64,000 nucleotides of DNA, from positions 1,240,001-1,304,000 of the forward strand of contig NZ_CP125942.1 of the NCBI RefSeq assembly GCF_039602135.1. Reading direction: 5' to 3'. This document shows positions 1-64,000 of this stretch, piece after piece. Each line of letters begins with the position of its first letter. The stretch's first letter is position 1. A program made the position numbers and the translations under genes. This DNA comes from Glutamicibacter sp. B1. GTDB lineage: Bacteria; Actinomycetota; Actinomycetes; Actinomycetales; Micrococcaceae. The notes under the pieces were generated by a model. It saw nothing but the letters and a program-made list of their open reading frames with translations, was not told the DNA's origin and made no database searches.

Positions 1-495
1 CCGCAGATCATGGTGGTGCGCATCGATGGCCAAGCCCAATGGGCCACGGTCAAGCTCGTGGATAACCCCGAAATGAACTGGACAGCGTACAAGCTGCTCG
101 AATACTCGATCCAGGTCAAAGCCGTAGACCCGCGCAAATATGGCAACGCCGAAGTATTCTCGGCCAGCGTCGGATCTGCTGCTGTCACGGTGTTCCAGCG
201 CGGGACCTATCCCTCGCTGCCCGTCATTACGATCAGCGGGAACATGCCCGGAGGTTACAAGCTCACTAAAGGTGGGCAAATTGTCTCCGTAACCGCCCCG
301 CTCGCCAGCTCGCAGATCCACACCCTGGACATGGCCACCGGGATCCTACGCATCAACGGAGCAGTAGTCACCGGCGGCCTCAACGACTACCAGTGGAACA
401 CCATCGAACCAGGACTCGGACAAGCCATCGCACTGGCGCCGCTGACCACCGGAATCGGAACAGCAGCCATCGAAGTCACCGACACCTACATCTAA
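1..495 (+). CDS. Phage tail protein, 3' part (distal tail protein-like)
   Basis: The frame is open to the left edge of the window, so the ATG at position 10 is probably internal and the N-terminus is missing. The visible 165 residues are rich in beta-strand, Gly and Thr. They follow the layout of the C-terminal half of siphophage distal tail or baseplate hub proteins, including a late segment ending in N-D-Y-Q-W and a TIEPGLGQ loop. The stop lies 11 bases before the start of the next tail gene, whose ribosome site overlaps this end. The position at the head of the tail-tip genes fits a Dit-like role connecting tail tube and tip, but this rests on context and general character only. Confidence 0.55.
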   Translation, partial: PQIMVVRIDGQAQWATVKLVDNPEMNWTAYKLLEYSIQVKAVDPRKYGNAEVFSASVGSAAVTVFQRGTYPSLPVITISGNMPGGYKLTKGGQIVSVTAPLASSQIHTLDMATGILRINGAVVTGGLNDYQWNTIEPGLGQAIALAPLTTGIGTAAIEVTDTYI

Positions 496-506
496 GGAGG
501 CCTAGC

Positions 507-1580
507 ATGAAAGGCACACGCGTATGGAGCGTCTCCGCGGCCAACTTCTCAGACAAGGCGCTCATCCACCCGGATGACTGCCCCTGGTCCAGAGCGCCGA
601 ACGACGGTGCCAGCCACACCGCCAGCTTCAACATCAACGACGAAGCCACCGCAGAGCACATGAAAGCCGGCATCCTGGAACCGCTGGAACGATTCATCGT
701 GATCGAAGACGGAGGCGTGGTCACATACGCCGGACTCATCTGGGATGACACCTACGACCGCGACGCCCAAACACTCACGATCACCCACGATGACATCTGG
801 TCGATCCTCGACCTGCGGCTTATTGCTGAAGACCGCACGGCGAACATCACGAACTGGAAGAAAACCTACTCGGGTCTGTCCTACGACACCATCGTCAAAC
901 GCCTCATGCAGCTGGCCACCACCGGCCTCGGGCGGAACATACCCATCCGATACGAAGACGACTACACCGGAGGAGAAGAACGGACCTACTACGGGTACAA
1001 CCTCGACACCGTGCTCGACGCCATCACCGAAATCATGGATCTCGACGACGGCCCCGACATCGACTTCCGCCCCGAATGGGATACCAGCGGTTCCCTGCGG
1101 TGGACCATGCGCACAGGAGACCTCAGCCCCGAAGGCCAAACCATCGAGGTCAACCTCGCAGCACCGAAGACCGATCTGCGAGGAATTACTTACAAACGAT
1201 CCGGGCGCACCATGGCCACCCACCAGGTGGCCATCGGTGAAGGATCAGGCATCGACATGCTCACAGCCACCGCAACCCGAACCGGTCCCATGTCACTCGA
1301 AGTCATCGACCAATTCAAGAACATCAAAGACGCGGCCCAACTGCAGAAGAACGCGACCTCTGCGCTCGCCGCCCGCAAGCTCATCAGCCAGATCGACTTC
1401 AGCATCCGTGCTGACTCGCCACGCTTCGGCAACATGTGGGACCTGAAACCCGGAACCCTGGTCCGCTGGTACAGCAATGGAGACGCACACATCCCCGACG
1501 GCTGGCACTTGTCCGAAATTATCAAGTACTCCGGCAACGTCACTAGCGACTGGATCAAACTCGAACTCCAACCCAAGTGA
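507..1580 (+). CDS. Phage minor tail protein (tail tip)
   Basis: The protein is 357 residues from the ATG at 507, which has a strong TAAGGAGG site about 8 bases upstream. The frame is open further up, but inside the previous gene. It has no signal peptide or membrane segment. It is acidic and beta-rich, with a motif series W-D-D-T-Y near residue 85 and a run of charged segments in the middle. Size and position, between a Dit-like gene and a repeat-rich fibre-like gene, match the tail-tip or hub proteins of siphophages, often annotated as Gp37-like or minor tail proteins. I do not recognise a catalytic motif. Exact role unproven. Confidence 0.6.
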   Translation: MKGTRVWSVSAANFSDKALIHPDDCPWSRAPNDGASHTASFNINDEATAEHMKAGILEPLERFIVIEDGGVVTYAGLIWDDTYDRDAQTLTITHDDIWSILDLRLIAEDRTANITNWKKTYSGLSYDTIVKRLMQLATTGLGRNIPIRYEDDYTGGEERTYYGYNLDTVLDAITEIMDLDDGPDIDFRPEWDTSGSLRWTMRTGDLSPEGQTIEVNLAAPKTDLRGITYKRSGRTMATHQVAIGEGSGIDMLTATATRTGPMSLEVIDQFKNIKDAAQLQKNATSALAARKLISQIDFSIRADSPRFGNMWDLKPGTLVRWYSNGDAHIPDGWHLSEIIKYSGNVTSDWIKLELQPK

Positions 1581-1591
1581 GGTGACCGCCA

Positions 1592-2521
1592 ATGGCACGT
1601 AAGCCCAACCTCAACTCGGGTAGCTTCAAACGCTTCAAAAAGAACCAGGGAGCGCTCGCCGTTCAGACTCCGCTGTCTAGAACGGCAGTCGAGCGTGGGT
1701 CTACCCGCTGGCTGTCCGGGTCCCGTGTGGACATCGAGGGCATCCTTAACCTGATCGGTACAGGCAACTTCACGGGCACCGTGAACGTCGGGGGAGTGCT
1801 GGATGTAACAGGAACCTTGAACGGTTCCGGTGTGACTAACCTCAGCGGTACGAATAACTTCTCCGGGGTGAATCACCTGACTGGGCCAACTGATGTGGCC
1901 GGCAACTTCGAGATCATTGCCGGTGGACAGTTCAAGGCTGGCGAGTCGATCATCTACCCGGATGGTTCTGCGAAGTTCGGTGCCCTGGGTATCGCCTCGG
2001 ACGGCACCATGCAAGCAGGCCTATTCGAGCTGCGGCCTGACGGGTCAGCGAACTTCGGAACCCTGGAAATCTTGGCAGACGGTACTTTGAACGTCAGCAA
2101 CGACATCAACGTACTCAACACCGGTAAGATCACCGCCGGGCAGGTCGTGATTGACCCATCCAGCGATGGGGGCAGCATTGGCTTTGGCGCCGGTGGAATT
2201 ACTGCAGGTCTGTTTGGCATGAGATTCACTGGAACAGCAGGAAACGACGCCATAGTGGAAAGCCTCGGCGGACAGGCCCAGCTAACGGGAGGCGGGTCCA
2301 CCGTGACCGCCCGCGCTGGGGCGATCGATTTGACGGCCACGAAAATCTGGGCGCGGGGACAATTCGAAGCTACAGGTGTTGCCAGGGTCCCTCAGCTCTT
2401 TGTGGGCACTGCGAGCGAGGTGGCAAATAACCGACTGAGAATTGCGGCACTACCGAATACAACGGTAGCCACAGCCAACGTCCACGTTGATTCAAACGGG
2501 ATCTTCTACCGAGTGCAATAG
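1592..2521 (+). CDS. Phage minor tail protein with Gly-rich beta repeats
   Basis: The protein is 309 residues, starting at an ATG behind GAGGTGA. The N-terminus is basic (RKPNLNSGSFKRFKK). Residues from about 50 on are a long series of short Gly/Thr/Val strands (for example GTVNVGGVLDVTGTLNGSG), as in triple-stranded or right-handed beta-helix phage fibres. A longer unit recurs in the middle: PDGSAKFGAL and PDGSANFGTL, each followed by another strand pair (DGTMQAG and DGTLNVS). The protein is probably structural, part of the tail tip or side fibre that touches the host surface. It ends exactly where an oppositely oriented lipoprotein gene ends. Confidence 0.6.
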   Translation: MARKPNLNSGSFKRFKKNQGALAVQTPLSRTAVERGSTRWLSGSRVDIEGILNLIGTGNFTGTVNVGGVLDVTGTLNGSGVTNLSGTNNFSGVNHLTGPTDVAGNFEIIAGGQFKAGESIIYPDGSAKFGALGIASDGTMQAGLFELRPDGSANFGTLEILADGTLNVSNDINVLNTGKITAGQVVIDPSSDGGSIGFGAGGITAGLFGMRFTGTAGNDAIVESLGGQAQLTGGGSTVTARAGAIDLTATKIWARGQFEATGVARVPQLFVGTASEVANNRLRIAALPNTTVATANVHVDSNGIFYRVQ

Positions 2522-2920
2522 TTACAGCGCGGGGCAAAGAGTAGAAATGGACGCTCCCATAAGGACAATCTCCAACTGCCCCTCAGTTGCGTTTTTGAAT
2601 GTTGGCCGATCCAGTTCCCCAGCAGCCTGCTGCTCGCAGTAGACCTCGCCGCGTTCGATCCAGTATTCCTCCGTCATCTTCTTGGCTGGCAGTTCAGCTT
2701 CGAGTGCTTCTTCCTTGCCTGCGATCTGTGCTTCTACAGACTCAATGAAAGCTTCTTCGGTTCCGGCGCTCGCCGGTGCTGCTGTCGGCTGTTCTGTTGC
2801 TGTCGGATGGACGGATGTCGGCTCGGGCGAAGGAGCCGGTGTTTCCGCTGGAGAACAGCCGGCCAAGGCGAGCCCGGCGACAGCGAGTAGGGCAATAAGT
2901 TTTGGGCGCATATTCCACAC
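2522..2920 (-). CDS. Prophage-encoded lipoprotein, DUF732-like, antisense to tail genes
   Basis: The protein is 132 residues from a GTG, or 129 from the in-frame ATG at 2911. It has a short basic N-terminus, a hydrophobic stretch and a lipobox LALAGC, so it should be lipid-anchored on the outer face of the membrane. A Pro/Thr/Glu-rich linker follows. The C-terminal part carries two cysteines (VYCEQ and STLCPAL), in a layout resembling the small DUF732 domain of actinobacterial secreted proteins. It lies against the direction of the late tail operon and is closed off by the genes on both sides. That is typical of a cargo gene expressed from the prophage. A superinfection-exclusion role is possible by analogy with known prophage lipoproteins; nothing in the sequence proves it. 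Confidence 0.65.
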   Translation of the reverse strand: MWNMRPKLIALLAVAGLALAGCSPAETPAPSPEPTSVHPTATEQPTAAPASAGTEEAFIESVEAQIAGKEEALEAELPAKKMTEEYWIERGEVYCEQQAAGELDRPTFKNATEGQLEIVLMGASISTLCPAL

Positions 2921-2941
2921 ATTAATCTAAGGAGCCGAAGA

Positions 2942-3124
2942 ATGGCAGACCAAGACGGTCAAGATCCCGTAACAGAGGATCAGCAAGCAGTGATCGACAA
3001 TCTGCGGAACGAACTGCAGATAGCGAATCTCATGCTGGCCGACCTCAGCACACAGCTCGCCGGCGAACGTATCAAGCGCTCCCGTGCTGAGGCGATCAAC
3101 CAACTCTCTCAACCCACCGCTTAG
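2942..3124 (+). CDS. Small coiled-coil phage protein
   Basis: The product is 60 residues with a start behind CTAAGGAG. It is almost entirely helical and charged, with heptad-like leucines (NLRNELQIANLMLADLSTQL) and no cysteine or membrane segment. Such small proteins are common between tail genes of actinobacterial siphophages and have no known function. Its stop codon lies inside the loop of a terminator hairpin, so the transcript from the left is expected to end here in part. Confidence 0.6.
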   Translation: MADQDGQDPVTEDQQAVIDNLRNELQIANLMLADLSTQLAGERIKRSRAEAINQLSQPTA

Positions 3125-3136
3125 TCGGTGGGTTTT
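3113..3136 (+). terminator. Rho-independent terminator overlapping a stop codon
   Basis: A perfect 7-base stem CCCACCG / CGGTGGG with a six-base loop that contains the TAG stop of the upstream small gene is followed at once by TTTT. It divides the tail-tip genes from the fibre genes. Confidence 0.75.
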
Positions 3137-3153
3137 CTAGTTAAGGAGGCGGC

Positions 3154-3612
3154 ATGGCCGTAGTGACGGGGAACTTGAAGGACATTGGCGGTGCGGCCAT
3201 GGGCAACCGCAATGGGGTTGTGAAATTCACCCTCAACGCCGGAAACATCACCGCGTCTGGCGGTGGTCTCAGACCAAATAACACGCAGACGGTCACGCCA
3301 AGTTCCGACGGCACGTTCTCCACGAATCTCGAACCAACTGTGAGCATGCTCGCGGATGCCTGGTACATGGTCCGCATCGAGTGGTTGGACAACGTCGGCA
3401 ATCTGATCACGTATCTGGAGTTCCAGATTCGTGTGCCAACTTCTGGTGGAGTCCTCTCGGACTTGATCGAGCTCGGATCTGGTGGGGCGAATCCGATGAT
3501 CTGGTGGGTAGGGCTAACCGCGCCACCTTCACGCCGATATATCTGGCTGCACATGAACCCAGCAGACAACACAGATCCTGCCGGCACCGGCGACGTAAGA
3601 CAATGGAGGTGA
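3154..3612 (+). CDS. Phage tail-associated protein, beta-sandwich type
   Basis: The product is 152 residues with an AAGGAGG site before the ATG. The N-terminal hundred residues alternate strand and turn (VVKFTLNAGNITASGGG, then TNLEPTVSMLADAWYMVRIEW), as in small Ig-like or transthyretin-like adaptor domains. The motif AWYMVRIEW is what one expects in a domain that presents a fibre. It lies just upstream of the tail fibre, whose start is 5 bases after this stop, with the ribosome site GGAGGTGA formed by the end of this gene. It probably acts as an attachment or capping protein of the fibre; that is inference. Confidence 0.5.
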   Translation: MAVVTGNLKDIGGAAMGNRNGVVKFTLNAGNITASGGGLRPNNTQTVTPSSDGTFSTNLEPTVSMLADAWYMVRIEWLDNVGNLITYLEFQIRVPTSGGVLSDLIELGSGGANPMIWWVGLTAPPSRRYIWLHMNPADNTDPAGTGDVRQWR

Positions 3613-3616
3613 CCCC

Positions 3617-5506
3617 ATGGCTTGGGTGACGATTACTAACGTCAAAGGCCCGAAGGGCGACAAGGGCGATCCTGGGCTTGGCGCAGAGAATGCGTTGCAG
3701 TTCAAGACGAGTGTCCCTGCTGGTGATGTTTCGACGTGGACTGGACTGGCGAACGCCGGGATCTATCGTGTTCCAACGCAGACACAGGTGAATGCCATTA
3801 CCGGGATCCCGCTGGGCGCTGGTCCGGGCAATGTGCTGGTCAGCCCTGTGGGGTCCACGACCAGCACTGTGACGTGGATGGAGTACGGTGACGATGCGAG
3901 TATCTGGGATCGCACGGTCTCCACGGATACCGCTAATGTTACGGGCTGGGTGCGTCGGGTCAAGACGAAGCGTGTCGGCACTTCACTGACCCTGACTGGT
4001 GGTTCAGCAGCGCAGACGCGTACCGACTTCGGCGGCCGTCTCCCGGTGAACTTCGGTGTTGATATCCCACGCTGGCGCGCGCACATTCGCAACTATAACC
4101 TTCGTGATTCCAACGCCTACACTGGCGTGCTGACCATTACGGCGTTGTCTATTGGCGAAGCTGAGATAGATGCGTTCGGACAGTACACGGGCAACTGGAT
4201 TGAGGGTACGCAGCAGTTCCTCCAGGGTGGAATAACGACTCCGAGCAGCGGTTCTGAAGTCATAACGAACTTCTTCGACTACCAGGTTTCGAAGGAGAAG
4301 GCGTATCTGCTGTCCTATGCCTTCACCGGAGGCAGCGGCCAGATGGTCGTTGAGGCCCAAGGCGGAGGGTTCGTACTCACCAATGGTTCTGCAGCCGTGA
4401 ACTCGGTCAGCACACCTTCCACAATGTCGAAGACGATGCCGCTGATGTTCTGGATCGAAGCCGAAGTGCCGGAGGCAACGCCCGTGAAAGCGGTGGTTGG
4501 CGACTCTCTCAGTGTGGGCGTCTCAGCAACGTTGCCGGTGCATGATTCCTGGCTGGCCAAGCTATGCCGCGCCGAGGGTGCATTGCCGATGTTCTGGGCT
4601 GCCTCAGGAGACACGCTGGCGAACTTCGCCAATGACCTAGCGTGGAAGTTCCACCAGTGGAAGGCGTTGGCTCGTCCGGACGTCACGTACTTCGCGATGG
4701 GGTCGAATGACATTTTCGGCTCGGGGGCTTCTCTGGCGACCATGAAGCAGCGGTTCTATGACTGCTGGCTGAAACTTCGGGCCTTTGCCGGTCCGAACGT
4801 TGTGCTGTGTTCGATCTTCCCGCGGTTCAACGGTTCCGCACCTGAAGAAGCGGTCCGGAAGCAGTACAACGAATGGCTGGAAACCAGCTTGCCCGGTGGT
4901 GCTTCGTACTTCATCGACATGGCTATGGCGATCACGAATCCTGATGGGTCCACGCTGAGCCTGAAGTATGCTTCATCCTCCACGGACATTCACCTGACCT
5001 CGCAGGGGTACGCACGCGTCACCCAGTTCATGGTGAGCACCGTGGTGTCGAAGGACCAGCGGTACGTAGTCCGGGAGACAGCCGGACGCACCGTATCCGT
5101 GTGGGACTACCTGAATAACCGTGAGCAGTTGATCTACGGGGATACCGGAGTCCGCGACGTATCTTCGCTGGTGCCAGCCGGGATCACGGTGACGAACCTG
5201 CGCATCAGCAGGACGGGTCGAACCGTGAACGTCTCAGCGCAGGCGGTAACAAGCTCCACGGCTGGACACATGACCATCTTGGATCTGCCGCTAGGTTTCC
5301 GCCCAGATGACGGATCTCAGCGTGCCGGGGTCGCCACGAGTCGTTCCAGCAACATTGTCCGCCCGATCTCACCGTTCACGTCGTTGCTGCGAATCCTAGA
5401 TATGCCAGCAGGAACACTGATGGAGTTCGGTTGTTCTTACACCACTGCTGACCCGTGGCCAACCACTCTTCCCGGCTCCGCAGTAGGAACAATCCCATAC
5501 CAGTAA
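3617..5506 (+). CDS. Phage tail fibre with collagen-like neck and SGNH esterase domain
   Basis: The protein is 629 residues. Residues 9-20 form a short collagen-type stretch (GPKGDKGDPG), often used to trimerise fibres. The middle (about 25-285) is strand-rich. A GDSL/SGNH hydrolase domain covers about 290-475: block I is GDSLSVG with the nucleophile Ser297, block III is GSND at 362-365, and the last block is DIH at 457-459 followed by LTSQGY. The C-terminal 150 residues look like a fibre tip. SGNH domains on fibres commonly remove acyl groups from host glycopolymers, so this could deacetylate cell-wall or capsular sugars during adsorption. The catalytic blocks are seen; the substrate is unknown. 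Confidence 0.8.
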   Translation: MAWVTITNVKGPKGDKGDPGLGAENALQFKTSVPAGDVSTWTGLANAGIYRVPTQTQVNAITGIPLGAGPGNVLVSPVGSTTSTVTWMEYGDDASIWDRTVSTDTANVTGWVRRVKTKRVGTSLTLTGGSAAQTRTDFGGRLPVNFGVDIPRWRAHIRNYNLRDSNAYTGVLTITALSIGEAEIDAFGQYTGNWIEGTQQFLQGGITTPSSGSEVITNFFDYQVSKEKAYLLSYAFTGGSGQMVVEAQGGGFVLTNGSAAVNSVSTPSTMSKTMPLMFWIEAEVPEATPVKAVVGDSLSVGVSATLPVHDSWLAKLCRAEGALPMFWAASGDTLANFANDLAWKFHQWKALARPDVTYFAMGSNDIFGSGASLATMKQRFYDCWLKLRAFAGPNVVLCSIFPRFNGSAPEEAVRKQYNEWLETSLPGGASYFIDMAMAITNPDGSTLSLKYASSSTDIHLTSQGYARVTQFMVSTVVSKDQRYVVRETAGRTVSVWDYLNNREQLIYGDTGVRDVSSLVPAGITVTNLRISRTGRTVNVSAQAVTSSTAGHMTILDLPLGFRPDDGSQRAGVATSRSSNIVRPISPFTSLLRILDMPAGTLMEFGCSYTTADPWPTTLPGSAVGTIPYQ

Positions 5507-5517
5507 GGAGTAACCCA

Positions 5518-5700
5518 GTGGACTTTTCAGCACTGAACGACGAAGAGCTCGCCGAACACCTGAACCAGGTACTAGCTGAGCAGGAACGCCGCAAGGCGTT
5601 AGCGGAGATCCCGGAGCAGATCCGGGAACTCACGGCGAAGTACATTGCTGGGGGCGGGCAGGCCGAAGACCTGCAACCCGAAGCGCCAATGACTGAATAG
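5518..5700 (+). CDS. Small acidic helical phage protein
   Basis: The product is 60 residues from a GTG with AAGGAG nine bases upstream. A longer frame exists, but its ATG lies within the fibre gene. The protein is strongly helical and charged (DEELAEHLNQVLAEQERRKA) with an acidic Pro-rich tail and no cysteines. Small proteins of this kind often follow fibre genes in siphophages and are of unknown function; a fibre chaperone is one possibility. A long inverted repeat follows within 15 bases. Confidence 0.55.
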   Translation: MDFSALNDEELAEHLNQVLAEQERRKALAEIPEQIRELTAKYIAGGGQAEDLQPEAPMTE

Positions 5701-5713
5701 CAAGATCGCAGCG

Positions 5714-5752
5714 CCTGTGCGGAGGGCGCATTCTTTATGCCCTCCACACAGG
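5714..5752 (+). terminator. Long hairpin after the fibre genes
   Basis: The arms CCTGTGCGGAGGGC and GCCCTCCACACAGG pair over 14 positions with one mismatch around an 11-base loop. No T-run follows the stem, so it may be a Rho-type or processing hairpin instead of a classic terminator. Confidence 0.5.
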
Positions 5753-5768
5753 TACCAATAGGGGAGTC

Positions 5769-5927
5769 ATGGATAAGGAAGAGTTTCTAGAAACCTATGC
5801 AAGGCGGTCCGGGGTTACGAAGGAGTTCCTTGCTGTCCACGGTCGAATGGTTTCAGAATGCGACTGCGGAGACGAAAAATGCAGGGGATGGCAGATGGGC
5901 TTTGCTAACGACGAAAATAACGACTAG
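5769..5927 (+). CDS. 52-residue Cys-cluster phage protein
   Basis: This short ORF starts with an ATG behind GGGGAG and encodes 52 residues. The N-terminal half is helical (EEFLETYARRSGVTKEFL). The C-terminal half holds a compact cluster C-D-C-G-D-E-K-C-R-G-W-Q-M, with three cysteines in a C-x-C-x4-C pattern. Similar tiny proteins with a CxC...C-x-G-W-Q-M end occur in actinophages and actinobacterial genomes. The cluster suggests a metal or redox site, perhaps completed by His24 or by dimerisation. Function unknown. It is the last plus-strand gene before an oppositely oriented cargo gene. Confidence 0.6.
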   Translation: MDKEEFLETYARRSGVTKEFLAVHGRMVSECDCGDEKCRGWQMGFANDENND

Positions 5928-5936
5928 CTGGCTCGA

Positions 5937-6734
5937 TTAGACAAAGTCCATGAGGGAGTTGCATATGATTTCTACATCGTCAATCATCAGGTCAATGTCG
6001 CCGACGTAGAATTGTGGAGCTTCGGCGAAGACCACCGAGATGTCCACGTACTGCATGAGCAGGGAGGGACTGCCGAAATGGATTCTTGCAGTCGGAGGCT
6101 GTGTCTCTATCGCCATCAGCATCGTTGGTACATAGCCAAATGCAGGTACCGCCATAGGGATTGCTACACGCCAGCTTCTAACGTCTTCACTCGGACTAAT
6201 GCTTGATGTCTCGATGTATGCGGGGTTCATCATTGCGGTAGCTATTGCGGTGAGATCCGTGTGCTTGTCGGAGTTACTGAGTTTGTTTAGCAACGACAAG
6301 GAATCTGCCAACTTTCCCTCAAACGAAAATGGTTGATTCTCCCGAACCCAGTTTACTAAGGCGTCATTTGCTCCTTTTAGGTCACGTTTTCGTGCTTCTT
6401 TGTCAAACTTTTCAGCGGTATCGAATATCGGATACTGGGGTTTCGATATCTTCGTTGGATCATCTGTACTTGAACGAATCGCTGATGACAAAACCATATT
6501 TAGTGTAGAACGCAGGTGGTGTAAGCACTCCGAAGCAAGTATCCCTACTTCATCCGGGACAGTGGGAAGCTTGAGATGAAGTTCCGTTCTTCCTTTGGCC
6601 GGATCGTGGTAAGTATCGAACGATAAGTCGGCATACGAAATATTCTCAGCCGATATTACCAAGGACTCGTACTGTTTTCGTGCGCGGGTGATTCTGGCTT
6701 TGAGATTTTTCCTAATTTTGGAATTAGCATTCAT
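5937..6734 (-). CDS. Conserved protein of unknown function, antisense prophage cargo
   Basis: The product is 265 residues from the ATG at 6734, chosen because GGGAGG lies six bases upstream. An in-frame upstream start gives 18 more residues but has no ribosome site. It has no signal peptide or membrane helix. The N-terminus is basic and helical. Two signatures stand out: ECLHHLRSTLN in the first half and LLNKLSNSDKHTDL in the middle. Widely scattered bacterial hypothetical proteins share such an E-x-LHxLRSxL then N-x-DKH layout, but I know of no function. The gene looks more AT-rich than the phage genes around it and lies against the late operon. That fits a recently acquired lysogen-expressed gene, possibly for phage defence. 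Confidence 0.55.
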   Translation of the reverse strand: MNANSKIRKNLKARITRARKQYESLVISAENISYADLSFDTYHDPAKGRTELHLKLPTVPDEVGILASECLHHLRSTLNMVLSSAIRSSTDDPTKISKPQYPIFDTAEKFDKEARKRDLKGANDALVNWVRENQPFSFEGKLADSLSLLNKLSNSDKHTDLTAIATAMMNPAYIETSSISPSEDVRSWRVAIPMAVPAFGYVPTMLMAIETQPPTARIHFGSPSLLMQYVDISVVFAEAPQFYVGDIDLMIDDVEIICNSLMDFV

Positions 6735-6949
6735 TCTGTTCCTCCCGAGGGTACTCACTGCGATCATCACCAAGAGGAAGTCAACCATTAATTCAACTAT
6801 TCAGCATTTTGCTTCATCCGAAACACTTAAAAATATGTTTGGCGGGTGCACGCATTCGAACCGGTATCCATCCCAGGCAAATCAGAAAATCAGGCGATAT
6901 GGATGCCAACTGATCTTATTCATGCCGAAATTCTCCCTAGGGGGCGCAT

Positions 6950-7411
6950 GTGCCGATAATTCCTGAGTTCCTTGGCGGACCGAATGGTTGGCTTGGTTAT
7001 ACGGCGGTAATGATCTTGCTGATCGCGTTCTTCTGGAAGCCGGTGAAGGTCATCTGGTCAAGGCTCAAAGAGTTCGCAGCGTTCCTTGACCAATGGAATG
7101 GCAAGCCCGAGAAGAAAGACCGATCCGGGCAGATCGTGCAGCATGCCGAGCCTGGTGTGTCAGCACGAATCCTCACCTTGGAGGAGAAGACCGAACGGAT
7201 TCACCACGAGGTGACACCTAATCATGGTGGTTCGATCAAGGATGCGGTGAAACGCATCGAGGACCGTAGCAATGAGACCGCATACAAACTCGCCGAGACC
7301 ACGGCAAAACTAGACGAGCACATCGTCATCGCCAAGGAATCCGACAAGGCCCAAGAAAAGCTTGTCGAAGACGTTGGCAAGCTGAAATCGAAGTACGCAC
7401 CAGAATCCTAA
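6950..7411 (+). CDS. Phage membrane-anchored coiled-coil protein (DUF2746-like)
   Basis: The product is 153 residues from a GTG behind AGGGGG. Residues 12-30 form one membrane segment (NGWLGYTAVMILLIAFF), followed by a basic WSRLK stretch. From about residue 60 the protein is a charged, mostly coiled-coil tail with an internal NHGGSIKDAVKRIEDR motif. This layout, including the GGS-x-KDA motif, matches the actinophage family DUF2746 found next to lysis genes. It may be a second holin-like or spanin-like lysis component, or a regulator of lysis; that is inference. Two terminators follow in close succession. Confidence 0.6.
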   Translation: MPIIPEFLGGPNGWLGYTAVMILLIAFFWKPVKVIWSRLKEFAAFLDQWNGKPEKKDRSGQIVQHAEPGVSARILTLEEKTERIHHEVTPNHGGSIKDAVKRIEDRSNETAYKLAETTAKLDEHIVIAKESDKAQEKLVEDVGKLKSKYAPES

Positions 7412-7434
7412 GCCACCCGAGGGTGGCTTTTCTT
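7411..7434 (+). terminator. Rho-independent terminator
   Basis: The stem AGCCACC / GGTGGCT closes a short CGAG loop and is followed by TTTTCTT. It starts at the last base of the upstream stop codon. Confidence 0.8.
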
Positions 7435-7437
7435 ATG

Positions 7438-7466
7438 CCCAGGCACTAACGGTGTCTGGGTTTTTT
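7438..7466 (+). terminator. Second Rho-independent terminator in tandem
   Basis: CCCAGGCAC pairs with GTGTCTGGG (one G-T pair) around the loop TAACG, followed by six Ts. Together with the preceding hairpin it separates the membrane protein gene from the endolysin cassette. Confidence 0.8.
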
Positions 7467-7486
7467 ATGCCCGAAAGGAACACATC

Positions 7487-7621
7487 ATGTCTGATCTGAA
7501 CCCGATGGAAGCCATCGACCAGGAAAAGTACGACGACCCGAACCCGGAGGAAGTCACCGACCCAAACCACCCGGACTATGTCGAACCCGCAGCGGGCATC
7601 AAACCGCTAGGAGGTAAGTAA
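7487..7621 (+). CDS. 44-residue acidic phage protein ahead of endolysin
   Basis: This small ORF starts with ATG after GAAAGGAA and encodes 44 residues rich in Asp, Glu, Pro and Asn (EKYDDPNPEEVTDPNHPDY). It stops two bases before the endolysin start, and its last codons contain the GGAGG ribosome site of the endolysin, so the two are probably translationally coupled. No domain is recognised. Acidic Pro-rich miniproteins of this type are common next to lysin genes in Arthrobacter-type phages. Confidence 0.6.
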   Translation: MSDLNPMEAIDQEKYDDPNPEEVTDPNHPDYVEPAAGIKPLGGK

Positions 7622-7623
7622 CC

Positions 7624-8562
7624 ATGGCGATCTACCGAGGCTATGCAGGCGCCAAGACCTGCACTAAGGGCCCGACCACCGGCGCGAAGGGCGCCATGGC
7701 TTGGTTCCTCGCCAAGTACAAGGAACAGGGCGGACGAAACTCTGGTATCTACAACTGCCGTCCCGTGCGCGGCTCCACCCGCACCACCAGCTTGCATGGT
7801 GAAGGCCGAGCCTTCGACCTAGGCCTGAAGTGGTACGACAAGATCGAGGTGTTCCAGGAGCTGGCCGAGCAGCTGCGCCTGAACTCGAAGGAATTGGGCA
7901 TCCAGTGCATCATCTTCAACCGGAAGATCTTCTCCGGCGGCTACAAGTACACCGGCTGGTACAAGTACACCGGCGTGAACCCGCACACCGATCACCTGCA
8001 CGTCGAGTTCTCCTGGAGGGCTGCTAACCGCAGCGTCGAGGACACCGTGGCCCTGTGGGAGAAGGAGCTGGGCGGCAAGGTCACAGGCGATACGGTGCCC
8101 GTGGCGTCGCGTCCGAAGGTCAAGGACCAGTCGCCGGACAACGTTCCTAACGGTTCTACGAACTTCCCCGACAATTATTCCGATCTGAAGATCAACGGCA
8201 ACTTCAAGTCGTGGGAGATCGGCGCCCTGCAGATCTTGCTGAAGAACGTCATCGGCGGACTCAACAAGCAGTGGGATGGCAAGTTCGAGAAGCTGACCAT
8301 CACCGACACCATGACGCTGATGCAGCGCAACGGCTACTACCTCAAGACCCCGTTCACTGCCCGTGGTGTCAAGAAGGGCACCCCGCTCAAGAAGGACGGC
8401 AAGGCGGGGTACTGGTTCTGGGTCGAGTTCCAGCGCATGCTGGCCGACGACCTGGGCCACCGAGGCAAGGTCTACTACGACACCCGCAAGTGGCGCCTGG
8501 ACGGCAAGCCGTTGAAGGAAACCGGCAAAGCCATCCAGCGTTGGCTCAACGACAACAACTAA
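7624..8562 (+). CDS. Endolysin, M15-type peptidase domain
   Basis: The protein is 312 residues with no signal peptide, as expected for a holin-dependent lysin. The N-terminal domain (about 1-150) has the zinc-peptidase pattern of the M15 / VanY-like fold. SLHGEGRAFD places His58 and Asp65, and HTDHLHVEF gives His124 and His126. These enzymes cut peptide stems in peptidoglycan. A linker around 150-180 leads to a C-terminal region (about 185-312) with FKSWEIGALQILLK and WFWVEFQRML, which looks like a cell-wall binding domain. The gene is followed directly by the holin. The peptidase motifs are seen; the precise bond cut is not known. Confidence 0.8.
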   Translation: MAIYRGYAGAKTCTKGPTTGAKGAMAWFLAKYKEQGGRNSGIYNCRPVRGSTRTTSLHGEGRAFDLGLKWYDKIEVFQELAEQLRLNSKELGIQCIIFNRKIFSGGYKYTGWYKYTGVNPHTDHLHVEFSWRAANRSVEDTVALWEKELGGKVTGDTVPVASRPKVKDQSPDNVPNGSTNFPDNYSDLKINGNFKSWEIGALQILLKNVIGGLNKQWDGKFEKLTITDTMTLMQRNGYYLKTPFTARGVKKGTPLKKDGKAGYWFWVEFQRMLADDLGHRGKVYYDTRKWRLDGKPLKETGKAIQRWLNDNN

Positions 8563-8571
8563 GGAGACACC

Positions 8572-8892
8572 ATGGCTAAGCACGCAGCAGTCACCACCCA
8601 GTCCCAGCACCCCTGGCGAGCTACCGTCCGCACGATCCTCGCGGTCATCGTGGCACTGGCCGCCATGGCCCCGTCGATCTACACGGCGGCCACGATGGGC
8701 AGCCCAGAAGCAGCTACCGGCGCCGCGGCGCTGGCACTGACCATCGCCGCAGCGGTCACCCGCATCATGGCCCTGCCCGGTGTGGAGGAATTCTTCCAGC
8801 GCTTCCTGCCGTGGCTGGCAGCGGGGAGCACAGCCGACGAACCACCTGCAGGTAATGTCGACGTAACCGACTCGGCCACCCTGGACGAATAG
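8572..8892 (+). CDS. Phage holin
   Basis: The product is 106 residues, starting 9 bases after the endolysin stop behind AAGGAG. It has two predicted membrane segments, about 21-42 (TILAVIVALAAMAPSIYTAA) and 48-67 (ATGAAALALTIAAAVTRIMA), and a soluble, acidic C-terminal tail. Size, topology and the place right after the endolysin are those of actinophage holins, which form membrane lesions that release the lysin. It closes the lysis cassette; a terminator follows 8 bases later. Confidence 0.8.
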   Translation: MAKHAAVTTQSQHPWRATVRTILAVIVALAAMAPSIYTAATMGSPEAATGAAALALTIAAAVTRIMALPGVEEFFQRFLPWLAAGSTADEPPAGNVDVTDSATLDE

Positions 8893-8900
8893 CACGAAAC

Positions 8901-8928
8901 CGCCTCATCCTCAAACGAGGGTGGGGCG
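8901..8928 (+). terminator. Terminator of the phage late operon
   Basis: CGCC with GGCG and CATCCTC with GAGGGTG form a long stem (single T-G mismatch positions) around the loop AAAC. A moderately T-rich stretch (AATTTCTGTTT) follows. Confidence 0.65.
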
Positions 8929-9069
8929 AATTTCTGTTTAAGTCACATTATGATGAGTCAATCACGTAAGTCGAGAAAGCGCGGTGTGAGCGAGAAGAAT
9001 TTCGTTCATGCGTTACTTTGTTGGCTATCCTGCCACATGACCAGTGAATAGATAGTGAAGGACAATTAA

Positions 9070-10008
9070 TTGAGCGACAACCCACCGGAACATTTACTCG
9101 GCACAAACCAGCATCAACAGGCGAAAGATCTTAGCAAGTACCTGGTCCATATGACATGCAGCGCTAAGTCGTTGGCGGAAATTGTGATAAGTGGTCAAGT
9201 GGAGGCTCGAAATCGCTTCGGTATGGGGCGAACTCTCGATATGGTTGCTGCTGAACATCAGTCTGCGTGTTTCACAGAGATGCCTTTGAACGAGTTGGAC
9301 CGGCTTCGGGACCGGGGGAAATCTTGGGGAATTGCTTTCAAGAAAGAGTTCATTGAGGAAAAAGGGGGACAGCGCATATGGTACCTCGGCAGCGATAGCA
9401 CACCCTTCGTTGCTCTGAAGTCAATGAAAGATTCAGCAATCGCAGCTAAGGACTGGAAGGACCCGATCTGGAGGGTTACGCCATTCGTTGACAATGTTGA
9501 TCGCGGTAAGTACGCCTTTGACTGGGAAAGAGAATGGCGAATCGTGGGTGGGCTCCAATTCGATCTGAGCGACGTTATCATGCTTATTGGCTTAGAGGGT
9601 GTTGATCCGCTTTTCCACGAAGAATTCAGCTTAGGTGCTCCGTTATATGATCCACGCGACGATTCATATGTGTGGCATGGCGAGACGATACCGTCCCTCG
9701 GAGCGAACCTGGAAGCAGTCTTGGAGAAATTTCACCGGGAATATCAAACCCCAGACGAGGCGAGGCTTTCCTATTCCACTGAGCCGGAGGCCGTAGACGG
9801 ATACTGGTGGCTCGGTTGCGCGACTCGTTACGAGACTGAAGATGCGCTGGCGGATCTTCTGCCTGACGCTCCAACAGAGGTTCATAATGTGCTAAGTGCG
9901 CACTTAAACGGGATCAGCCCGAGTTGGGCGCTCCGTGATGAATTCAGTGAGGATCATGAAAGGGGCGAAGGTAACGACGGCAGTGTCGCGTTTGGGACAG
10001 TCTTGTAG
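9070..10008 (+). CDS. AbiGi/DUF2971-like protein, candidate phage-defence cargo
   Basis: The product is 312 residues from a TTG with GAAGGA eight bases upstream. No signal or membrane segment. Residues 22-125 hold the features of the AbiGi / DUF2971-like group: YLVHMTCSAKSLAEI near the start, ACFTEMPLNELDRL, then GKSWGIAFKKEF, and later FDWEREWRIVGG. Proteins of this group occur in abortive-infection loci (AbiGi is the lactococcal member). The gene has its own spacing of about 175 bases from the lysis cassette and looks more AT-rich than the late genes. That fits a lysogen-expressed cargo gene at the phage edge. Family assignment is by eye and the defence role is inference. Confidence 0.5.
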   Translation: MSDNPPEHLLGTNQHQQAKDLSKYLVHMTCSAKSLAEIVISGQVEARNRFGMGRTLDMVAAEHQSACFTEMPLNELDRLRDRGKSWGIAFKKEFIEEKGGQRIWYLGSDSTPFVALKSMKDSAIAAKDWKDPIWRVTPFVDNVDRGKYAFDWEREWRIVGGLQFDLSDVIMLIGLEGVDPLFHEEFSLGAPLYDPRDDSYVWHGETIPSLGANLEAVLEKFHREYQTPDEARLSYSTEPEAVDGYWWLGCATRYETEDALADLLPDAPTEVHNVLSAHLNGISPSWALRDEFSEDHERGEGNDGSVAFGTVL

Positions 10009-10169
10009 CTAGCAATCTCACCAGAGCGGATTCCCGCGAGACCACAGATCGCCTTCCGTAGTGGGTAATGCAGAGAATCACGGTGGACCTCGAGTACTAG
10101 CAGTCGGAGGCTACTCACATTCATGACCAACACCTAACCGCTAATAGCAATCAGCGCACATTCATACTA

Positions 10170-10268
10170 ATGTCCGCCGTCTTGGTTGCAGCACTCCTAG
10201 CAATAGCGGGCCCACGACTACAGGACCTCTTTAATCAAGCGATTGATCGGGTATCAGGGCTCGGATAG
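10170..10268 (+). pseudogene. Possible remnant of a Flp-type pilin
   Basis: The 32 codons from ATG 10170 encode a hydrophobic helix (SAVLVAALLAIAG) followed by an amphipathic tail PRLQDLFNQAIDRVSGLG. This resembles the C-terminal half of Flp pilins, which sit next to tadE in other genomes. The frame stays open upstream only to a TAG at 10098, with no ATG, GTG or TTG in between. A good site CGGAGG at 10105 would suit an ATT at 10119. It may be a pilin broken by prophage insertion, or just a chance ORF. Confidence 0.3.
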
Positions 10269-10277
10269 AAGACAAAC

Positions 10278-10697
10278 ATGTGTTGCGTTGCGAAACGGGG
10301 AACGTCGCAGTTTCCGAAGCGGGTATTAACTGAGACCAAAGGATCAGCTGTTGCTGAGTTCGTCATGATCTCGACCTTGTTGGTTCTGATCGCGATGACG
10401 TTGATTCAACTCGCTTTGGTTCTGCACGTACGCAACACATTGATCGATGCCGCTTCAAACGGAGCCCATTATGGTGCTCTGGCGAACCGATCAACTGCCG
10501 ATGCGCAGGACCGCACACGGCTCTTGATCACCGAGAGCCTGCATGCCGGTTTTGCCGGAAATGTCAGCGCTCGATCTGCAACCATAGGTGAGAGTCGCGT
10601 GATTACGGTATCCGTAGAAACCCAGGTGCCGTTGATTGGGCTGCTCCCTAACGGCTGGGGTCTGCATGTACAAGGTGAAGCTGTGAAATATGGCTAA
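10278..10697 (+). CDS. TadE-like pilus assembly pseudopilin
   Basis: The product is 139 residues. A basic leader ending in ETKGSAVAEFVM precedes one long hydrophobic helix (ISTLLVLIAMTLIQLALVLHV), then NTLIDAASNGAHYGA. This is the classic TadE layout: the helix after G-x-A-x-x-E-F is the membrane segment and the Ala/Gly-rich part follows. TadE proteins are minor pseudopilins of the Tad (Flp) pilus machine, cut by a TadV-type prepilin peptidase. It overlaps the next tad gene by eight bases. The genes for the ATPase, platform and peptidase are not in the window and may lie beyond the prophage. Confidence 0.75.
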   Translation: MCCVAKRGTSQFPKRVLTETKGSAVAEFVMISTLLVLIAMTLIQLALVLHVRNTLIDAASNGAHYGALANRSTADAQDRTRLLITESLHAGFAGNVSARSATIGESRVITVSVETQVPLIGLLPNGWGLHVQGEAVKYG

Positions 10698-11136
10698 TCT
10701 CCTGAAAGCATTCTTATTAGGTTTGGGAAAGAACGCGCGCGACGAATCCGGAAATGCGATCGTTGAGTTTATTTTCGCAGCGACCGTGCTTCTCATTCCG
10801 ATGATTTACCTCATTCTCGCCGCCAGTCACCTTCAAGCCGGTAGCTATGCAGTCGTTGGCGCCGCGGATCAGGCAGCCAAGGTTTTTGCCATCGCGGAGA
10901 CCCCAGCTCAGGCTCACTCCAATGCCGAAGAAGCGGTACGCCGTACGATGAATAATTTTGGCTACACTGGCGCAAAAACTACTATTTCTTGTGATTCCGA
11001 GTGCCTCAGTCCTGGAAGCGTCGTGACAGTCACGGTCGAGCTGGACGTACCACTGCCCTTTGTCTCGCAGATGTTTACAGCGTCGGCATTCTCGGTTGAC
11101 TCCGCAGCTTCTCAAAGAGTTGATCAATTTGGATAA
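10690..11136 (+). CDS. Second TadE-like pseudopilin
   Basis: The product is 148 residues, starting within the end of the previous tadE gene, so the two are translationally coupled. The leader ends in DESGNAIVEFIF and is followed by a membrane helix AATVLLIPMIYLILAASHL. The exported part has two cysteines (ISCDSECLSPG) that could form a disulfide. Its layout is that of TadE/TadF pseudopilins of the Tad secretion pilus. It overlaps the downstream TadG-like gene by a few bases. Confidence 0.75.
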   Translation: MANLLKAFLLGLGKNARDESGNAIVEFIFAATVLLIPMIYLILAASHLQAGSYAVVGAADQAAKVFAIAETPAQAHSNAEEAVRRTMNNFGYTGAKTTISCDSECLSPGSVVTVTVELDVPLPFVSQMFTASAFSVDSAASQRVDQFG

Positions 11137-11584
11137 CGACACTCAGAACAAGACGTGGGCAAGCTCTGAGGACGGACAATCACTGGTGCTTGCGATTGGT
11201 CTCTGTGCGATCACCTTGTTGACGATTTCTGTGGTTCTCGCGGTGAGTGCGGTTAACCTGAAAGCACGCCAGTTACTGTCCATTGCTGACGGGGCAGTGG
11301 TCGCAGCGGTCGATGAATTCGAATTCGTAGCCAACGGGCCAAACCCTCGAATTGAGTTGAACGAACATCGTGTAACGCAAGCAGTAGGAAAGTATCTATC
11401 AGACGTCGGAGCGACTAACCGAATTGATAATTTGAAGATTTCTTCGGTGACCATTCGGTCGGATGGTCAGGGCGCGAACCTCAAACTTTCCGGAACTGTA
11501 CAACCTCCGATCGTTGGTTGGATTGTGCCGGATGGAATTCCGATCTCCGTAAACTCCACAGCACAGACGGTGCTGAGCAGGTGA
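11129..11584 (+). CDS. TadG-like protein of the Tad pilus system
   Basis: I place the start at the TTG 11129, eight bases after AAAGAG and overlapping the previous stop; a TTG at 11120 is the alternative. About 151 residues. After a short charged leader (SSEDGQSLVLAIG) comes one membrane helix (LCAITLLTISVVLAVSAV), then KARQLLSIADGAVVAAVDEF. That is the pattern of the TadE/G N-terminal region in which a G-Q-x motif precedes the helix and an A-D-x-A-A stretch follows. The rest is extracytoplasmic and beta-rich. It is the last gene of the coupled tad trio, 41 bases before prfB. Confidence 0.7.
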   Translation: MDNDTQNKTWASSEDGQSLVLAIGLCAITLLTISVVLAVSAVNLKARQLLSIADGAVVAAVDEFEFVANGPNPRIELNEHRVTQAVGKYLSDVGATNRIDNLKISSVTIRSDGQGANLKLSGTVQPPIVGWIVPDGIPISVNSTAQTVLSR

Positions 11585-11625
11585 TAGTCGAATCAAGGAT
11601 TACCGCCTAAATGACGTAGTCTTAG

Positions 11626-12747
11626 ATGACCATGGCTAAAACTGACTTCTCTGCTGAAATCCGCACCCTGCGCTCAACTTTCGCTGCAATTGAAGATGTA
11701 AGCGATGTTGATCAGATCAAAGCTGACATTGCAACGCTCTCCGAAGAAGCAGGAGCTCCTGACCTGTGGGATGACCCTGCCGCGGCACAGATTGTCACGA
11801 GTAAGCTTTCCTACCGCCAGTCGGAACTTGAACGACTTACTAAACTCAAGACCCGAATTGACGATCTAGAAGTACTTGTCGAATTGGCCGAGCTTGAAGA
11901 TGATGAAGAGACTCTGCAAGAAGCAGATAAAGAGCTAGTCAGTATCCATAAGGCTCTCGACGATCTAGAGATTGTCACCTTGCTTAACGGCGAATTCGAT
12001 TCACGTGGTGCTGTGGTGACAATTCGTTCCGGCGCGGGTGGTGTCGATGCTGCAGATTTTGCAGAGATGCTACTGCGTATGTATTTGCGTTGGGCAGAGA
12101 AGCGTGGCTACAAGGCGACCGTGATGGATACGTCGTACGCAGAAGAAGCTGGGCTGAAATCGGCAACCTTCGAGATCGAAGAGCCTTACGCTTTTGGTAC
12201 CTTGTCTGTGGAAGCTGGAACCCACCGTCTCGTGCGAATTTCGCCATTCGACAACCAGGGACGTCGCCAAACGTCGTTTGCAGCTGTGGAAGTCGTTCCG
12301 CTCATTGAACAAACAGACAGCATCGAAATCCCGGAATCTGAAATTCGTGTGGATGTGTTCCGTTCCTCGGGTCCCGGTGGGCAGAGCGTGAATACTACTG
12401 ACTCAGCCGTTCGCATGACCCACATTCCTACCGGTGTTGTTGTTTCCATGCAGAATGAAAAGTCGCAGATCCAGAACCGAGCCGCAGCGCTTCGTGTTTT
12501 GCAGTCGAGACTTCTCCTTTTGAAAAAGGAGCAAGAAGACGCGCAAAAGAAGGAACTTGCCGGTGATGTGAAGGCTTCATGGGGCGACCAGATGCGTTCC
12601 TATGTCCTTAATCCTTATCAAATGGTCAAGGACCTGCGCACTGAACATGAAGTAGGAAATACTCAGGCAGTGCTCGACGGTGAAATCGACGATTTCATTG
12701 ATGCAGGAATCCGTTGGCGTGCAGGCCAACGCCGTCCAAACAAATAG
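11626..12747 (+). CDS. prfB: Peptide chain release factor 2
   Basis: The product is 373 residues. RF2 identity comes from the SPF tripeptide at 206-208, which reads UGA and UAA stop codons, and from GGQ at 251-253, which triggers release of the peptide on the ribosome. Flanking sequence [16 protein letters not shown] is canonical. There is no in-frame TGA near codon 25, so the programmed frameshift known from many prfB genes is absent, as is usual in Actinobacteria. A -10-like TAGTCT at 11617-11622 is so close that the second ATG at 11632 (giving [10 protein letters not shown]) may be the true start. ftsE follows after 280 bases. Confidence 0.96.
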
Positions 12748-12831
12748 CGGATATCTCGAATACCTCTCGAGTTGGCAGGACTTGCCACAACCAGTGTAAG
12801 TATCGTCACCCTGGTCTCGGGACAATGGCCG

Positions 12832-12846
12832 ATGACCTCAGGTCAT
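12832..12846. promoter_or_regulatory. Perfect 15-base palindrome upstream of ftsE
   Basis: ATGACCT-C-AGGTCAT lies in the 280-base gap between prfB and ftsE, about 180 bases before the ftsE start. It has the size of a dimeric regulator site. No regulator is known for it here and no T-run follows, so it is not a terminator. Confidence 0.35.
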
Positions 12847-13027
12847 GCATGAACTCGGTGATTTCTCTTGGCTGTGTGTATCGAATGAATATGGCAACAC
12901 GCCTAAGATTTCGGCTGGTTCGGCAGGTTGCACCGATAGTGTGTGGATCATTGGCGCATCTATTGACGTTTGATCTCGAGATAGGTATTCGTGGGTCGCG
13001 CCCCGACGAAAACTAGCGATTGAAGAC

Positions 13028-13825
13028 ATGATTAAATTCGAAAACGTCTCGATGGTTTATGAGCCACGACAGCAGAATGCTGCCTTGGACGATATAAACA
13101 TCGAGATCAACCGCGGCGAATTCGCCTTCTTAGTCGGCGAATCCGGGTCCGGTAAGTCGACCTTCCTTAGCTTGGTGCTACGCGAAAAACGGTCCACAGA
13201 TGGAGCCGTTTACGTTGCTGGCCAAAATCTGAACCGAATCCCCGGTCGTCGCGTGCCAAAACTACGTCGAGATATCGGATTCGTTTTCCAGGACTTCCGC
13301 CTCTTGCGCGAACGTACAGTTTTTGACAACGTCGCCTTCGCAATGGAGGTGATCGGAGCCTCACGAGCGCAAATTCGTGAGCGCGTTCCAGATGCATTGA
13401 AACTGGTCGGACTCGAAGACAAGGCCCGTCGTAAACCAACCGAGCTCTCCGGTGGTGAGCAACAGCGCGTTGGTATTGCACGTGCCATTGTGAACAAGCC
13501 ATCGATCCTGCTGGCCGATGAACCTACTGGCAACCTTGACCGCAAGAACAGCATCGAAGTAATGAACGTGCTGAACCGAATTAATCAGAATGGGACAACC
13601 GTTTTGATGGCCACGCACGCCCACGAACTTGTCAGTGAATACCGTCATCGCGTCATTGAGCTGCAGCGCGGACAAGTTATCCGCGATGAGATTGAAGGTC
13701 AGTACACGCCTATGACCACCGTGGTGAACCAAGATGGTTCCCGCGAGCTGCTTGTTGGTGATTCGGCCGTAGAACACGTTGAAGAATCACAGGTTACTGA
13801 GGACCAGAAAGATGAGGACCAGTGA
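13028..13825 (+). CDS. ftsE: Cell division ATP-binding protein FtsE
   Basis: The product is 265 residues. ABC ATPase motifs are complete: Walker A GESGSGKST (about 37-45), signature LSGGEQQRVGIARAI (about 140-154), Walker B ILLADEPTGNLD (about 159-170) and the switch His in MATHAHE. FtsE sits at the septal membrane with FtsX and converts ATP binding into activation of cell-wall hydrolases. The C-terminal 45 residues are an acidic extension beyond the usual length of about 220, as often seen in Actinobacteria. The stop overlaps the ftsX start by four bases (GTGA), so the two are coupled. The ATG has a GAAG site. Confidence 0.96.
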   Translation: MIKFENVSMVYEPRQQNAALDDINIEINRGEFAFLVGESGSGKSTFLSLVLREKRSTDGAVYVAGQNLNRIPGRRVPKLRRDIGFVFQDFRLLRERTVFDNVAFAMEVIGASRAQIRERVPDALKLVGLEDKARRKPTELSGGEQQRVGIARAIVNKPSILLADEPTGNLDRKNSIEVMNVLNRINQNGTTVLMATHAHELVSEYRHRVIELQRGQVIRDEIEGQYTPMTTVVNQDGSRELLVGDSAVEHVEESQVTEDQKDEDQ

Positions 13826-14736
13826 GACTAGGATTTATCCTCCGCGAAGCGGCGAAGGGCCTGCGACAGAATGTCGTCATGGTCGTTTCAGTCGTACTGG
13901 TGACTTTCGTTTCGCTAACGTTTGTGGGTGCCTCTATTCTTCTGCAACTGCAGATTAATCAGATGAAGGGCTACTGGTATGACCGTATGGAGGTAGCCAT
14001 CTACCTCTGTGACGACACCAGCTCTTCACCAAACTGTGGCGGAAACAGCGTTACTGATGCACAGCGAGAAAACATCGAAAAGACCCTAAAGTCTGATCAA
14101 CTCGCACCGTACATCAAGGAATACGCTTACGAGTCTAAAGATCAGGCCTATAAGAACTTCTTGGATCAGTACAAGAACTCTTCCCTGGTTGATCAGATCA
14201 CTGCAGACCAGTTACCTGAGTCCTTCCGCGTTGCACTAGTTGACCCCGAGAAGTATCCGGTAATCAATGAAGCCTTCTCGACTGTCGACGGAGTAGATTC
14301 CGTTATCGACCAGCGTGACCTTCTAGAAAAGGTCTTCCAGCTGGTGCGTGTTGCCTCCGCTGCAGCAGCCGTAGTGGCAATCGTCATGATCGTATGTGCA
14401 GTCTTGCTGACCGGAACTACGATCCAGCTTTCGGCAATGCATCGAAGGTTGGAAACGACCATCATGAGACTGGTGGGTGCCTCTAAAGCGACGATTCAGT
14501 TGCCCTTCATTATTGAAGGTGTGATCGCCTCGCTGATTGGTGGGCTGCTAGCTTCGGGGACTCTGTGGTTGCTGCTTAAGTTCCTTGTCGAAGACAAACT
14601 TGCTAGCGAGAATGTCGGTGTGGCATTCATTTCCACCGGTGAAGTTTGGCTTGTTGCGCCTGTCCTCTTGATAATTGGTATCGTTTTGGCCACAATTTCA
14701 TCAGTGGTAACGTTGAAGCGTTACCTGAAGGTTTAG
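13822..14736 (+). CDS. ftsX: Cell division membrane protein FtsX
   Basis: The product is 304 residues from a GTG that overlaps the ftsE stop. The typical FtsX layout is visible: a first membrane helix at about 20-45 (VVMVVSVVLVTFVSLTFVGA), a large outside loop to about residue 170, then three more helices (about 175-200, 225-250 and 275-295). The outside loop has a cysteine pair (YLCDDTSSSPNC) that could form a disulfide. This loop is what contacts the partner hydrolase in other bacteria. Here the next gene downstream encodes just such a hydrolase with a coiled coil. Confidence 0.95.
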   Translation: MRLGFILREAAKGLRQNVVMVVSVVLVTFVSLTFVGASILLQLQINQMKGYWYDRMEVAIYLCDDTSSSPNCGGNSVTDAQRENIEKTLKSDQLAPYIKEYAYESKDQAYKNFLDQYKNSSLVDQITADQLPESFRVALVDPEKYPVINEAFSTVDGVDSVIDQRDLLEKVFQLVRVASAAAAVVAIVMIVCAVLLTGTTIQLSAMHRRLETTIMRLVGASKATIQLPFIIEGVIASLIGGLLASGTLWLLLKFLVEDKLASENVGVAFISTGEVWLVAPVLLIIGIVLATISSVVTLKRYLKV

Positions 14737-14791
14737 CCGAATCGTTATCTTCGGTCTATCTGATGCTCGACAAAACTCTCTAAGGAGTCAC

Positions 14792-16225
14792 ATGCTGTCC
14801 AAAGCAGTGCGTAGTAAGTTCTTGCGCGCCACCCTCGGTGGCGCCATGGCACTGGCTTTAACTTTGCCAGCTGGAATTGTCGCAGCTGATGAGCTGGATG
14901 ATAAGAAAGCCCAAGTTGAGAGCAATATCAACGATCTTGAGCAAGACATGGAGTTCTTGGACGCTGATATTCAGGCGACTGATCAGAAGTTGCGTGACCA
15001 ACAGGCTCAGGTACCTGCTGCGGAACAGGCTCTCGCGGATGCGCAGAGCCGTGTGGCCAATGCTCAAGCGGCCGTCGCTGATTTGAACGACCGGCTAATT
15101 GCAGCTCAGGGAACTCGCGATCAGGTCGCTGCAGAAATTGAAGCCAATGCCAAGAAGATTTCTGAGGCCAAGGAAGCCATGGCTTCTATTGCTTCGGAAG
15201 CCTACAAGCGCGGTGGAGTTTCTAGCGGGCTGGACATGATCCTCAATATGGATTCAGCCACCGAAATTGCCGACGGTCTTGACCTGGCAAACCGTGCGAT
15301 GGAATCCCAAAGCGCCACCTACAATAACTTGGCCCAAGAACAGGCAAACAATGAGAACAATAAAGTTCGACTTGATGCCGTTGAGAAGGAAATTTCTTCT
15401 CTAAAGTCACAGGCCGAGGATGCGCTGGCTCAGGAACAAGCTGCTCGTAATCAGGCGCAGGACGCAAAGAATGAACTCGATGCACTGGTTGCTAGCACCG
15501 AAAAGCTCGGAGCTGAACTTGAAGCCAAGAAGCCACAGATTCAACAAAAGCTAGCTTCGCAGCAGAAGGAATACGCGCAGGTTCAGGCCGATATCAAGGA
15601 ACGCCAAGAGCGTTTGTTGCGGGAGGAAGCTGAGCGCAAGCGTAAGGCCGCAGAAGCCGAGGCAAAGCGTAAGGCAGCCTACGAGGCTGAGCAGAAACGT
15701 CTTGCCGAAGAAGCAGCTGCAAAGAAAAAGACGTACAAGAAAAAGGCCTACGTTCCTACAACCACTGAGACGCCCAAGGCGAGTACCTCCAGCGGTTCAA
15801 GCGCGTGGGGCCTGGTCAAGCCTACGACCAGCAACAATCTGACTTCAAGCTTTGGCTGGCGTCCAACCCCTGCTGGAACGATTGATTACGGTGGACAGGG
15901 CGGATATGTCCACGCAGGTATCGACTGGGGCTTTGGCGGCCAGTGTGGTGCGCCAATTACCGCTGCGGCCGACGGTGAAGTATGGACGGCCGGTTGGGGT
16001 GGTACCGCCGGAAACAAGGTACTCATTTCTCATGGTGTTGTTAATGGCAAAGCATTGGCGACCGGATACCACCACATGTCACGCGTAGCAGTGAGCGTGG
16101 GACAGCACGTCAAGCAGGGTCAAGTTATCGGCTATGTTGGCACCACCGGTAACTCCACAGGTTGCCACCTGCACTTCGAAACGATTGTCAACGGCACGGC
16201 CGTGAACCCATTGGGACTTCTCTAG
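14792..16225 (+). CDS. Secreted M23 peptidoglycan hydrolase, probable FtsEX partner
   Basis: The product is 477 residues. A signal peptide (about 1-32) ends in GIVAADE. Residues 33-300 are a long coiled coil with heptads and Glu/Lys/Ala-rich repeats, then a basic-Ser linker, and a LytM/M23 domain at about 345-477. The zinc site is intact: His374 and Asp378 in HAGID, then HLH at 459-461. EnvC of E. coli has the same coiled coil plus M23 plan, but in EnvC the M23 domain lacks zinc ligands and only activates. In this protein the metal ligands are present, so it should cut peptidoglycan itself. The gene is 55 bases after ftsX with an AAGGAG site. Confidence 0.88.
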   Translation: MLSKAVRSKFLRATLGGAMALALTLPAGIVAADELDDKKAQVESNINDLEQDMEFLDADIQATDQKLRDQQAQVPAAEQALADAQSRVANAQAAVADLNDRLIAAQGTRDQVAAEIEANAKKISEAKEAMASIASEAYKRGGVSSGLDMILNMDSATEIADGLDLANRAMESQSATYNNLAQEQANNENNKVRLDAVEKEISSLKSQAEDALAQEQAARNQAQDAKNELDALVASTEKLGAELEAKKPQIQQKLASQQKEYAQVQADIKERQERLLREEAERKRKAAEAEAKRKAAYEAEQKRLAEEAAAKKKTYKKKAYVPTTTETPKASTSSGSSAWGLVKPTTSNNLTSSFGWRPTPAGTIDYGGQGGYVHAGIDWGFGGQCGAPITAAADGEVWTAGWGGTAGNKVLISHGVVNGKALATGYHHMSRVAVSVGQHVKQGQVIGYVGTTGNSTGCHLHFETIVNGTAVNPLGLL

Positions 16226-16279
16226 CGCTAGACTTGTAGTCTGCGTGCGAGAATCCGTACGCGACATGCAAGGAGTAAC

Positions 16280-16753
16280 GTGGCTAAGAAGAACCAAGAA
16301 GATCGGGTGATCGCGAGCAACCGCAAGGCGCGCCACGATTTTGAAATTCTCGATACCTTCGAAGCTGGCATGGTCCTCACTGGCACCGAAGTAAAGTCAT
16401 TACGCGAAGGTAAAGCCTCGCTGGTTGACGGTTTCGGCCAGTTCTACCGTGGTGAGCTTTATATCGAGAACGTCTACATCCCTGAGTACCTCAATGGATC
16501 GTGGACCAATCACGCGGCACGTAGGCGTCGTAAGCTCTTGTTGCACCGTCAAGAACTGCTCAAGATCGAGCGCAAAATTAGCGAAGCTGGACTTACAGTT
16601 GTCCCGCTGAGCCTGTACTTCAAGTCGGGCCGCGCCAAAATTGAGATCGGTGTTGCTCGCGGTAAGCGCGAGTACGACAAGCGCCAGACCTTGCGCGAAC
16701 AACAGGATAACCGCGAGGCGTTGCGAGCGATGCGTGAGCGCAATCGCAGATAG
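16280..16753 (+). CDS. smpB: SsrA-binding protein SmpB
   Basis: The product is 157 residues from a GTG behind AAGGAG. Conserved SmpB features: [20 protein letters not shown] at the start, [14 protein letters not shown], and a basic tail [19 protein letters not shown]. SmpB binds tmRNA and carries it into stalled ribosomes. Its RNA partner is encoded 116 bases downstream on the same strand, as in many Actinobacteria. Length matches the family. Confidence 0.97.
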
Positions 16754-16781
16754 TTCGGATTTAGTTGTGGCGCATCTGACT

Positions 16782-16811
16782 TTGGGGGATAACCCGTCGG
16801 TGCGCTATGAT
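16782..16811 (+). promoter_or_regulatory. Likely promoter of the tmRNA gene
   Basis: TTGGGG at 16782-16787 and TATGAT at 16806-16811 are 18 bases apart. Two small hairpins (CACGCT/AGCGTG and CCCGG/CCGGG) lie between it and the mature 5' end at 16870, as expected for an RNA leader removed by RNase P. Confidence 0.5.
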
Positions 16812-16869
16812 TGATAGACACGCTTTTAGCGTGGTTGCACCCGGGAAACCGGGACTGACAACAAAATAC

Positions 16870-17235
16870 GGGGATGATCGGTTTCGACGGTGTGAGTCGC
16901 GACAGATGAAGCGGGCCGAGGACGCAAAGTTATCTCGTTAACGCTCTTTGCAAACCAATAAGTGCCGAATCAAAGCGCACTGACTTCGCTCTCGCTGCCT
17001 AAGCAGCCAGACAGTCCGTTAGCCAGAGGTTGCTATCGCCTCTGATCCTAACGTCATTTAGATAGCCACTGTATCTGGCGGTTGTTGCCGCTGTCGGATA
17101 CATATTTAGGCAACTGTGCCCGGATCAACCACATGTTTGCGTGATGGTTGGGGCAGAGAAATTCCGCAGCAAACTGCGCCCGGAGAAGACCTGGCAACAC
17201 CACATCGGACGGGAGTTCAATTCTCCCCATCTCCA
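16870..17235 (+). ncRNA. ssrA: Transfer-messenger RNA
   Basis: The 5' end GGGGATG pairs with CATCTCC at the 3' end to form the acceptor stem. The end also has GACGGGAGTTCAATTCTCCC, a TpsiC arm. The CCA is not encoded and must be added. The tag frame runs from GCC 16964 to TAA 17002 and encodes AESKRTDFALAA, a tag ending in the ALAA signal for ClpXP. That tag belongs to the Micrococcaceae type. Together with SmpB the RNA rescues stalled ribosomes and marks their products for breakdown. A perfect terminator follows. Confidence 0.97.
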
Positions 17236-17242
17236 CATTTTG

Positions 17243-17283
17243 AAGCTCTGGAACTAGGGACAACCTGGTTCCAGAGCTTTTTT
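17243..17283 (+). terminator. Terminator of ssrA
   Basis: AAGCTCTGGAAC pairs perfectly with GTTCCAGAGCTT over 12 bases around a 13-base loop, followed by a run of Ts. It starts eight bases after the mature tmRNA end. Confidence 0.93.
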
Positions 17284-17452
17284 GTTGCTAGGACGCTGAA
17301 CAAGGTATAACGGACGCGAATTGATGGCGACACAGTTCACGCTGGCTAAACACTTCTAGAATTTCGCGAGCCTATTCGCGGCTTTGAGGATTTACACATA
17401 GACTTGAAATGAAAGCCGGAGATTACTGGTCGGTTGACTGTGCGGAATTGGA

Positions 17453-17941
17453 GTGAGATTAAAGTCGATGGGTAAAAAGAGCTCCCAGCGGGTATCGCCG
17501 TTCCTTTCTGGCATCTACGCAGTGGTTGCTTTTTTGCTTGAAGTGGGACTGCTATTCGCAGCTGCGCTGGCAGCGATCGCCTTCATTCCTTGGCCCACGA
17601 TCTTAGCCATACTTACTGTCGTCATCCCGTTATTGGTTATTTGGGCCATTTTCTTCTCGCCCAAAGCCGTGGTAAAACTGCGTTTGCGCACTCGAATCTT
17701 GCTGATTCATCTCATCTACTTGGCCGGTGCCTACGTCTTGTGGCTCAGCGTCGACCATAGTTTTTACGCTCAATCACAGATCTGGGCCATTGCCATGCTC
17801 TGCCTGACCGGAATCAGTGCCATCCTGGTCTTGGCCACCGGCGGTTTTGTGGTGCCGCATGATCGAACGCCTAAACCCATCAAACGCGCGCCAAACCGTC
17901 AAGCAACCGGAGCCCCCAAAGGGCGTCGCGCAGCACGCTAA
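17453..17941 (+). CDS. DUF2568-like small membrane protein
   Basis: The product is 162 residues from a GTG, or 157 from the ATG at 17468; neither has a strong ribosome site. Four hydrophobic segments are seen, at about 16-40, 42-66, 81-100 and 108-130. The signature LLEVGLLFAAALAAIAF and the later loop AIFFSPKAVVKL resemble the YrdB / DUF2568 family of small membrane proteins of unknown function. The basic Pro/Arg tail is soluble. It stands alone between tmRNA and the convergent crcB operon, with a shared terminator behind it. Confidence 0.6.
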   Translation: MRLKSMGKKSSQRVSPFLSGIYAVVAFLLEVGLLFAAALAAIAFIPWPTILAILTVVIPLLVIWAIFFSPKAVVKLRLRTRILLIHLIYLAGAYVLWLSVDHSFYAQSQIWAIAMLCLTGISAILVLATGGFVVPHDRTPKPIKRAPNRQATGAPKGRRAAR

Positions 17942-17952
17942 AAGAAATTCCA

Positions 17953-17976
17953 AAGCCCAGCCAAAGAGCTGGGCTT
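17953..17976. terminator. Terminator between the DUF2568 gene and crcB
   Basis: AAGCCCAGC pairs with GCTGGGCTT over nine bases around CAAAGA. It serves the plus-strand gene; Ts follow after CTCG. It lies between two convergent genes and may also stop the other strand. Confidence 0.75.
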
Positions 17977-18000
17977 CTCGTTTTAATGACCTACGGCGCT

Positions 18001-18384
18001 TCAGAGCATCGTGGCGAGCAGGAAACCGATGTAGGCGGCCAAGATCGCCGTAATGAGTGTGCCAAAGGCCGTGGCCAGGCTGGCGAGCGGGCGACCAGCG
18101 CGCAAGAGGCGCACCGTATCAAAACTGGCAGTGGAGAACGTGGTGTAGCCACCGAGCACCCCGGTTCCCACCGCTAGTAGCCAAGTTTGGTCCATTCCGG
18201 TGCCTGTCAGCAAGCCGGTGAAAAATCCTAGGGCGAGAGAGCCTGAGACGTTGATCGTCATGGTTCCCCAAGGAAGCAGGCCGCCGCTTCGAGCGGAGAT
18301 GAACGTGTCCAGCGCGAAGCGCATCACTGCGCCTAGGCCACCGCACAGTGCAACAATCACAAAGAGCATCGGAGTCATGAGCAT
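18001..18384 (-). CDS. crcB: Fluoride channel subunit CrcB/Fluc (first paralogue)
   Basis: The product is 127 residues with four membrane helices. The signature GGYTTFSTAS at 78-87 and NVSGS (Asn45) mark the Fluc/CrcB family, which lets fluoride leave the cell. Fluc works as a dual-topology dimer; where two genes exist, as here, the subunits usually have opposite orientations and form a heterodimer. The start overlaps the stop of the second crcB by one base (TAATG), so the two should be made in coupled amounts. No fluoride riboswitch is seen. It is the last gene of the aroA operon. Confidence 0.9.
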   Translation of the reverse strand: MLMTPMLFVIVALCGGLGAVMRFALDTFISARSGGLLPWGTMTINVSGSLALGFFTGLLTGTGMDQTWLLAVGTGVLGGYTTFSTASFDTVRLLRAGRPLASLATAFGTLITAILAAYIGFLLATML

Positions 18385-18824
18385 TATTTCCCGCCCTGAG
18401 GATCAGTACGGGTCCTGGCGCCTACGAGCATGCCGCACCAGGTTGCCAAAGCACCGAATAATACGGTGCCCAGCGCATAAAGTAGACCGGTTTTTGCGTC
18501 ACCTTGGGTGAGAAGCAACATTGTGTCGGTCGCCAGCGCACTATAGGTGGTGAATCCGCCCATGAACCCGGTGCCAAGCAGTAACCGCAATTTTTTACGT
18601 CGACTATTTTCCGGGCCCCGGGTAGCAAGGGACGTAAGCAGCCAACCCAGGGCGAACGCTCCGCAGAGGTTGATCAGCAAGATGGCCAGCGGCAACGACC
18701 CTTCGCGCGGCAGGGCCAAGCTCACCGCTAGCCTCGTGGCGGTTCCAACGCTGGCCCCCGCGAACACCAAGAGGATTTCGCTTCGGCGCACGGTAAATTT
18801 CTTGATTGGCATCGGGCGGATCAC
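18384..18824 (-). CDS. crcB: Fluoride channel subunit CrcB/Fluc (second paralogue)
   Basis: The product is 146 residues with four membrane helices and the family signatures GGFTTYSALA (89-98) and NLCGAF (Asn52). It is longer than its partner through a basic N-terminus (KKFTVRRSE) and a polar Thr/Asp tail. Likely partner in a heterodimeric fluoride exporter. Its start overlaps the sirR stop by four bases, a further sign of translational coupling. Confidence 0.9.
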   Translation of the reverse strand: MIRPMPIKKFTVRRSEILLVFAGASVGTATRLAVSLALPREGSLPLAILLINLCGAFALGWLLTSLATRGPENSRRKKLRLLLGTGFMGGFTTYSALATDTMLLLTQGDAKTGLLYALGTVLFGALATWCGMLVGARTRTDPQGGK

Positions 18825-19432
18825 TTCGAATTAGCGTTGCGGACCCAGATCAGTGAGGCCTCGATGAAATTTAGTTGGTGGGGGAGCCTGATGAGGGCTC
18901 CGGGCACTAAGCCTTGGATCGCAGCACGGCGCAGGAACTCGGGGTCCTCATCGCTAATGCGATCGATAATGGCGCAATCGCCACTAAAGCGGTCCAGGCG
19001 GATCGCCTCGGAAACCGGTAGGGTGCCATCGGCGCTTGGGATCGCATCCCCGTGCGGGTCGTGCTGGGGGTGGCCAAGGCGGGCATCCAGCGCATTAATA
19101 AAGCGGTCAGAGACGGTGTGTTCCAGGGCCTCGGCCTCATCGTGCACTTCGTCCCAGCCATAGCCGAGCTCATCGCGCAGAAAAGTCTCAATCAGCCGGT
19201 GCCGGCGGACCATGCGCAAAGCTTCGCGGCGCCCGCTGGGGCTGAGTGCCACGGTTTTGCGCGGCACATGGTTCACCAGCCCCTTGCCGGCCAATTTCTG
19301 GATCATGGAGGTCACCGAGGCAGGGGAGAGCCCCAATTGGTCGGCCAATACGCCCGTGCTGACCTCGGTATCGTCCCATTCAGTGAGCGTGTAGAGCGCC
19401 TTGAGGTAGTCTTCTTCGCTGGTGGTTAACAT
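18821..19432 (-). CDS. sirR: DtxR-family metal-dependent regulator (SirR/MntR-like)
   Basis: The product is 203 residues. Residues 1-65 form a winged HTH (EEDYLKALYTLTEW, then LADQLGLSPASVTSMIQKL). The dimerisation and metal-binding part follows (RRHRLIETFLRDELGYGWDEVHDEAE) with the typical HPQHDPHGDAIP motif. The C-terminal segment ends in a short FeoA/SH3-like stretch. Such proteins repress manganese or iron uptake genes when loaded with Mn or Fe. Start overlaps the hisN stop (TGATG). The context, in an operon with fluoride channels and no metal transporter, does not reveal its targets. Confidence 0.88.
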   Translation of the reverse strand: MLTTSEEDYLKALYTLTEWDDTEVSTGVLADQLGLSPASVTSMIQKLAGKGLVNHVPRKTVALSPSGRREALRMVRRHRLIETFLRDELGYGWDEVHDEAEALEHTVSDRFINALDARLGHPQHDPHGDAIPSADGTLPVSEAIRLDRFSGDCAIIDRISDEDPEFLRRAAIQGLVPGALIRLPHQLNFIEASLIWVRNANSK

Positions 19433-20235
19433 CAGCGATTGAGGTAGGGGAGGATCACGTCGTGCAGCTTGCCGTTGCTGGCGAGTGCATTGCCCCCGTG
19501 GCAGCCTTCAACACCGGATACCGAGGTAAATCGGCCGCCGGCTTCGCGGACCACCGGTACCAGGGCCGCCATGTCGTAGAGTTCCAGTTCAGGTTCGAAC
19601 GCCGCGTCCACGGCGCCTTCTGCCAGTAGCGCGTAGGAGTAAAAGTCCCCATAGCCGCGGGTGCGCCAGGCGGTATCCAAGAGCTCTAGGAAGCCCTCAA
19701 GTTTCCCGGCCTCCTTCCAACCACTTAGCGAAGCGTAGGCCAAGGAAGAATCGGCAAGTTCGGTGACACTGGATACCGAAATCTTGCGGGTGGCTCGTTC
19801 ACCGCCCGTTCCGGTGGGTTCACTGACGTAGGCGCCCAAACCGGTGGCAGCATGCCAGCGTCGACCCAGTGCAGGGGCAGAAATAACGCCTAGCACCGGC
19901 TCGTCATCCACCAACAGCGCGATGAGTGTGGCCCAAACAGGGACACGGCGCACAAAGTTTTTGGTCCCGTCGATCGGGTCAATCACCCAGCGCCGCGATC
20001 CGCTACCGTGCACACCGAATTCCTCACCGAGCACCGAATCCTGGGGGCGGTGTTCAGCCAGTTCGGCCAAGATCAATTGCTCGGCCCCACGATCGGCATC
20101 CGACACCGGGGTCATATCCGGTTTGGATTCGACGACCAAATCGTTGGAACCATAGCGGGCTAGGGTCAACTGGTCGACCTTGTCGGCGAGGGTCAAAGCG
20201 AAGTCGAGATCTTGCTCAAGGGTGAAATCTGCCAT
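19432..20235 (-). CDS. hisN: Histidinol-phosphatase, inositol monophosphatase family
   Basis: The product is 267 residues from the ATG at 20235; a longer frame continues into rsgA but has no support. IMPase motifs: EE at 71-72, WVIDPIDGTKNF at 83-94 (metal-binding Asp residues) and DMAALVPVVREAGG near 220. Actinobacteria use this family for the step from histidinol phosphate to histidinol in histidine synthesis. The gene lies between rsgA and sirR, as in other Micrococcaceae. The spacing to rsgA is 13 bases and the stop overlaps the sirR start. A broader inositol-phosphatase activity cannot be excluded from sequence. Confidence 0.85.
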   Translation of the reverse strand: MADFTLEQDLDFALTLADKVDQLTLARYGSNDLVVESKPDMTPVSDADRGAEQLILAELAEHRPQDSVLGEEFGVHGSGSRRWVIDPIDGTKNFVRRVPVWATLIALLVDDEPVLGVISAPALGRRWHAATGLGAYVSEPTGTGGERATRKISVSSVTELADSSLAYASLSGWKEAGKLEGFLELLDTAWRTRGYGDFYSYALLAEGAVDAAFEPELELYDMAALVPVVREAGGRFTSVSGVEGCHGGNALASNGKLHDVILPYLNR

Positions 20236-20248
20236 GGTGTTCTGGCGC

Positions 20249-21340
20249 TTAGAGGGCGCCGAGCTCCTTTTCGTGCGTGGTTTGCTCGGTCGTGACCAAC
20301 CGGCGGTATGAGGCCAGGCGATCGGCGGCCTGAGGGGTGGGGGCCTCCTGGGCCCAGGCTTCCAACGCACATCCCGCTTCCCCCACGGCGTGGGTACAAC
20401 CGCGCGGGCAATTGGTCGCGATTTCTGCCAGGTCTTCGAAGGCGGCCAGAATGTTATCGGGATCCACCAATCCCAGGCCGAAGGATCGAATACCGGGGGT
20501 ATCAATGAGCCAGGACCCGGGGATATCTCCCAGTCGCAGGGCCAGCGCATTGGAGGAGGTGTGGCGTCCGCGTCCGGTGACCGCGTTGACGTGCCCGGTG
20601 GCACGGGTGGAACCGGTCAGCGCGTTCACTAGGGTTGATTTCCCTACCCCGGAGTGTCCGAGGACGACCGAAACACTGCCGGCCAGCAGCTCGGTGAGCT
20701 CCTCCAGTGCGTTCGCATCCAGCCGGGCACTAGATCCGTCGGCACCCCGGGCATCAACTCCCGAAGCATCTTGCGTTGTGGTGCGCGAAATGACCACGGG
20801 GAAATCTAGCCCCTCGTAGTGCCTCAGGAAATCTGCCGGGTCCTTCACATCGGCCTTGGTCACGCACAGCACCGGCTGAATGCCGGCATCGTAGGCGGCG
20901 ACCAGGGCACGGTCCACAAAACCGGTGCGTGGTTCGGGGTTGGCGGCCGCGACCACGATGACCAGCTTGTCCACGTTGGCGACCACCACGCGCTCGGTGG
21001 CGTCGGTGTCATCGGCGCTACGCCGCAAGAGGGTCTTGCGCTCCTGAATGCGCACCAAGCGGGCGAGCGTATCGGGCTTGCCCGAGGTATCACCGACCAG
21101 GCCGACCAGATCGCCCGGGACAATCGCCTGGCGGCGCAGTTCGCGGGCCCGCGCGGCGATCACCAGGCGTTCGGTGCTGGTGTCCTCATCGAGGATGGCG
21201 GTGTATCGGCCACGATCGACGGTGATGATTCGGCCGATCTGGGCCTTGTCGTACGCCGGACGATCTTTGGTGCGGGGGCGTGATCCGCGCTTATTCGGGC
21301 GAACCCGGACCGAGGACTCGTCGTACTCTGAGTAACGCAT
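20249..21340 (-). CDS. rsgA: Ribosome small-subunit GTPase RsgA
   Basis: The product is 363 residues. It shows the circular permutation of the RsgA/YjeQ group: G4-like TKAD (about 160) comes before the P-loop GHSGVGKST (about 226-234) and DTPGIRSFGL. An OB-fold precedes the GTPase domain, and a zinc-binding C-x4-C-x-H-x6-C element near 310-325 (NCPRGCTHAVGEAGC) closes it. RsgA checks late maturation of the 30S subunit. Start and aroA stop overlap by one base (TAATG), so expression is coupled. Confidence 0.95.
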   Translation of the reverse strand: MRYSEYDESSVRVRPNKRGSRPRTKDRPAYDKAQIGRIITVDRGRYTAILDEDTSTERLVIAARARELRRQAIVPGDLVGLVGDTSGKPDTLARLVRIQERKTLLRRSADDTDATERVVVANVDKLVIVVAAANPEPRTGFVDRALVAAYDAGIQPVLCVTKADVKDPADFLRHYEGLDFPVVISRTTTQDASGVDARGADGSSARLDANALEELTELLAGSVSVVLGHSGVGKSTLVNALTGSTRATGHVNAVTGRGRHTSSNALALRLGDIPGSWLIDTPGIRSFGLGLVDPDNILAAFEDLAEIATNCPRGCTHAVGEAGCALEAWAQEAPTPQAADRLASYRRLVTTEQTTHEKELGAL

Positions 21341-22620
21341 TAGCCGCGGGCCTTCGCGGTGGAGGCCATGTCAGCCCATAATTGGGGGAACTGCGGCATG
21401 GTTTTGGCGGTGGTAGCAATATTTTCCACGCGGATTCCTTCGATGGCCAGTCCCAGCAGTGCGCCGGCGGTGGCCATGCGGTGGTCCTCGTAACTGTGAA
21501 TATCGGCGGCGCGCAGTTCGGCTGGGGTAATTTCCAAGCTGTCCGCGGTGGCCACCACCTGCACACCGACCTTGTTCAGTTCGGTTTCTAGAGCGGCAAG
21601 GCGATCGGTTTCATGCCCGCGCAGGTGCCCGATCCCGGTCAGCTTGCTCGGCGAATCCGCTAACGCGCACAGGGCAGCCAGAGTTGGAGCCAGCTCGGAA
21701 GCGTCCGCGTAGTTGATGCCGTGGATTTTTCCGGTACCGCGCACGGTGAGTACCGCATCATCGCCGTGGTGCACCTCGGCACCCATCTGGCTTAGGATCT
21801 GCACCCATTTTCCGCCGACCTGGGTGGTGGTCGTTGGCCAGTGGCGAATGCCGACGCTGCCATCGCTGGCCAAGGCAGCAGCCAAAAACGGCCCGGCATT
21901 GGACAGATCCGGTTCTACCGTTACGGTGAAGCCGGCTAGGGCTCCGGGGGCCACCTTCCAGCCGCGCCCGTCTTCGTCCACCGTGATCTTCACGCCCAGT
22001 TCGCGCAGGGTCTGCACGGTCATCATGATGTGATCGGGCGAGGCCACCGGGCCGTTGGCGGCGCGTAGCGTGAGGCCACCTGGCAGTGCGTGTCCCACCA
22101 ACAGCAGGGCGGAAATGAATTGGGAGCTACCCGATGCGTCGATGACTACCTGTTCGCCGGAGCGCAAGGCGCTGGCGTCCATGGTGAAGGGCAGCATGCC
22201 AGGTTCTTGCGCGTACTCGATGTTCGCGCCCAAGGTTTCTAGCGCATCCAGTACCGGGGCCATGGGACGCAGTCGAGCGGCCGGATCGCCGTCAAATTTC
22301 ACCGTAGCTCCGGCCACCGCCGCCAGCGGTGGAACAAAACGCATCACCGTGCCGGCCAAACCGCACTGAACCTCCAGCGGCCCGCGGGCCAGTTCGGCGG
22401 CAGGGGTGACGTGCACGGTGGTGGACCCATCGGAGCACTCAACGCGTTCGATTCCTACACCAAATGCTGCGAGGGCGTCGAGCATCAGTTCGGTGTCACG
22501 ACTGATCAGGGTGTTATGGATGGTGGAGGGCGAGGAGGCAAGGGCCGCCAGGATCAGATACCGGTTGGTCAGCGACTTGGAAGCGGGCACCGAAACGATG
22601 GCATCAACACCGGTGCGCAC
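21340..22620 (-). CDS. aroA: 3-phosphoshikimate 1-carboxyvinyltransferase (EPSP synthase)
   Basis: EPSP synthase joins PEP and shikimate 3-phosphate in aromatic amino-acid synthesis. Conserved parts: PASKSLTNRYLILAALA, the phosphate-binding GLAGTVMRFVPPLAAVA, GSSQFISALLLVG and HETDRLAALETELNKVG. The coordinates given use the first normal start, a GTG at 22620 (426 residues), which leaves only ten residues before VPASKS. The frame is open for 26 more codons and contains WWSAPF, a conserved N-terminal element of actinobacterial AroA. No ATG, GTG or TTG lies there, but AAGGA precedes an ATC at 22698 by six bases. The true protein is therefore probably 452 residues. It heads the minus-strand operon. 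Confidence 0.93.
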   Translation of the reverse strand: MRTGVDAIVSVPASKSLTNRYLILAALASSPSTIHNTLISRDTELMLDALAAFGVGIERVECSDGSTTVHVTPAAELARGPLEVQCGLAGTVMRFVPPLAAVAGATVKFDGDPAARLRPMAPVLDALETLGANIEYAQEPGMLPFTMDASALRSGEQVVIDASGSSQFISALLLVGHALPGGLTLRAANGPVASPDHIMMTVQTLRELGVKITVDEDGRGWKVAPGALAGFTVTVEPDLSNAGPFLAAALASDGSVGIRHWPTTTTQVGGKWVQILSQMGAEVHHGDDAVLTVRGTGKIHGINYADASELAPTLAALCALADSPSKLTGIGHLRGHETDRLAALETELNKVGVQVVATADSLEITPAELRAADIHSYEDHRMATAGALLGLAIEGIRVENIATTAKTMPQFPQLWADMASTAKARG

Positions 22621-22752
22621 AAAAGGTGCCGACCACCAGTTCTCGTGAGTGTTCGACTGATCGGACTGGGGGATTCCGGAGGCGCTTGCAGTGTTGATTG
22701 CTGATCCTTAGGCTCGTGCGGTTTTAGTTAAATCCTAGCCGAGATCGGTGCG

Positions 22753-22778
22753 GGAATAAGGTTTTAGCTCCTGTGGTT
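22753..22778 (+). promoter_or_regulatory. SigR-type autoregulatory promoter
   Basis: GGAAT at 22753-22757 and GTT at 22776-22778 are separated by exactly 18 bases, the consensus GGAAT-N18-GTT of SigR/SigH in Actinobacteria. It lies about 145 bases before the sigR start, so the sigma factor most likely switches on its own gene after thiol-oxidative stress. Confidence 0.75.
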
Positions 22779-22922
22779 ATACCCAGTGTGACGATCAGAC
22801 AGGATACTTCAACGGCCGGCGGCACCACCTGCGTGGTGGAAGATGAGCCGCGCGGCACTCGTAGCGTTAGCCGATCGCGGCCGAAATCGCGCAATAGCGT
22901 CGGTGACCGCGTAGACTCGGGC

Positions 22923-23579
22923 GTGATGAACAACAAGAGTGTGGACGAGAATTTGCCCGATGTGGCCACCGAGTCCGAGGCACAGCGTCGCGAACGGTTT
23001 GAACGCGATGCCATGGAGTATGTGGACCAGCTGTATTCGGCGGCCCTGCGCATGGCCCGTAACCCGACCGACGCGGAGGATCTGGTGCAGGAGGCCTACA
23101 CCAAGGCGTACTCGGCCTTCCACCAGTACAAGCCGGGGACCAACCTGAAGGCCTGGCTGTATCGGATCCTGACCAATACCTATATCAACCTGTACCGCAA
23201 GCGCCAGCGTGAGCCACTGCGCACCAGCACCGACACCGTCGAGGACTGGCAGATGGCTTCGGCCATGGAGCATTCGCCCACTGGTTTGCGTTCTGCTGAG
23301 GTCGAGGCGTTGGATCACCTACCTGATTCGGATGTGAAGGCTGCCTTGCAGGCGATCGGCGAAGACTTCCGGATGGCGGTGTACTTCGTGGATGTTGAAG
23401 GCTTCAGCTACAAGGAAGCCAGCGACATCTTGGGCGTGCCCATTGGTACCGTCATGTCGCGTTTGCACCGTGGACGTAAAAACTTGAGGGAACTGCTCGC
23501 CGATTATGCAGCAGATCGTGGGATAGCCACCGGGACTCGCACCAAGAGCTCGGCCAAGGCTGATGGAGGAGCGAAATAA
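22923..23579 (+). CDS. sigR: Redox-responsive ECF-type sigma factor SigR/SigH
   Basis: The product is 218 residues from GTG 22923; ATG 22926 is equally possible and neither has a good ribosome site. Region 2 is [18 protein letters not shown] with [11 protein letters not shown]; region 4 is [23 protein letters not shown]. SigR drives genes for thioredoxin, mycothiol recycling and proteolysis when disulfide stress releases it from its anti-sigma factor. The anti-sigma gene follows one base after the stop. The frame remains open upstream for 50 codons to GTG 22773, so a longer form like the SigR' of Streptomyces could be made from a promoter further upstream. Confidence 0.93.
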
Positions 23580-23580
23580 G

Positions 23581-23841
23581 ATGGATTGCAATTCATTGGG
23601 TGATTGCGCCGATGACCGCATCGTCCGCATCTATGAGTACCTCGACGGTGCCCTGACGCTGGGCGATCTCAAAGAGGTCAAGTCGCATTTGGAAGGCTGC
23701 CCGGAGTGCACCGAAGAGTACGATCTGGAGTGCATCATCCGCTCGGTCGTGCGTCGTAGCTGCCAAGAGCAGGCACCACAGACGCTGAAGGCGAATATTA
23801 TCGCCCGAATCTCGCAGATTCGTGTGGAGTCTGGCCACTAG
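23581..23841 (+). CDS. rsrA: Zinc-binding anti-sigma factor RsrA
   Basis: The product is 86 residues from the ATG one base after the sigR stop. It carries the zinc-containing anti-sigma motif H-x3-C-x2-C (HLEGCPEC) plus further cysteines at the N-terminus (MDCNSLGDC) and after the core (RRSCQE, DLECI). Zinc-bound RsrA holds SigR; oxidation of the thiols to a disulfide expels zinc and frees SigR. The low spacing gives near-equal synthesis of sigma and anti-sigma factor. The length is short for the family but complete. Confidence 0.93.
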   Translation: MDCNSLGDCADDRIVRIYEYLDGALTLGDLKEVKSHLEGCPECTEEYDLECIIRSVVRRSCQEQAPQTLKANIIARISQIRVESGH

Positions 23842-23866
23842 GAGCCAAGCACCAAAACCAAAGAGA

Positions 23867-23913
23867 AACCCCGTAGCGTTCGAGCCAAACTCGAATGGTA
23901 CGGGGTTCTTTTT
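23867..23913. terminator. Bidirectional terminator between rsrA and bL37
   Basis: AACCCCGTA pairs with TACGGGGTT, and inside GTTCGAG pairs with CTCGAAT. CTTTTT follows on the plus strand and an A-rich AAAGAGA precedes it, so both convergent genes can end here. Confidence 0.88.
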
Positions 23914-23926
23914 ATGTTCGCTTCGC

Positions 23927-24001
23927 TTAGCTGTTTGGGCGCTTGCCGTGGTTGGCACCGCCACGCTTGCGATCGCGACGCTTACGAGCGCGCTTCGACA
24001 T
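23927..24001 (-). CDS. Ribosomal protein bL37
   Basis: This 24-residue ORF starts with ATG behind AAGGAG (spacing 5) and encodes a highly basic peptide that begins MSKRARKRRDRKRGG and ends ANHGKRPNS. It matches the actinobacterial mini ribosomal protein bL37 of the 50S subunit, and the place just downstream of rsrA is the conserved one in mycobacteria and relatives. Such small genes are easily missed. It faces rsrA with a shared terminator between. Confidence 0.85.
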   Translation of the reverse strand: MSKRARKRRDRKRGGANHGKRPNS

Positions 24002-24100
24002 GGTGACTCCTTAGAGGGATCAATGGATCTTCCCGATAATTCGGGCCGACTAATAGTCTTTCATACTTTACGGCGATTTTCCTAACGCGCGCAGGGCGCC

Positions 24101-24706
24101 CTAACCCTCACCTGGTTCTGGCAAGTCCAGCCAGGAGTACCAGCCACGGTGTAGCACCAACCAGGCCATCAGCCCGTAGCCGGCCTGTCCGGGGACTCCG
24201 CCGGAGGCGTTCAGGTCGGCACGCCACTGGGCATGGGCGCGCAGGGGAGTGAAGGTATCGACATAGTGATGGTTGCGGCGTAGTGCCACGTCAGCGTACA
24301 CCCGGTTCAGCTCGGCGATTCGCTGGTTGCGGGCGTCATCCAAGCATGGGGCAGGACCGACCAGCAGGGCCTTGATATTCATCTGCGAGGCGGAATCGAG
24401 GATATTGGCAAGGTTTAGTCGGCTGCGTGCCGTGGAGACCTCAAGGTCAACATCGCGATCGGAGAGGGCGATGACCAGGCGGTTTTCGTATTGATCGCTG
24501 AACCGGCGGGAGGCCTCGCCCATCCAACGTTCTGCTAGGGCCTCGGAGCCTTCGGCCGGGGCGGCCAAGACAAAGGACTGCAGGCGCAGTGCTGGGTCTT
24601 GGGTTCGAGCCATGACTCGGCCAAACCAGCCTAGGCCTCGTGGGTCTCCATGGCCGGCCAGCAGCTCATCTCCGATTGCGGTAATACGGATTGTGCGTAA
24701 CTCCAA
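24101..24706 (-). CDS. SGNH/GDSL-type hydrolase, divergent
   Basis: The product is 201 residues with no signal peptide. Block I is degenerate but recognisable: TAIGDELLAGHGDPRGLGW, with Glu where the nucleophile Ser is expected (GDEL). The GxND block is replaced by ALSDRDVD. The last block lacks the DxxH pair and reads DLNASGGVPGQAGYG. A GDSL-like protein with these replacements is probably not an active esterase of the usual kind, or uses another residue. The same divergent type occurs in Micrococcaceae beside kgd. Function unknown. Confidence 0.6.
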   Translation of the reverse strand: MELRTIRITAIGDELLAGHGDPRGLGWFGRVMARTQDPALRLQSFVLAAPAEGSEALAERWMGEASRRFSDQYENRLVIALSDRDVDLEVSTARSRLNLANILDSASQMNIKALLVGPAPCLDDARNQRIAELNRVYADVALRRNHHYVDTFTPLRAHAQWRADLNASGGVPGQAGYGLMAWLVLHRGWYSWLDLPEPGEG

Positions 24707-24841
24707 CTGGGCGACCTTTCGTTGGCTTCAAGAATATGAATCGATCCCCACCTTAGCAGTGAAGACGCTGGCATCGGTGGAGATTCATACCGGATAAATG
24801 CCACAAGTTACCGATCGGTGGTTATCGCGGGTTAAAGCATT

Positions 24842-24889
24842 GTTGCCGGTGAGTTTCCCCAACATTAGCTGGAAATACTCACCGGCAAC
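24842..24889 (-). terminator. Long inverted repeat after kgd
   Basis: GTTGCCGGTGAGT and ACTCACCGGCAAC are perfect 13-base arms with a 22-base loop, 30 bases downstream of the kgd stop. No strong T-run follows on the minus strand. Confidence 0.65.
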
Positions 24890-24918
24890 TTCACTGACTC
24901 AGTGCCGTGCCCAATGCT

Positions 24919-27900
24919 TTAGCGGGCGAAGGCCTGCTGCAGTAGCACTGCGTTTTCTGCGTCGTGACGCTTGGCGGTACCTGCAGAGGTTGCTGCCGAG
25001 GCTGGGCGCGAGACCAGGGTGATCTTCTGCTCCAGGTGCGGTGCAACATAGAGGCCGAAGAATGGCCATGGGCCCTGGTTGGCTGGTTCGTCCTGAACCC
25101 AAGAAACCTTGGCGTTCGGGTACTTGGCCAGCTGAGCTGCGATCTGCTCGGTCGGTGCCGGGTAGAGCTGCTCAACACGCACGATCGCGGTCTTGGTGTC
25201 CTGCGCCTTGCTGCGTGCTGCGATCAGATCGTAGTACACGCGGCCCGAGCACAGCAGCACCTTGTCCACTGCGTTGGTATCGGTGATGGTGGTATCGCCG
25301 ATAACCTCCTGGAAACCACCGGTGGTGAAGTCCTCGACCGAGCTGGCTGCAGCCTTCAGGCGCAACAGCTGCTTCGGGGTGAAGACGATCAGTGGCTTGC
25401 GTGGGCGGGCGTAGGCCTGACGACGCAACAGGTGGAAGTGGTTGGCACCGGTGGACGGCTGAGCCACGACCATGTTGTTCTCGGCGCACAGCTGCAAGAA
25501 GCGCTCGATGCGTGCCGAGGAGTGGTCTGGACCCTGGCCCTCGTAACCGTGTGGCAACAGCATGACCAGCGAGGAAGACTGCGACCACTTCTGCTCGGCA
25601 GAGGAGATGAACTCATCGATCACGGTCTGGGCACCGTTGACGAAGTCGCCGAACTGGGCTTCCCACATCACCAGTGCGTCCGGGCGCTCTACCGAGTAAC
25701 CGTACTCGAAGCCCAGCGCCGCATATTCGGAGAGTAGCGAGTCGAAAATCCACAGTGGTGCCTGATCATCGCTCAGGTTGTGCAGTGGGTACCACTCGTT
25801 GTCGTTCTCGCGGTCGTGGAAGACCGAGTGACGCTGCACGAAGGTGCCACGACGTGAGTCCTGGCCGGCCAGACGCACTGGCACACCCTCCATGGACAGC
25901 GAGCCGAGGGCAACAATCTCTGCGAAGCCCCAGTCGATGCCGCCTTCACGGGACATCTTCTCGCGGCGCTCCAGCAACGACTTGAGCTTGGTATGCATGG
26001 TGAAGCCCTCAGGGATCTGAGTGTGGGCTGCACCGATGTGGGCCAAGGTCCGTGCGGAGATTGCTGAACCACGGGCGCCGTCGGCGGTGTTCTCGTCGGC
26101 AGCCTGAGCGAATGGCTTCTCCAGGTCGTTGATGGTCGAGCCCGGGGTGATGATCGGGATCGGGGAGGTCTGAGCGGCATGCGTCTCAGCGAAGATGCGC
26201 TCCAGGTTCTCCTTGTACTCGGCCAATACGTGCTCGGCTTCTTCCTGCGTGATGTCACCGCGACCAACGAGGGCCTCGGTGTACAGCTTGCGGGTGGAGC
26301 GCTTGGCTTCGATCAGGTTGTACATGATCGGCTGGGTCATCGAAGGATCGTCACCTTCGTTGTGACCGCGACGGCGGTAGCAGACCAGGTCGATGACAAC
26401 GTCCTTGCCGAACTTCTGGCGGTACTCGAAGGCCAGCTGACCGACATGGACCACAGCCTCAGGGTCATCCCCATTGACGTGGAAGATCGGCGCCTGCACG
26501 GTGCGCGCCACATCCGAGGCGTACACGCTGGAGCGCGAGGAACTAGGAGCGGTGGTGAAACCGATCTGGTTGTTCACGATCACGTGCACGGTACCACCGG
26601 TCTTGTAACCAGGTAGCTGGCTCATGGCCAGAACCTCAGAGACCACGCCCTGACCTGCGAAGGCTGCATCGCCGTGCACCAGGATCGGCAGAACGTCGTT
26701 CTTCGAACCCAGACGATCCAGCTTCGCGCGGGTGATGCCCTCAAGTACTGGGTCAACAGCCTCAAGGTGGGATGGGTTGGCTGCCAGGTAGACCTTGGTC
26801 TGGTTGCCTGCATCCGAGGTGTAGGAACCCTCGGTGCCTAGGTGGTACTTCACGTCGCCCGAACCCTGAACCGAGCCAGGGGTAGCGGTGCCTTCAAATT
26901 CGCGGAAGACCTGTGCGTAGGTCTTGCCGGCGATGTTGGTCAACACGTTCAGGCGGCCGCGGTGAGCCATACCGATGGCGACCTCGTCCAGCTGGTCGTC
27001 GGCGGCATCGGAGATGATGGCGTCCAGCAGTGGAATCAGCGATTCGCCACCTTCAAGGCTGAAGCGCTTCTGACCGACGAACTTGGTCTGCAAGAAGGTT
27101 TCGAAGGCCTCGGCCGAGTTCAGCTTGGATAGGATGCGCAGCTGCTCTTCGCGGGTTGGCTTCGAGTAGCGAGCTTCCAGCTTCGACTGGAACCACTCAC
27201 GCTCTTCCGGGTTCTGCAGGTGCATGTACTCGGTGCCGATGGTGCGGCAGTAAGCATCACGCAGGGTGCCAAGGATATCGCGCAGCAGTGCACGATCCTT
27301 GCCGCCCAGACCGCCGGTAATCCACTCACGATCCAGATCCCACAGGGTCAGACCGTAGTTGTTGATGTCCAGGTCAGGGTGCTTACGCTGCACGTATTCC
27401 AGTGGGTTGATGTCGGCCATCAGGTGGCCGCGCTCCCGGTAGGAATTGATCAGGTGCTGAATACGCGCGACCTTGTTGACCTGCAGGTCGATGTCGACCT
27501 GGTTATCAACGGCCCAGCGAACTGGCTCGTAAGGAATGCGCAGCTGCTCGAAGATCTCGTCGTAGAAGCCCTGCTCGCCGAGCAAGAGGGATTCCACCAG
27601 CTTCAGGAATTCGCCCGAACCTGCACCCTGGATGACGCGGTGGTCGTAGGTTGAGGTCAGGGTGATGTGCTTGCCGATGCCCATCAGTGCCACGGACTTT
27701 TCCGAGGAACCACGGAATTCGGCAGGGTATTCCAGTGCGCCGACGCCGATGATGGCGGCCTGGCCCTTGGAGAGGCGTGGCACCGAGTGAACGGTACCGA
27801 TGCCACCTGGGTTGGTTAGCGACACGGTGGTGCCGGCGTAATCGTCAGCGGTCAGCTTGTTGGCGCGAGCACGCTTGATCAAGTCTTCGTAGGTGGCCCA

Positions 27901-28683
27901 GAACTCGTTGAAGCTCAGGGTCTCTGCAGCCTTGACGTTGGGAACGGCCAACATGCGGGTGCCATCTGGCTTTGGCATGTCGATCGCGATGCCGAAGTTC
28001 ACGTGAGCTGGCTGGATCGCGGTTGGCTTCTTGTCGATCACATCGTAGGTGACGTTCATCGAAGGGATCTGCTTGAGCGCACGAATCACTGCGAAGCCGA
28101 TCAGGTGGGTGAAGGAGATCTTGCCACCGCGCGAACGCTTGAGGTGGTTGTTGATGACGATGCGGTTGTCGATCATGACCTTGGCCGGTACCGCGCGAAC
28201 GGTGGTGGCAGTCGGTACGGTGAGGCTGGCATCCATGTTGGTGGCGATGGCCTTCATTGGCCCGCGCAGTGGAGTGCGCTTTTCCTCACCGAAAAGTTCG
28301 GTGGAAGGAGCTGCCTTTGGAGCCTGTGCCGGAATTGGTGCAGTCTTCGGTGCTGGCTCTGCCTTCTTGGCCTCAGTGGCTGGCGCGGCAGCTGGTGCTG
28401 GTTTTGAAGCTGGTGCTGGTTCGGTACTCCGAGCCTGAGCTGCGGCGCGCGGTGCGCCCTGCCCGTTGGATGCGGGGGCTGCAGTAGTTGCTGCCGGTGC
28501 CGCTGGTGCCGGCTGCGCTGCCGGAGCCTTCTTGTCGGCGGCGAGAGATTCGAAAATATCCCACCATTTCTTATCTACCGAGTTCTTGTCGACGAGATAC
28601 TGTTCGAACAGCTCGTCTACTAGCCACTCGTTTCCACCAAACTCTTCAGTAAGTCGGTGGTGTGCTTGCTCTGGCACGTGCAA
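24919..28683 (-). CDS. kgd: Multifunctional 2-oxoglutarate decarboxylase/dehydrogenase E1-E2
   Basis: The product is up to 1254 residues. An N-terminal segment with NEWLVDELFEQYL is followed by an Ala/Pro-rich linker (about 45-125), an E2-type acyltransferase domain (about 140-370, catalytic His in YDHRVIQG), and a complete thiamin-dependent E1 domain (about 400-1254, with GMAHRGRLNVL, GDAAFAGQG and the NNQIGFTT segment). No lipoyl domain is present, as in mycobacterial Kgd and corynebacterial OdhA, where lipoyl comes from a separate subunit. It oxidises 2-oxoglutarate in the TCA cycle. Start choice is open: TTG 28683 is only two bases from AGAGG, whereas GTG 28677 has better spacing. Confidence 0.95.
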   Translation of the reverse strand: MHVPEQAHHRLTEEFGGNEWLVDELFEQYLVDKNSVDKKWWDIFESLAADKKAPAAQPAPAAPAATTAAPASNGQGAPRAAAQARSTEPAPASKPAPAAAPATEAKKAEPAPKTAPIPAQAPKAAPSTELFGEEKRTPLRGPMKAIATNMDASLTVPTATTVRAVPAKVMIDNRIVINNHLKRSRGGKISFTHLIGFAVIRALKQIPSMNVTYDVIDKKPTAIQPAHVNFGIAIDMPKPDGTRMLAVPNVKAAETLSFNEFWATYEDLIKRARANKLTADDYAGTTVSLTNPGGIGTVHSVPRLSKGQAAIIGVGALEYPAEFRGSSEKSVALMGIGKHITLTSTYDHRVIQGAGSGEFLKLVESLLLGEQGFYDEIFEQLRIPYEPVRWAVDNQVDIDLQVNKVARIQHLINSYRERGHLMADINPLEYVQRKHPDLDINNYGLTLWDLDREWITGGLGGKDRALLRDILGTLRDAYCRTIGTEYMHLQNPEEREWFQSKLEARYSKPTREEQLRILSKLNSAEAFETFLQTKFVGQKRFSLEGGESLIPLLDAIISDAADDQLDEVAIGMAHRGRLNVLTNIAGKTYAQVFREFEGTATPGSVQGSGDVKYHLGTEGSYTSDAGNQTKVYLAANPSHLEAVDPVLEGITRAKLDRLGSKNDVLPILVHGDAAFAGQGVVSEVLAMSQLPGYKTGGTVHVIVNNQIGFTTAPSSSRSSVYASDVARTVQAPIFHVNGDDPEAVVHVGQLAFEYRQKFGKDVVIDLVCYRRRGHNEGDDPSMTQPIMYNLIEAKRSTRKLYTEALVGRGDITQEEAEHVLAEYKENLERIFAETHAAQTSPIPIITPGSTINDLEKPFAQAADENTADGARGSAISARTLAHIGAAHTQIPEGFTMHTKLKSLLERREKMSREGGIDWGFAEIVALGSLSMEGVPVRLAGQDSRRGTFVQRHSVFHDRENDNEWYPLHNLSDDQAPLWIFDSLLSEYAALGFEYGYSVERPDALVMWEAQFGDFVNGAQTVIDEFISSAEQKWSQSSSLVMLLPHGYEGQGPDHSSARIERFLQLCAENNMVVAQPSTGANHFHLLRRQAYARPRKPLIVFTPKQLLRLKAAASSVEDFTTGGFQEVIGDTTITDTNAVDKVLLCSGRVYYDLIAARSKAQDTKTAIVRVEQLYPAPTEQIAAQLAKYPNAKVSWVQDEPANQGPWPFFGLYVAPHLEQKITLVSRPASAATSAGTAKRHDAENAVLLQQAFAR

Positions 28684-29106
28684 CGCCTCTTCCCTGATTT
28701 CTACGTTGTTCTAGCTTGAGCCGGTGGTCTTCCGAGGACGTGAATCGACCACTTCGGCTCACAAGATTTCTAGACCTGCGCACCAGTCTAGTGACTTTAA
28801 CGCGCTCTTGGCCACGGCACGTATGTAATCTCACGAAAGTGTCGTTTATAACATCCCGTTGATCGTGGCAAAGCTACCGTTGAACGCCGGAATGTCGAAG
28901 TGGTGCGCAACGGGTCATCGTTCGATAGACTAAATCGCACTATGGAATCACACTCTCCAAGCCGGTGTGCCGCCCACGGGCGCAGTGCCGGCCAACACAG
29001 TCCATGTTCAGCAGGTTCCGGTTCCCGATTGGAGCCTTCTAGTTGCCGTCGTAACGGTAGCGAACCTCACATACTTATGCCCATGAATAGGTGGCGGTAA
29101 CCACCT
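28684..29106. other. Divergent intergenic region between kgd and a CNNM gene
   Basis: The 423 bases hold no ORF of normal size. On the minus strand the kgd leader has a stem-loop at 28717-28761. On the plus strand a tiny ORF and an inverted repeat precede the CNNM gene (29077-29108). I see no tRNA or riboswitch in the middle part. Confidence 0.5.
28717..28761 (-). promoter_or_regulatory. Stem-loop in the kgd leader
   Basis: TGAGCCG pairs with CGGCTCA (7 bases), and inside GTGGTC pairs with GACCAC (6 bases), with a two-base TT bulge on one side. It lies about 35 bases upstream of the kgd start and has no T-run. It could be an mRNA structure or a regulator site. Confidence 0.35.
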
Positions 29107-29108
29107 AT
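29077..29108 (+). promoter_or_regulatory. Mini-ORF and inverted repeat around the CNNM start codon
   Basis: ATG CCC ATG AAT AGG TGG CGG TAA encodes a 7-codon peptide that stops six bases before the main ATG at 29107. Over the same bases, ATAGGTGG (29087-29094) pairs with CCACCTAT (29101-29108) and encloses the start codon. Translation of the mini-ORF would open this stem, so it could act as a control element. Confidence 0.35.
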
Positions 29109-30429
29109 GGATTGGCTCTTTATACTTCTTGGCCTCTTGCTGATTCTCGGCACTGGCTTCTTCGTGGCCGTGGAATTCTCCTTGGTCGCCCTCGATAAAA
29201 GTTCGGTGCAAAACGCCGTCGACCGCGGCGAACGTGGTGCCAAGCCACTACTTCAATGCCTTACCTCACTGTCCACTCAGCTCTCCAGCTGCCAATTGGG
29301 CATCACCCTGACGACTTTGCTCACCGGTTATGTCCTGGAACCGGCCATGAGTTCTTTGCTCGAACCGCTGATGGAAAAGGTCGGCATCCCCGAAGCCAGC
29401 TCCGTCGCGATCTCCGTCGTTGTGGCCTTGGTCGTGGCCACCTTGCTTTCGATGCTGATCGGCGAATTGGTTCCTAAAAACATGGCCATCGCCCAGGCTA
29501 TGACGGTCGGTAAGTTGTTGGCACGTCCGCAACTGGTGTTTACCGCCATCTTCAAGCCGGCCATCGTGGTGCTCAACGGGTTCTCCAACTCCGTGTTGCA
29601 CCGGTTCTTCGGACTGGAAGCTAAGGAAGAGATTTCTGCTGCGCGTTCCTCGCAGGAGCTGGCCTCGCTGGTGCGACGCTCGGCTCAGCTGGGAACCCTG
29701 GATGTGCAGACCGCACGATTTGTGGAATCCACCATCGAGTTTTCCGAACGAACCGCCGCCGACGTGATGACGCCACGTACCTCGATGTCCACCATCGATT
29801 CGCAAGCGCCACTGTCCGAGCTGATTGAGGTCAGTGCGGATACCGGTTTCTCCCGTTTCCCTGTGATCGAAGGATCCAGCGACGAAATCCAAGGCATCTG
29901 CCACGTCAAAGCCGTGGTCTCGGTGCCGCGCGAACGCCGGGCGGCATTGCAGGTCGGTGAATTCGCCCGTGACGCGCTGTATGTTCCGGAAACCATTCAC
30001 CTCGACGTGCTCTTGGAACAACTGCGTGCAGCGGAGTTCCAGATCGCGATCGTGATGGATGAATATGGTGGAACCGCAGGGCTGGTCACCTTGGAAGACC
30101 TCGTCGAAGAAATCGTCGGCGAAGTTTCCGACGAGCACGATGAGGACGAAGATCAGGCCGTTACGCAGCCGAACGGCAGTTGGCTGTTCCCTGGGATGTT
30201 CCGGCCCGACCAAGTGAATGAAAACTTTGACCACGACGTGATTCCCGAGGAGTCCTCTTACGAGACCATCGGCGGGTTCATGCTCTCCGAATTGGGTCGT
30301 TTGGCTGAACTCAACGATCAGGTAGAGACCGAAAGTGGCATTTTTACCGTGACAGAGCTGGATGGCCGTCGCATCGCCCAGGTCCGTTTCGAACCGTCAG
30401 CCCCAAGTCAGGAGGCCGACAATGCATGA
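29107..30429 (+). CDS. CNNM/CBS transporter-like protein (HlyC/CorC family), first copy
   Basis: The product is 440 residues. The N-terminal DUF21/CNNM domain (about 1-190) has four hydrophobic segments and conserved SSCQLGITLTTLLTGYVLEPA. A CBS pair (about 215-335, TPRTSMSTIDS and the LVTLEDLVEEIVG end) and a CorC_HlyC domain (about 350-435) follow. Proteins of this class export or regulate magnesium, or act in resistance to magnesium stress; haemolysin is a historical name. The stop overlaps the next, paralogous gene, so both are probably made together as a heteromer. The start lies inside a small hairpin. Confidence 0.88.
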   Translation: MDWLFILLGLLLILGTGFFVAVEFSLVALDKSSVQNAVDRGERGAKPLLQCLTSLSTQLSSCQLGITLTTLLTGYVLEPAMSSLLEPLMEKVGIPEASSVAISVVVALVVATLLSMLIGELVPKNMAIAQAMTVGKLLARPQLVFTAIFKPAIVVLNGFSNSVLHRFFGLEAKEEISAARSSQELASLVRRSAQLGTLDVQTARFVESTIEFSERTAADVMTPRTSMSTIDSQAPLSELIEVSADTGFSRFPVIEGSSDEIQGICHVKAVVSVPRERRAALQVGEFARDALYVPETIHLDVLLEQLRAAEFQIAIVMDEYGGTAGLVTLEDLVEEIVGEVSDEHDEDEDQAVTQPNGSWLFPGMFRPDQVNENFDHDVIPEESSYETIGGFMLSELGRLAELNDQVETESGIFTVTELDGRRIAQVRFEPSAPSQEADNA

Positions 30430-31495
30430 TTTTATGGGCCTGATCTGGCTAGTAGTTCTCTTGTTATTCAACGCGTTTTTTGTTGCCGGCGAGTTCGCGG
30501 TCATGAGCGCTCGTCGTTCACAGATTGAACCCTTGGCGGACGAGGGAAATAAGCGTGCGAAACTGGCGCTGTATGCCATGGAGCATGTCTCGGTGATGCT
30601 CGCAGTATGCCAGCTCGGTATTACCGTGTGTTCGCTGTTGATTCTGAACATTTCTGAACCAGCGATCCACCACTTGTTGGCGGAACCGTTGACCATGATC
30701 GGTATGGCTGAATCCGTCGCCGACACTGTGGCCTTTTTGATCGCGCTAGTACTGGTGACCTTCCTGCACGTGACCTTTGGCGAAATGGTACCGAAGAACA
30801 TCTCGGTTTCCGTGGCTGATAAAGCCGTAATGCTTTTGGCTGCGCCACTGGTGGGGTTGTCTAAGGTCCTCAAGCCGATCACCTCGATGCTCAACGGTCT
30901 GGCGAACTTGGTGCTGCATGCTTTTGGCATCGAACCTAAGGACGAAGTCTCCAGTTCCTATACTGCTGACGAAGTTCGTTCCATCATCGATACCTCCTCG
31001 GAAGAGGGCACATTGGATGAGGATAATGCGTTGCGTCTGACCAAGGCACTGGAATTCTCCACGGTGACCGCCCAGAGCTGCATGGTTCCACTGGATGACT
31101 TGTTCACCTTGGAATGGGGAGAAACCACTGCTCGCGAGTTTGAGAAGAAGGTTGGCAAGACCGGATTCTCGCGCATGCTGATCACCAAAAACGATGTTCC
31201 CGTAGGTTATTGGCACGTCAAAGACGTGATGTTGATCGACGATGCGCATTCGACTCAACCGCTTCGGGATTTGCCGTTGCATCCACTGGGTCAATTGGGC
31301 CAGGACACCGAAATTGAGGAAGCTCTGGAAGAGATGCGTCAAGAAGGCAACCACCTCTCGGTGGTAGTTGACGACGCTGGTTCCGCCATCGGTGTGGTGT
31401 TCCTCGAAGACATCATTGAGGTCTTGGTGGGAGAAATTACCGACACCACCCGAAAGCGCACTTCACCGCCACGTAGCGAGAAACAAGAAAAATAG
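30422..31495 (+). CDS. CNNM/CBS transporter-like protein (HlyC/CorC family), second copy
   Basis: The product is 357 residues from the ATG at 30422 with AGGAGG seven bases upstream; a longer frame lies within the first gene. It has the CNNM domain with four helices (AEFAVMSARRSQIEPLA after the first, then SVMLAVCQLGITVCSLL) and a CBS pair (ending in GVVFLEDIIEVLVGE). It lacks the CorC_HlyC C-terminal domain of the first copy. The eight-base overlap and the paralogy suggest that both form one complex. A strong terminator follows after 55 bases. Confidence 0.87.
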   Translation: MHDFMGLIWLVVLLLFNAFFVAGEFAVMSARRSQIEPLADEGNKRAKLALYAMEHVSVMLAVCQLGITVCSLLILNISEPAIHHLLAEPLTMIGMAESVADTVAFLIALVLVTFLHVTFGEMVPKNISVSVADKAVMLLAAPLVGLSKVLKPITSMLNGLANLVLHAFGIEPKDEVSSSYTADEVRSIIDTSSEEGTLDEDNALRLTKALEFSTVTAQSCMVPLDDLFTLEWGETTAREFEKKVGKTGFSRMLITKNDVPVGYWHVKDVMLIDDAHSTQPLRDLPLHPLGQLGQDTEIEEALEEMRQEGNHLSVVVDDAGSAIGVVFLEDIIEVLVGEITDTTRKRTSPPRSEKQEK

Positions 31496-31520
31496 GCGAA
31501 GCTCACCAGGCTGAGTCGTA

Positions 31521-31537
31521 TTGCGAATGAATCGCAA
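31521..31537. promoter_or_regulatory. Palindrome upstream of the zinc transporter operon
   Basis: TTGCGAATGAATCGCAA is a perfect 6-5-6 inverted repeat, about 90 bases before znuC. TTGCGA could serve as a -35 box with TAAGAT (31542-31547) 15 bases downstream. The core AATGA is shared with Zur boxes of Streptomyces (TGAAAATGATTTTCA) but the flanks differ. A Zur-type regulator lies 3.5 kb away. Confidence 0.35.
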
Positions 31538-31550
31538 CTGGTAAGATTGA

Positions 31551-31581
31551 CTGCGGCACCCCAAAGGGTGCCGCAGTTTTT
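31551..31581 (+). terminator. Strong terminator after the CNNM pair
   Basis: CTGCGGCACCC pairs perfectly with GGGTGCCGCAG around CAAA, followed by TTTTT. It lies only 45 bases before the znuC start and separates the two operons. Confidence 0.93.
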
Positions 31582-31624
31582 CGTCGCTGGACAACCACCA
31601 TCCGCGCAGTTTAGAAAGCATTTC

Positions 31625-32458
31625 ATGTCATCTAGCCCCATTGTCCGATTTGAGGATGCACGTTTGGCCTACGGGTCTCGTGTGCTCTGGGATGAGCTCA
31701 ACCTATCCATTGCTGCGGGCGAGTTTCTTGCAGTTTTGGGACCAAATGGCTCGGGCAAGACCAGCTTTATCAATACCATGCTTGGTACCACCTCACTCAA
31801 ACGTGGGTCCGTATCCATCGCTGGGGAATCGGTACGCCGGGGATCGTCTTCTGTTGGGTTGATTCCTCAGCAACGCCCATTTGGGGACAACGTTCCTTTG
31901 CGTGCCCGGGATCTCGTCGCCCTAGGTTTAGACGGCGCGAAGTTGGGTATTCGCCTGAGTCGTCGATCGGTGCGCAGGCAGGTTGATGAGCTGCTGGACA
32001 TGGTTGGAGCCAGCGGTTATGCCAACCGTCCGGTCTCCGATTTATCCGGAGGCGAGCAGCAACGATTGCGCGCTGCGCAAGCCTTGGCTGGTAACCCTCG
32101 GGTGCTGTTGTGCGATGAACCGTTGTTGTCGTTGGACTTGCATCATCAGCAGGCAATCAGCGAGGTGATTCACCGCCAGGCGGTGGAGCGCGATAGTGCT
32201 GTCATTTTTGTGACTCACGAGATTAACCCGATTCTTCCGTACGTTGATCGAGTGTTGTACCTAGCCGAAGGCCGGTTCCATCTTGGCACTGTCGATGAGG
32301 TTATGCAGTCTTCGGTGCTCACCGAACTTTACGGTGCGCCGGTAGAAGTGCTTCGCGTAAACGAGCGAATCGTGGTGGTTTCCGGAGACGGCTCAGCCGC
32401 GCTGCCCGCAGATGGCCATGATCATGCTGAAGATATCGAACTGGAAACCGGGAAGTAG
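31625..32458 (+). CDS. znuC: Zinc ABC transporter ATP-binding protein
   Basis: The product is 277 residues from the ATG at 31625. ABC motifs: Walker A GPNGSGKTS (about 39-47), signature LSGGEQQRLRAAQAL (about 140), Walker B VLLCDEPLLSLD and the H-loop FVTHE. The His-rich end (DGHDHAEDIE) fits a metal transporter. Together with the next gene it makes a ZnuABC/MntABC-type importer. Which metal is carried is inferred from the His-rich tail and the Zur-type regulator nearby; manganese cannot be ruled out. No substrate-binding protein gene is next to it, so that part must be elsewhere. Confidence 0.85.
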   Translation: MSSSPIVRFEDARLAYGSRVLWDELNLSIAAGEFLAVLGPNGSGKTSFINTMLGTTSLKRGSVSIAGESVRRGSSSVGLIPQQRPFGDNVPLRARDLVALGLDGAKLGIRLSRRSVRRQVDELLDMVGASGYANRPVSDLSGGEQQRLRAAQALAGNPRVLLCDEPLLSLDLHHQQAISEVIHRQAVERDSAVIFVTHEINPILPYVDRVLYLAEGRFHLGTVDEVMQSSVLTELYGAPVEVLRVNERIVVVSGDGSAALPADGHDHAEDIELETGK

Positions 32459-32467
32459 GAGTAAGAC

Positions 32468-33328
32468 ATGAACTTTTCGGATTTCATCGACAAGGCCTTT
32501 AACTTCAATGACTACGCACAACTCTTGCCGCTAGTTTCCAACTCACTAATCGCCGGTGCAGTATTAGGGGTCGTTGGTGGCTTGATCGGCATCTTTATCA
32601 TGATGCGCGATATGGCATTCGCTGTTCACGGCATCGCGGAGTTGTCATTCGCTGGTGCCTCGTTTGCGTTGCTCATTGGCGCGGATGTCGTCACCGGTTC
32701 GGTATTTGGCTCGCTTATTGCAGCCCTGATCCTTGGATTCTTAGGGACAAGAGCCCGAGACCGTAATTCCATTACTGGCGTACTGATGCCCTTCGGGCTT
32801 GGATTGGGCATCTTATTCTTATCGTTGTATGAGGGACGTAGTGCGAATAAGTTTGGTCTGCTAACTGGCCAGATTGTCGCTGTTGACGATGTTCAACTCA
32901 ATGGCATGCTGGTCTTGTCGCTAGTAGTTGTTCTCGCCTTGATTCTCATTTGGCGCCCACTAACATTTGCTTCAGTGGATCCAGTGGTTGCAAATGCACG
33001 CGGTGTCCGCACCTCAGGATTATCCATCTTCTTCATGGTGATCTTGGCGCTTGCGGTGGCAGTGACCATCCAGGTCGTTGGTGCACTGCTAGTTCTTGCA
33101 TTGCTTATTACTCCTGCCGCGGCGGCAATGCGCGTTACGTCTAACCCGGTACTGACCGTAGTGCTTTCAATTGCATTTGCGGAATTGGCAGTAGTTGGTG
33201 GAATCTTGCTGGCGCTTGCTGGTGCTCTTCCAATTAGCCCGTACGTCACAACGATTTCGTTCATGACCTACGTTGTTTGTCGCGGTATTGAGTATGCGCG
33301 TTCTCCACGACGCCGCCACCAGGTCTAA
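32468..33328 (+). CDS. znuB: Zinc ABC transporter permease
   Basis: The product is 286 residues with about eight membrane helices and the ABC-3 family signature (GSLIAALILGFLG, later ALLVLALLITPAAAAM). It starts 9 bases after znuC behind AGGAG. It forms the membrane channel of the metal importer, powered by the preceding ATPase. Downstream is a hairpin without a T-run. Confidence 0.88.
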   Translation: MNFSDFIDKAFNFNDYAQLLPLVSNSLIAGAVLGVVGGLIGIFIMMRDMAFAVHGIAELSFAGASFALLIGADVVTGSVFGSLIAALILGFLGTRARDRNSITGVLMPFGLGLGILFLSLYEGRSANKFGLLTGQIVAVDDVQLNGMLVLSLVVVLALILIWRPLTFASVDPVVANARGVRTSGLSIFFMVILALAVAVTIQVVGALLVLALLITPAAAAMRVTSNPVLTVVLSIAFAELAVVGGILLALAGALPISPYVTTISFMTYVVCRGIEYARSPRRRHQV

Positions 33329-33342
33329 ACGATAGTTTGTGG

Positions 33343-33369
33343 ATCGCCCCAGGTCTTTTCTGGGGCGAT
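33343..33369 (+). terminator. Hairpin after the zinc transporter
   Basis: ATCGCCCCAG pairs perfectly with CTGGGGCGAT around seven bases; no T-run follows. It lies between the convergent znuB and DUF222 genes. Confidence 0.6.
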
Positions 33370-33398
33370 TCGTATATCCAACCAACCACTGAGCATGG

Positions 33399-34895
33399 TT
33401 ATGCCGCGAGGTCTTCAACATCCGGCGGACCATCATCTTTTCCGGGTGGTTCACTACCGGGGTCTGGTGGCTGATTCAACCAGGCCTCAAAGGTCTGCAC
33501 CCACTCCGCTTCACTCATGCACTGCTTATAGGGTTGATGAGCGAACCCCGTCGCCGGTGGCGCCGTGGAATGATACGTCGGCCCCATCCCGGTCGCGATC
33601 TTCAACTTATGTAAACCGTTACTGAGGACAAACTCTTGCCATCCCGGGGTTTCCTTGGCTTGATTACAGAACTTACAGCGTCCATCCCCGTTAGTCACAC
33701 ACGTATGCCCACCTAGATACACTTGGGTCACATGATCAATCTCTTCAATGGTTCCGTCACAGAAGGGGGTGCGGCACCTTCGGTCACGCATCCTGATGAA
33801 CTTCTTGAGTTTCTCCGGGAAGATCCGCGCTTTAGAATCCATCGCGATTAGTTCTTTGTCCCCTGGAGCCGTGTAAAGACGAACCAGTTCTGCGGTGGCT
33901 TCTAGGGCGTTGATGAATGCTGGTGGTCGGGTGGTTGCCATTTCCGCCAACGTCATGTTGTTCAGGATCTCTTCACCAGCCAGTAGCTCCCTGGCGTACT
34001 GGGGTGCGATCACCCCGTACCCTTCAAGGTAGGCTGGCTGCCGGTCACCCAAGAACAGGGTTTTATCGGTCATGATCAACCCAACACTGACCTGCACTGG
34101 GACTTTGGCTTCCGGGTGAGTGCAGAAACTCGCGAGGTAGTCCGCTTCAATCTGCGCCCGGGTTCGTTCATCGCCAAGAGATTTCAGGCTCTTCGACCTG
34201 GTTTTCACCGCGTTCTTCATGGCGATCCCTGCGATCAGGGGCAGTTCTGCGTGGATGCTCATCATCCCGGTCGACGGGTGGGGTGTGAACTTGATACGAC
34301 GCTGCTCTTCCGCACTCTTTTGCTCTTTGCACTGATCATCCGAGGCGTAGGTGAGGGTGAAGTCTTTGACCTTGTCACTGATTTTCTTGGTGCCCAAGTT
34401 AGCGAACATGTGTGGGTTTTGGGCGTAGAGGTCATCAAATTCGGTGCGGCGGCGGGCTTTGACCTGGGCTAGTGGGGTGAGGATCGCCCGCATTTGCGCT
34501 TCCGTGAATTCACCACGACTGTAAGCAGCAGCTAGGTGTGGGGTGTCGTTGAACAGGATGCGACAGTTCTCTAGGTATTCGCTGTAACCGTGGGGGTCTG
34601 TTTTGCGGGCTAATGCGATGTTTGCTGCGGCGCCGCGGTTGAGTTGTTTGAAGTTCCCGCGTTCGGTGTTTTCTTGAACGATGGTGATCTCTGTTTGGTG
34701 GGCGAGGGCTGCTTGGTGGTAGTGCAGGGAGGAGATCGCGTTTTCGAGTTGGTTGATGGTCGCTAAGCATTCTTCGGTGGTGCCGTGTTCTTCGATCTGT
34801 GCCAGGGTGGCTTCCATGCCTTTGATCACGGCGGTGAACGCGTCGTGGTGTTCTGGGGTGGGGTTCCCTGGGTTGGGGATCGTTGTTTCGGACAT
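33399..34895 (-). CDS. DUF222 / HNH endonuclease (13E12-type family)
   Basis: The product is 498 residues. A large N-terminal DUF222 region (about 20-340) is helical and rich in charged residues. A C-terminal HNH motif near 370-430 reads RDRRCRTPFC, then IDHVTQVYLGG, and CKFCNQAKETP, with two CxxC pairs expected to bind zinc. HNH proteins of this kind are common, often multi-copy, in Actinobacteria and are related to the mycobacterial 13E12 repeats. Their DNA target is mostly unknown. The start has a leaderless promoter and a LexA-like palindrome just upstream. Confidence 0.85.
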   Translation of the reverse strand: MSETTIPNPGNPTPEHHDAFTAVIKGMEATLAQIEEHGTTEECLATINQLENAISSLHYHQAALAHQTEITIVQENTERGNFKQLNRGAAANIALARKTDPHGYSEYLENCRILFNDTPHLAAAYSRGEFTEAQMRAILTPLAQVKARRRTEFDDLYAQNPHMFANLGTKKISDKVKDFTLTYASDDQCKEQKSAEEQRRIKFTPHPSTGMMSIHAELPLIAGIAMKNAVKTRSKSLKSLGDERTRAQIEADYLASFCTHPEAKVPVQVSVGLIMTDKTLFLGDRQPAYLEGYGVIAPQYARELLAGEEILNNMTLAEMATTRPPAFINALEATAELVRLYTAPGDKELIAMDSKARIFPEKLKKFIRMRDRRCRTPFCDGTIEEIDHVTQVYLGGHTCVTNGDGRCKFCNQAKETPGWQEFVLSNGLHKLKIATGMGPTYHSTAPPATGFAHQPYKQCMSEAEWVQTFEAWLNQPPDPGSEPPGKDDGPPDVEDLAA

Positions 34896-34902
34896 ATTCT
34901 TA

Positions 34903-34937
34903 TTTTACGCCTGATAATCGAATATGTCTTCGATTAT
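34903..34937 (-). promoter_or_regulatory. Leaderless promoter with overlapping LexA-like palindrome
   Basis: Read on the minus strand, TAAAAT (34908-34903) lies six bases upstream of the ATG, with AAGACA 17 bases further up as -35. This is the layout of leaderless actinobacterial genes, and no ribosome site is seen. The -35 region lies inside ATAATCGAA-N6-TTCGATTAT (34914-34937), which contains TCGAA-N6-TTCGA. The SOS box of Gram-positives is TCGAAC-N4-GTTCGA, so the outer bases agree and the inner C/G pair does not. Confidence 0.5.
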
Positions 34938-35028
34938 TTGGTTGCGGGTGGATAACTTTTAGAACACGTTGATGTGACAGGTCAGAGACGGATTGACGGG
35001 TATCTAAAGCTAAGAAACCGGTGGGGAA

Positions 35029-35442
35029 CTAGGCCTTGGTGGCGTTCTTAGCGCGGCAATCGGCGCAGAGGCCGTAGATCTCAACCGTGTGTTCGGGGTC
35101 GGAAAAATAATGCTCGGCAGCGACTCGTGCGGCCCAGCGTTCGACCGAAGGTGCTTGAACTTCGACAGTCTTAGAGCAAGAGCGACACACGAGGTGGTGG
35201 TGGTGTGTTTCGGTCACGCATTGGCGGAAACGGGCTTCTCCGTCGCCACTACGAAGGACGTCGAGTAGACCGTCGTCGGCCATGGACTGCAGCAGTCGGT
35301 ACACGGTGGCCAGGGAAACCTTTTTCTCGGAATCTTGCAACCAACGGTGAAGCTGCTGGGCAGTGGCGAAATCGTCGATCTCGCTTAATGCCTGGGTGAC
35401 AGCCAGTCGCTGTTTGGTGATCCGGGTTTCTGGCTGGGACAT
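35029..35442 (-). CDS. zur: Fur-family regulator, probably Zur
   Basis: The product is 137 residues. The N-terminal winged HTH includes RITKQRLAVTQALSE and KKVSLATVYRLLQSMADDG. The metal-binding part has HHHHLVCRSC and a second cysteine pair LCADC. The four cysteines (CxxC twice) make the structural zinc site of Fur family proteins. Fur proteins are repressors that bind DNA with metal bound. With a zinc importer 1.7 kb away, Zur is the likeliest member. No operator is seen directly in front of the gene. Confidence 0.82.
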   Translation of the reverse strand: MSQPETRITKQRLAVTQALSEIDDFATAQQLHRWLQDSEKKVSLATVYRLLQSMADDGLLDVLRSGDGEARFRQCVTETHHHHLVCRSCSKTVEVQAPSVERWAARVAAEHYFSDPEHTVEIYGLCADCRAKNATKA

Positions 35443-35582
35443 CTAGGTGCACCATTCCTTGACTTCGTTGAGGGCTGGCAACAAGGCGAAAATCTGCGCC
35501 GGTCGCCAGTAGTTCCACTCAATTTTAGCCAACTTTCCCAGATGTTGCGTGTCTGGCGCTGGTACGGGCGGGGCGGGGAGCC

Positions 35583-35594
35583 TAGGCTAAGGAT
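35583..35594 (+). promoter_or_regulatory. Leaderless-type promoter of the MBL-fold gene
   Basis: TAGGCT at 35583-35588 is followed by six bases and the ATG at 35595. The AAGGAT in between could be a weak ribosome site, so the call is not certain. Confidence 0.4.
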
Positions 35595-36290
35595 ATGCGT
35601 ATCAAAACCAGAGGCCATTCCTGCATCGAACTAAGTACGATCGATGGTTCGTTACTGCTGGATCCCGGCGTTTTTTCGGATCTGACTGGTGCATTTGAGG
35701 GCAAGAATGCGGTGTTGATCACCCATGAACACGCCGATCACGCCGATGAAGCTGCGATCGTCCAAGCGTTGAATGCTAACTCCGTACTAGAGGTCTACGC
35801 GCCGGCGGTGCTGGCGGACAAACTGCGCGAACAACTGCCGGCAGCGGTGGCTGCGCAGGTGCATACGGTCTGCGCCGGGGCGGACTTGATCGTCGGCGGG
35901 ATTAAGGTGCGAGCGGTGGGAGGTACGCATGCCACGATCCACCGATCCATCGATTTGGTCGCGAACGTGGGGTACATCCTGGGGGACCACGCGGTGGGCC
36001 AGCCGGTCGTGTACCACCCGGGCGATAACTACCATGTCCCTGTTGGTGTGCCGGTAGACCTGCTTCTGCTGCCGGTAATGGCACCGTGGGCCAAGATGTC
36101 TGAAGCCGCAGATTTTGCGGTAGCGGTTAAGGCGGCAACGTGGGCTCCGATCCATGATGGGTTGCTCAACGAGCGTGGCACCGCGTTGTTCGATCGTCAG
36201 CTCGGTGCGATTGCTGGGCGCGATGGCAGTGAATTCCGGCGGCTAGAAGTCGGCGTGGAAACCAAAGTTGAAGAACTGCTAGCGAGGTAG
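35595..36290 (+). CDS. Metallo-beta-lactamase-fold protein (UlaG-like)
   Basis: The product is 231 residues. Motif THEHADHAD is the HxHxDH metal site, preceded by LLLDPGVF and followed by HPGDNYH later; the last His-rich part is APIHDG. It belongs to the UlaG-like branch of the MBL fold and binds two metals. Substrates of this branch include sugar lactones and nucleotides, but none can be read here. It is 5 bases before the sulfurtransferase gene, so they form one transcript. Confidence 0.85.
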   Translation: MRIKTRGHSCIELSTIDGSLLLDPGVFSDLTGAFEGKNAVLITHEHADHADEAAIVQALNANSVLEVYAPAVLADKLREQLPAAVAAQVHTVCAGADLIVGGIKVRAVGGTHATIHRSIDLVANVGYILGDHAVGQPVVYHPGDNYHVPVGVPVDLLLLPVMAPWAKMSEAADFAVAVKAATWAPIHDGLLNERGTALFDRQLGAIAGRDGSEFRRLEVGVETKVEELLAR

Positions 36291-36295
36291 CGTCG

Positions 36296-37126
36296 ATGAA
36301 TCCCTTGATTTCTGCCCGCGAGCTGCAAGAGCTCGGAGAAAAGCAGTGTGTGCTCCTGGATGTTCGATGGACCCTTGGCCGGGACGACGGCGCGCAACAG
36401 TATGCGCTCGGCCACATTCCTTCGGCGGTGTTCGTCGACCTTGAACGCGAGCTATCAGGCTCAGTGGGCGAGCATACCGGTCGGCATCCGCTGCCTTTGC
36501 CTGCAGATTTTGAGGCGGCGGCTCGGCGCTGGGGAATTAATGATGACAGCCATGTGGTGGTCTATGACGACTCTGGTGCGTTGGCGGCGGCTCGGGCGTG
36601 GTGGCTATTGCGTCATGCCGGGTTTGAGCAGGTGCAGGTGCTTGATGGGGGACTGGAAGCCTGGAAGCAGGCCGGCGGAGAAGTTTCTACTGAACCTGGG
36701 CAGGCTCGGGCCGGAACCGTGTCGCTGTCATGGGGTCGGATGCCGGTGGTGGAATTCGACGAGCTGGAATCTCTGGCCGGGGTGCTGATCGATTCGCGAG
36801 CCACGGTGCGCTATTTGGGGATCCAAGAACCTGTGGACCCGGTGGCCGGGCACATCCCCGGGGCACTGAACCGTCCCACCACCGATAATCTCGATGAGCA
36901 AGCCCGTTTCTACAGCCCCGAGGTATTGCGGGCAGCCTTCGAAAAGCTTGGTGCGGTGCAGGGTGGATCGGCGGCCTATTGCGGGTCGGGAATTACCGCA
37001 GCCCATCAGGTCCTGGCCGCGGCCAGCGCCGGGATTGAGCTGGGCCTGTACCCTGGAAGCTGGTCTGAATACTGCTCGTACCCGCAGGCTCCGGTGGCGA
37101 CCAGCGATGAGAAGCACCGCAACTAG
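36296..37126 (+). CDS. Thiosulfate/3-mercaptopyruvate sulfurtransferase (rhodanese)
   Basis: The product is 276 residues with two rhodanese domains. The active loop of the second domain is CGSGITA, with the catalytic Cys. The first is inactive and holds RWTLGRDDGAQQY and SGALAAARAWWLL. The CGSGxTA loop type is found in SseA-like mercaptopyruvate sulfurtransferases. It starts behind GAGG and forms an operon with the MBL gene upstream; a HIT gene follows after 42 bases. Confidence 0.9.
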   Translation: MNPLISARELQELGEKQCVLLDVRWTLGRDDGAQQYALGHIPSAVFVDLERELSGSVGEHTGRHPLPLPADFEAAARRWGINDDSHVVVYDDSGALAAARAWWLLRHAGFEQVQVLDGGLEAWKQAGGEVSTEPGQARAGTVSLSWGRMPVVEFDELESLAGVLIDSRATVRYLGIQEPVDPVAGHIPGALNRPTTDNLDEQARFYSPEVLRAAFEKLGAVQGGSAAYCGSGITAAHQVLAAASAGIELGLYPGSWSEYCSYPQAPVATSDEKHRN

Positions 37127-37168
37127 ATTTCCACTCACTAGACGTCTATTTAGCAACGAAAGGCAGCA

Positions 37169-37597
37169 ATGAGTACGCTGTTTAGCAAAATTATCGAGGG
37201 CCAGATCCCAGGCCGGTTCGTATGGAAAGACGAGACCTGTGTGGCTTTCTTGTCCATTGGACCGCTGTCTGACGGGCATGCCCTGGTAGTTCCTCGGCAG
37301 GAGATCGACGAGTTTACCGACGCTTCCGAAGAGTTGCTCACGCACCTGACCTTGGTCGCCCAGAAGATTGGGCAGACCCAGAAGCGGGTCTTTGGTGCGC
37401 AGCGTGCCGGGCTGATGATCGCTGGATTTGAGGTTCCGCACCTGCATGTGCACGTGTGGCCGACCAACTCGCTGGCCGATTTTGACCTCTCCAATGCTGC
37501 TGATAATCCCGATCCGAAGGCCATGGATCATAACGCGCAGGTGTTGCGCGCGGGCTTGGTGGCTGACGGTCACGGCGAATTTGTCCCCGAAGCCTAG
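37169..37597 (+). CDS. HIT-family nucleotide hydrolase/transferase
   Basis: The product is 142 residues with the histidine triad HLHVHVWP near the C-terminal third and the N-terminal FSKIIEGQIPGRFVWKDE of the Hint/HIT class. HIT proteins split AMP or other nucleotide esters from lysine, sulfate or phosphate groups. Substrate unknown. The stop overlaps the next gene by 17 bases. Confidence 0.9.
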   Translation: MSTLFSKIIEGQIPGRFVWKDETCVAFLSIGPLSDGHALVVPRQEIDEFTDASEELLTHLTLVAQKIGQTQKRVFGAQRAGLMIAGFEVPHLHVHVWPTNSLADFDLSNAADNPDPKAMDHNAQVLRAGLVADGHGEFVPEA

Positions 37598-37973
37598 GTA
37601 TATTCGTTACCAGTCGACGCGGGCTAATGCGCGCGGGGTGCATCCGGGGATCTTCGGCTTGGCCAATGTGTTGGGCCGCGACGGTAAGCTCACGGCTGAG
37701 CAACATGCGATCTGGCGTGCCGGCAACGACTGGTACAACGCGGCCTACCCGAACCCAAGCGATACGGATCCGGACGTTTACGATCATCGAATCAACCCGG
37801 GTGCGGCCGCGTGGTTTAAAGATGGTGCCCACCACCTGCTGGAGCGCGTCGAACCATATTTGAGGCTGCTCGACGCGCATCAGGTTCCTTGGGAACGGTT
37901 GGAGAGCGCGGACCCCGGCCGAATCATCTACGAAGACGAGGTTCAGGTCGTCGTCGTTCCGGCGGCTAGCTAA
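37581..37973 (+). CDS. Conserved actinobacterial protein of unknown function
   Basis: The product is 130 residues from TTG 37581; GTG 37638 would give 111 residues and loses the conserved RYIRYQSTRANARG part, so I favour TTG despite a weak ribosome site. Conserved motifs are WRAGNDWYNAAYPNPSD, YDHRINPGAAAWFK and the end IIYEDEVQVVVVP. Proteins with this pattern are widespread in Actinobacteria but I know no function. It overlaps the HIT gene and is convergent with lrp, with four bases of shared sequence. Confidence 0.75.
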   Translation: MSPKPRYIRYQSTRANARGVHPGIFGLANVLGRDGKLTAEQHAIWRAGNDWYNAAYPNPSDTDPDVYDHRINPGAAAWFKDGAHHLLERVEPYLRLLDAHQVPWERLESADPGRIIYEDEVQVVVVPAAS

Positions 37974-38404
37974 CCTTTGACGCGGCGCATGGTCATATGT
38001 GAGGTGACGCGCCGGACCGCGGGCAGGGCGGTGAGTTTGGGAACCAGGTCCCGATCGTAGGCCTCGGCGTCGGCCACTTGGATGCGCAAGAAATAGTCTG
38101 GCTGGCCGTAGAGGCGGCGAATTTCGGTGACTCCTTCGACCCTGTTCACGGCTGTTTCAAATTCATCGAGGCTGTGCTCGTTGTTCATCTCGACGTCGAT
38201 GGCCACGGTGACTTCGAAGCCACGTCCGTAGGCTTTGGGATTGATAATCGCCTTGTAGCCGGCGATGATTCCCTCGGCCTCCAAACGTTGGACACGACGC
38301 AGGCAGGGAGCAGGGGTTAGACCTACCCGGCGCGAGAGTTCCAGATTGCTGATGCGCGCGTCATTTTCGAGTTCGGCAATAATTGCGCGGTCTAAATCGT
38401 CCAT
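37970..38404 (-). CDS. Lrp/AsnC-family transcriptional regulator
   Basis: The product is 144 residues. A winged HTH at the N-terminus (LDRAIIAELENDARISNLELSRRVGLTPAP) is followed by an AsnC/RAM ligand-binding domain (VAIDVEMNNEHSL, then VEGVTEIRRLYGQPDYFL). This family senses amino acids. It faces the branched-chain amino-acid exporter azlCD across 81 bases, the usual layout for a regulator of that exporter, so it most likely controls azlC in response to branched-chain or other amino acids. Confidence 0.9.
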   Translation of the reverse strand: MDDLDRAIIAELENDARISNLELSRRVGLTPAPCLRRVQRLEAEGIIAGYKAIINPKAYGRGFEVTVAIDVEMNNEHSLDEFETAVNRVEGVTEIRRLYGQPDYFLRIQVADAEAYDRDLVPKLTALPAVRRVTSHMTMRRVKG

Positions 38405-38473
38405 GTGCCTATTATTGCTTATTTGAGGGTCGGATTAGCTAGAATTAGCAACCATATTTGGTCTCAAATTTCC

Positions 38474-38485
38474 TAATATTGCTAC
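38474..38485 (+). promoter_or_regulatory. Leaderless promoter of azlC
   Basis: TAATAT at 38474-38479 is exactly six bases before the ATG at 38486, with no ribosome site. The 81 bases up to the lrp start should also carry the regulator's site. Confidence 0.5.
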
Positions 38486-39235
38486 ATGTTCGAAAAGTTG
38501 GCAATTAAGTCTATGAAACCTGCAGCTGTTGGCAGCCGATGGCAGCAGATCAGGCTCGGAGCGCACAATGTCCTTCCCGCCTGCCTAGCGGTGATTCCCT
38601 TGGGGTTGGCGCTGGGCGTGCTACTGGTACGCACCGGGCTGCCGTGGTGGTCGGCCCCGCTACTGGCCGGGTTGGTTTTCGCCGGCTCCTTGGAATTTTT
38701 GCTGATCGGTCTGCTGGCCGTCGCAGCGCCACTTTCGCACATTGCGCTGACCACCATGGTCGTGAACTTTCGCCACGTGTTTTACGCGATCTCTTTTCCC
38801 CTGCACAAGGTTCGCGGCAGAGGGGCCAAGGCCTACAGCATGTTCGCGCTGACCGACGAGGCCTACGCGCTGACGATGGAAGCTGAACGTGAGAACTATT
38901 CTTCGGCCCGGATCCTGAGCATCCAGTCGCTGTTCCACGCCAGCTGGACGATCAGCGTGCTCGCTGGCGCGCTGCTGACCGGGCTGATCCCTGAGTCGAT
39001 CAAGGGCCTGGACTTTGCGGTGACGGCGCTGTTCACCGTCCTGGCGATCGAAGCCTATAAGGCCTACCGGAGTCTGCCGCTCTCGCTCTTGGCCTTGATT
39101 AGTGCCGTCGTGGCCAGCTGGATCGCACCGCAAAGCATGATGGTGGTGGCTATGGTGATGTTTTTGATCGGCTTATCGGTGGCCTATTTGCTGCGCCGCG
39201 GAACCAAGGAATCAGAAGGAAGTCATGCCCGATAA
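38486..39235 (+). CDS. azlC: Branched-chain amino-acid exporter, large subunit
   Basis: The product is 249 residues with about six membrane helices and the AzlC signature GLALGVLLVRTGLPWWSAPL and GSLEFLLIGLLA. AzlC/AzlD form an exporter of branched-chain amino acids or their analogues such as 4-azaleucine. The final part KESEGSHAR is soluble. The start overlaps a leaderless promoter. The next gene begins 11 bases before this one ends. Confidence 0.9.
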   Translation: MFEKLAIKSMKPAAVGSRWQQIRLGAHNVLPACLAVIPLGLALGVLLVRTGLPWWSAPLLAGLVFAGSLEFLLIGLLAVAAPLSHIALTTMVVNFRHVFYAISFPLHKVRGRGAKAYSMFALTDEAYALTMEAERENYSSARILSIQSLFHASWTISVLAGALLTGLIPESIKGLDFAVTALFTVLAIEAYKAYRSLPLSLLALISAVVASWIAPQSMMVVAMVMFLIGLSVAYLLRRGTKESEGSHAR

Positions 39236-39548
39236 TCTCTACCTGTTTTCGGCCATTGCGCTCAGCGCAGCACTGACCTTTGCCTTGCGCGCGCTGCCTT
39301 TTACCTTCATCACCAAATTACGCAGCAACGACTTCATCAACTATCTGGCCGGGCGCATGCCACTGGGAATTATGGTGGTACTGCTCGCTTCCACGATTCC
39401 GGCAGGCATCATGGACCTAGCAGTGGCGTGGCCGGTGGCCGCCGCACTCGCGACCACCATAGGTCTGCACCTGTTCAAATCCAACGCCGTACTCAGCGTG
39501 CTCGGTGGCACGGCGGTGTACGTGGGCATCCTGAGCTGGCCGCTATAG
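39225..39548 (+). CDS. azlD: Branched-chain amino-acid exporter, small subunit
   Basis: The product is 107 residues with three to four membrane helices (FTFALRALPFTFITK near the start, then GIMVVLLASTIPAG). It overlaps azlC by 11 bases and is typical of AzlD, which always pairs with AzlC. The end overlaps the oppositely oriented hrpA by six bases. Confidence 0.9.
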   Translation: MPDNLYLFSAIALSAALTFALRALPFTFITKLRSNDFINYLAGRMPLGIMVVLLASTIPAGIMDLAVAWPVAAALATTIGLHLFKSNAVLSVLGGTAVYVGILSWPL

Positions 39549-42500
39549 TTCCGCCAAGCCGTCCTTGATGGCCTTGCGGATGCGCTTTTCGCTCACCGAA
39601 TAGGCAGTGCCCAGTTCTTGGGCAAACAGCGAGATGCGCATTTCTTCGAGCATCCACTTCACCTGCGCCAGCGTGGCCGGGACGCGGGCGCCCTGAGGCA
39701 CGCGTTCCAGGGCGGTATCGTACTCATCCTCCAGCTTCTGGATGATTACCAGTGCCTGAGAGTCACGGGTGACCGCTCCGCCACGCAGCTTCTCCAAACG
39801 CTTCTCGATACCTTGCACATAGCGTGGCAGGCGCAGCAGATTCGCCGCCCCGGTGGCAGCGATGAAGCCCGGATAAATCAGCTGTTCCAACTGCGAACGG
39901 ATATCGGAGACCGCCGCGAACATGGCCAGTGACTTGGTGTTCTTCAAATCCTTGTTGATGCGTGTGGAGGCAGCAAACACCTTGGCGACCACCGCGGTGA
40001 TGGTGAAGATGGTATCGATCTGCTCGGCGCGGACGGTTTCGAACAACGCCTCAAACTCGGCACGCTTCATGGGCAGTTTTTCGGGGACCAACTGATCCAC
40101 CGCAGCCATCGTGCAGTCGGCGATCAACTTGTCGATCGACCCGTGCGGGTTCTGCGTAAAGACCAGTTTCTCCGCATTGTTCAGGTGAGAAATCACAAAC
40201 TTGGCAGCCGGTGGCAAACGCAGCATCAACAGGCGGATCACCCCCGAACGGTGCGCGGCATCGCGTTCGGACTCATTACGGAAGACCGTGAGGTCCACCG
40301 TGGAACCGTTATCATTCAGGCCCGGGAACGCGGTGATCTGCTGTCCCATCACGGTGGTGGTCACCTTGGCCGGCAGGGTATCACCCAGGGTTTCGCCGGC
40401 GGCCGCCAACTGTGGCCAGGTTTCCAAGGCTTTCTGATCCCAAGCGCCGGCCTGCGCGCTATTCGCCGACTTTTTGCGGTTCTTCGCAGCGGGTGCGGGT
40501 TGGCCCGGTTTGCCGGGTTTAGTGGTGCGGGGATTGACGGAACTAGATGCGACGGAGCCAGGGGAGTTGACCCCACTGGCCAAGGCCGCCCGGTTGGCCG
40601 CGGCGAACTTGTATTGCAGGGCCGCAAGATCATCACCCTGACCGAGCACCTTGCCCGAGGCATCGGTGACGGTGAAACCAAAGCGCAGGTGGGCCGGAAG
40701 AGTGGTGAAGTCGAAAACTCCCGGATCCACCACCATGCCCCGAAGCCGGCGCAGGACCAAGGCCAAAGACTCGGCCAAATCATCGGTGGCCGGATCAAAA
40801 TCAGCGTTGAGCATCTCCAAGGCCTTACCCGCCACATCCGGGGCAGGAACAAAGTTCTTGCGAATGGACTTGGGCATGGACCGAATCAGCGCAGTGATCA
40901 GTTCATGGCGCAGACCAGGAATTAGCCAGGCAAAACGCGCAGGCTCCAGCTGGTTGAGGAAGACCACCGGGACGCGAAGCGAAACTCCGTCGCCCTCATT
41001 CCCGGAAGCTGCGGGGTTGTACTCGTAACTCAGTGGCAGGTGAATGGATCCCAGTTGCCAAGTCGTGGGGAACAGGCTCTCATCAAGCGGCTCGCCCTCA
41101 GCCAACAGCGCCTCGGGATCAAAATCCAGCAGTGTGGGGTCGGTAGCGCGCGCCTTTTTCCACCAGCGATCAAAGTGCCGCTCGGAATATACCTGGGCCC
41201 CGACCCGAGCATCGTAGAACGCAAAGAGGTCCTCGTCGCTAATGCGCAAATCATGCCGGCGCATGCGGGTTTCAAGCTCTTCCACTTCTTCGAGCAGTGC
41301 CCGGTTCTTGGCGAAGAACTTGTGATGGGTGCGCCAGTCACCCTCGACCAGGGCATGGCGAATAAAAAGCTCACGCGCAAGATCGGGATCCACCCGCCAA
41401 TAGTGGAATTGGCGCCGCGGAATAATCGGCAGGCCAAAGAGCGTGACCTTCTCATAACCCATGACCGAGCCGGTGCGCTTGGACCAATGTGGTTCTGAAT
41501 GGGTGCGTTTGAGCAGCTGGGGAGCCACTTCTTCGACCCATTCCGGGGCGATGCTCGCATTCACGCGGGCCCACAGGCGCGAGGTTTCCACCAGCTCAGC
41601 GGACATGATCCAGGTCGGCGACTTTTTGAACAGACCCGAACCAGGGAAGATCGCAAAGCGGGTGCCGCGTGCACCCAGATAGTCGCGCTTACGCTCATCG
41701 TAGAGGCCAATATGCCCGAGCAACCCGGCCAGCAACGACTTGTGGACTTGGTCTTCGTTCGCGGCCGGATCGATCGGCGCGGCCGCCACCGTGATCCCCA
41801 GCGGTTTGGCCAACTGGCGTAGCTGGGTGAACAAGTCCTGCCACTCACGCACGCGCAGGTAGTTGATGAACTCTGCCTTGCACAGCCGGCGGAAGGCCGA
41901 AGAGGACAACTCTTTTTGTTGCTCCTGCAGGTAGGCCCAGAGGTTCAGTATTCCGATAAAGTCCGATTTCTCGTCCACAAATCGCTTGTGAAGTTCCACG
42001 GCACGATCGCGTTGGCCGGTCTCCTCGCTGGGACGTTCGCGCGGGTCTTGGATGCTCAGCCCAGCGGCGAGCACCATGACCTCCTTGGCCACGCCGCGAT
42101 CCGCGGATTCGACGATCATGCGGCCCAGACGCACATCAAGTGGCAATTGGGCTAGCTTGCGCCCGATCTGCGTGAGCTTGGCGGCCTTGGTGGATTCCAG
42201 AGCGCCAAGTTCGCGCAGCAGGTTCACACCATCGGTGATGGCGCGGGCCTCGGGTGGTTGCACAAACGGGAACTGTGCGACCTCGGCGGCTGAGGCCACC
42301 ACACCCATGGAGATCATCTGCAAGATCACGCTGGCTAGATTGGTGCGCAGAATTTCCGGGTCGGTGAACTCGGGGCGCGAGTCATAGTCGGACTCAGAGT
42401 ACAGGCGGATCGCGATGCCCTCCGAGACACGACCACAACGACCCGAACGCTGGTTGGCGCTGGCTTGGGAGACGCGTTCAATCGGTAGGCGCTGCACCTT

Positions 42501-43511
42501 GGTGCGGTGCGAATAGCGTGAAATGCGGGCGGTGCCGGTATCAATGACGTACTTGATTCCCGGAACGGTCAGCGAGGTTTCTGCCACGTTGGTGGCTAGG
42601 ATGATACGCGGGTTGCCCCAGGGATGGAACACCCGGTGTTGCTCGGCCAGCGACAGTCGGGCGAACAGTGGCAAGACCTCATAGCGGGGCATGCGCTTAT
42701 TTGAGGTGACCAGGGCGCGCAGGGCCTCGGCGGCGTCACGGATTTCGCGCTCACCGGAGAAGAAGATCAGGATGTCTCCCGGTGCTTCGCCGCTCAGCTC
42801 CCTAACCGCATCGGTGACCGCATCGAGCGGATCACGTTCTTCTTCCAGCGAGTTCGCATCGCCGTCTTCGTCTTCAGGTTCGGCTTCGGCCTGCAGGGGA
42901 CGGTAGCGCAGTTCTACCGGGAAGGTGCGCCCGGAAACCTCAATGATCGGGGCCGGCTGCAGCTCGCCGTTGGGCAAGGTGGTACCAAAGTGTGCAGCAA
43001 ATCGTTCGGGGTCGATCGTGGCCGAGGTGATGATGATCTTCAGCTCGGGCCGCTGAGGCATGATCTGTTTGAGGTAACCGAGCAAAAAGTCGATGTTCAG
43101 GCTACGCTCGTGGGCCTCATCGATGATGATCGCCGAGTATTTTTTCAACAGCCGGTCACGCTGAATCTCGGCCAGCAGGATGCCGTCGGTCATGACTTTC
43201 AGCTTGGTCTGGCGTGAAACTTCACCGGTGAAGCGCACATGGAAACCGACTTCATCGCCGATCTGTGTGCCCATTTCCTCGGCAATACGCTCGGCAACGG
43301 TGCGCGCGGCAAGGCGGCGGGGCTGGGTGTGCCCGATCATGCCCTGCTCGGCCAGTCCGAGTTCGATGAGCATCTTGGGCAACTGCGTGGTTTTGCCCGA
43401 ACCGGTTTCGCCGGCAATGACTATTACCTGATTTTCGCGCACCGCTGTGAGGATGTCCGTGCGACGGGCTGAGACCGGGAGGGCTTCGGGGTACGTAATG
43501 CTAAGCGCCAT
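39543..43511 (-). CDS. hrpA: ATP-dependent RNA helicase HrpA
   Basis: The product is 1322 residues. Helicase motifs are complete: Walker A GETGSGKTTQLPK (about 35-47), DEAH in IIIDEAHERSLN, SAT in ITSATID, and motif VI QRSGRCGRVSEG. A winged-helix/ratchet, an OB-fold and a long C-terminal HrpA-specific region with TDGVNLLRELGAL follow, as in the full-length bacterial HrpA of about 1300 residues. DEAH helicases of this class remodel RNA and help at collided ribosomes in E. coli. The start is behind GGGAG with a TAGAAT box nine bases upstream. Confidence 0.95.
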   Translation of the reverse strand: MALSITYPEALPVSARRTDILTAVRENQVIVIAGETGSGKTTQLPKMLIELGLAEQGMIGHTQPRRLAARTVAERIAEEMGTQIGDEVGFHVRFTGEVSRQTKLKVMTDGILLAEIQRDRLLKKYSAIIIDEAHERSLNIDFLLGYLKQIMPQRPELKIIITSATIDPERFAAHFGTTLPNGELQPAPIIEVSGRTFPVELRYRPLQAEAEPEDEDGDANSLEEERDPLDAVTDAVRELSGEAPGDILIFFSGEREIRDAAEALRALVTSNKRMPRYEVLPLFARLSLAEQHRVFHPWGNPRIILATNVAETSLTVPGIKYVIDTGTARISRYSHRTKVQRLPIERVSQASANQRSGRCGRVSEGIAIRLYSESDYDSRPEFTDPEILRTNLASVILQMISMGVVASAAEVAQFPFVQPPEARAITDGVNLLRELGALESTKAAKLTQIGRKLAQLPLDVRLGRMIVESADRGVAKEVMVLAAGLSIQDPRERPSEETGQRDRAVELHKRFVDEKSDFIGILNLWAYLQEQQKELSSSAFRRLCKAEFINYLRVREWQDLFTQLRQLAKPLGITVAAAPIDPAANEDQVHKSLLAGLLGHIGLYDERKRDYLGARGTRFAIFPGSGLFKKSPTWIMSAELVETSRLWARVNASIAPEWVEEVAPQLLKRTHSEPHWSKRTGSVMGYEKVTLFGLPIIPRRQFHYWRVDPDLARELFIRHALVEGDWRTHHKFFAKNRALLEEVEELETRMRRHDLRISDEDLFAFYDARVGAQVYSERHFDRWWKKARATDPTLLDFDPEALLAEGEPLDESLFPTTWQLGSIHLPLSYEYNPAASGNEGDGVSLRVPVVFLNQLEPARFAWLIPGLRHELITALIRSMPKSIRKNFVPAPDVAGKALEMLNADFDPATDDLAESLALVLRRLRGMVVDPGVFDFTTLPAHLRFGFTVTDASGKVLGQGDDLAALQYKFAAANRAALASGVNSPGSVASSSVNPRTTKPGKPGQPAPAAKNRKKSANSAQAGAWDQKALETWPQLAAAGETLGDTLPAKVTTTVMGQQITAFPGLNDNGSTVDLTVFRNESERDAAHRSGVIRLLMLRLPPAAKFVISHLNNAEKLVFTQNPHGSIDKLIADCTMAAVDQLVPEKLPMKRAEFEALFETVRAEQIDTIFTITAVVAKVFAASTRINKDLKNTKSLAMFAAVSDIRSQLEQLIYPGFIAATGAANLLRLPRYVQGIEKRLEKLRGGAVTRDSQALVIIQKLEDEYDTALERVPQGARVPATLAQVKWMLEEMRISLFAQELGTAYSVSEKRIRKAIKDGLAEL

Positions 43512-43825
43512 GATGCTCCCATTCTATTCGCGCAACGCGCATTGTTCGCTTTGCCTAGCCGACAGCTGAAAAACCGGTACAGGAGCGGGACGGAGAATGA
43601 TCAAGCTGGACTAGTCAAATTTTCGCTCTGTCTAAGCAAGTGTCGACATCTTGGGGGATGAAAATACAAAACTTCATGATTCTTTGGCTTAGCGGAGAAT
43701 TTGTGTCCATTGATCGGCAAATCAACAGTAAAGCGTCTGTGAAAGGGGCTTTCTTGTGAGCAAGGTGAGGTCGTTCACATGTAAGATCTAGGGTAATCAT
43801 CGACGTCACACTTGGAGAGTTCCCG
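43512..43825. other. Intergenic region upstream of the ABC transporter
   Basis: The 314 bases between hrpA and the leader ORF hold no sizeable ORF. I see no convincing promoter pair; TAAGAT at 43782 lacks a good -35. No tRNA or known riboswitch form is recognised. Confidence 0.4.
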
Positions 43826-43903
43826 ATGGTTGCTCGCTACCACGAACAACCAGACCAAGTAGCGACGGAATCGGTGAGAATCACTCGCATCAGGGGACTT
43901 TGA
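43826..43903 (+). CDS. Possible 25-residue leader peptide
   Basis: ATG 43826 lies six bases after GGAGAG and opens a 25-codon frame beginning MVARYHEQPDQ and ending RITRIRGL. It stops 11 bases before the start of the substrate-binding protein, and its last bases precede that gene's AAAGGA ribosome site. There is no cluster of one amino acid as in classic attenuators. Either a real small gene or a leader that couples translation. Confidence 0.4.
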   Translation: MVARYHEQPDQVATESVRITRIRGL

Positions 43904-43914
43904 AAGGAATTTCA

Positions 43915-44910
43915 ATGAAGAGCTTCACAGCTATGAAAATTGCCGCCGTTGCGGCTGCCAGCGCACTGGCACTGACCGCCTGTGGCGGTAGCAACGGATC
44001 GGACAGCGCAACTGGCGGAGACGAACCGGTCAAGATCGGCATCTCACAGTACGTCTCGCACCCTTCCTTGGATGCTGTGGTTGAAGGCTTCAAGACGGGG
44101 ATGGAAAACGCCGGCTACACCGGAGACAAGATCTCCTACGATGAGAACAACGCCGAGGCCGATCAGGCCACCAACACCTCGATCGCCGGCAAGCTTGCTG
44201 CGGATTCAGATATTGATCTGGTCCTGGCCGTAGCCACCCCATCGGCTCAGGCCGCAGCCCAGAGCATCACCAACATCCCGGTCCTCTTCTCGGCAGTCAC
44301 CGATCCGGTAGCGGCCAAACTGGTCGCCTCCAATGAAGCACCGGGCGGCAACGTCACCGGTACTTCGGATATGAACCCGGTTGATGAGCAGCTGGCCCTA
44401 CTCAAGGAATTGAAGCCAGATGCCAAGACCGTGGGCATTGTCTACTCCTCGGGCGAAGCCAACTCGGCCGTGCAGGTGCAGATGGCTGAAGATGCTGCCA
44501 AGGATTTGGGCTTGACCATCGAGAAGGCGTCGATCTCCGCTTCCAGCGAAGTGCAGCAGGCTGCCAGCTCCTTGAACGTTGACGCGTACTACGTACCCAC
44601 CGATAACGCGGTAGTTTCCGCACTGGAAGGCCTGCTGCAGACCGCAGAGAAGAAGAAGGTTCCAGTGATCTCCGCCGATGGTGAATCGGTGAAGCGTGGT
44701 GCTACTGCAACCTACGGCATTAACTACGAGAAGCTCGGTGAGCAGACCGCGACCATGGCCGTGAAGCTGCTGAAGGGCGAGTCCAAGCCAGCCGAAACTC
44801 CGGTCGAAACCATCTCGCAGGTGGATCTGTACCTGAATGAAGAGGCCGCCAAGAAGGTCGGCATCGAATTCAGCGAGGACATGAAGTCCAAGGCCGTCGA
44901 GGTCTACTAA
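43915..44910 (+). CDS. ABC transporter substrate-binding lipoprotein (PF04392 class)
   Basis: The product is 331 residues from ATG 43915; the ORF extends slightly upstream but over the ribosome site. A signal with lipobox ALTACGGS (Cys at 24) anchors it outside the membrane. The mature protein has the ABC_sub_bind layout (KIGISQYVSHPSLDAVVEGF; VPVISADGESVKRGATATYGINY). The class is linked to tryptophan, tyrosine or purine-like ligands in other bacteria; the ligand is unknown here. A permease and ATPase follow, giving a complete importer. Confidence 0.88.
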   Translation: MKSFTAMKIAAVAAASALALTACGGSNGSDSATGGDEPVKIGISQYVSHPSLDAVVEGFKTGMENAGYTGDKISYDENNAEADQATNTSIAGKLAADSDIDLVLAVATPSAQAAAQSITNIPVLFSAVTDPVAAKLVASNEAPGGNVTGTSDMNPVDEQLALLKELKPDAKTVGIVYSSGEANSAVQVQMAEDAAKDLGLTIEKASISASSEVQQAASSLNVDAYYVPTDNAVVSALEGLLQTAEKKKVPVISADGESVKRGATATYGINYEKLGEQTATMAVKLLKGESKPAETPVETISQVDLYLNEEAAKKVGIEFSEDMKSKAVEVY

Positions 44911-45013
44911 ACCTGCAAGAAACCACCACGCAAGGCGAGGCGCATAACCTGATGCCTCGCCTTGCGTCGTGACGACACAACTCGTCGTCAAGACACAACT
45001 CAAGGATCCACAA

Positions 45014-45931
45014 ATGATCACAGCGGTTGAACTCGGCCTGATTTACGCCATTATGGCGCTCGGCGTGTATCTGACCTTCCGAATTCTGGATTTTCCCGAC
45101 CTGACCGTTGACGGCAGCTTCACCACCGGTGCGGCCGTCGCAGCGGTGAGCATCGTCAACGGGATGAACCCCTGGCTTGCTTCGGTGCTCGCCTTCTTCG
45201 CCGGCATGGTGGCCGGCACCATCACCGGCCTGTTACATACCAAGGGCAAGATTGATGGACTGCTTGCCGGTATCTTGACCATGATCGGGTTGTATTCGAT
45301 CAACCTGCGCATTATGGGCAAAGCCAATACGCCCTTGCTGGGCGAGGACACCCTGATCAGCCCGATGCGTAGCGCCGGCATTCTCGGATCCTGGTCCTCG
45401 ATCGCGATCTTCTTCGTGATCTGCCTGCTCTTTGTTGCCGCGATCGTCTGGTTCTTGCACACCGAGCTGGGTATGGCCATGCGAGCCACGGGTGACAACC
45501 AAGAAATGATCCGTTCCTTCGGCGTGAGCACCGATAACCAGAAGATTCTGGGCCTGGCCCTGTCCAATGGTCTGGTGGCGCTCTCCGGCGCAATCATCGC
45601 CCAATACCAGGGCTTCGCCGATGTGGGCATGGGCATCGGTGTGATCCTGATCGGTCTGGCCTCGGTGATCGTGGGGCAAGCCATCTTCACCCAGCGTTAT
45701 ATCTGGCTGGCGGCTCTGGCCGTGGTCTTCGGTGCCGTGATCTACCGCCTGGTCATCCAGCTGGCGCTGTCGGTCGGCCTGGAAGTCAACGACATGAAGC
45801 TGATCTCCGCAGTTCTGGTGGTGGTGGCACTGCTGCTACCGAAGTGGAAGGGGTTCCAGAAAATTGTGAAAACCTTCAAGCGCACGCCCGCTGTAGTGAC
45901 TGTTAAGGAAGAGGTTCGCAGCAATGCTTAA
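45014..45931 (+). CDS. ABC transporter permease (BPD_transp_2 type)
   Basis: The product is 305 residues from ATG 45014, which has AAGGA seven bases upstream; the longer frame from GTG 44969 has none. About eight to nine membrane helices are visible (LGLIYAIMALGVYLTFRIL; FFVICLLFVAAIVWFL). The family is that of branched-chain amino-acid and ribose-type permeases. It links the binding protein to the ATPase downstream, whose start overlaps by eight bases. Confidence 0.88.
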   Translation: MITAVELGLIYAIMALGVYLTFRILDFPDLTVDGSFTTGAAVAAVSIVNGMNPWLASVLAFFAGMVAGTITGLLHTKGKIDGLLAGILTMIGLYSINLRIMGKANTPLLGEDTLISPMRSAGILGSWSSIAIFFVICLLFVAAIVWFLHTELGMAMRATGDNQEMIRSFGVSTDNQKILGLALSNGLVALSGAIIAQYQGFADVGMGIGVILIGLASVIVGQAIFTQRYIWLAALAVVFGAVIYRLVIQLALSVGLEVNDMKLISAVLVVVALLLPKWKGFQKIVKTFKRTPAVVTVKEEVRSNA

Positions 45932-46715
45932 TATCAAGAACCTGTCGCGCACGTTCTTCCCCGGAACGGTTAACGAGCGCAAGGCACTACGCAATATCAA
46001 CCTGGAACTGAGCGATGGTGAATTTGTTACCGTCATCGGTTCCAACGGTGCAGGAAAGTCCACCGTGCTCAATATGGTGGCCGGCAAGCTGCAGCCGGAT
46101 ACCGGATCGGTGAACATCGCCGGTAAAAACGTCACCAAGATGGCCGACTACTCGCGCGCCAAGTACATCGGTCGGGTTTTCCAGGATCCGATGGCTGGCA
46201 CCGCGCCGACCATGTCCATCGAGGAGAATATGGCTCTCGCCTACGCTCGTGGTCGTTTCCGCGGTCTGGGCCTCGGCGTGGGTTCCAAGCGTCGAGAACT
46301 CTTTGTTGAGGAACTCAAGAGCTTGGAATTGGGACTGGAAAACCGCCTGAAGACCAAGGTCGGTTTGCTCTCCGGTGGTCAGCGTCAGGCATTGAGCTTG
46401 CTGATGGCTACCTTCTCCAAGCCAAAGATCCTCCTGCTCGATGAGCACACCGCAGCACTGGACCCGCAGCGTGCGGCACTGGTCTCGCGTCTGACCAAGG
46501 AAATTGTCGAACGCCACCAGCTGACCACGCTGATGGTGACGCACAATATGGAACAGGCCCTGCAGTTGGGAACACGCCTGATCATGATGCACGACGGCGA
46601 GATTATTTTGGACCTGAATCAGGAAGAAAAATCTCGGATGACAGTGCAGGATCTGCTCGACGAGTTCGGGAAGATCAAGGGCGCGCAGCTGGACGATAAG
46701 ACCATGCTGCAGTAA
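45924..46715 (+). CDS. ABC transporter ATP-binding protein
   Basis: The product is 263 residues with Walker A GSNGAGKST, signature LSGGQRQALSLLMA, Walker B ILLLDEHTAALDP and H-loop VTHNMEQ. It starts inside the permease gene, so the two are coupled, and completes the PF04392-type importer. A GC-rich terminator follows. Confidence 0.92.
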   Translation: MLNIKNLSRTFFPGTVNERKALRNINLELSDGEFVTVIGSNGAGKSTVLNMVAGKLQPDTGSVNIAGKNVTKMADYSRAKYIGRVFQDPMAGTAPTMSIEENMALAYARGRFRGLGLGVGSKRRELFVEELKSLELGLENRLKTKVGLLSGGQRQALSLLMATFSKPKILLLDEHTAALDPQRAALVSRLTKEIVERHQLTTLMVTHNMEQALQLGTRLIMMHDGEIILDLNQEEKSRMTVQDLLDEFGKIKGAQLDDKTMLQ

Positions 46716-46748
46716 TAGCTGCAAATAAGTATTCGTTGCGGACTACAG

Positions 46749-46781
46749 CGCAGGCCTCGCACCAGTGGTGCGGGGCCTGCG
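46749..46781 (+). terminator. Terminator after the ABC operon
   Basis: CGCAGGCC/GGCCTGCG and GCACC/GGTGC form a long, near-perfect stem around AGT; a mixed GTGTTTAAT follows, not a clean T-run. Confidence 0.75.
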
Positions 46782-46825
46782 GTGTTTAATACGGGCCACG
46801 TATCGATCGGGAATCGGCGGCTAAT

Positions 46826-47360
46826 TCAGAAGGTGCGAATGATGGGGCTTACAAGGTCTGGAATTGACTCCTGCAACTCAACGACGCAAGTTAGGCCGGT
46901 CGGGGTACCAGATACGATGAATTCCAGAGTTAAGGTCTCCGCCTCAGATGGTGGGTAAGAGTTGTAGATCCATGTGGCATCCCAATCTGTCCCAGTGCCA
47001 CCGACTCTTCCCCCTACGCAGATATATGTTGTACCAACGTCGTCAGTAATGTTCCCTTTTACAGGTTCAAGTATTGAGTTACTGGGCATTTGTGGAGCAA
47101 GGAATTGTTTGGTCCGCACCCTGTTCCTGTCTTTTTGCTTCCCTCAGTTCCAAGGCGGAATAGAACTGGAAATCTAACTGTCGAATTTCATCGTTGGTGA
47201 CACCCCTCAAATGGAGTTCCAGACCAGTGCTGCCACTCCTAACATGACGAGAATAGGGGAGGCTCATCGCGAGGTTGAGCCCGAAAAGTTTAACGTCCAC
47301 TCCCAGGTGGGTTGCGATGACAAGATCCATTGGCGCTGAAACTATGCGTGTCATGGCCAC
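46826..47360 (-). pseudogene. Frameshifted gene of unknown function
   Basis: Two minus-strand frames overlap by 41 bases: 47360-47079 (beginning MAMTRIVSAPMDLVIATHLG) and 47119-46826. The protein sense runs from the first, through YSALELREAK, into the second, RTKQFLAPQMPSNSILEPV. The switch lies at a run of five Ts on the plus strand (47132-47136); removing one base joins the frames into one protein of about 177 residues. The second part has GGRVGGTGTDWDATW and ESIPDLVSP. I do not recognise the family. A true mutation, a sequencing slip at a homopolymer or a real ribosomal shift are all possible. Confidence 0.6.
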
Positions 47361-47515
47361 AGCCTACACAGCTAAGCCGATGACCTAATGGAACATACAT
47401 CGCTGTTTCAGAGACGGTGCTTAAACCGGTTATTGAAGCCAATCCGTTGCAATAGGCAATTCGATTGACCGGAAATCAGCAACCGTCAATGTACGAAGAA
47501 CACGCCATTTAGCGT

Positions 47516-48715
47516 TTACAGCGTGGCGGTTTCTGGTTCCTGATCTATACCTAACCACGCCAGAGCCATACAAAGAGCGAAAACGACAGCCCCGGTAGCA
47601 ACAGGCAACATGATGCTTACACTGCCTAATAGTCCACCGATTACTGAACCTAACGCTAAACCGGCTAATCCAAGAACTCTGCTTGCTGCACTGACTCGTC
47701 CCATCAGGTGTTCGGGCACCAGCCGTTGGCGTAATGACAACGAGCAAATATTCCAGATGACTGCGTGCATGATATACAAAGCCAGCATGACTCCGGCCAA
47801 CACTGCCGATGTACTGATTGCGAGAATTCCTAAGCTCAGTGATCCCAGAGCAAGGCTTGCCACTACCACATTGCGATATCCCAGAAACTGGCGAAGTTTC
47901 GGCGCGATGGCACTTCCAACAAGACCGCCCAGTGCAGAAAATGCGAGTAGTAGCCCGTAGCTGGTGGAATCTAGTCCAAGCTGTTCTTTCGTGAATAACA
48001 CCAAAATAGAAAACGCCATCATGTACCCGACGCTGGCTAAACCGCTAATCAATGCCAAAGCACCAACCAAGCGGTGCTTGCCAAGCCAACGAATTCCTTC
48101 GCCAGCCTCAACCCAAATGCGCTGGCGCTCGCCGGAAGTTACCTTTGGATTTGCGCTGCGGGGCAAAGCTAAAGCTACCAGTCCGCCTACGGCCCAGAGT
48201 CCACCCATCGCATATAGGGGGATCGCAGCAGTGAGTGAGAACAGATATCCTCCCAGAGGAGGACCTACGAATTCATCGGATATCAACTGTGTAGCAGAGA
48301 TCTTGCTATTGGCTTGATCCAGCTTTTCGGAGTCCACTATCTGTGGCAATAAAGTAATCGCTGAGGTGTCTGCTGTGCCTTCCAGGACAGCGATGAACGC
48401 CATCGCTAGATAAAGTATCAAAAGATTCGGGCCGGAGAAATGAAAAGCAATCGCTAAAGGTATCAAAGCGATTCCACGCAGAACATTTGCTGAGCTGAGC
48501 AAGAAGCGCCGTTCATGTCGGTCCACCCAAACACCCACGGGTAAAGCAACGAGTAAGCGTACGACGGCGTAGCACAGTGACAGTCCGGCTATCAGACGGG
48601 GATCCTGGGTTAAGGAAGCAGCGATCAGCGGAACAGCAATAAAAGCCACGCCATCGGCAAGGTTGGACAACGCAGATGCTGCCCACAAGACTCCGAATCC
48701 GCGTTGGGTAGCCAC
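47516..48715 (-). CDS. MFS transporter
   Basis: The product is 399 residues with about 12 membrane helices and an MFS loop WVDRHERRFLLS after helix 2. It belongs to the MFS_3 / enterobactin-exporter-like group (AASALSNLADGVAFIAVPL at the start), whose members often export drugs or siderophores. The GTG start has TACGCT seven bases upstream, so it may be leaderless. Substrate unknown. Confidence 0.87.
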   Translation of the reverse strand: MATQRGFGVLWAASALSNLADGVAFIAVPLIAASLTQDPRLIAGLSLCYAVVRLLVALPVGVWVDRHERRFLLSSANVLRGIALIPLAIAFHFSGPNLLILYLAMAFIAVLEGTADTSAITLLPQIVDSEKLDQANSKISATQLISDEFVGPPLGGYLFSLTAAIPLYAMGGLWAVGGLVALALPRSANPKVTSGERQRIWVEAGEGIRWLGKHRLVGALALISGLASVGYMMAFSILVLFTKEQLGLDSTSYGLLLAFSALGGLVGSAIAPKLRQFLGYRNVVVASLALGSLSLGILAISTSAVLAGVMLALYIMHAVIWNICSLSLRQRLVPEHLMGRVSAASRVLGLAGLALGSVIGGLLGSVSIMLPVATGAVVFALCMALAWLGIDQEPETATL

Positions 48716-48722
48716 GTTCTAC

Positions 48723-48728
48723 AGCGTA
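48723..48728 (-). promoter_or_regulatory. Leaderless -10 box of the MFS gene
   Basis: On the minus strand TACGCT lies seven bases upstream of the GTG start, with no ribosome site. It fits TANNNT. Confidence 0.35.
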
Positions 48729-48850
48729 TCGGTAGGAGTCATCGGAACTGAGCCAATTCTCGAGGTTGCTACGAACATAAACATTGGGCTTTAGCGAGGG
48801 GAGAGCTGCCGGCATGGGGCAACTTAAGTCGCAGTTCTCGCGGAAGCTTT

Positions 48851-49339
48851 TTAGAACTTTGTCTTCGACAGTAGGAATTCAACTCGTCCCGAGGTTTCGT
48901 CGGCTTGTTCTTGCCCGGTATTTCGGAAGCCGTTTGCTTGATACAGGTTGATAGCCCGCGAATTATCGGAGATGACCCACAATCGTAGTTCTTGAAAGCC
49001 GGCCTTGTGCGCAAAGAAGTCCATCTTTGTCAGGAGCCCAGAAGCGATGCTTTGCCCCCAGAAATCCGGCGCAACGGCGACGTAGTAAATTTCCAAATAG
49101 CCATCGTGTGGTGAGCAGAGCGTGAAACCTGCCGCAACTCCACCCTTGGAGGCCACCGTCAGCCTGGCATCAGGCAACGCCAAACGGCGTTCAACGCCAG
49201 CGACTGCACCGCTACCGTCTTTCGGTAGTGGCTTGTGGTCGCGTTGCGCGGCGGCCTGTGCCCAAATTTTCGCTGCATCATCGATGAGCTGCGAATCTTG
49301 TTGTGTCGCTTGTGTAAAGACGATCGAAGCGGTGCTCAT
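48851..49339 (-). CDS. GNAT-family acetyltransferase
   Basis: The product is 162 residues with the acetyl-CoA motif region DGYLEIYYVAVAPDFWGQSIASGLLTKM and a final ELRLWVISDNSRAINLYQANGFRNTG, both typical of GNAT enzymes. The substrate is unknown. The start has TAAGTT six bases upstream and no ribosome site. Confidence 0.9.
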   Translation of the reverse strand: MSTASIVFTQATQQDSQLIDDAAKIWAQAAAQRDHKPLPKDGSGAVAGVERRLALPDARLTVASKGGVAAGFTLCSPHDGYLEIYYVAVAPDFWGQSIASGLLTKMDFFAHKAGFQELRLWVISDNSRAINLYQANGFRNTGQEQADETSGRVEFLLSKTKF

Positions 49340-49345
49340 GGTTGA

Positions 49346-49351
49346 AACTTA
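49346..49351 (-). promoter_or_regulatory. Leaderless -10 box of the GNAT gene
   Basis: TAAGTT on the minus strand is six bases before the ATG at 49339 with no purine-rich site between. It fits TANNNT-N6-start. Confidence 0.4.
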
Positions 49352-49368
49352 TGCCCCTTGTGACCGCG

Positions 49369-50091
49369 CTAAATAATCCCGCTGGAGCCAAGCAGGGAAC
49401 CGATAAAGAAGGTGGCCGCCAAGGCCAACGTTCCACCGATGACCAACCGAAGGGCCGCCACGCGTTTGGAACTTCCTCCGATATAGGCGCCGAGCGTACC
49501 GGTCAGAGCCAGGGCAAGAAGGACAGCAATGAACGTCACCGGAATGCGCAGGTGATCTGGTGGGAGCATGATGGCCAACATGGGCAAAATCGCGCCGACG
49601 ACAAAAGCAGCTGCAGAAGCATAGGCGGCGTGCCAGGGATTGACGACTTCCTCTTCATCGATGTTCAGCTCTGCCTGCAAATGGGCGGCCAGTGCATCGC
49701 GCTCGGTTAGCTCGGTGGCCACCTGCAAGGCTGTTTCTTCGCTCAGACCTTTTGCCTGATAGATCCCGGCAAGCTCAGCGAGCTCTGCTTCGGGATCTTC
49801 GGCGAGTTCTTGGCGTTCCTTTTCTACCAGGGCGCGTTGCGAATCGCGTTGGCTACTGACCGAAACGTATTCGCCTAATGCCATGGAAATGGCACCACCA
49901 ATAACTGCGGCCATGCCGGCAGTAAAGATGGGAGCCGATTGATTGGTGACGCCGGCAACGCCCACCACGGTGGCGGCGACCGAAACGATTCCGTCGTTGG
50001 CCCCTAGGACCCCGGCGCGAAGCCAATTCAGGCGTTCGGCAAAATTCTGGTCATGGGGTTCATCCGGGTTCGCATTGATTGATTCGGTCAT
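49369..50091 (-). CDS. VIT1/CCC1-type iron or manganese transporter
   Basis: The product is 240 residues. N-terminal GVLGANDGIVSVAATVVGVAG and MALGEYVSVSSQRDS are the VIT signature. A charged middle (about 80-140, KERQELAEDPEAELAEL) is followed by three helices. VIT1/CCC1 proteins move Fe(II) or Mn(II) out of the cytoplasm. The metal here is not known. Confidence 0.9.
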   Translation of the reverse strand: MTESINANPDEPHDQNFAERLNWLRAGVLGANDGIVSVAATVVGVAGVTNQSAPIFTAGMAAVIGGAISMALGEYVSVSSQRDSQRALVEKERQELAEDPEAELAELAGIYQAKGLSEETALQVATELTERDALAAHLQAELNIDEEEVVNPWHAAYASAAAFVVGAILPMLAIMLPPDHLRIPVTFIAVLLALALTGTLGAYIGGSSKRVAALRLVIGGTLALAATFFIGSLLGSSGII

Positions 50092-50170
50092 GCACTAAGA
50101 GAATCATTCAGTGGCGTCTCCACGCTAGTGAAAGGCCAAATTCCGGCGTAGCAATCGGCAATATTAGAAT

Positions 50171-50210
50171 AAAAAAATTGCAGGCCTGGATGATCCAGAT
50201 CCTGCAATTT
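50171..50210 (-). terminator. Terminator of the tRNA-Arg gene
   Basis: On the minus strand AAATTGCAGG and CCTGCAATTT form a 10-base stem that encloses CTGGAT-c-ATCCAG; a run of Ts follows. It starts three bases after the CCA end. Confidence 0.9.
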
Positions 50211-50212
50211 GC

Positions 50213-50288
50213 TGGTGCCCCTGAAAGGAATCGAACCTTCGGCCTTCTGCTCCGGAGGCAGACGCTCTATCCACTGAGCTACAGAGGC
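50213..50288 (-). tRNA. tRNA-Arg (anticodon CCG)
   Basis: The cloverleaf fits: acceptor GCCTCTG/CAGGGGC (one G-T), D arm with TAGCTCAGTGGATAGAGC, anticodon stem TCTGC/GCAGA with loop CTCCGGA giving CCG, T arm with GGTTCGATTCC, and an encoded CCA (76 bases in all). It reads CGG, a frequent codon in high-GC genomes. It is divergent from argS, the gene for its own synthetase. Confidence 0.97.
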
Positions 50289-50442
50289 GTGTTGCTGAGC
50301 AACAAAAAAATACTATCAGGTGGTGCGCTGATCTGCGCAATTCGAGCAGGCCGGGTGGGATGTGTTGTAAAAGTCACCGACCTGCGCAAGTCTCACAGTC
50401 GTAGCGAAGTCATGAATGCTCATTAAGCGTTGCACTTACCGG

Positions 50443-50448
50443 TATTCT
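50443..50448 (+). promoter_or_regulatory. Leaderless -10 box of argS
   Basis: TATTCT is six bases upstream of the GTG start and no ribosome site is present, the layout of a leaderless mRNA in Actinobacteria. Confidence 0.5.
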
Positions 50449-50454
50449 TGAACG

Positions 50455-52098
50455 GTGACTCCTGAAGAACTCTCCGCAGCAATATCCGCATGCCTCACCG
50501 AAGCCGTCGCCGCCGGTGAAATTTCCGTTGAGGTTCCAGAGACCGTGCGCGTCGACCGTCCCAAGAGCCGTGAACACGGTGACTGGGCTACCAATATCGC
50601 GTTGCAGCTGGGCAAGAAGGCCGGCATGGCACCACGCGATTTCGCGCAAATCCTTGCCCGACGTCTTGCAGAGGTTTCAGGAGTTAGCTCCGTAGACATC
50701 GCAGGTCCAGGCTTTTTGAACATCACGCTGGAAGCTGGTGCTGCCGGAGAATTGGCCCGCACCATCGTTGAAGCTGGCGCCAGCTACGGCAATAACCAGG
50801 CTTTGGCCGGTCACGTGGTCAACATGGAATTCGTTTCGGCGAACCCCACCGGCCCCCTGCACATTGGTCACACCCGCTGGGCAGCACTGGGCGATGCGAT
50901 CTCTCGCGTGCTGCGCGCCTCCGGTGCGGATGTCACCAGCGAGTACTACATCAACGACGCCGGCAACCAGATGAACGTCTTTGCCCGTTCGGTCTACAAC
51001 CGCATCCACGGTCTGCCGGTTCCCGAGGGTGGCTACCCTGGTGAATACATCAAGGAACTGGGCGACATCGTCCTGGCCGAGAAGCCTGAACTGAAGGACT
51101 TGGCCGAAGCCGAGGCCATCCCAGCACTGCGCGAAGCTGCCTACAAGGCGCAGCTCGAAGACATTAAGAAGACCCTGGCAGACTTTGGTGTCAGCTTCGA
51201 CGTGTTCTTCTCCGAGACCACCTTGCATGAAGGTGGAGCTGTGGCTGATGCCGTGGCACGCCTGCGCGAACAGGGCCACATTTTCGATCAGGAAGGTGCT
51301 GTCTGGCTGCGCACCACCGACTTCGGCGATGACAAGGATCGTGTACTGATCCGTGCCAACGGCGAGCCAACCTACTTCGCTGCCGACGCCGCGTACTACC
51401 TGTCCAAGAAGGATCGCGGCTTCGAAGAGAAGATCTACCTGCTGGGTGCCGACCACCACGGCTACGTCAACCGCCTGAAGGCCATCGCAGCCTGCGCGGG
51501 CGACGACAAGGAGAAGAACATCGAGGTGTTGATCGGCCAGCTGATCAGCGTCAACGGTGCCAAGCTCTCCAAGCGTGCCGGTAACATTATTGAACTTCGC
51601 GACCTGATCAACTGGATCGGCGCCGACGCCCTGCGTTACTCGCTGGCCCGTTTCCCTGCCGATTCACCGATCGCCCTGGATCCAGAGCAGCTGAAGAAAA
51701 ACACGAACGACAACCCGGTGTTCTACGTTCAGTACGCTCACGCCCGCTCGGCCGCCGCCGCGCGCAATGCTGCCGCGAAGGGTGTCACCCGCGAGCAGTT
51801 TGACGCGGCCTCGCTGACCGACGCTACCGAAAACGAACTGCTGGCAGTACTCGGCCAGTTCCCATCGGTCGTGGCCGGCGCCGCAGAATTCCGCGAACCA
51901 CACCGCATTGCCCGCTACCTGGAGCAGGTCGCCGGCGCGTACCACTCCTGGTACGCCGCAACCCGTATTACCCCGGTGGGTGAAGATGAGGCCATCGCCC
52001 CAGTACACAGCACTCGCCTGTGGCTGAACGATGCCGCAACCACCGTTTTGGCCAATGGATTGGAACTTCTGGGCGTTTCCGCCCCAGAGAGGATGTAA
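50455..52098 (+). CDS. argS: Arginyl-tRNA synthetase
   Basis: The product is 547 residues from a GTG. Class I motifs: HIGH at 136-139 (GPLHIGHTRWAALGD), and KLSKRAGN near 370-377 in place of KMSKS. An N-terminal additional domain and a C-terminal helical anticodon domain with the DALRYSLARFPADSP element complete the family layout. It charges tRNA-Arg. It heads the lysine/threonine pathway operon; lysA starts 7 bases after its stop. Confidence 0.97.
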   Translation: MTPEELSAAISACLTEAVAAGEISVEVPETVRVDRPKSREHGDWATNIALQLGKKAGMAPRDFAQILARRLAEVSGVSSVDIAGPGFLNITLEAGAAGELARTIVEAGASYGNNQALAGHVVNMEFVSANPTGPLHIGHTRWAALGDAISRVLRASGADVTSEYYINDAGNQMNVFARSVYNRIHGLPVPEGGYPGEYIKELGDIVLAEKPELKDLAEAEAIPALREAAYKAQLEDIKKTLADFGVSFDVFFSETTLHEGGAVADAVARLREQGHIFDQEGAVWLRTTDFGDDKDRVLIRANGEPTYFAADAAYYLSKKDRGFEEKIYLLGADHHGYVNRLKAIAACAGDDKEKNIEVLIGQLISVNGAKLSKRAGNIIELRDLINWIGADALRYSLARFPADSPIALDPEQLKKNTNDNPVFYVQYAHARSAAAARNAAAKGVTREQFDAASLTDATENELLAVLGQFPSVVAGAAEFREPHRIARYLEQVAGAYHSWYAATRITPVGEDEAIAPVHSTRLWLNDAATTVLANGLELLGVSAPERM

Positions 52099-52105
52099 AT
52101 AGCCG

Positions 52106-53527
52106 ATGGCTGTATCGCCACTAGCCCCGCAATGGCTGCAATTCCCCGAAAATGTAAATGCACTTCGTCAGATCGAATGGGCTTCGGGGGTTTCCCGCGA
52201 AGCTAGCGGCGAACTATCCGTTCAGGGCATTACGGTTTCTGCCCTGGCCAAAGAATTTGGCACGCCCCTGTTTGTACTGGACGAGAATGACTTCCGCGCC
52301 CGCGCTCGTGGTTTTAAAGACGCCTTCGACGCAGCCTTTAAAGACCTGTGCGGGGCAGTAGACGTCTACTACGCCGGAAAAGCCTTTGTCTGCACCGAGG
52401 TAGCCCGTTGGGTCGCCGAGGAAGGCCTGCGCCTAGACACCTGCTCCGGTGGTGAACTGGCGGTGGCCAAGGCCGCCAAGATTCCGGGTGAAAACCTCTC
52501 GCTGCACGGGAACAACAAGTCCCAGGCGGAAATTACCCGCGCCCTAGAAATGGGTGTGGGACGCATCGTGATCGACTCACTGGACGAGCTGGAGCGCGTG
52601 ATCACCCTGGCCAACGCGCTGGGGCACACCGCCGAAGTGATGCTGCGCATTACCCCCGGCGTGCACGCCTCCACCCATGAGGCCATCGCCACCGCCCACG
52701 AGGACCAGAAGTTCGGACTGTCGATCCTGGCCGATGCCACCGGCACCTCACCGGCGCTACGTGCCGTGGCCCGCGCCTTGGAAGCGGAGAAGGTGAACCT
52801 TTTGGGCCTGCACGCCCACATCGGTTCGCAGATCTTTGAGGCCGAAGGTTTTGCCATGGTCGCGCGCACCATGCTCGGCCTGCTGGCACAGATCCGTGAG
52901 ATCCACGGCGTCGAGCTGGGCGAACTGGACCTGGGCGGCGGCTACGGTATCGCCTACACTTCCGAGGACCACCCATCAACTCCCGCCAAGCTGGCCGGTC
53001 AGATGGCGGACGTGGTTTCGGCAACCTGCGCCGAGCTGGAATTAAGCTGCCCACGCATCTCCATCGAACCAGGTCGCGCCATCGTTGGCCCGACCACCTT
53101 CACCCTGTATGAGACCGGGGTGCGCAAGGATGTACAGGTGGAAGATGCCACCGGTGCCTTGCACCCACGCCGTTATATTTCGGTGGATGGCGGCATGAGC
53201 GATAACCCTCGCCCGGTGCTTTACGACGCACAATATAACGCCGTACTTGCCAGCCGTATGACGCAAAACGACGCAATTATTTCTCGCGTAGTTGGGAAAC
53301 ATTGCGAGTCAGGTGACATAGTCGTGAAGGACGTTTACCTGCCCGAAGACGTGGCGGCTGGCGACTTGCTCGCCATTCCGGCCACCGGAGCCTACTGCTG
53401 GGCCCTGTCGAGCAACTACAACTACCTCACCCGCCCCGCGGTGGTAGCGGTACGCGATGGCCAAGCCCGCCTGATCGTGCGCAGGGAAACCGAAGACGAC
53501 TTGCTAGCCCGCGACATGGGAGTTTAA
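52106..53527 (+). CDS. lysA: Diaminopimelate decarboxylase
   Basis: The product is 473 residues. The PLP-dependent alanine-racemase-like barrel has the Schiff-base Lys at 92 (VYYAGKAFVC), HGNNKSQ, HIGSQI and a C-terminal beta domain with GPTTFTLYETG and the CESGDI motif. It forms lysine from meso-diaminopimelate, the last step. Placement between argS and hom is typical of high-GC Gram-positives. The hom start follows directly after the stop. Confidence 0.95.
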   Translation: MAVSPLAPQWLQFPENVNALRQIEWASGVSREASGELSVQGITVSALAKEFGTPLFVLDENDFRARARGFKDAFDAAFKDLCGAVDVYYAGKAFVCTEVARWVAEEGLRLDTCSGGELAVAKAAKIPGENLSLHGNNKSQAEITRALEMGVGRIVIDSLDELERVITLANALGHTAEVMLRITPGVHASTHEAIATAHEDQKFGLSILADATGTSPALRAVARALEAEKVNLLGLHAHIGSQIFEAEGFAMVARTMLGLLAQIREIHGVELGELDLGGGYGIAYTSEDHPSTPAKLAGQMADVVSATCAELELSCPRISIEPGRAIVGPTTFTLYETGVRKDVQVEDATGALHPRRYISVDGGMSDNPRPVLYDAQYNAVLASRMTQNDAIISRVVGKHCESGDIVVKDVYLPEDVAAGDLLAIPATGAYCWALSSNYNYLTRPAVVAVRDGQARLIVRRETEDDLLARDMGV

Positions 53528-54814
53528 TTGAGCGGCGAAAAGAACCTGAAGGTAGCCCTACTGGGTTGCGGTACGGTCGGAGCCCAGGTGGCCCGCATCT
53601 TGCTGGAAGACGCGAATGAACTGGCATCCCGTTCGGGTGCCGGACTGCAGCTGATCGGCATTGCCGTGCGCAATCTCGAATCCAAGCGCGATGTTGAGCT
53701 GCCCAAAGAGCTTTTCACCACCGACGCGCTGGGGTTGATCGAACAAGCCGACGTGGTCATCGAATTGCTCGGTGGACTCGATCCTGCCGGGCAGTACATC
53801 GCTGCCGCCCTGGACAAGGGTGCCAGCGTGATCACCGGCAATAAGGCACTGATCGCGCTCAAGGGCGCCGAGCTGAACGAGGTGGCCGCCCGTACCGGAG
53901 CTCAGCTGCGTTACGAAGCTGCCGTGGCCGGGGCAATCCCGATCCTGCGCCCGATCGCTGATTCGCTGGCGGGAGACCGCATTACCAAGGTGATGGGCAT
54001 CGTCAACGGCACCACCAACTTCATCCTGGACGCCATGGACACCACCGGCGCGGCCTTTGACGACGTGCTGGCCCAAGCCCAGGCGCTGGGTTATGCCGAA
54101 GCCGATCCGACCGCCGACGTGGGTGGGCACGATGCCGCCGCGAAGGCCGCGATCCTTGCCTCCTTGGCCTTCCACACCAATATCTCATCCGAGCAGGTGT
54201 CCACCGAGGGCATCACCGAGGTCACGGCCGAAGATGTGGCTGCGGCCGCCGAAGCCGGATACGTCATCAAGCTGTTGGCCATCGCCGAGCAGAGCGATGC
54301 GGGCATTTCGGTGCGCGTTTACCCATCGCTGATCGCCCGTTCCCACCCGCTAGCCACCGTACACGGTGCGTTTAACGCGGTGTTCGTGGAAGCCGAAAAT
54401 GCTGGAGATTTGATGTTCTATGGTGCCGGGGCCGGTGGCAACGCCACCGCCAGTGCCGTGATGGGCGATGTGGTGGCCGTGGCCCGACAGATCGCCGCCG
54501 GGGCACCACTGCCCAACGGCTCGGTGGCTCAGAGCCCACGCATGCTGGACTTTGACGCAATCACCACCCGTTACTGGATTGGCCTGTCGGTCAAGGACCA
54601 GTCCGGTGTGCTCGCAGCCATTGCCACCGTCTTCGGTGAGCATGGTGTCTCGATCCAGTCGATGAGCCAGCAGGGTGATGCTCATTCCGGTGCGCAGCTG
54701 CGTATCCTCACCCACCAGGGCACCGAATCCGCCCTGGCCAGCACCGTTGAAGCCTTGAAGGCCTTGGACGCGGTGCACAGTGTTCTATCCGTTATGCGAG
54801 TTGAAGGAAACTAA
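53528..54814 (+). CDS. hom: Homoserine dehydrogenase
   Basis: The product is 428 residues from a TTG directly after the lysA stop. N-terminal NAD(P) site [17 protein letters not shown], catalytic part with [14 protein letters not shown] and the conserved [19 protein letters not shown], and an ACT domain from about 350 ([21 protein letters not shown]) that senses threonine. It reduces aspartate semialdehyde to homoserine, the branch to threonine and methionine. Confidence 0.95.
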
Positions 54815-54815
54815 C

Positions 54816-55916
54816 GTGGCTCACCAGTGGCGCGGAGTAATCCGCGAATATGCCGAACGCCTCCCAGTCGATGAAAACACCAAGGTCATCACCTTGGGCG
54901 AGGGTGGCACCCCGTTGGTGTTCGCACCGGCCCTTTCGCAGCTCACCGGCAATGAGGTGTACCTGAAGGTTGAGGGGATGAACCCTACCGGGTCATTCAA
55001 GGACCGTGGCATGACCATGGCGATGACCGCGGCAGTAGCTGCGGGCGCCAAGGCCGTGGTGTGTGCCTCCACCGGTAATACCTCGGCCTCGGCCGCAGCC
55101 TACGCCACCCAGGCCGGGCTGAAGTGTGCCGTGCTGGTTCCGGATGGCAAGATCTCCATGGGCAAGCTCTCCCAGGCCATCGCCCACGGCGCGGACATCA
55201 TCCAGATCGACGGCAACTTTGATAACTGCCTCGAAGTGGCCCGCAAGCTTTCGGAAAACTACCCAGTCTTCCTGGTGAACTCGGTGAACCCTGCCCGTAT
55301 TCAGGGACAGAAGACCGGGGCCTTCGAGGTTGTTGACTTCCTCGGCGACGCCCCGGATTACCACCTGCTGCCAGTGGGCAACGCCGGTAACATCACCGCC
55401 TACTGGAAGGGCTACAAGGAGTACTCCTCCAAGTGGACCAACGAAGCTGGCAAGGAACTGGAACCAGTGTCCACGAAGAACCCGATCATGTGGGGCTTCC
55501 AGGCTGAAGGTGCGGCTCCGATCGTTGCCGGTCACCCGATCACCGAACCAGATACAATCGCCACCGCCATCCGCATCGGTAACCCAGCCTCTTGGGAGCA
55601 AGCCGAAGCAGCCCGCGATGAGTCCGGCGGTCAGATCGACTCGGTGTCCGATGAGCAGATCCTTGAAGCACACCGCTGGCTTTCTAGCCGCGAAGGCGTG
55701 TTCGTGGAGCCTGCCTCGGCAGCCGGTGTAGCTGGTCTGCTCAAGCACCACGCCGCGGGCAACGTGCCAACGGGCAAGAAGATCGTGATCACCGTAACCG
55801 GTCACGGCCTCAAAGACCCAGATTGGGCGCTGAAGCAGGCCGATGGTTCGTCGGTGGCGCCAAAGAAGGTGGCCTTCGACGTGGTCGAGGTCGCTGGCGC
55901 ACTGGGCCTAGCCTAG
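54816..55916 (+). CDS. thrC: Threonine synthase
   Basis: The product is 366 residues from GTG 54816, with GAAGGA ahead. The PLP Lys is at 62 ([12 protein letters not shown]); PLP phosphate loop and GGNT-like [14 protein letters not shown] follow. It turns homoserine phosphate into threonine. The start is one base after the hom stop. A longer frame exists but lacks support. Confidence 0.95.
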
Positions 55917-55924
55917 AAGCATTA

Positions 55925-56007
55925 GCCGGGAGCTCCCGGCATGTCACGGCCCGCCGGGTACGGACGGTGATCCACCTACCGGATCCAGCGTTCGCACGGC
56001 GGGCCGT
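55925..56007. repeat. Two palindromes between thrC and thrB
   Basis: GCCGGGAGCTCCCGGC (55925-55940) is a perfect 16-base palindrome. ACGGCCCGCCG (55946-55956) pairs perfectly with CGGCGGGCCGT (55997-56007) across a 40-base loop. No T-run follows. Both lie in the 155-base gap of an otherwise tight operon. Confidence 0.7.
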
Positions 56008-56071
56008 AGTCCATTAACCTTTGACCTAGCTTTTGCATTAGCTTTTGAGCTGTTCTGACCCTGAAGGAACC

Positions 56072-57004
56072 ATGACCGCGCAGATCGCCCTCGGCCAGCA
56101 CCTGATCGTTTGCCCTCCCGCCACCACGGCCAACCTCGGCCCGGGTTTTGACTCACTCGGGTTGGCGTTGGAGTACCGGGACCGTCTTGAGGTGCGCACC
56201 GCCGAAACGAGCAGCGTGCAGATCGTGGGGCAGGGCGCCGAAGAGCTACCTAAGGATGAATCGCATCTGATCATCAAGGAAATGCACCGCTACTGGGCCA
56301 AGGCTGGTTTTGAGCCGGTCGGGGTGCAATTGCTGGCACACAATAACATTCCGCATGCTCGCGGTATGGGCTCCTCCGCGGCGGCTATTGTGGCCGCCTA
56401 CGCCGCCGCCGACGCGTTGTTGCCCGAAGCTTCCCGTGGGGGGATTGAAGCGATCTTCCAAGCGGCTGCGGCCTGGGAAGGACATCCGGATAATGTGGCA
56501 CCGGCAGTTTTTGGTGGCCTGAGCATTTCCTCCACCAATGCCGATGGCAGCTTTGATTCGGTGCAGGTGCCCCTGCATCAGGATTTGCGTGCGGTGTTGG
56601 CCATTCCTTCTAATGGGTTGTCCACCGAGGTTGCCCGCGGTGCGTTGCCGGCCCAGGTCGATCACGCGATCGCCGCCGCCAATAGTGCCAGCGCGGCTCT
56701 GCTGATTCATGCGTTGAGCAATGACCCTTCGGTCTTACTGGCAGGCACCAAGGATTACCTGCACCAGGATTATCGGGCCGCTGCCATGCCAGAAAGCGCT
56801 GCGCTGATTGCCGCGCTGCGTGAGGCAGGATACGCCGCGGTAGTGTCGGGGGCCGGCCCGACCGTGCTGACCTTGGTTTCTTCCGAGGCTCAAGTGGAAG
56901 CGGTGCTAGCAAAAATTGAAGAATTTTCAGCGAATTCAACGGTGTCGTGGCAGGGACAAGTTCCCCTGCTGGCTGCTAACGGTGTTACAGTAGAAGAGCT
57001 GTAA
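56072..57004 (+). CDS. thrB: Homoserine kinase
   Basis: The product is 310 residues from ATG 56072 with GAAGGA. GHMP kinase motifs: PPATTANLGPGFDSLGLALE (start), ARGMGSSAAAIVAAYAAAD (ATP loop near 90) and SGAGPTVLTL. It makes homoserine phosphate, the substrate of thrC. The 155-base gap from thrC contains two palindromes. No terminator is certain before rho. Confidence 0.95.
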   Translation: MTAQIALGQHLIVCPPATTANLGPGFDSLGLALEYRDRLEVRTAETSSVQIVGQGAEELPKDESHLIIKEMHRYWAKAGFEPVGVQLLAHNNIPHARGMGSSAAAIVAAYAAADALLPEASRGGIEAIFQAAAAWEGHPDNVAPAVFGGLSISSTNADGSFDSVQVPLHQDLRAVLAIPSNGLSTEVARGALPAQVDHAIAAANSASAALLIHALSNDPSVLLAGTKDYLHQDYRAAAMPESAALIAALREAGYAAVVSGAGPTVLTLVSSEAQVEAVLAKIEEFSANSTVSWQGQVPLLAANGVTVEEL

Positions 57005-57339
57005 CACTATGGCAGGCCGGATTACTGGGTAGTTACCCGGTTCAAATCCCTTTTGGCCAGTGTTGATACGGATAAGTTCGGTTCTTGAACCCCACTTCAT
57101 CCGTCCAGTCGTTCCGGATCTCCTGCCGTTCGCAGCACCATTGATATCCCACATTCATGCACAGCCTCGTGCCGTCGAGATATCAGTTTCCTTATATCCA
57201 CCGCAGTTTAGTGCCCGGAATTTGCCAGGCTCGCTCGGTGGAGCGTGGAGCAGCCATCAATCTTGGGCTGTTGCACAGTATTTACGGCACAGTGGACCTG
57301 CTACGAAGCGGCCCATCCTACGAGTCAGAAGGAACTTTC
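57005..57339 (+). other. Leader region upstream of rho
   Basis: These 335 bases lie between the thrB stop and the GTG of rho. A frame that joins rho is open from 57157 but begins without a ribosome site. A stem ACTGGGTA / TACCCGGT lies at 57024-57041 followed by CAAATCCCTTTT and may end the thr operon. Rho genes often have long, regulated leaders; none is recognised here by name. Confidence 0.45.
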
Positions 57340-59583
57340 GTGACCGAAACCACGAGCCTCAACGAAGGCGTGGACACCAAGACGTCCGAAACCAAGAGCG
57401 CCGGTCTGGCCTCTTTGAAGATGACCCAGCTCCAGCAGCTGGCCTCACAGCTGGGTATTACCGGCGGGTCGCGCATGCGCAAGGCCGACCTGGTCAAGGC
57501 CATCGGCGATCATCAGCGTGGTGGATCGGTAGCCGCCAAGGACGCAAAGGCTACCAAGGCTGCTGCGGCGCCTAAGGCTGAAGCCGAGGCCGCTGCAGCA
57601 CCAGCTGAGCAGCCAAAAGAAACCAAGGCGCGCTCCCGCCGTGCACCCAAGGCTGCCGCTAAGGTTGAAACCGAAGCAGCACCTGAGGCTCAGCCAGCCG
57701 AGCAAGCACCGGCCGCGCAGCCAGCTGCTACCGAGGCACCTGCCGCTGAGTCCAAGCCTGCACGCACCCGTCGCCCATCGCGCCGCGTCACCGATTCGGG
57801 CAAGGCTCCGGTAGCCGCCGAAACGAAGGTCGAAGCACCGGCTGAAGCCACCGAAACCGAAGCTGCTCCGGCGCAGCAGAAGCCTGCGCGTGCACGTCGC
57901 AATGCCAAGCAGGCCGAGCCAGCCACCGAGCAGCCAGCTCAGGGCACCGAGCCAAAGGCTGAGAACGCCGAGAACGCTGAGAACAACGGCGAAGCTCGTG
58001 AAGAGCGTCGTGAACGCAACGCCAACCGCCGCGAGCGCAACAACAACCGTCGTGAGCGCAACAACGACCGCAATGAGCGCAATAATGACCGCGCCGAGCG
58101 CAACGACCGTGGCGAGAGCAACGAGTCGGAAAACAATGGCGAAGCTCGTGAAGAGCGTCGCGAGCGCAATGCCAACCGTCGTGAGCGCAATAACGACCGT
58201 AACAACGACCGTGCTGAGCGCAATAATGACCGCAACGACCGCAACGACCGCACCGAGTCGGGCGAGAACGAGGGCGGCGAAGAGCGCAACGAGCGGAACA
58301 ACGATCGTAATGATCGCAACAACCGTCGTGAGCGCAACAATGACCGCAACGATCGCAATAACCGTCGTGAGCGCAACAATGACCGCAACAACCGCAACCG
58401 CCGCAACCGCCGTGATGACGACGAGCCACAGCTGAGCGAAGACGATGTCGTACTGCCAATCGCCGGTATCTTGGACGTGCTGGAGAACTACGCGTTCGTC
58501 CGCACCTCCGGCTACCTGCCAGGCCCGAACGACGTGTATGTCACCTTAGGTCAGGTCAAGAAGTACAACCTGCGCAAGGGCGATGCCATCGTTGGCGCCA
58601 TCCGCCAGCCACGTGAGGGTGAAACCCCGAACCCACGCCAGAAGTTCAACGCCCTGGTGCAGCTGACTTCCGTCAACGGAAAGAAGCCAGAAGACAACCG
58701 CGAACGCGTTGAGTTCAACAAGCTGGTACCGCTGTACCCAACCGAGCGTCTGCGCCTGGAAACCGATCCGAAGCTGGTCGGCCCACGCGTTATCGACCTG
58801 GTTTCCCCGATCGGTAAGGGCCAGCGTGGCCTGATCGTTTCGCCTCCTAAGGCCGGTAAGACCCTGATCCTGCAGGCCATTGCCAACGCGATCACCATTA
58901 ACAACCCAGAAGTACACCTGATGATGGTGCTGGTTGATGAGCGTCCCGAAGAAGTCACCGACATGCAGCGCACCGTCAAGGGCGAGGTCATTGCCTCGAC
59001 CTTCGACCGCCCAGCCGATGATCACACCACCGTAGCCGAACTGGCCATTGAGCGCGCCAAGCGCCTGGTGGAAATGGGCATGGACGTTGTGGTGCTGCTG
59101 GACTCGATGACCCGTCTGGGCCGTGCCTACAACCTCTCGGCCCCAGCCTCGGGTCGTATCCTCTCCGGTGGTGTGGATTCGGCCGCACTGTACCCACCAA
59201 AGCGTTTCTTCGGTGCTGCCCGCAACATCGAAAACGGTGGCTCGCTGACCATCCTGGCCACCGCACTGGTGGAGACCGGATCCAAGATGGACGAGGTCAT
59301 CTTCGAAGAATTCAAGGGCACCGGCAACATGGAATTGCGCCTGAGCCGTCAGCTGGCTGAGAAGCGTATCTTCCCAGCGGTCGACGTCAACGCATCCTCC
59401 ACTCGCCGTGAAGAGGCCCTGATGAGTGCCGAAGAGGTACGCATCATGTGGCGTCTGCGTCGTATGCTTTCGGGCATTGACCCACAGCAGGCTCTGGAAG
59501 TGCTCACCGGTAAGATTCGTGAAACCGAATCCAACGCAGAATTCTTGATGCTGGTCAATAAGACCACTCCTAACAAGGATTAG
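57340..59583 (+). CDS. rho: Transcription termination factor Rho with long basic insertion
   Basis: The product is 747 residues from GTG 57340, seven bases after GAAGGA. A Rho_N segment (about 23-60, [16 protein letters not shown] and [12 protein letters not shown]) is followed by an Ala/Pro/Glu linker, a tract of Arg, Asn, Asp and Glu (about 207-362) with repeated [13 protein letters not shown] units, the cold-shock RNA site (about 365-430), Walker A SPPKAGKT, and [11 protein letters not shown] in the secondary motor. The insertion is the typical actinobacterial extension that binds RNA, but here it is strikingly repetitive. Rho ends transcription and suppresses antisense transcripts. A perfect 18-base hairpin lies behind the gene. 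Confidence 0.95.
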
Positions 59584-59597
59584 CACCCCTACCCGCC

Positions 59598-59643
59598 ATG
59601 GCGTCCAGCCAGCTTGCCCTCGTGGAAGCTGGCTGGACGCCAT
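59598..59643 (+). terminator. Long hairpin after rho
   Basis: ATGGCGTCCAGCCAGCTT and AAGCTGGCTGGACGCCAT are perfect 18-base arms around a ten-base loop; no T-run follows. Confidence 0.8.
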
Positions 59644-59742
59644 CGGCGCGTAGTGACCCAAGCACCGACTAGAATTTAGAACAGCTGCCCGTAATGCCAC
59701 TGTGGCATCACTGCGCGGGCACCGCCGAGAAGGAAGACCACC

Positions 59743-60816
59743 ATGTTCGAATCCGTTAAATCGCTACTAGAAGAGCATGCGCAGATCCAGGCACAGCTCT
59801 CGGATCCGGCGGTGTACGCCGATCAGGCGCTGGCGCGGAAGCTCGGTCGCCGCTCCGCCCAGCTCAACGGCATCGTTGAAGCCTACAACCGCTGGCACAC
59901 CGCCACCGAAGATCTGGAAGCTGCCCAAGAAATGGCAGATGAAGATCCAGATTTCGCCGAGGAAGTAGAAACCCTCACCGCAGCTTTGCCAGAACTGCAA
60001 GAAAAGCTGCGTCGCCTGTTGATCCCACGCGATGAGAACGATGCGCGCGATGTCATCCTCGAAGTTAAGGGTGGTGAAGGTGGCGATGAGGCAGCACTGT
60101 TCGCTGCTGACCTATTGCGCATGTACACCCGTTATGCTGAGCACAAGGGCTGGAAGGTGGAGATGATCTCCTTCAACGAGTCCGACCTCGGCGGTTACAA
60201 GGACGCCCAGGTGGCCATCAAGGGCAAGTCGAACGACCCAGCAGAGGGCGTGTACGCGCAGCTGAAGTTTGAAGGTGGCGTACACCGTGTGCAGCGCGTG
60301 CCGGTCACCGAATCCCAGGGCCGTATCCACACCTCGGCCGCCGGTGTACTGGTCCTGCCCGAAGTTGACGAGCCAGAAGAAGTCGAGATTCACCAGAACG
60401 ATCTGAAGATCGACGTCTACCGCTCCTCGGGTCCTGGCGGCCAGTCCGTGAACACCACCGACTCCGCGGTCCGCATTACCCACATGCCTACCGGCATTGT
60501 GGTGGCCATGCAGAACGAAAAGTCGCAGATCCAGAACCGTGAAGCTGCCATGCGCGTGCTGCGTTCACGTCTGTTGGCCCACCAGCAGGAACAGATCGAC
60601 GCAGAAAACTCGGCCCAGCGTGCCAGCCAGATCCGCACCATGGACCGTTCCGAGCGTATTCGTACCTACAACTACCCGGAAAACCGCATCGCCGATCACC
60701 GTACCGGATACAAGGCCTACAACCTGGATGCTGTCATGGACGGCGACCTGCAGCCGGTCATCGAATCCTGCATCAAGATGGATGAAGAAGAGCGCCTGGC
60801 AGCGCTGGGCGAGTAA
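59743..60816 (+). CDS. prfA: Peptide chain release factor 1
   Basis: The product is 357 residues behind GAAGGA. PVT at 187-189 reads UAA and UAG, and GGQ lies at 232-234 ([11 protein letters not shown]). This complements RF2 at 11.6 kb. It is followed after 8 bases by prmC, which methylates the GGQ glutamine of both factors. Confidence 0.97.
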
Positions 60817-60824
60817 GTACCGCC

Positions 60825-61715
60825 TTGGAAACACTATCGGCCGTGCGCTTAGCCGCGATTACGGCACTGGCCAACGCCGGGGTGCCAAGCCCCGGCGTTG
60901 ATGCCGACCTCTTGCTCTGCCACGTGCTGGGCATTACCCGTTCCGAGCTGAAATTGCGCGAGCTGCGTGGGGATAGTTTTGGTGGCGATGAGCGCGCACA
61001 ATTCACCGAATTGGTGGCTGCACGCCGTACCCGGATTCCATTGCAGCACCTGACCGGTCTCGCGTACTTCCGTTACCTTGAACTCAAGGTCGGTCCGGGG
61101 GTCTTTACCCCGCGGCCCGAAACCGAAACCGTGGTGCAGTTGGGCCTGGACTTTATTGCCGAACACGGCCTTGACGAGCCTAACTGCATTGACCTGTGTG
61201 CCGGTTCTGGGGCGATTGCTGCTGCACTGGCCAGTGAGGTGCCCGGCTCCAGGGTGTGGGCCGTGGAGCTTTCGGATCAAGCCATCGGTTATACCCGAAG
61301 TAATTGCGAACCCCACGGGGTCACGGTATTGCACCAGGACGCCACTAGCGTGCCTGTGGAATTCGAGGGCACCATGGACCTGGTGATTTCTAACCCGCCG
61401 TACATCCCGCCCAATGCGATTCCTCGCGAGGCTGAAGTGCGTGACCACGATCCGCAGATGGCACTGTATGGACTGGGGGAGGATGGTTTGCAGATTCCGC
61501 GAGCCATTAGTGCCCAAGCCATGGAGTTATTGCGCCCTGGCGGATACTTTGTGATGGAACACGCTGAAGTGCAGGAGGCGTCCGCAGCGCAGATGCTGCG
61601 CGATGCTGGATTTGAGCGCGTCACAGGCCATCAAGATTTGACCGGAAGGGCACGTGCGACCTCCGGCTACGCACCACACCGAGAACCAGTACCACCGACG
61701 ACCCACCACGCATGA
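60825..61715 (+). CDS. prmC: Release factor glutamine methyltransferase PrmC
   Basis: The product is 296 residues from a TTG. The SAM-binding motif DLCAGSGAIAAALA and NPPY at 190-193 define the PrmC/HemK class of N5-glutamine methyltransferases. Its target is the GGQ Gln of RF1 and RF2. Neighbouring prfA and the sua5-type gene form the usual operon. Confidence 0.95.
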   Translation: METLSAVRLAAITALANAGVPSPGVDADLLLCHVLGITRSELKLRELRGDSFGGDERAQFTELVAARRTRIPLQHLTGLAYFRYLELKVGPGVFTPRPETETVVQLGLDFIAEHGLDEPNCIDLCAGSGAIAAALASEVPGSRVWAVELSDQAIGYTRSNCEPHGVTVLHQDATSVPVEFEGTMDLVISNPPYIPPNAIPREAEVRDHDPQMALYGLGEDGLQIPRAISAQAMELLRPGGYFVMEHAEVQEASAAQMLRDAGFERVTGHQDLTGRARATSGYAPHREPVPPTTHHA

Positions 61716-61727
61716 AAGAATGATCCC

Positions 61728-62411
61728 GTGAGCACAAGATTTTTGGTAAGCAACGAGCAGGAACACGAAGCGGGCCTCACTGCGGCTAAAGCTGCCTTGG
61801 CAGAGAAACGATGCATCGTCTTGCCCACCGACACGGTGTACGGGATTGGCGCTGATGCCTTTAGCGCTCAGGGCGTGGCGATGCTGTTGGCCGCCAAGGG
61901 ACGCGGTCGCACCATGCCGCCACCGGTACTGATCGCCCAGAGTGCCACCATGGATGGCCTGGCCCGTGATATTCCGGATGCTGCCCGCAAATTAGCTGAC
62001 GCGTTTTGGCCTGGCGGATTGACCTTGATCTTGCAGGCTCAGCCTTCACTGACCTGGGATCTAGGGGAGACCCGGGGAACCGTTGGATTGCGCGTACCCA
62101 ATGATGACACCGCCCTAGAACTACTACGCGAGACCGGCCCCTTGGCCGTGTCTTCGGCCAATCGCTCCGGGCAACCGGCGGCCCTCGACGTTGATTCGGC
62201 TATGGAACAGCTCGGCGAATCCGTCGACGTGTATCTTGATGGTGGCTCGAGGGGCGAAGATCCTACCCAGGTGTTGCCCTCAACGATTATCGATTGTACC
62301 GGTGAACATCTCAAGGTTGTTCGTGCTGGCGCGATTTCCATCGAAGAGTTGCGCGTGGTCGTTCCTGAAGTGCTCGACTTGGGACAGGATGCCCCAGGCC
62401 AGGACGCATGA
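61728..62411 (+). CDS. L-threonylcarbamoyladenylate synthase (Sua5/YwlC/TsaC type)
   Basis: The product is 227 residues from a GTG. The fold signature KRCIVLPTDTVYGIGADAF, then KGRGRTMPPPVLI and PWPGGLTLILQA-like AFWPGGLTLIL and SSANRSGQPAALD match TsaC/Sua5. It makes the threonylcarbamoyl group for tRNA t6A37 from threonine, bicarbonate and ATP. The stop overlaps the next start by four bases (ATGA). Confidence 0.92.
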   Translation: MSTRFLVSNEQEHEAGLTAAKAALAEKRCIVLPTDTVYGIGADAFSAQGVAMLLAAKGRGRTMPPPVLIAQSATMDGLARDIPDAARKLADAFWPGGLTLILQAQPSLTWDLGETRGTVGLRVPNDDTALELLRETGPLAVSSANRSGQPAALDVDSAMEQLGESVDVYLDGGSRGEDPTQVLPSTIIDCTGEHLKVVRAGAISIEELRVVVPEVLDLGQDAPGQDA

Positions 62412-63523
62412 GATTATACGTACTGCTCATCGCCTTTAGCTTTACAGCATCGTATCTACTGACCCCGGTGGTCCGTTCCCTAGGGGAGCGGTTCACCACT
62501 AATCAGTTGGTGCGCGAACGCGATCAGCATCAGGCACCCGTCGTAAAATTCGGCGGCGTTGCCATTATTGCCTCCTTTGCCATGGGACTGTGGCTGGCGA
62601 GCAATTTTCACTTCTTCCGAGGTGTCTTTGGCGGGGAAGCACTCACCGGCCTGAGCCTAGCGCTACTGGTCATTGTGATTCTGGGGCTAGCAGATGACAT
62701 GTTTGATCTGCGCTGGTGGATCAAACTAATTGGTCAAATCCTTATTGGTTGGCTCGTGGCTACCCATGGGGTGTTGATCCAATCCTTGCCGGTGGGATCA
62801 TGGCAGATCGATCGAGATTGGCTACAGGTTGTGATCACCATATTTTTGGTTGTACTCACGATGAACGCCATTAACTTCTCTGACGGGCTAGATGGTTTGG
62901 CAGCCGGACTGGCAGCCATCGGAGCAGCGACCTTCTTTGTGTACTCCTACATTCTGGCCACGCATGTCAGTGCCGAAGACTACGCCAATTTAGGTGCGCT
63001 TCTTTGCGCTCTGTTATTGGGTGCCTGCCTAGGATTTTTACCGCATAACTTCAACCCCGCGAATATCTTCATGGGGGAGAGCGGCGTGCTGGCCATCGGT
63101 CTGATTCTCTCGGTGTCGGCCATTGCCGTCACCGGCGACGTTCAAGGACTCGACGCCCACCGCTTCCGCAACATCCCGGCCTATATGCCCATGATGTTGC
63201 CCATGGTCATTGTCTTCTTACCAGTACTAGACCTTGTACTCTCGGTTTTCCGGCGTCTGGCCAACAAGCGCTCACCCTTTTCCCCAGACTCCAAGCACAT
63301 CCATCACCGGATGCTCGCCCAGGGCCATTCGGTACGTCGCGCAGTGATTTTGCTCTATTTGTGGGCTGCAGTGATAGCTGTATCGGTGGTCTCTATTGCC
63401 TTCATCCCGGTCATCTTGGTGATCCCGCTGGCATTGGTGCTGGTGTTGGTGGCAGCGATCGGCACGTGGTGGCCTCTGGTGCTGCGACGCGTGGAAGCCC
63501 TACGTAAGCGACTGGGGCATTAA
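62408..63523 (+). CDS. wecA: Undecaprenyl-phosphate N-acetylglucosaminyl-1-phosphate transferase-like
   Basis: The product is 371 residues with about ten membrane helices. DD motif GLADDMFDLRWW and NFSDGLDGLAAG near 160 are the active-site signatures of MraY/WecA-type enzymes, and KHIHHRML is the third His motif. It transfers sugar-1-phosphate to the lipid carrier, the first step of wall teichoic, teichuronic or arabinogalactan-type polymers. It overlaps the sua5-type gene. The substrate sugar is likely GlcNAc. Confidence 0.88.
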   Translation: MRLYVLLIAFSFTASYLLTPVVRSLGERFTTNQLVRERDQHQAPVVKFGGVAIIASFAMGLWLASNFHFFRGVFGGEALTGLSLALLVIVILGLADDMFDLRWWIKLIGQILIGWLVATHGVLIQSLPVGSWQIDRDWLQVVITIFLVVLTMNAINFSDGLDGLAAGLAAIGAATFFVYSYILATHVSAEDYANLGALLCALLLGACLGFLPHNFNPANIFMGESGVLAIGLILSVSAIAVTGDVQGLDAHRFRNIPAYMPMMLPMVIVFLPVLDLVLSVFRRLANKRSPFSPDSKHIHHRMLAQGHSVRRAVILLYLWAAVIAVSVVSIAFIPVILVIPLALVLVLVAAIGTWWPLVLRRVEALRKRLGH

Positions 63524-63577
63524 ACCGCTACAAAAGCCTTGCTGTGTAATCCATAAGCAAACTCTTTCTATCTCGTG

Positions 63578-63583
63578 TAGAAT
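63578..63583 (+). promoter_or_regulatory. Likely -10 box of the ATP synthase operon
   Basis: TAGAAT lies about 110 bases upstream of the AtpI-like start; no clear -35 partner is seen. It may mark the promoter of the operon that continues to the right. Confidence 0.3.
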
Positions 63584-63694
63584 TCAGTGTGGATCTTCTT
63601 CCGGGATCTCTTTTGGGTGAGCGGAAGTTATAAGTTTCATCAGCATCGTGGGTACACGATGGTCCCTCGGATTTGACGAAGAAAGGTTGCGGAC

Positions 63695-64000
63695 GTGACT
63701 TCCAGTTCTGCCCGCGTCAGTATTTCGTCAGCTCCGAAATCCATCTGGTTGCCGATTCTGGCTTTGTCACTGGTGTATTCGCTGATCGCAACGGCCGCAT
63801 TTTTCCTGATTTCGTGGTTGTTTGCCGATCTGCGTTATGCGCTGTCGGGTGTTTTGGCGGCTGGGGTTGTCATTGGCTTTTTTGCCATTGGCATTCTGAT
63901 CGCCGAAGCTGCGGGACGAATTCGTCGCACGTGGGCCATGCCTGCGTTTTTAGGCGCGTATGTCATCAAGGTTTTTGGTATCGCCTTCGTGTTGTTGAAC
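63695..64000 (+). CDS. AtpI-like membrane protein, 5' part
   Basis: The visible 102 residues from a GTG behind AAAGG run to the window edge in frame, so the C-terminus is missing. Three to four membrane helices are seen (ILALSLVYSLIATAAFFLIS, then SGVLAAGVVIGFFAIGILIAEAAG). This size, topology and the place after wecA match the AtpI-like first gene of the atp operon in Actinobacteria. AtpI helps assemble the c-ring. Assignment rests on layout and position. Confidence 0.7.
   Translation, partial: MTSSSARVSISSAPKSIWLPILALSLVYSLIATAAFFLISWLFADLRYALSGVLAAGVVIGFFAIGILIAEAAGRIRRTWAMPAFLGAYVIKVFGIAFVLLN

Follow-up and report, generated by a model that had tools for sequence, protein, structure and literature searches.

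The locus considered here raises the question of what controls a putative nuclease gene of the DUF222-HNH type, the start codon of which is preceded by a palindrome resembling a LexA operator (SOS box). The stretch analyzed (hereafter, the window; 64 kb) corresponds to bases 1,240,001–1,304,000 of a single contig of 3.60 Mb. Many actinobacteria carry DUF222/13E12 HNH genes, for which, to our knowledge, no function has been settled.

The DUF222-HNH gene and its promoter

The gene and the elements recognized around its start codon were located as follows:

33399..34895, minus strand: gene of the putative DUF222-HNH nuclease, 498 codons
34902..34907, minus strand: -10 element TAAAAT, followed by six bases and the ATG (34895–34893)
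34925..34930, minus strand: -35-like element AAGACA, within the box, 17 nt from the -10 element
34918..34933, minus strand: predicted LexA operator (SOS box) TCGAATATGTCTTCGA, on the gene strand TCGAAGACATATTCGA, 24.8 bits
34891..34928, minus strand: second inverted repeat GACATATTC/GAATATGTC, present in the window, without conservation of the repeat in the genus

The gene is flanked by a Fur-family gene, presumably zur given that it neighbours a zinc-type ABC transporter, and by the converging permease gene of this transporter. Named relatives of its product occur in Glutamicibacter ardleyensis, G. nicotianae and Arthrobacter sp. NIO-1057 (96% over 225 residues in the latter), which assigns the contig to Glutamicibacter or its immediate vicinity. 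The product scored 21.7 bits against Pfam DUF222 (PF02720, E-value = 0.00015), which is below the gathering score of 24.4 bits; since 55 of its 84 aligned relatives matched DUF222 at an E-value of 0.001 or better, it can be regarded as a divergent DUF222 relative. Pfam HNH was matched by 57 of these relatives, and the window protein itself had no HNH match at an E-value of 0.001. In the aligned HNH region of the 84 relatives, the residues D387, H388, N402 and N411, as well as C374, C379, C407 and C410, were invariant, and nuclease activity is predicted from this intact motif. The family name 13E12 is presumed here from the DUF222 and HNH profile matches, not from direct comparison with the mycobacterial proteins. 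The AlphaFold model of the protein (mean pLDDT of 77.6) gave no Foldseek match in the PDB at an E-value of 0.001 or better; sequence-profile matches to solved structures fell in the HNH part (best E-value = 1.8 × 10−5), and an NCBIfam search with three proteins gave no match. An anti-phage defence system was rejected (PADLOC gave 0 families for the two proteins tested), as was plasmid or phage cargo: only distant matches, all below 60% identity, were found in 7 of 72,556 plasmid and 5 of 50,697 phage records.

The perfect 9-base inverted repeat described in the sequence-only reading was recovered at its exact coordinates (ATAATCGAA at 34914–34922 and TTCGATTAT at 34929–34937, 6 nt apart). The 16-mer TCGAATATGTCTTCGA begins within one arm and ends within the other, with 22 nt between the end of the box and the ATG; on the gene strand, the order is TTATCCAC, TCGAAGACATATTCGA, 22 nt and ATG. 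Inspection by eye agreed with that reading also in that the ATG follows TAAAAT after six bases and that no evident ribosome site precedes it, an arrangement that fits a leaderless promoter; the promoter and a transcript start at the ATG are predicted features. The box overlaps this predicted promoter and covers its -35-like element.

Conservation was assessed in 30 distinct promoters of the genus, chosen for a box that scores 8 bits or more and is separated by 22 nt from the ATG of a frame of 300 codons. Mean conservation was 97% at the ten core positions (a partly circular figure, as the selection favours the box and fixes its distance from the ATG), 87% at the six inner positions, 88% in the -10 hexamer and 57% in the surroundings. 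The -10 element was TAAAAT in 11 promoters and TATAAT in 11 others, and AGACAT (box positions 5–10) was kept in 25 of the 30.

Comparison with the SOS operators of the genus

The LexA matrix was constructed from 72 sites (34 distinct) at lexA, recA, dnaE2 and uvrA in 18 Glutamicibacter genomes, with no DUF222 sites among them. The window box scored 24.8 bits, compared with a training-site median of 21.0 bits (minimum, 10.2 bits); when each gene was left out in turn, the medians were 23.8 (lexA), 17.0 (recA), 25.0 (dnaE2) and 16.2 bits (uvrA). The matrix scan proposed in the sequence-only reading was made over the 64-kb window, where the palindrome was the best match, 13 bits ahead of the runner-up 16-mer (11.9 bits); the own genome was covered by a pattern search. 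Boxes of the TCGAA-N6-TTCGA type were found at the lexA, recA, dnaE2 and uvrA promoters of the 18 genomes. The lexA boxes included TCGAAACAGTGTTCGA (own genome), TCGAAGACTTGTTCGA and TCGAAGACGTATTCGA, the last of which (genome G005) differs from the window site in one spacer base. The dnaE2 boxes (TCGAATACGTGTTCGA and variants) lay about 400–475 nt upstream of the matched segment, and the uvrA boxes were TCGAAGCAGTTTTCGA and variants. The recA boxes (TCGAACATCTGTTCGG or close forms) were found in 16 of 18 genomes by a two-mismatch consensus search and in 18 of 18 by a one-core-mismatch search, which spanned stretches of 20–110 nt, so that a few of these sites may be due to chance.

The LexA operators of Corynebacterium are 16-bp palindromes with TCGAA-type arms. 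The window site is similar to them and to the operators of Streptomyces venezuelae, for which the accessible text of the source gives the LexA motif tCGAAC-N4-GNNCGa (PMC9380542). In contrast to actinobacterial operators of the form TCGAAC-N4-GTTCGA, it has G and A in place of C6 and G11 (TCGAAG...ATTCGA on the gene strand), and these changed inner positions had been taken in the sequence-only reading as a ground for doubt. The departure counts against the LexA reading, but such changes also occur in SOS operators of the genus itself: G at position 6 is present in 9 of 18 lexA boxes and 16 of 18 uvrA boxes of the genus, and the inner departures therefore do not exclude LexA membership here. 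Placing a -35 element inside a LexA operator may come at a price, namely G at position 6 and an unvarying ACAT.

The bare TCGAA-N6-TTCGA core was not clearly enriched in the own genome (14 sites versus 10 for the reversed pattern), and the evidence is consequently carried by position and conservation. The 14 sites comprised four DUF222 promoters, lexA, uvrA, the stretch preceding dnaE2, a putative mobile element, four sites in reading frames and two others. The site in the putative mobile element, TCGAATATATATTCGA (L003 1501–1516; own genome 1,215,388), lies just upstream of an ImmA-like peptidase gene with an adjoining serine recombinase (both identified by eye), and this element may be under LexA control.

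In the 3.6-Mb genome, the exact 16-mer was found four times, always directly preceding a DUF222 gene; this distribution and the lead of the palindrome in the matrix scan exceed what chance would give. The scoring of related genes included 50 loci (L015–L064), of which three duplicated others and two cut by contig ends (L016 and L064) were left out. The box was present in all 26 distinct complete Glutamicibacter genes with at least 45.9% identity matched over most of their length (10.2–25.2 bits), and it reached 15 bits or more in 23 of them. Conservation of the palindrome in close relatives, raised by the sequence-only reading, was thus borne out for the core and not for the outer arms: of the 30 promoters of the genus, a single one showed full complementarity of the outer four bases, and these arms were rejected as part of the operator. 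The comparison with other DUF222 genes of the strain favoured LexA, the four copies having the 16-mer in common; three distant DUF222 paralogues have no box (6.2, 5.0 and 3.2 bits). Among the more distant genes, L034 and L038 (other genera) had boxes of 26.2 and 25.1 bits, and L029, L030 and L033 had scores of 17.6, 15.1 and 13.7 bits; the remainder were low or negative, and L041, 47% identical over the HNH part only, scored 2.9 bits. It should be noted that in L060 (copy D of genome G014) the box is intact and the usual start codon position reads ACG instead of ATG. In a survey of named genomes (80 loci, one dropped as cut by a contig end, several overlapping the genomes of the earlier locus set), 15 bits or more were reached at 15 of 79 DUF222 loci versus 4 of 471 control windows, with 25.4 bits at L219 and L244 and 19.1 bits at L247 of Mycolicibacterium. 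The other 64 loci were below 15 bits, which, together with the low scores of the three distant paralogues, indicates that LexA control is not family-wide.

According to the matrix score, the boxes of the relatives and the similar boxes at SOS genes of the genus, the LexA reading is supported, and the palindrome is most probably (about 0.9) a LexA operator on a leaderless sigma-70-type promoter of the DUF222-HNH gene. LexA binding, repression and induction at this promoter are predictions from these comparisons. In undamaged cells, LexA bound to TCGAAGACATATTCGA would cover the embedded -35 element and shut off the gene; upon DNA damage, RecA-stimulated self-cleavage of LexA would free the promoter, and the four box-carrying copies of the own genome would be induced together. 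A palindrome bound by a different regulator, or by the product of the DUF222 gene, and only similar to a LexA box would account for the occurrence of the exact 16-mer at DUF222 genes only, with a constant spacer, as well as for inner positions that are not classical and for the greater spacer variation of the real LexA boxes of the genus. However, the inner positions of the DUF222 boxes in other species vary as they do at lexA, dnaE2 and uvrA, the embedded -35 element explains the constant ACAT, and DUF222 genes of other genera (L034, L038, L219 and L244) are preceded by LexA-type boxes that are perfect or almost so, which makes such an operator improbable.

The second inverted repeat, for which a further layer of regulation had been suggested, is present exactly as described (GACATATTC at 34891–34899 and GAATATGTC at 34920–34928), and the suggested layer was not upheld. 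Of the 30 promoters compared in the genus, 9 had the perfect repeat and 11 had it with a single deviating base. A second LexA operator was rejected, with scores of −7 to −14 bits for the 16-mer at the start codon in six promoters; an RNA hairpin was rejected by reasoning, as a leaderless start would leave the upstream arm untranscribed. Some DUF222 homologues (L247, L229, L188 and others) have a LexA-like box across the start codon (ATG TTC GA), half of the operator being coding, as in TAGAACACATGTTCGA of Mycolicibacterium setense (L247). The start region of the window gene, AATATGTCCGA, resembles a decayed half-site of this kind, which would explain the second repeat.

Copies of the gene and their concerted evolution

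The window gene (copy A) and the copies at 3,085,592 (B) and 2,886,488 (C) are about 96% alike over 1.66–1.77 kb, and the fourth gene with the same 16-mer, paralogue D, is 47% identical and has different surroundings. The shared stretches of the window are as follows:

33277..35018, minus strand: stretch common with copy C, 95.8% over 1765 columns
33343..35000, minus strand: stretch common with copy B, 96.4%
33343..33369, minus strand: terminator-like hairpin ATCGCCCCAG...CTGGGGCGAT, the 3' end of the stretch common to A and B

Copies A and B were found at matching places in four species, with same-locus flanks 79–95% alike between species and flanks of A versus B at most 53% alike. Their coding sequences (L046, L047, L051–L059) were 97–100% alike within a genome and 75–91% alike between species. 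In the tree, A grouped with B within each of three species (bootstrap/SH-aLRT 99–100/99–100), and in the own genome A grouped with C (98/97), B being adjacent to this pair. In the other three species, copy C was not homogenised (67–77% to the A and B copies), and the C copy of the own genome does not lie at their place (flanks 42–49%). Thus, copies A and B are in concerted evolution, most simply explained by gene conversion, and the agreement of the A, B and C boxes is not independent evidence, since the copies evolve in concert. This agreement over 1.66–1.77 kb would also be expected if only a promoter were conserved and the palindrome were a by-product of shared descent and gene conversion. 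Against this stand paralogue D, which keeps the 16-mer in different surroundings, the core conservation of 97% versus 57% around it (partly circular, as the rows were selected by the box), and the TCGAA and TTCGA arms around the -35 element, for which a plain promoter has no need; a conserved promoter without an operator is thus very improbable.

The site of copy A, followed in 18 genomes, was empty in six, occupied in eight, cut by a contig end in one (G012) and differently arranged in three. Copy C of the own genome (L046 4080–4133) includes the final 18 codons of the ZnuB-like permease gene adjoining copy A (tblastn E-value = 3 × 10−5; 144 bp at 87%, E-value = 1 × 10−42, a stretch that also holds the terminator), so that it probably derives from the A locus, part of the adjoining gene having been copied as well; no significant permease tail was found in the C copies of the three other species. 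A hairpin similar to that of the window is present at the empty site of genome G010 (L264), between zur and the permease gene, and hence the terminator of the host was apparently taken along with the copies. Three near-identical copies with an HNH nuclease gene, empty sites in relatives and neighbouring sequence carried along in copy C are features that a transposable element would also show, the palindrome then being its end or the target of its nuclease. However, the box lies about 70–85 nt inside the shared stretch and not at its edge, the edges differ between copy pairs with no terminal repeat noticed by eye, and A and B occupy the same places in four species. That the palindrome is such an end or target is hardly credible, and the LexA operator remains the preferred reading of the palindrome.

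The upstream element and the possible role of the family

A further element precedes the box:

34944..34955, minus strand: upstream element TTATCCACCCGC, 48 nt from the ATG, sharing 8 of 12 bases with TTDTCCACATAG of Arthrobacter

An element of the form TT[A/T/G]TCCAC, which resembles DnaA boxes and may be a plain DnaA box, recurs before DUF222 genes. Of the 30 Glutamicibacter DUF222 promoters, 22 have TTWTCCAC or GTATCCACA ahead of the box, and paralogue D has a similar element closer to its box. In the survey, 24 of 79 loci had TTNTCCACA close to where the frame opens (mean of 0.4 and maximum of 3 in 300 letter permutations), and a narrower count gave 22 of 79 loci versus 2 of 733 control windows. 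The pattern TTTTCCACATAGG had 12 sites in 7 of 80 genomes of the family and 0 in the reversed control, with a DUF222 gene at 5 of the 12 loci.

The sequence TTDTCCACATAG was present at 24, 9 and 6 sites in three genomes of one Arthrobacter-type genus, with 0 sites for the reversed control. These 39 sites (38 loci, L286–L323) gave 37 distinct rows, one of them without a frame of more than 90 codons. The frame started exactly 48 nt after the element in 20 of the 37 rows and at 47–50 nt in 25; the script preferred starts at 44–50 nt, which inflates the latter figure and not the peak at 48 nt. The downstream genes identified with Pfam encoded RecA (L307, 47 nt), a ComEA-like protein (SLBB and HHH_3, L311), two RcpC/CpaB pilus proteins, two M23 peptidases, a DEAD-box helicase, DUF4192 and several DUF222 proteins, as well as two proteins with a phosphoribosyltransferase domain, which are presumably ComF-like. 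Genes outside this theme (an enolase-like protein, DUF2461 and a methyltransferase) were also preceded by TTDTCCACATAG. The element is thus common to recA, comEA-like, comF-like and Flp/Tad pilus genes in genomes of the Arthrobacter group, and it is possibly part of a competence or DNA-repair regulon. In the genus of the window, TTNTCCAC was found upstream of recA in 14 of 18 genomes, and within 150 nt upstream of an open frame it was found for comEA and for RcpC in 0 of 18 genomes each; the competence idea is therefore not supported for these two genes in this genus. Upstream of recA (L096–L112), 14 of the 18 genomes have TTGTCCACA or close forms at a distance of about 115 nt from the start. 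Judged by eye, recA and some DUF222 genes seem to carry a TGTC/TAnnnT promoter, a type known from mycobacterial damage genes (RecA-NDp/PafBC).

The link of mycobacterial 13E12 HNH genes to LexA, mentioned in the sequence-only reading, has a source: in the accessible text of a study of Mycobacterium tuberculosis, the LexA targets include part of the 13E12 family, which has 10 HNH genes, and a role in mismatch repair is proposed (PMC4181829). The case described here is similar in that DUF222/13E12-type HNH genes are connected with LexA, by prediction in this study; it differs in the genus, in the position of the box, usually over the -35 element and 22 nt before the ATG, and in the changed inner bases. 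The REP13E12 repeats of M. tuberculosis, described in the available part of a preprint as gene-conversion hotspots with 87 events and naming a putative prophage attachment site (PMC13061034), are likewise multi-copy, and the Glutamicibacter copies evolve in concert. Phage P1 Ref, a RecA-dependent HNH endonuclease tied to recombination according to the accessible text of two papers (PMC4713147, PMC3973344), offers an analogy of function only, as an HNH nuclease linked to RecA. Among the titles found in the literature search, none dealt with DUF222 genes of Glutamicibacter being controlled by LexA; the genus and LexA occurred together in a paper on plasmids, as far as its accessible text goes. 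LexA-linked 13E12 genes were already reported in mycobacteria, and Glutamicibacter provides a further, testable case.

As a tentative and rather unlikely proposal, the DUF222-HNH proteins could be recombination nucleases of a joint programme of SOS response and DNA uptake. Damage would lift LexA from their genes, and in competence they would be called by a second regulator through the TTDTCCACATAG element located 48 nt ahead of the start codon. Their cuts would promote recombination, including conversion of their own copies, and this conversion would maintain the similarity of the family members in each genome. The competence regulon of Micrococcus luteus is described as currently unknown in the accessible text of a 2026 paper (PMC12849477), and the TTDTCCACATAG element may offer a way into a regulon of this kind within the same family. 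Taken together, the predicted LexA operator, the concerted evolution of the copies and the element common to recA and competence-type genes point to recombination linked to damage or DNA uptake, and their combination is of interest because it would make the function of the DUF222-HNH genes directly testable.
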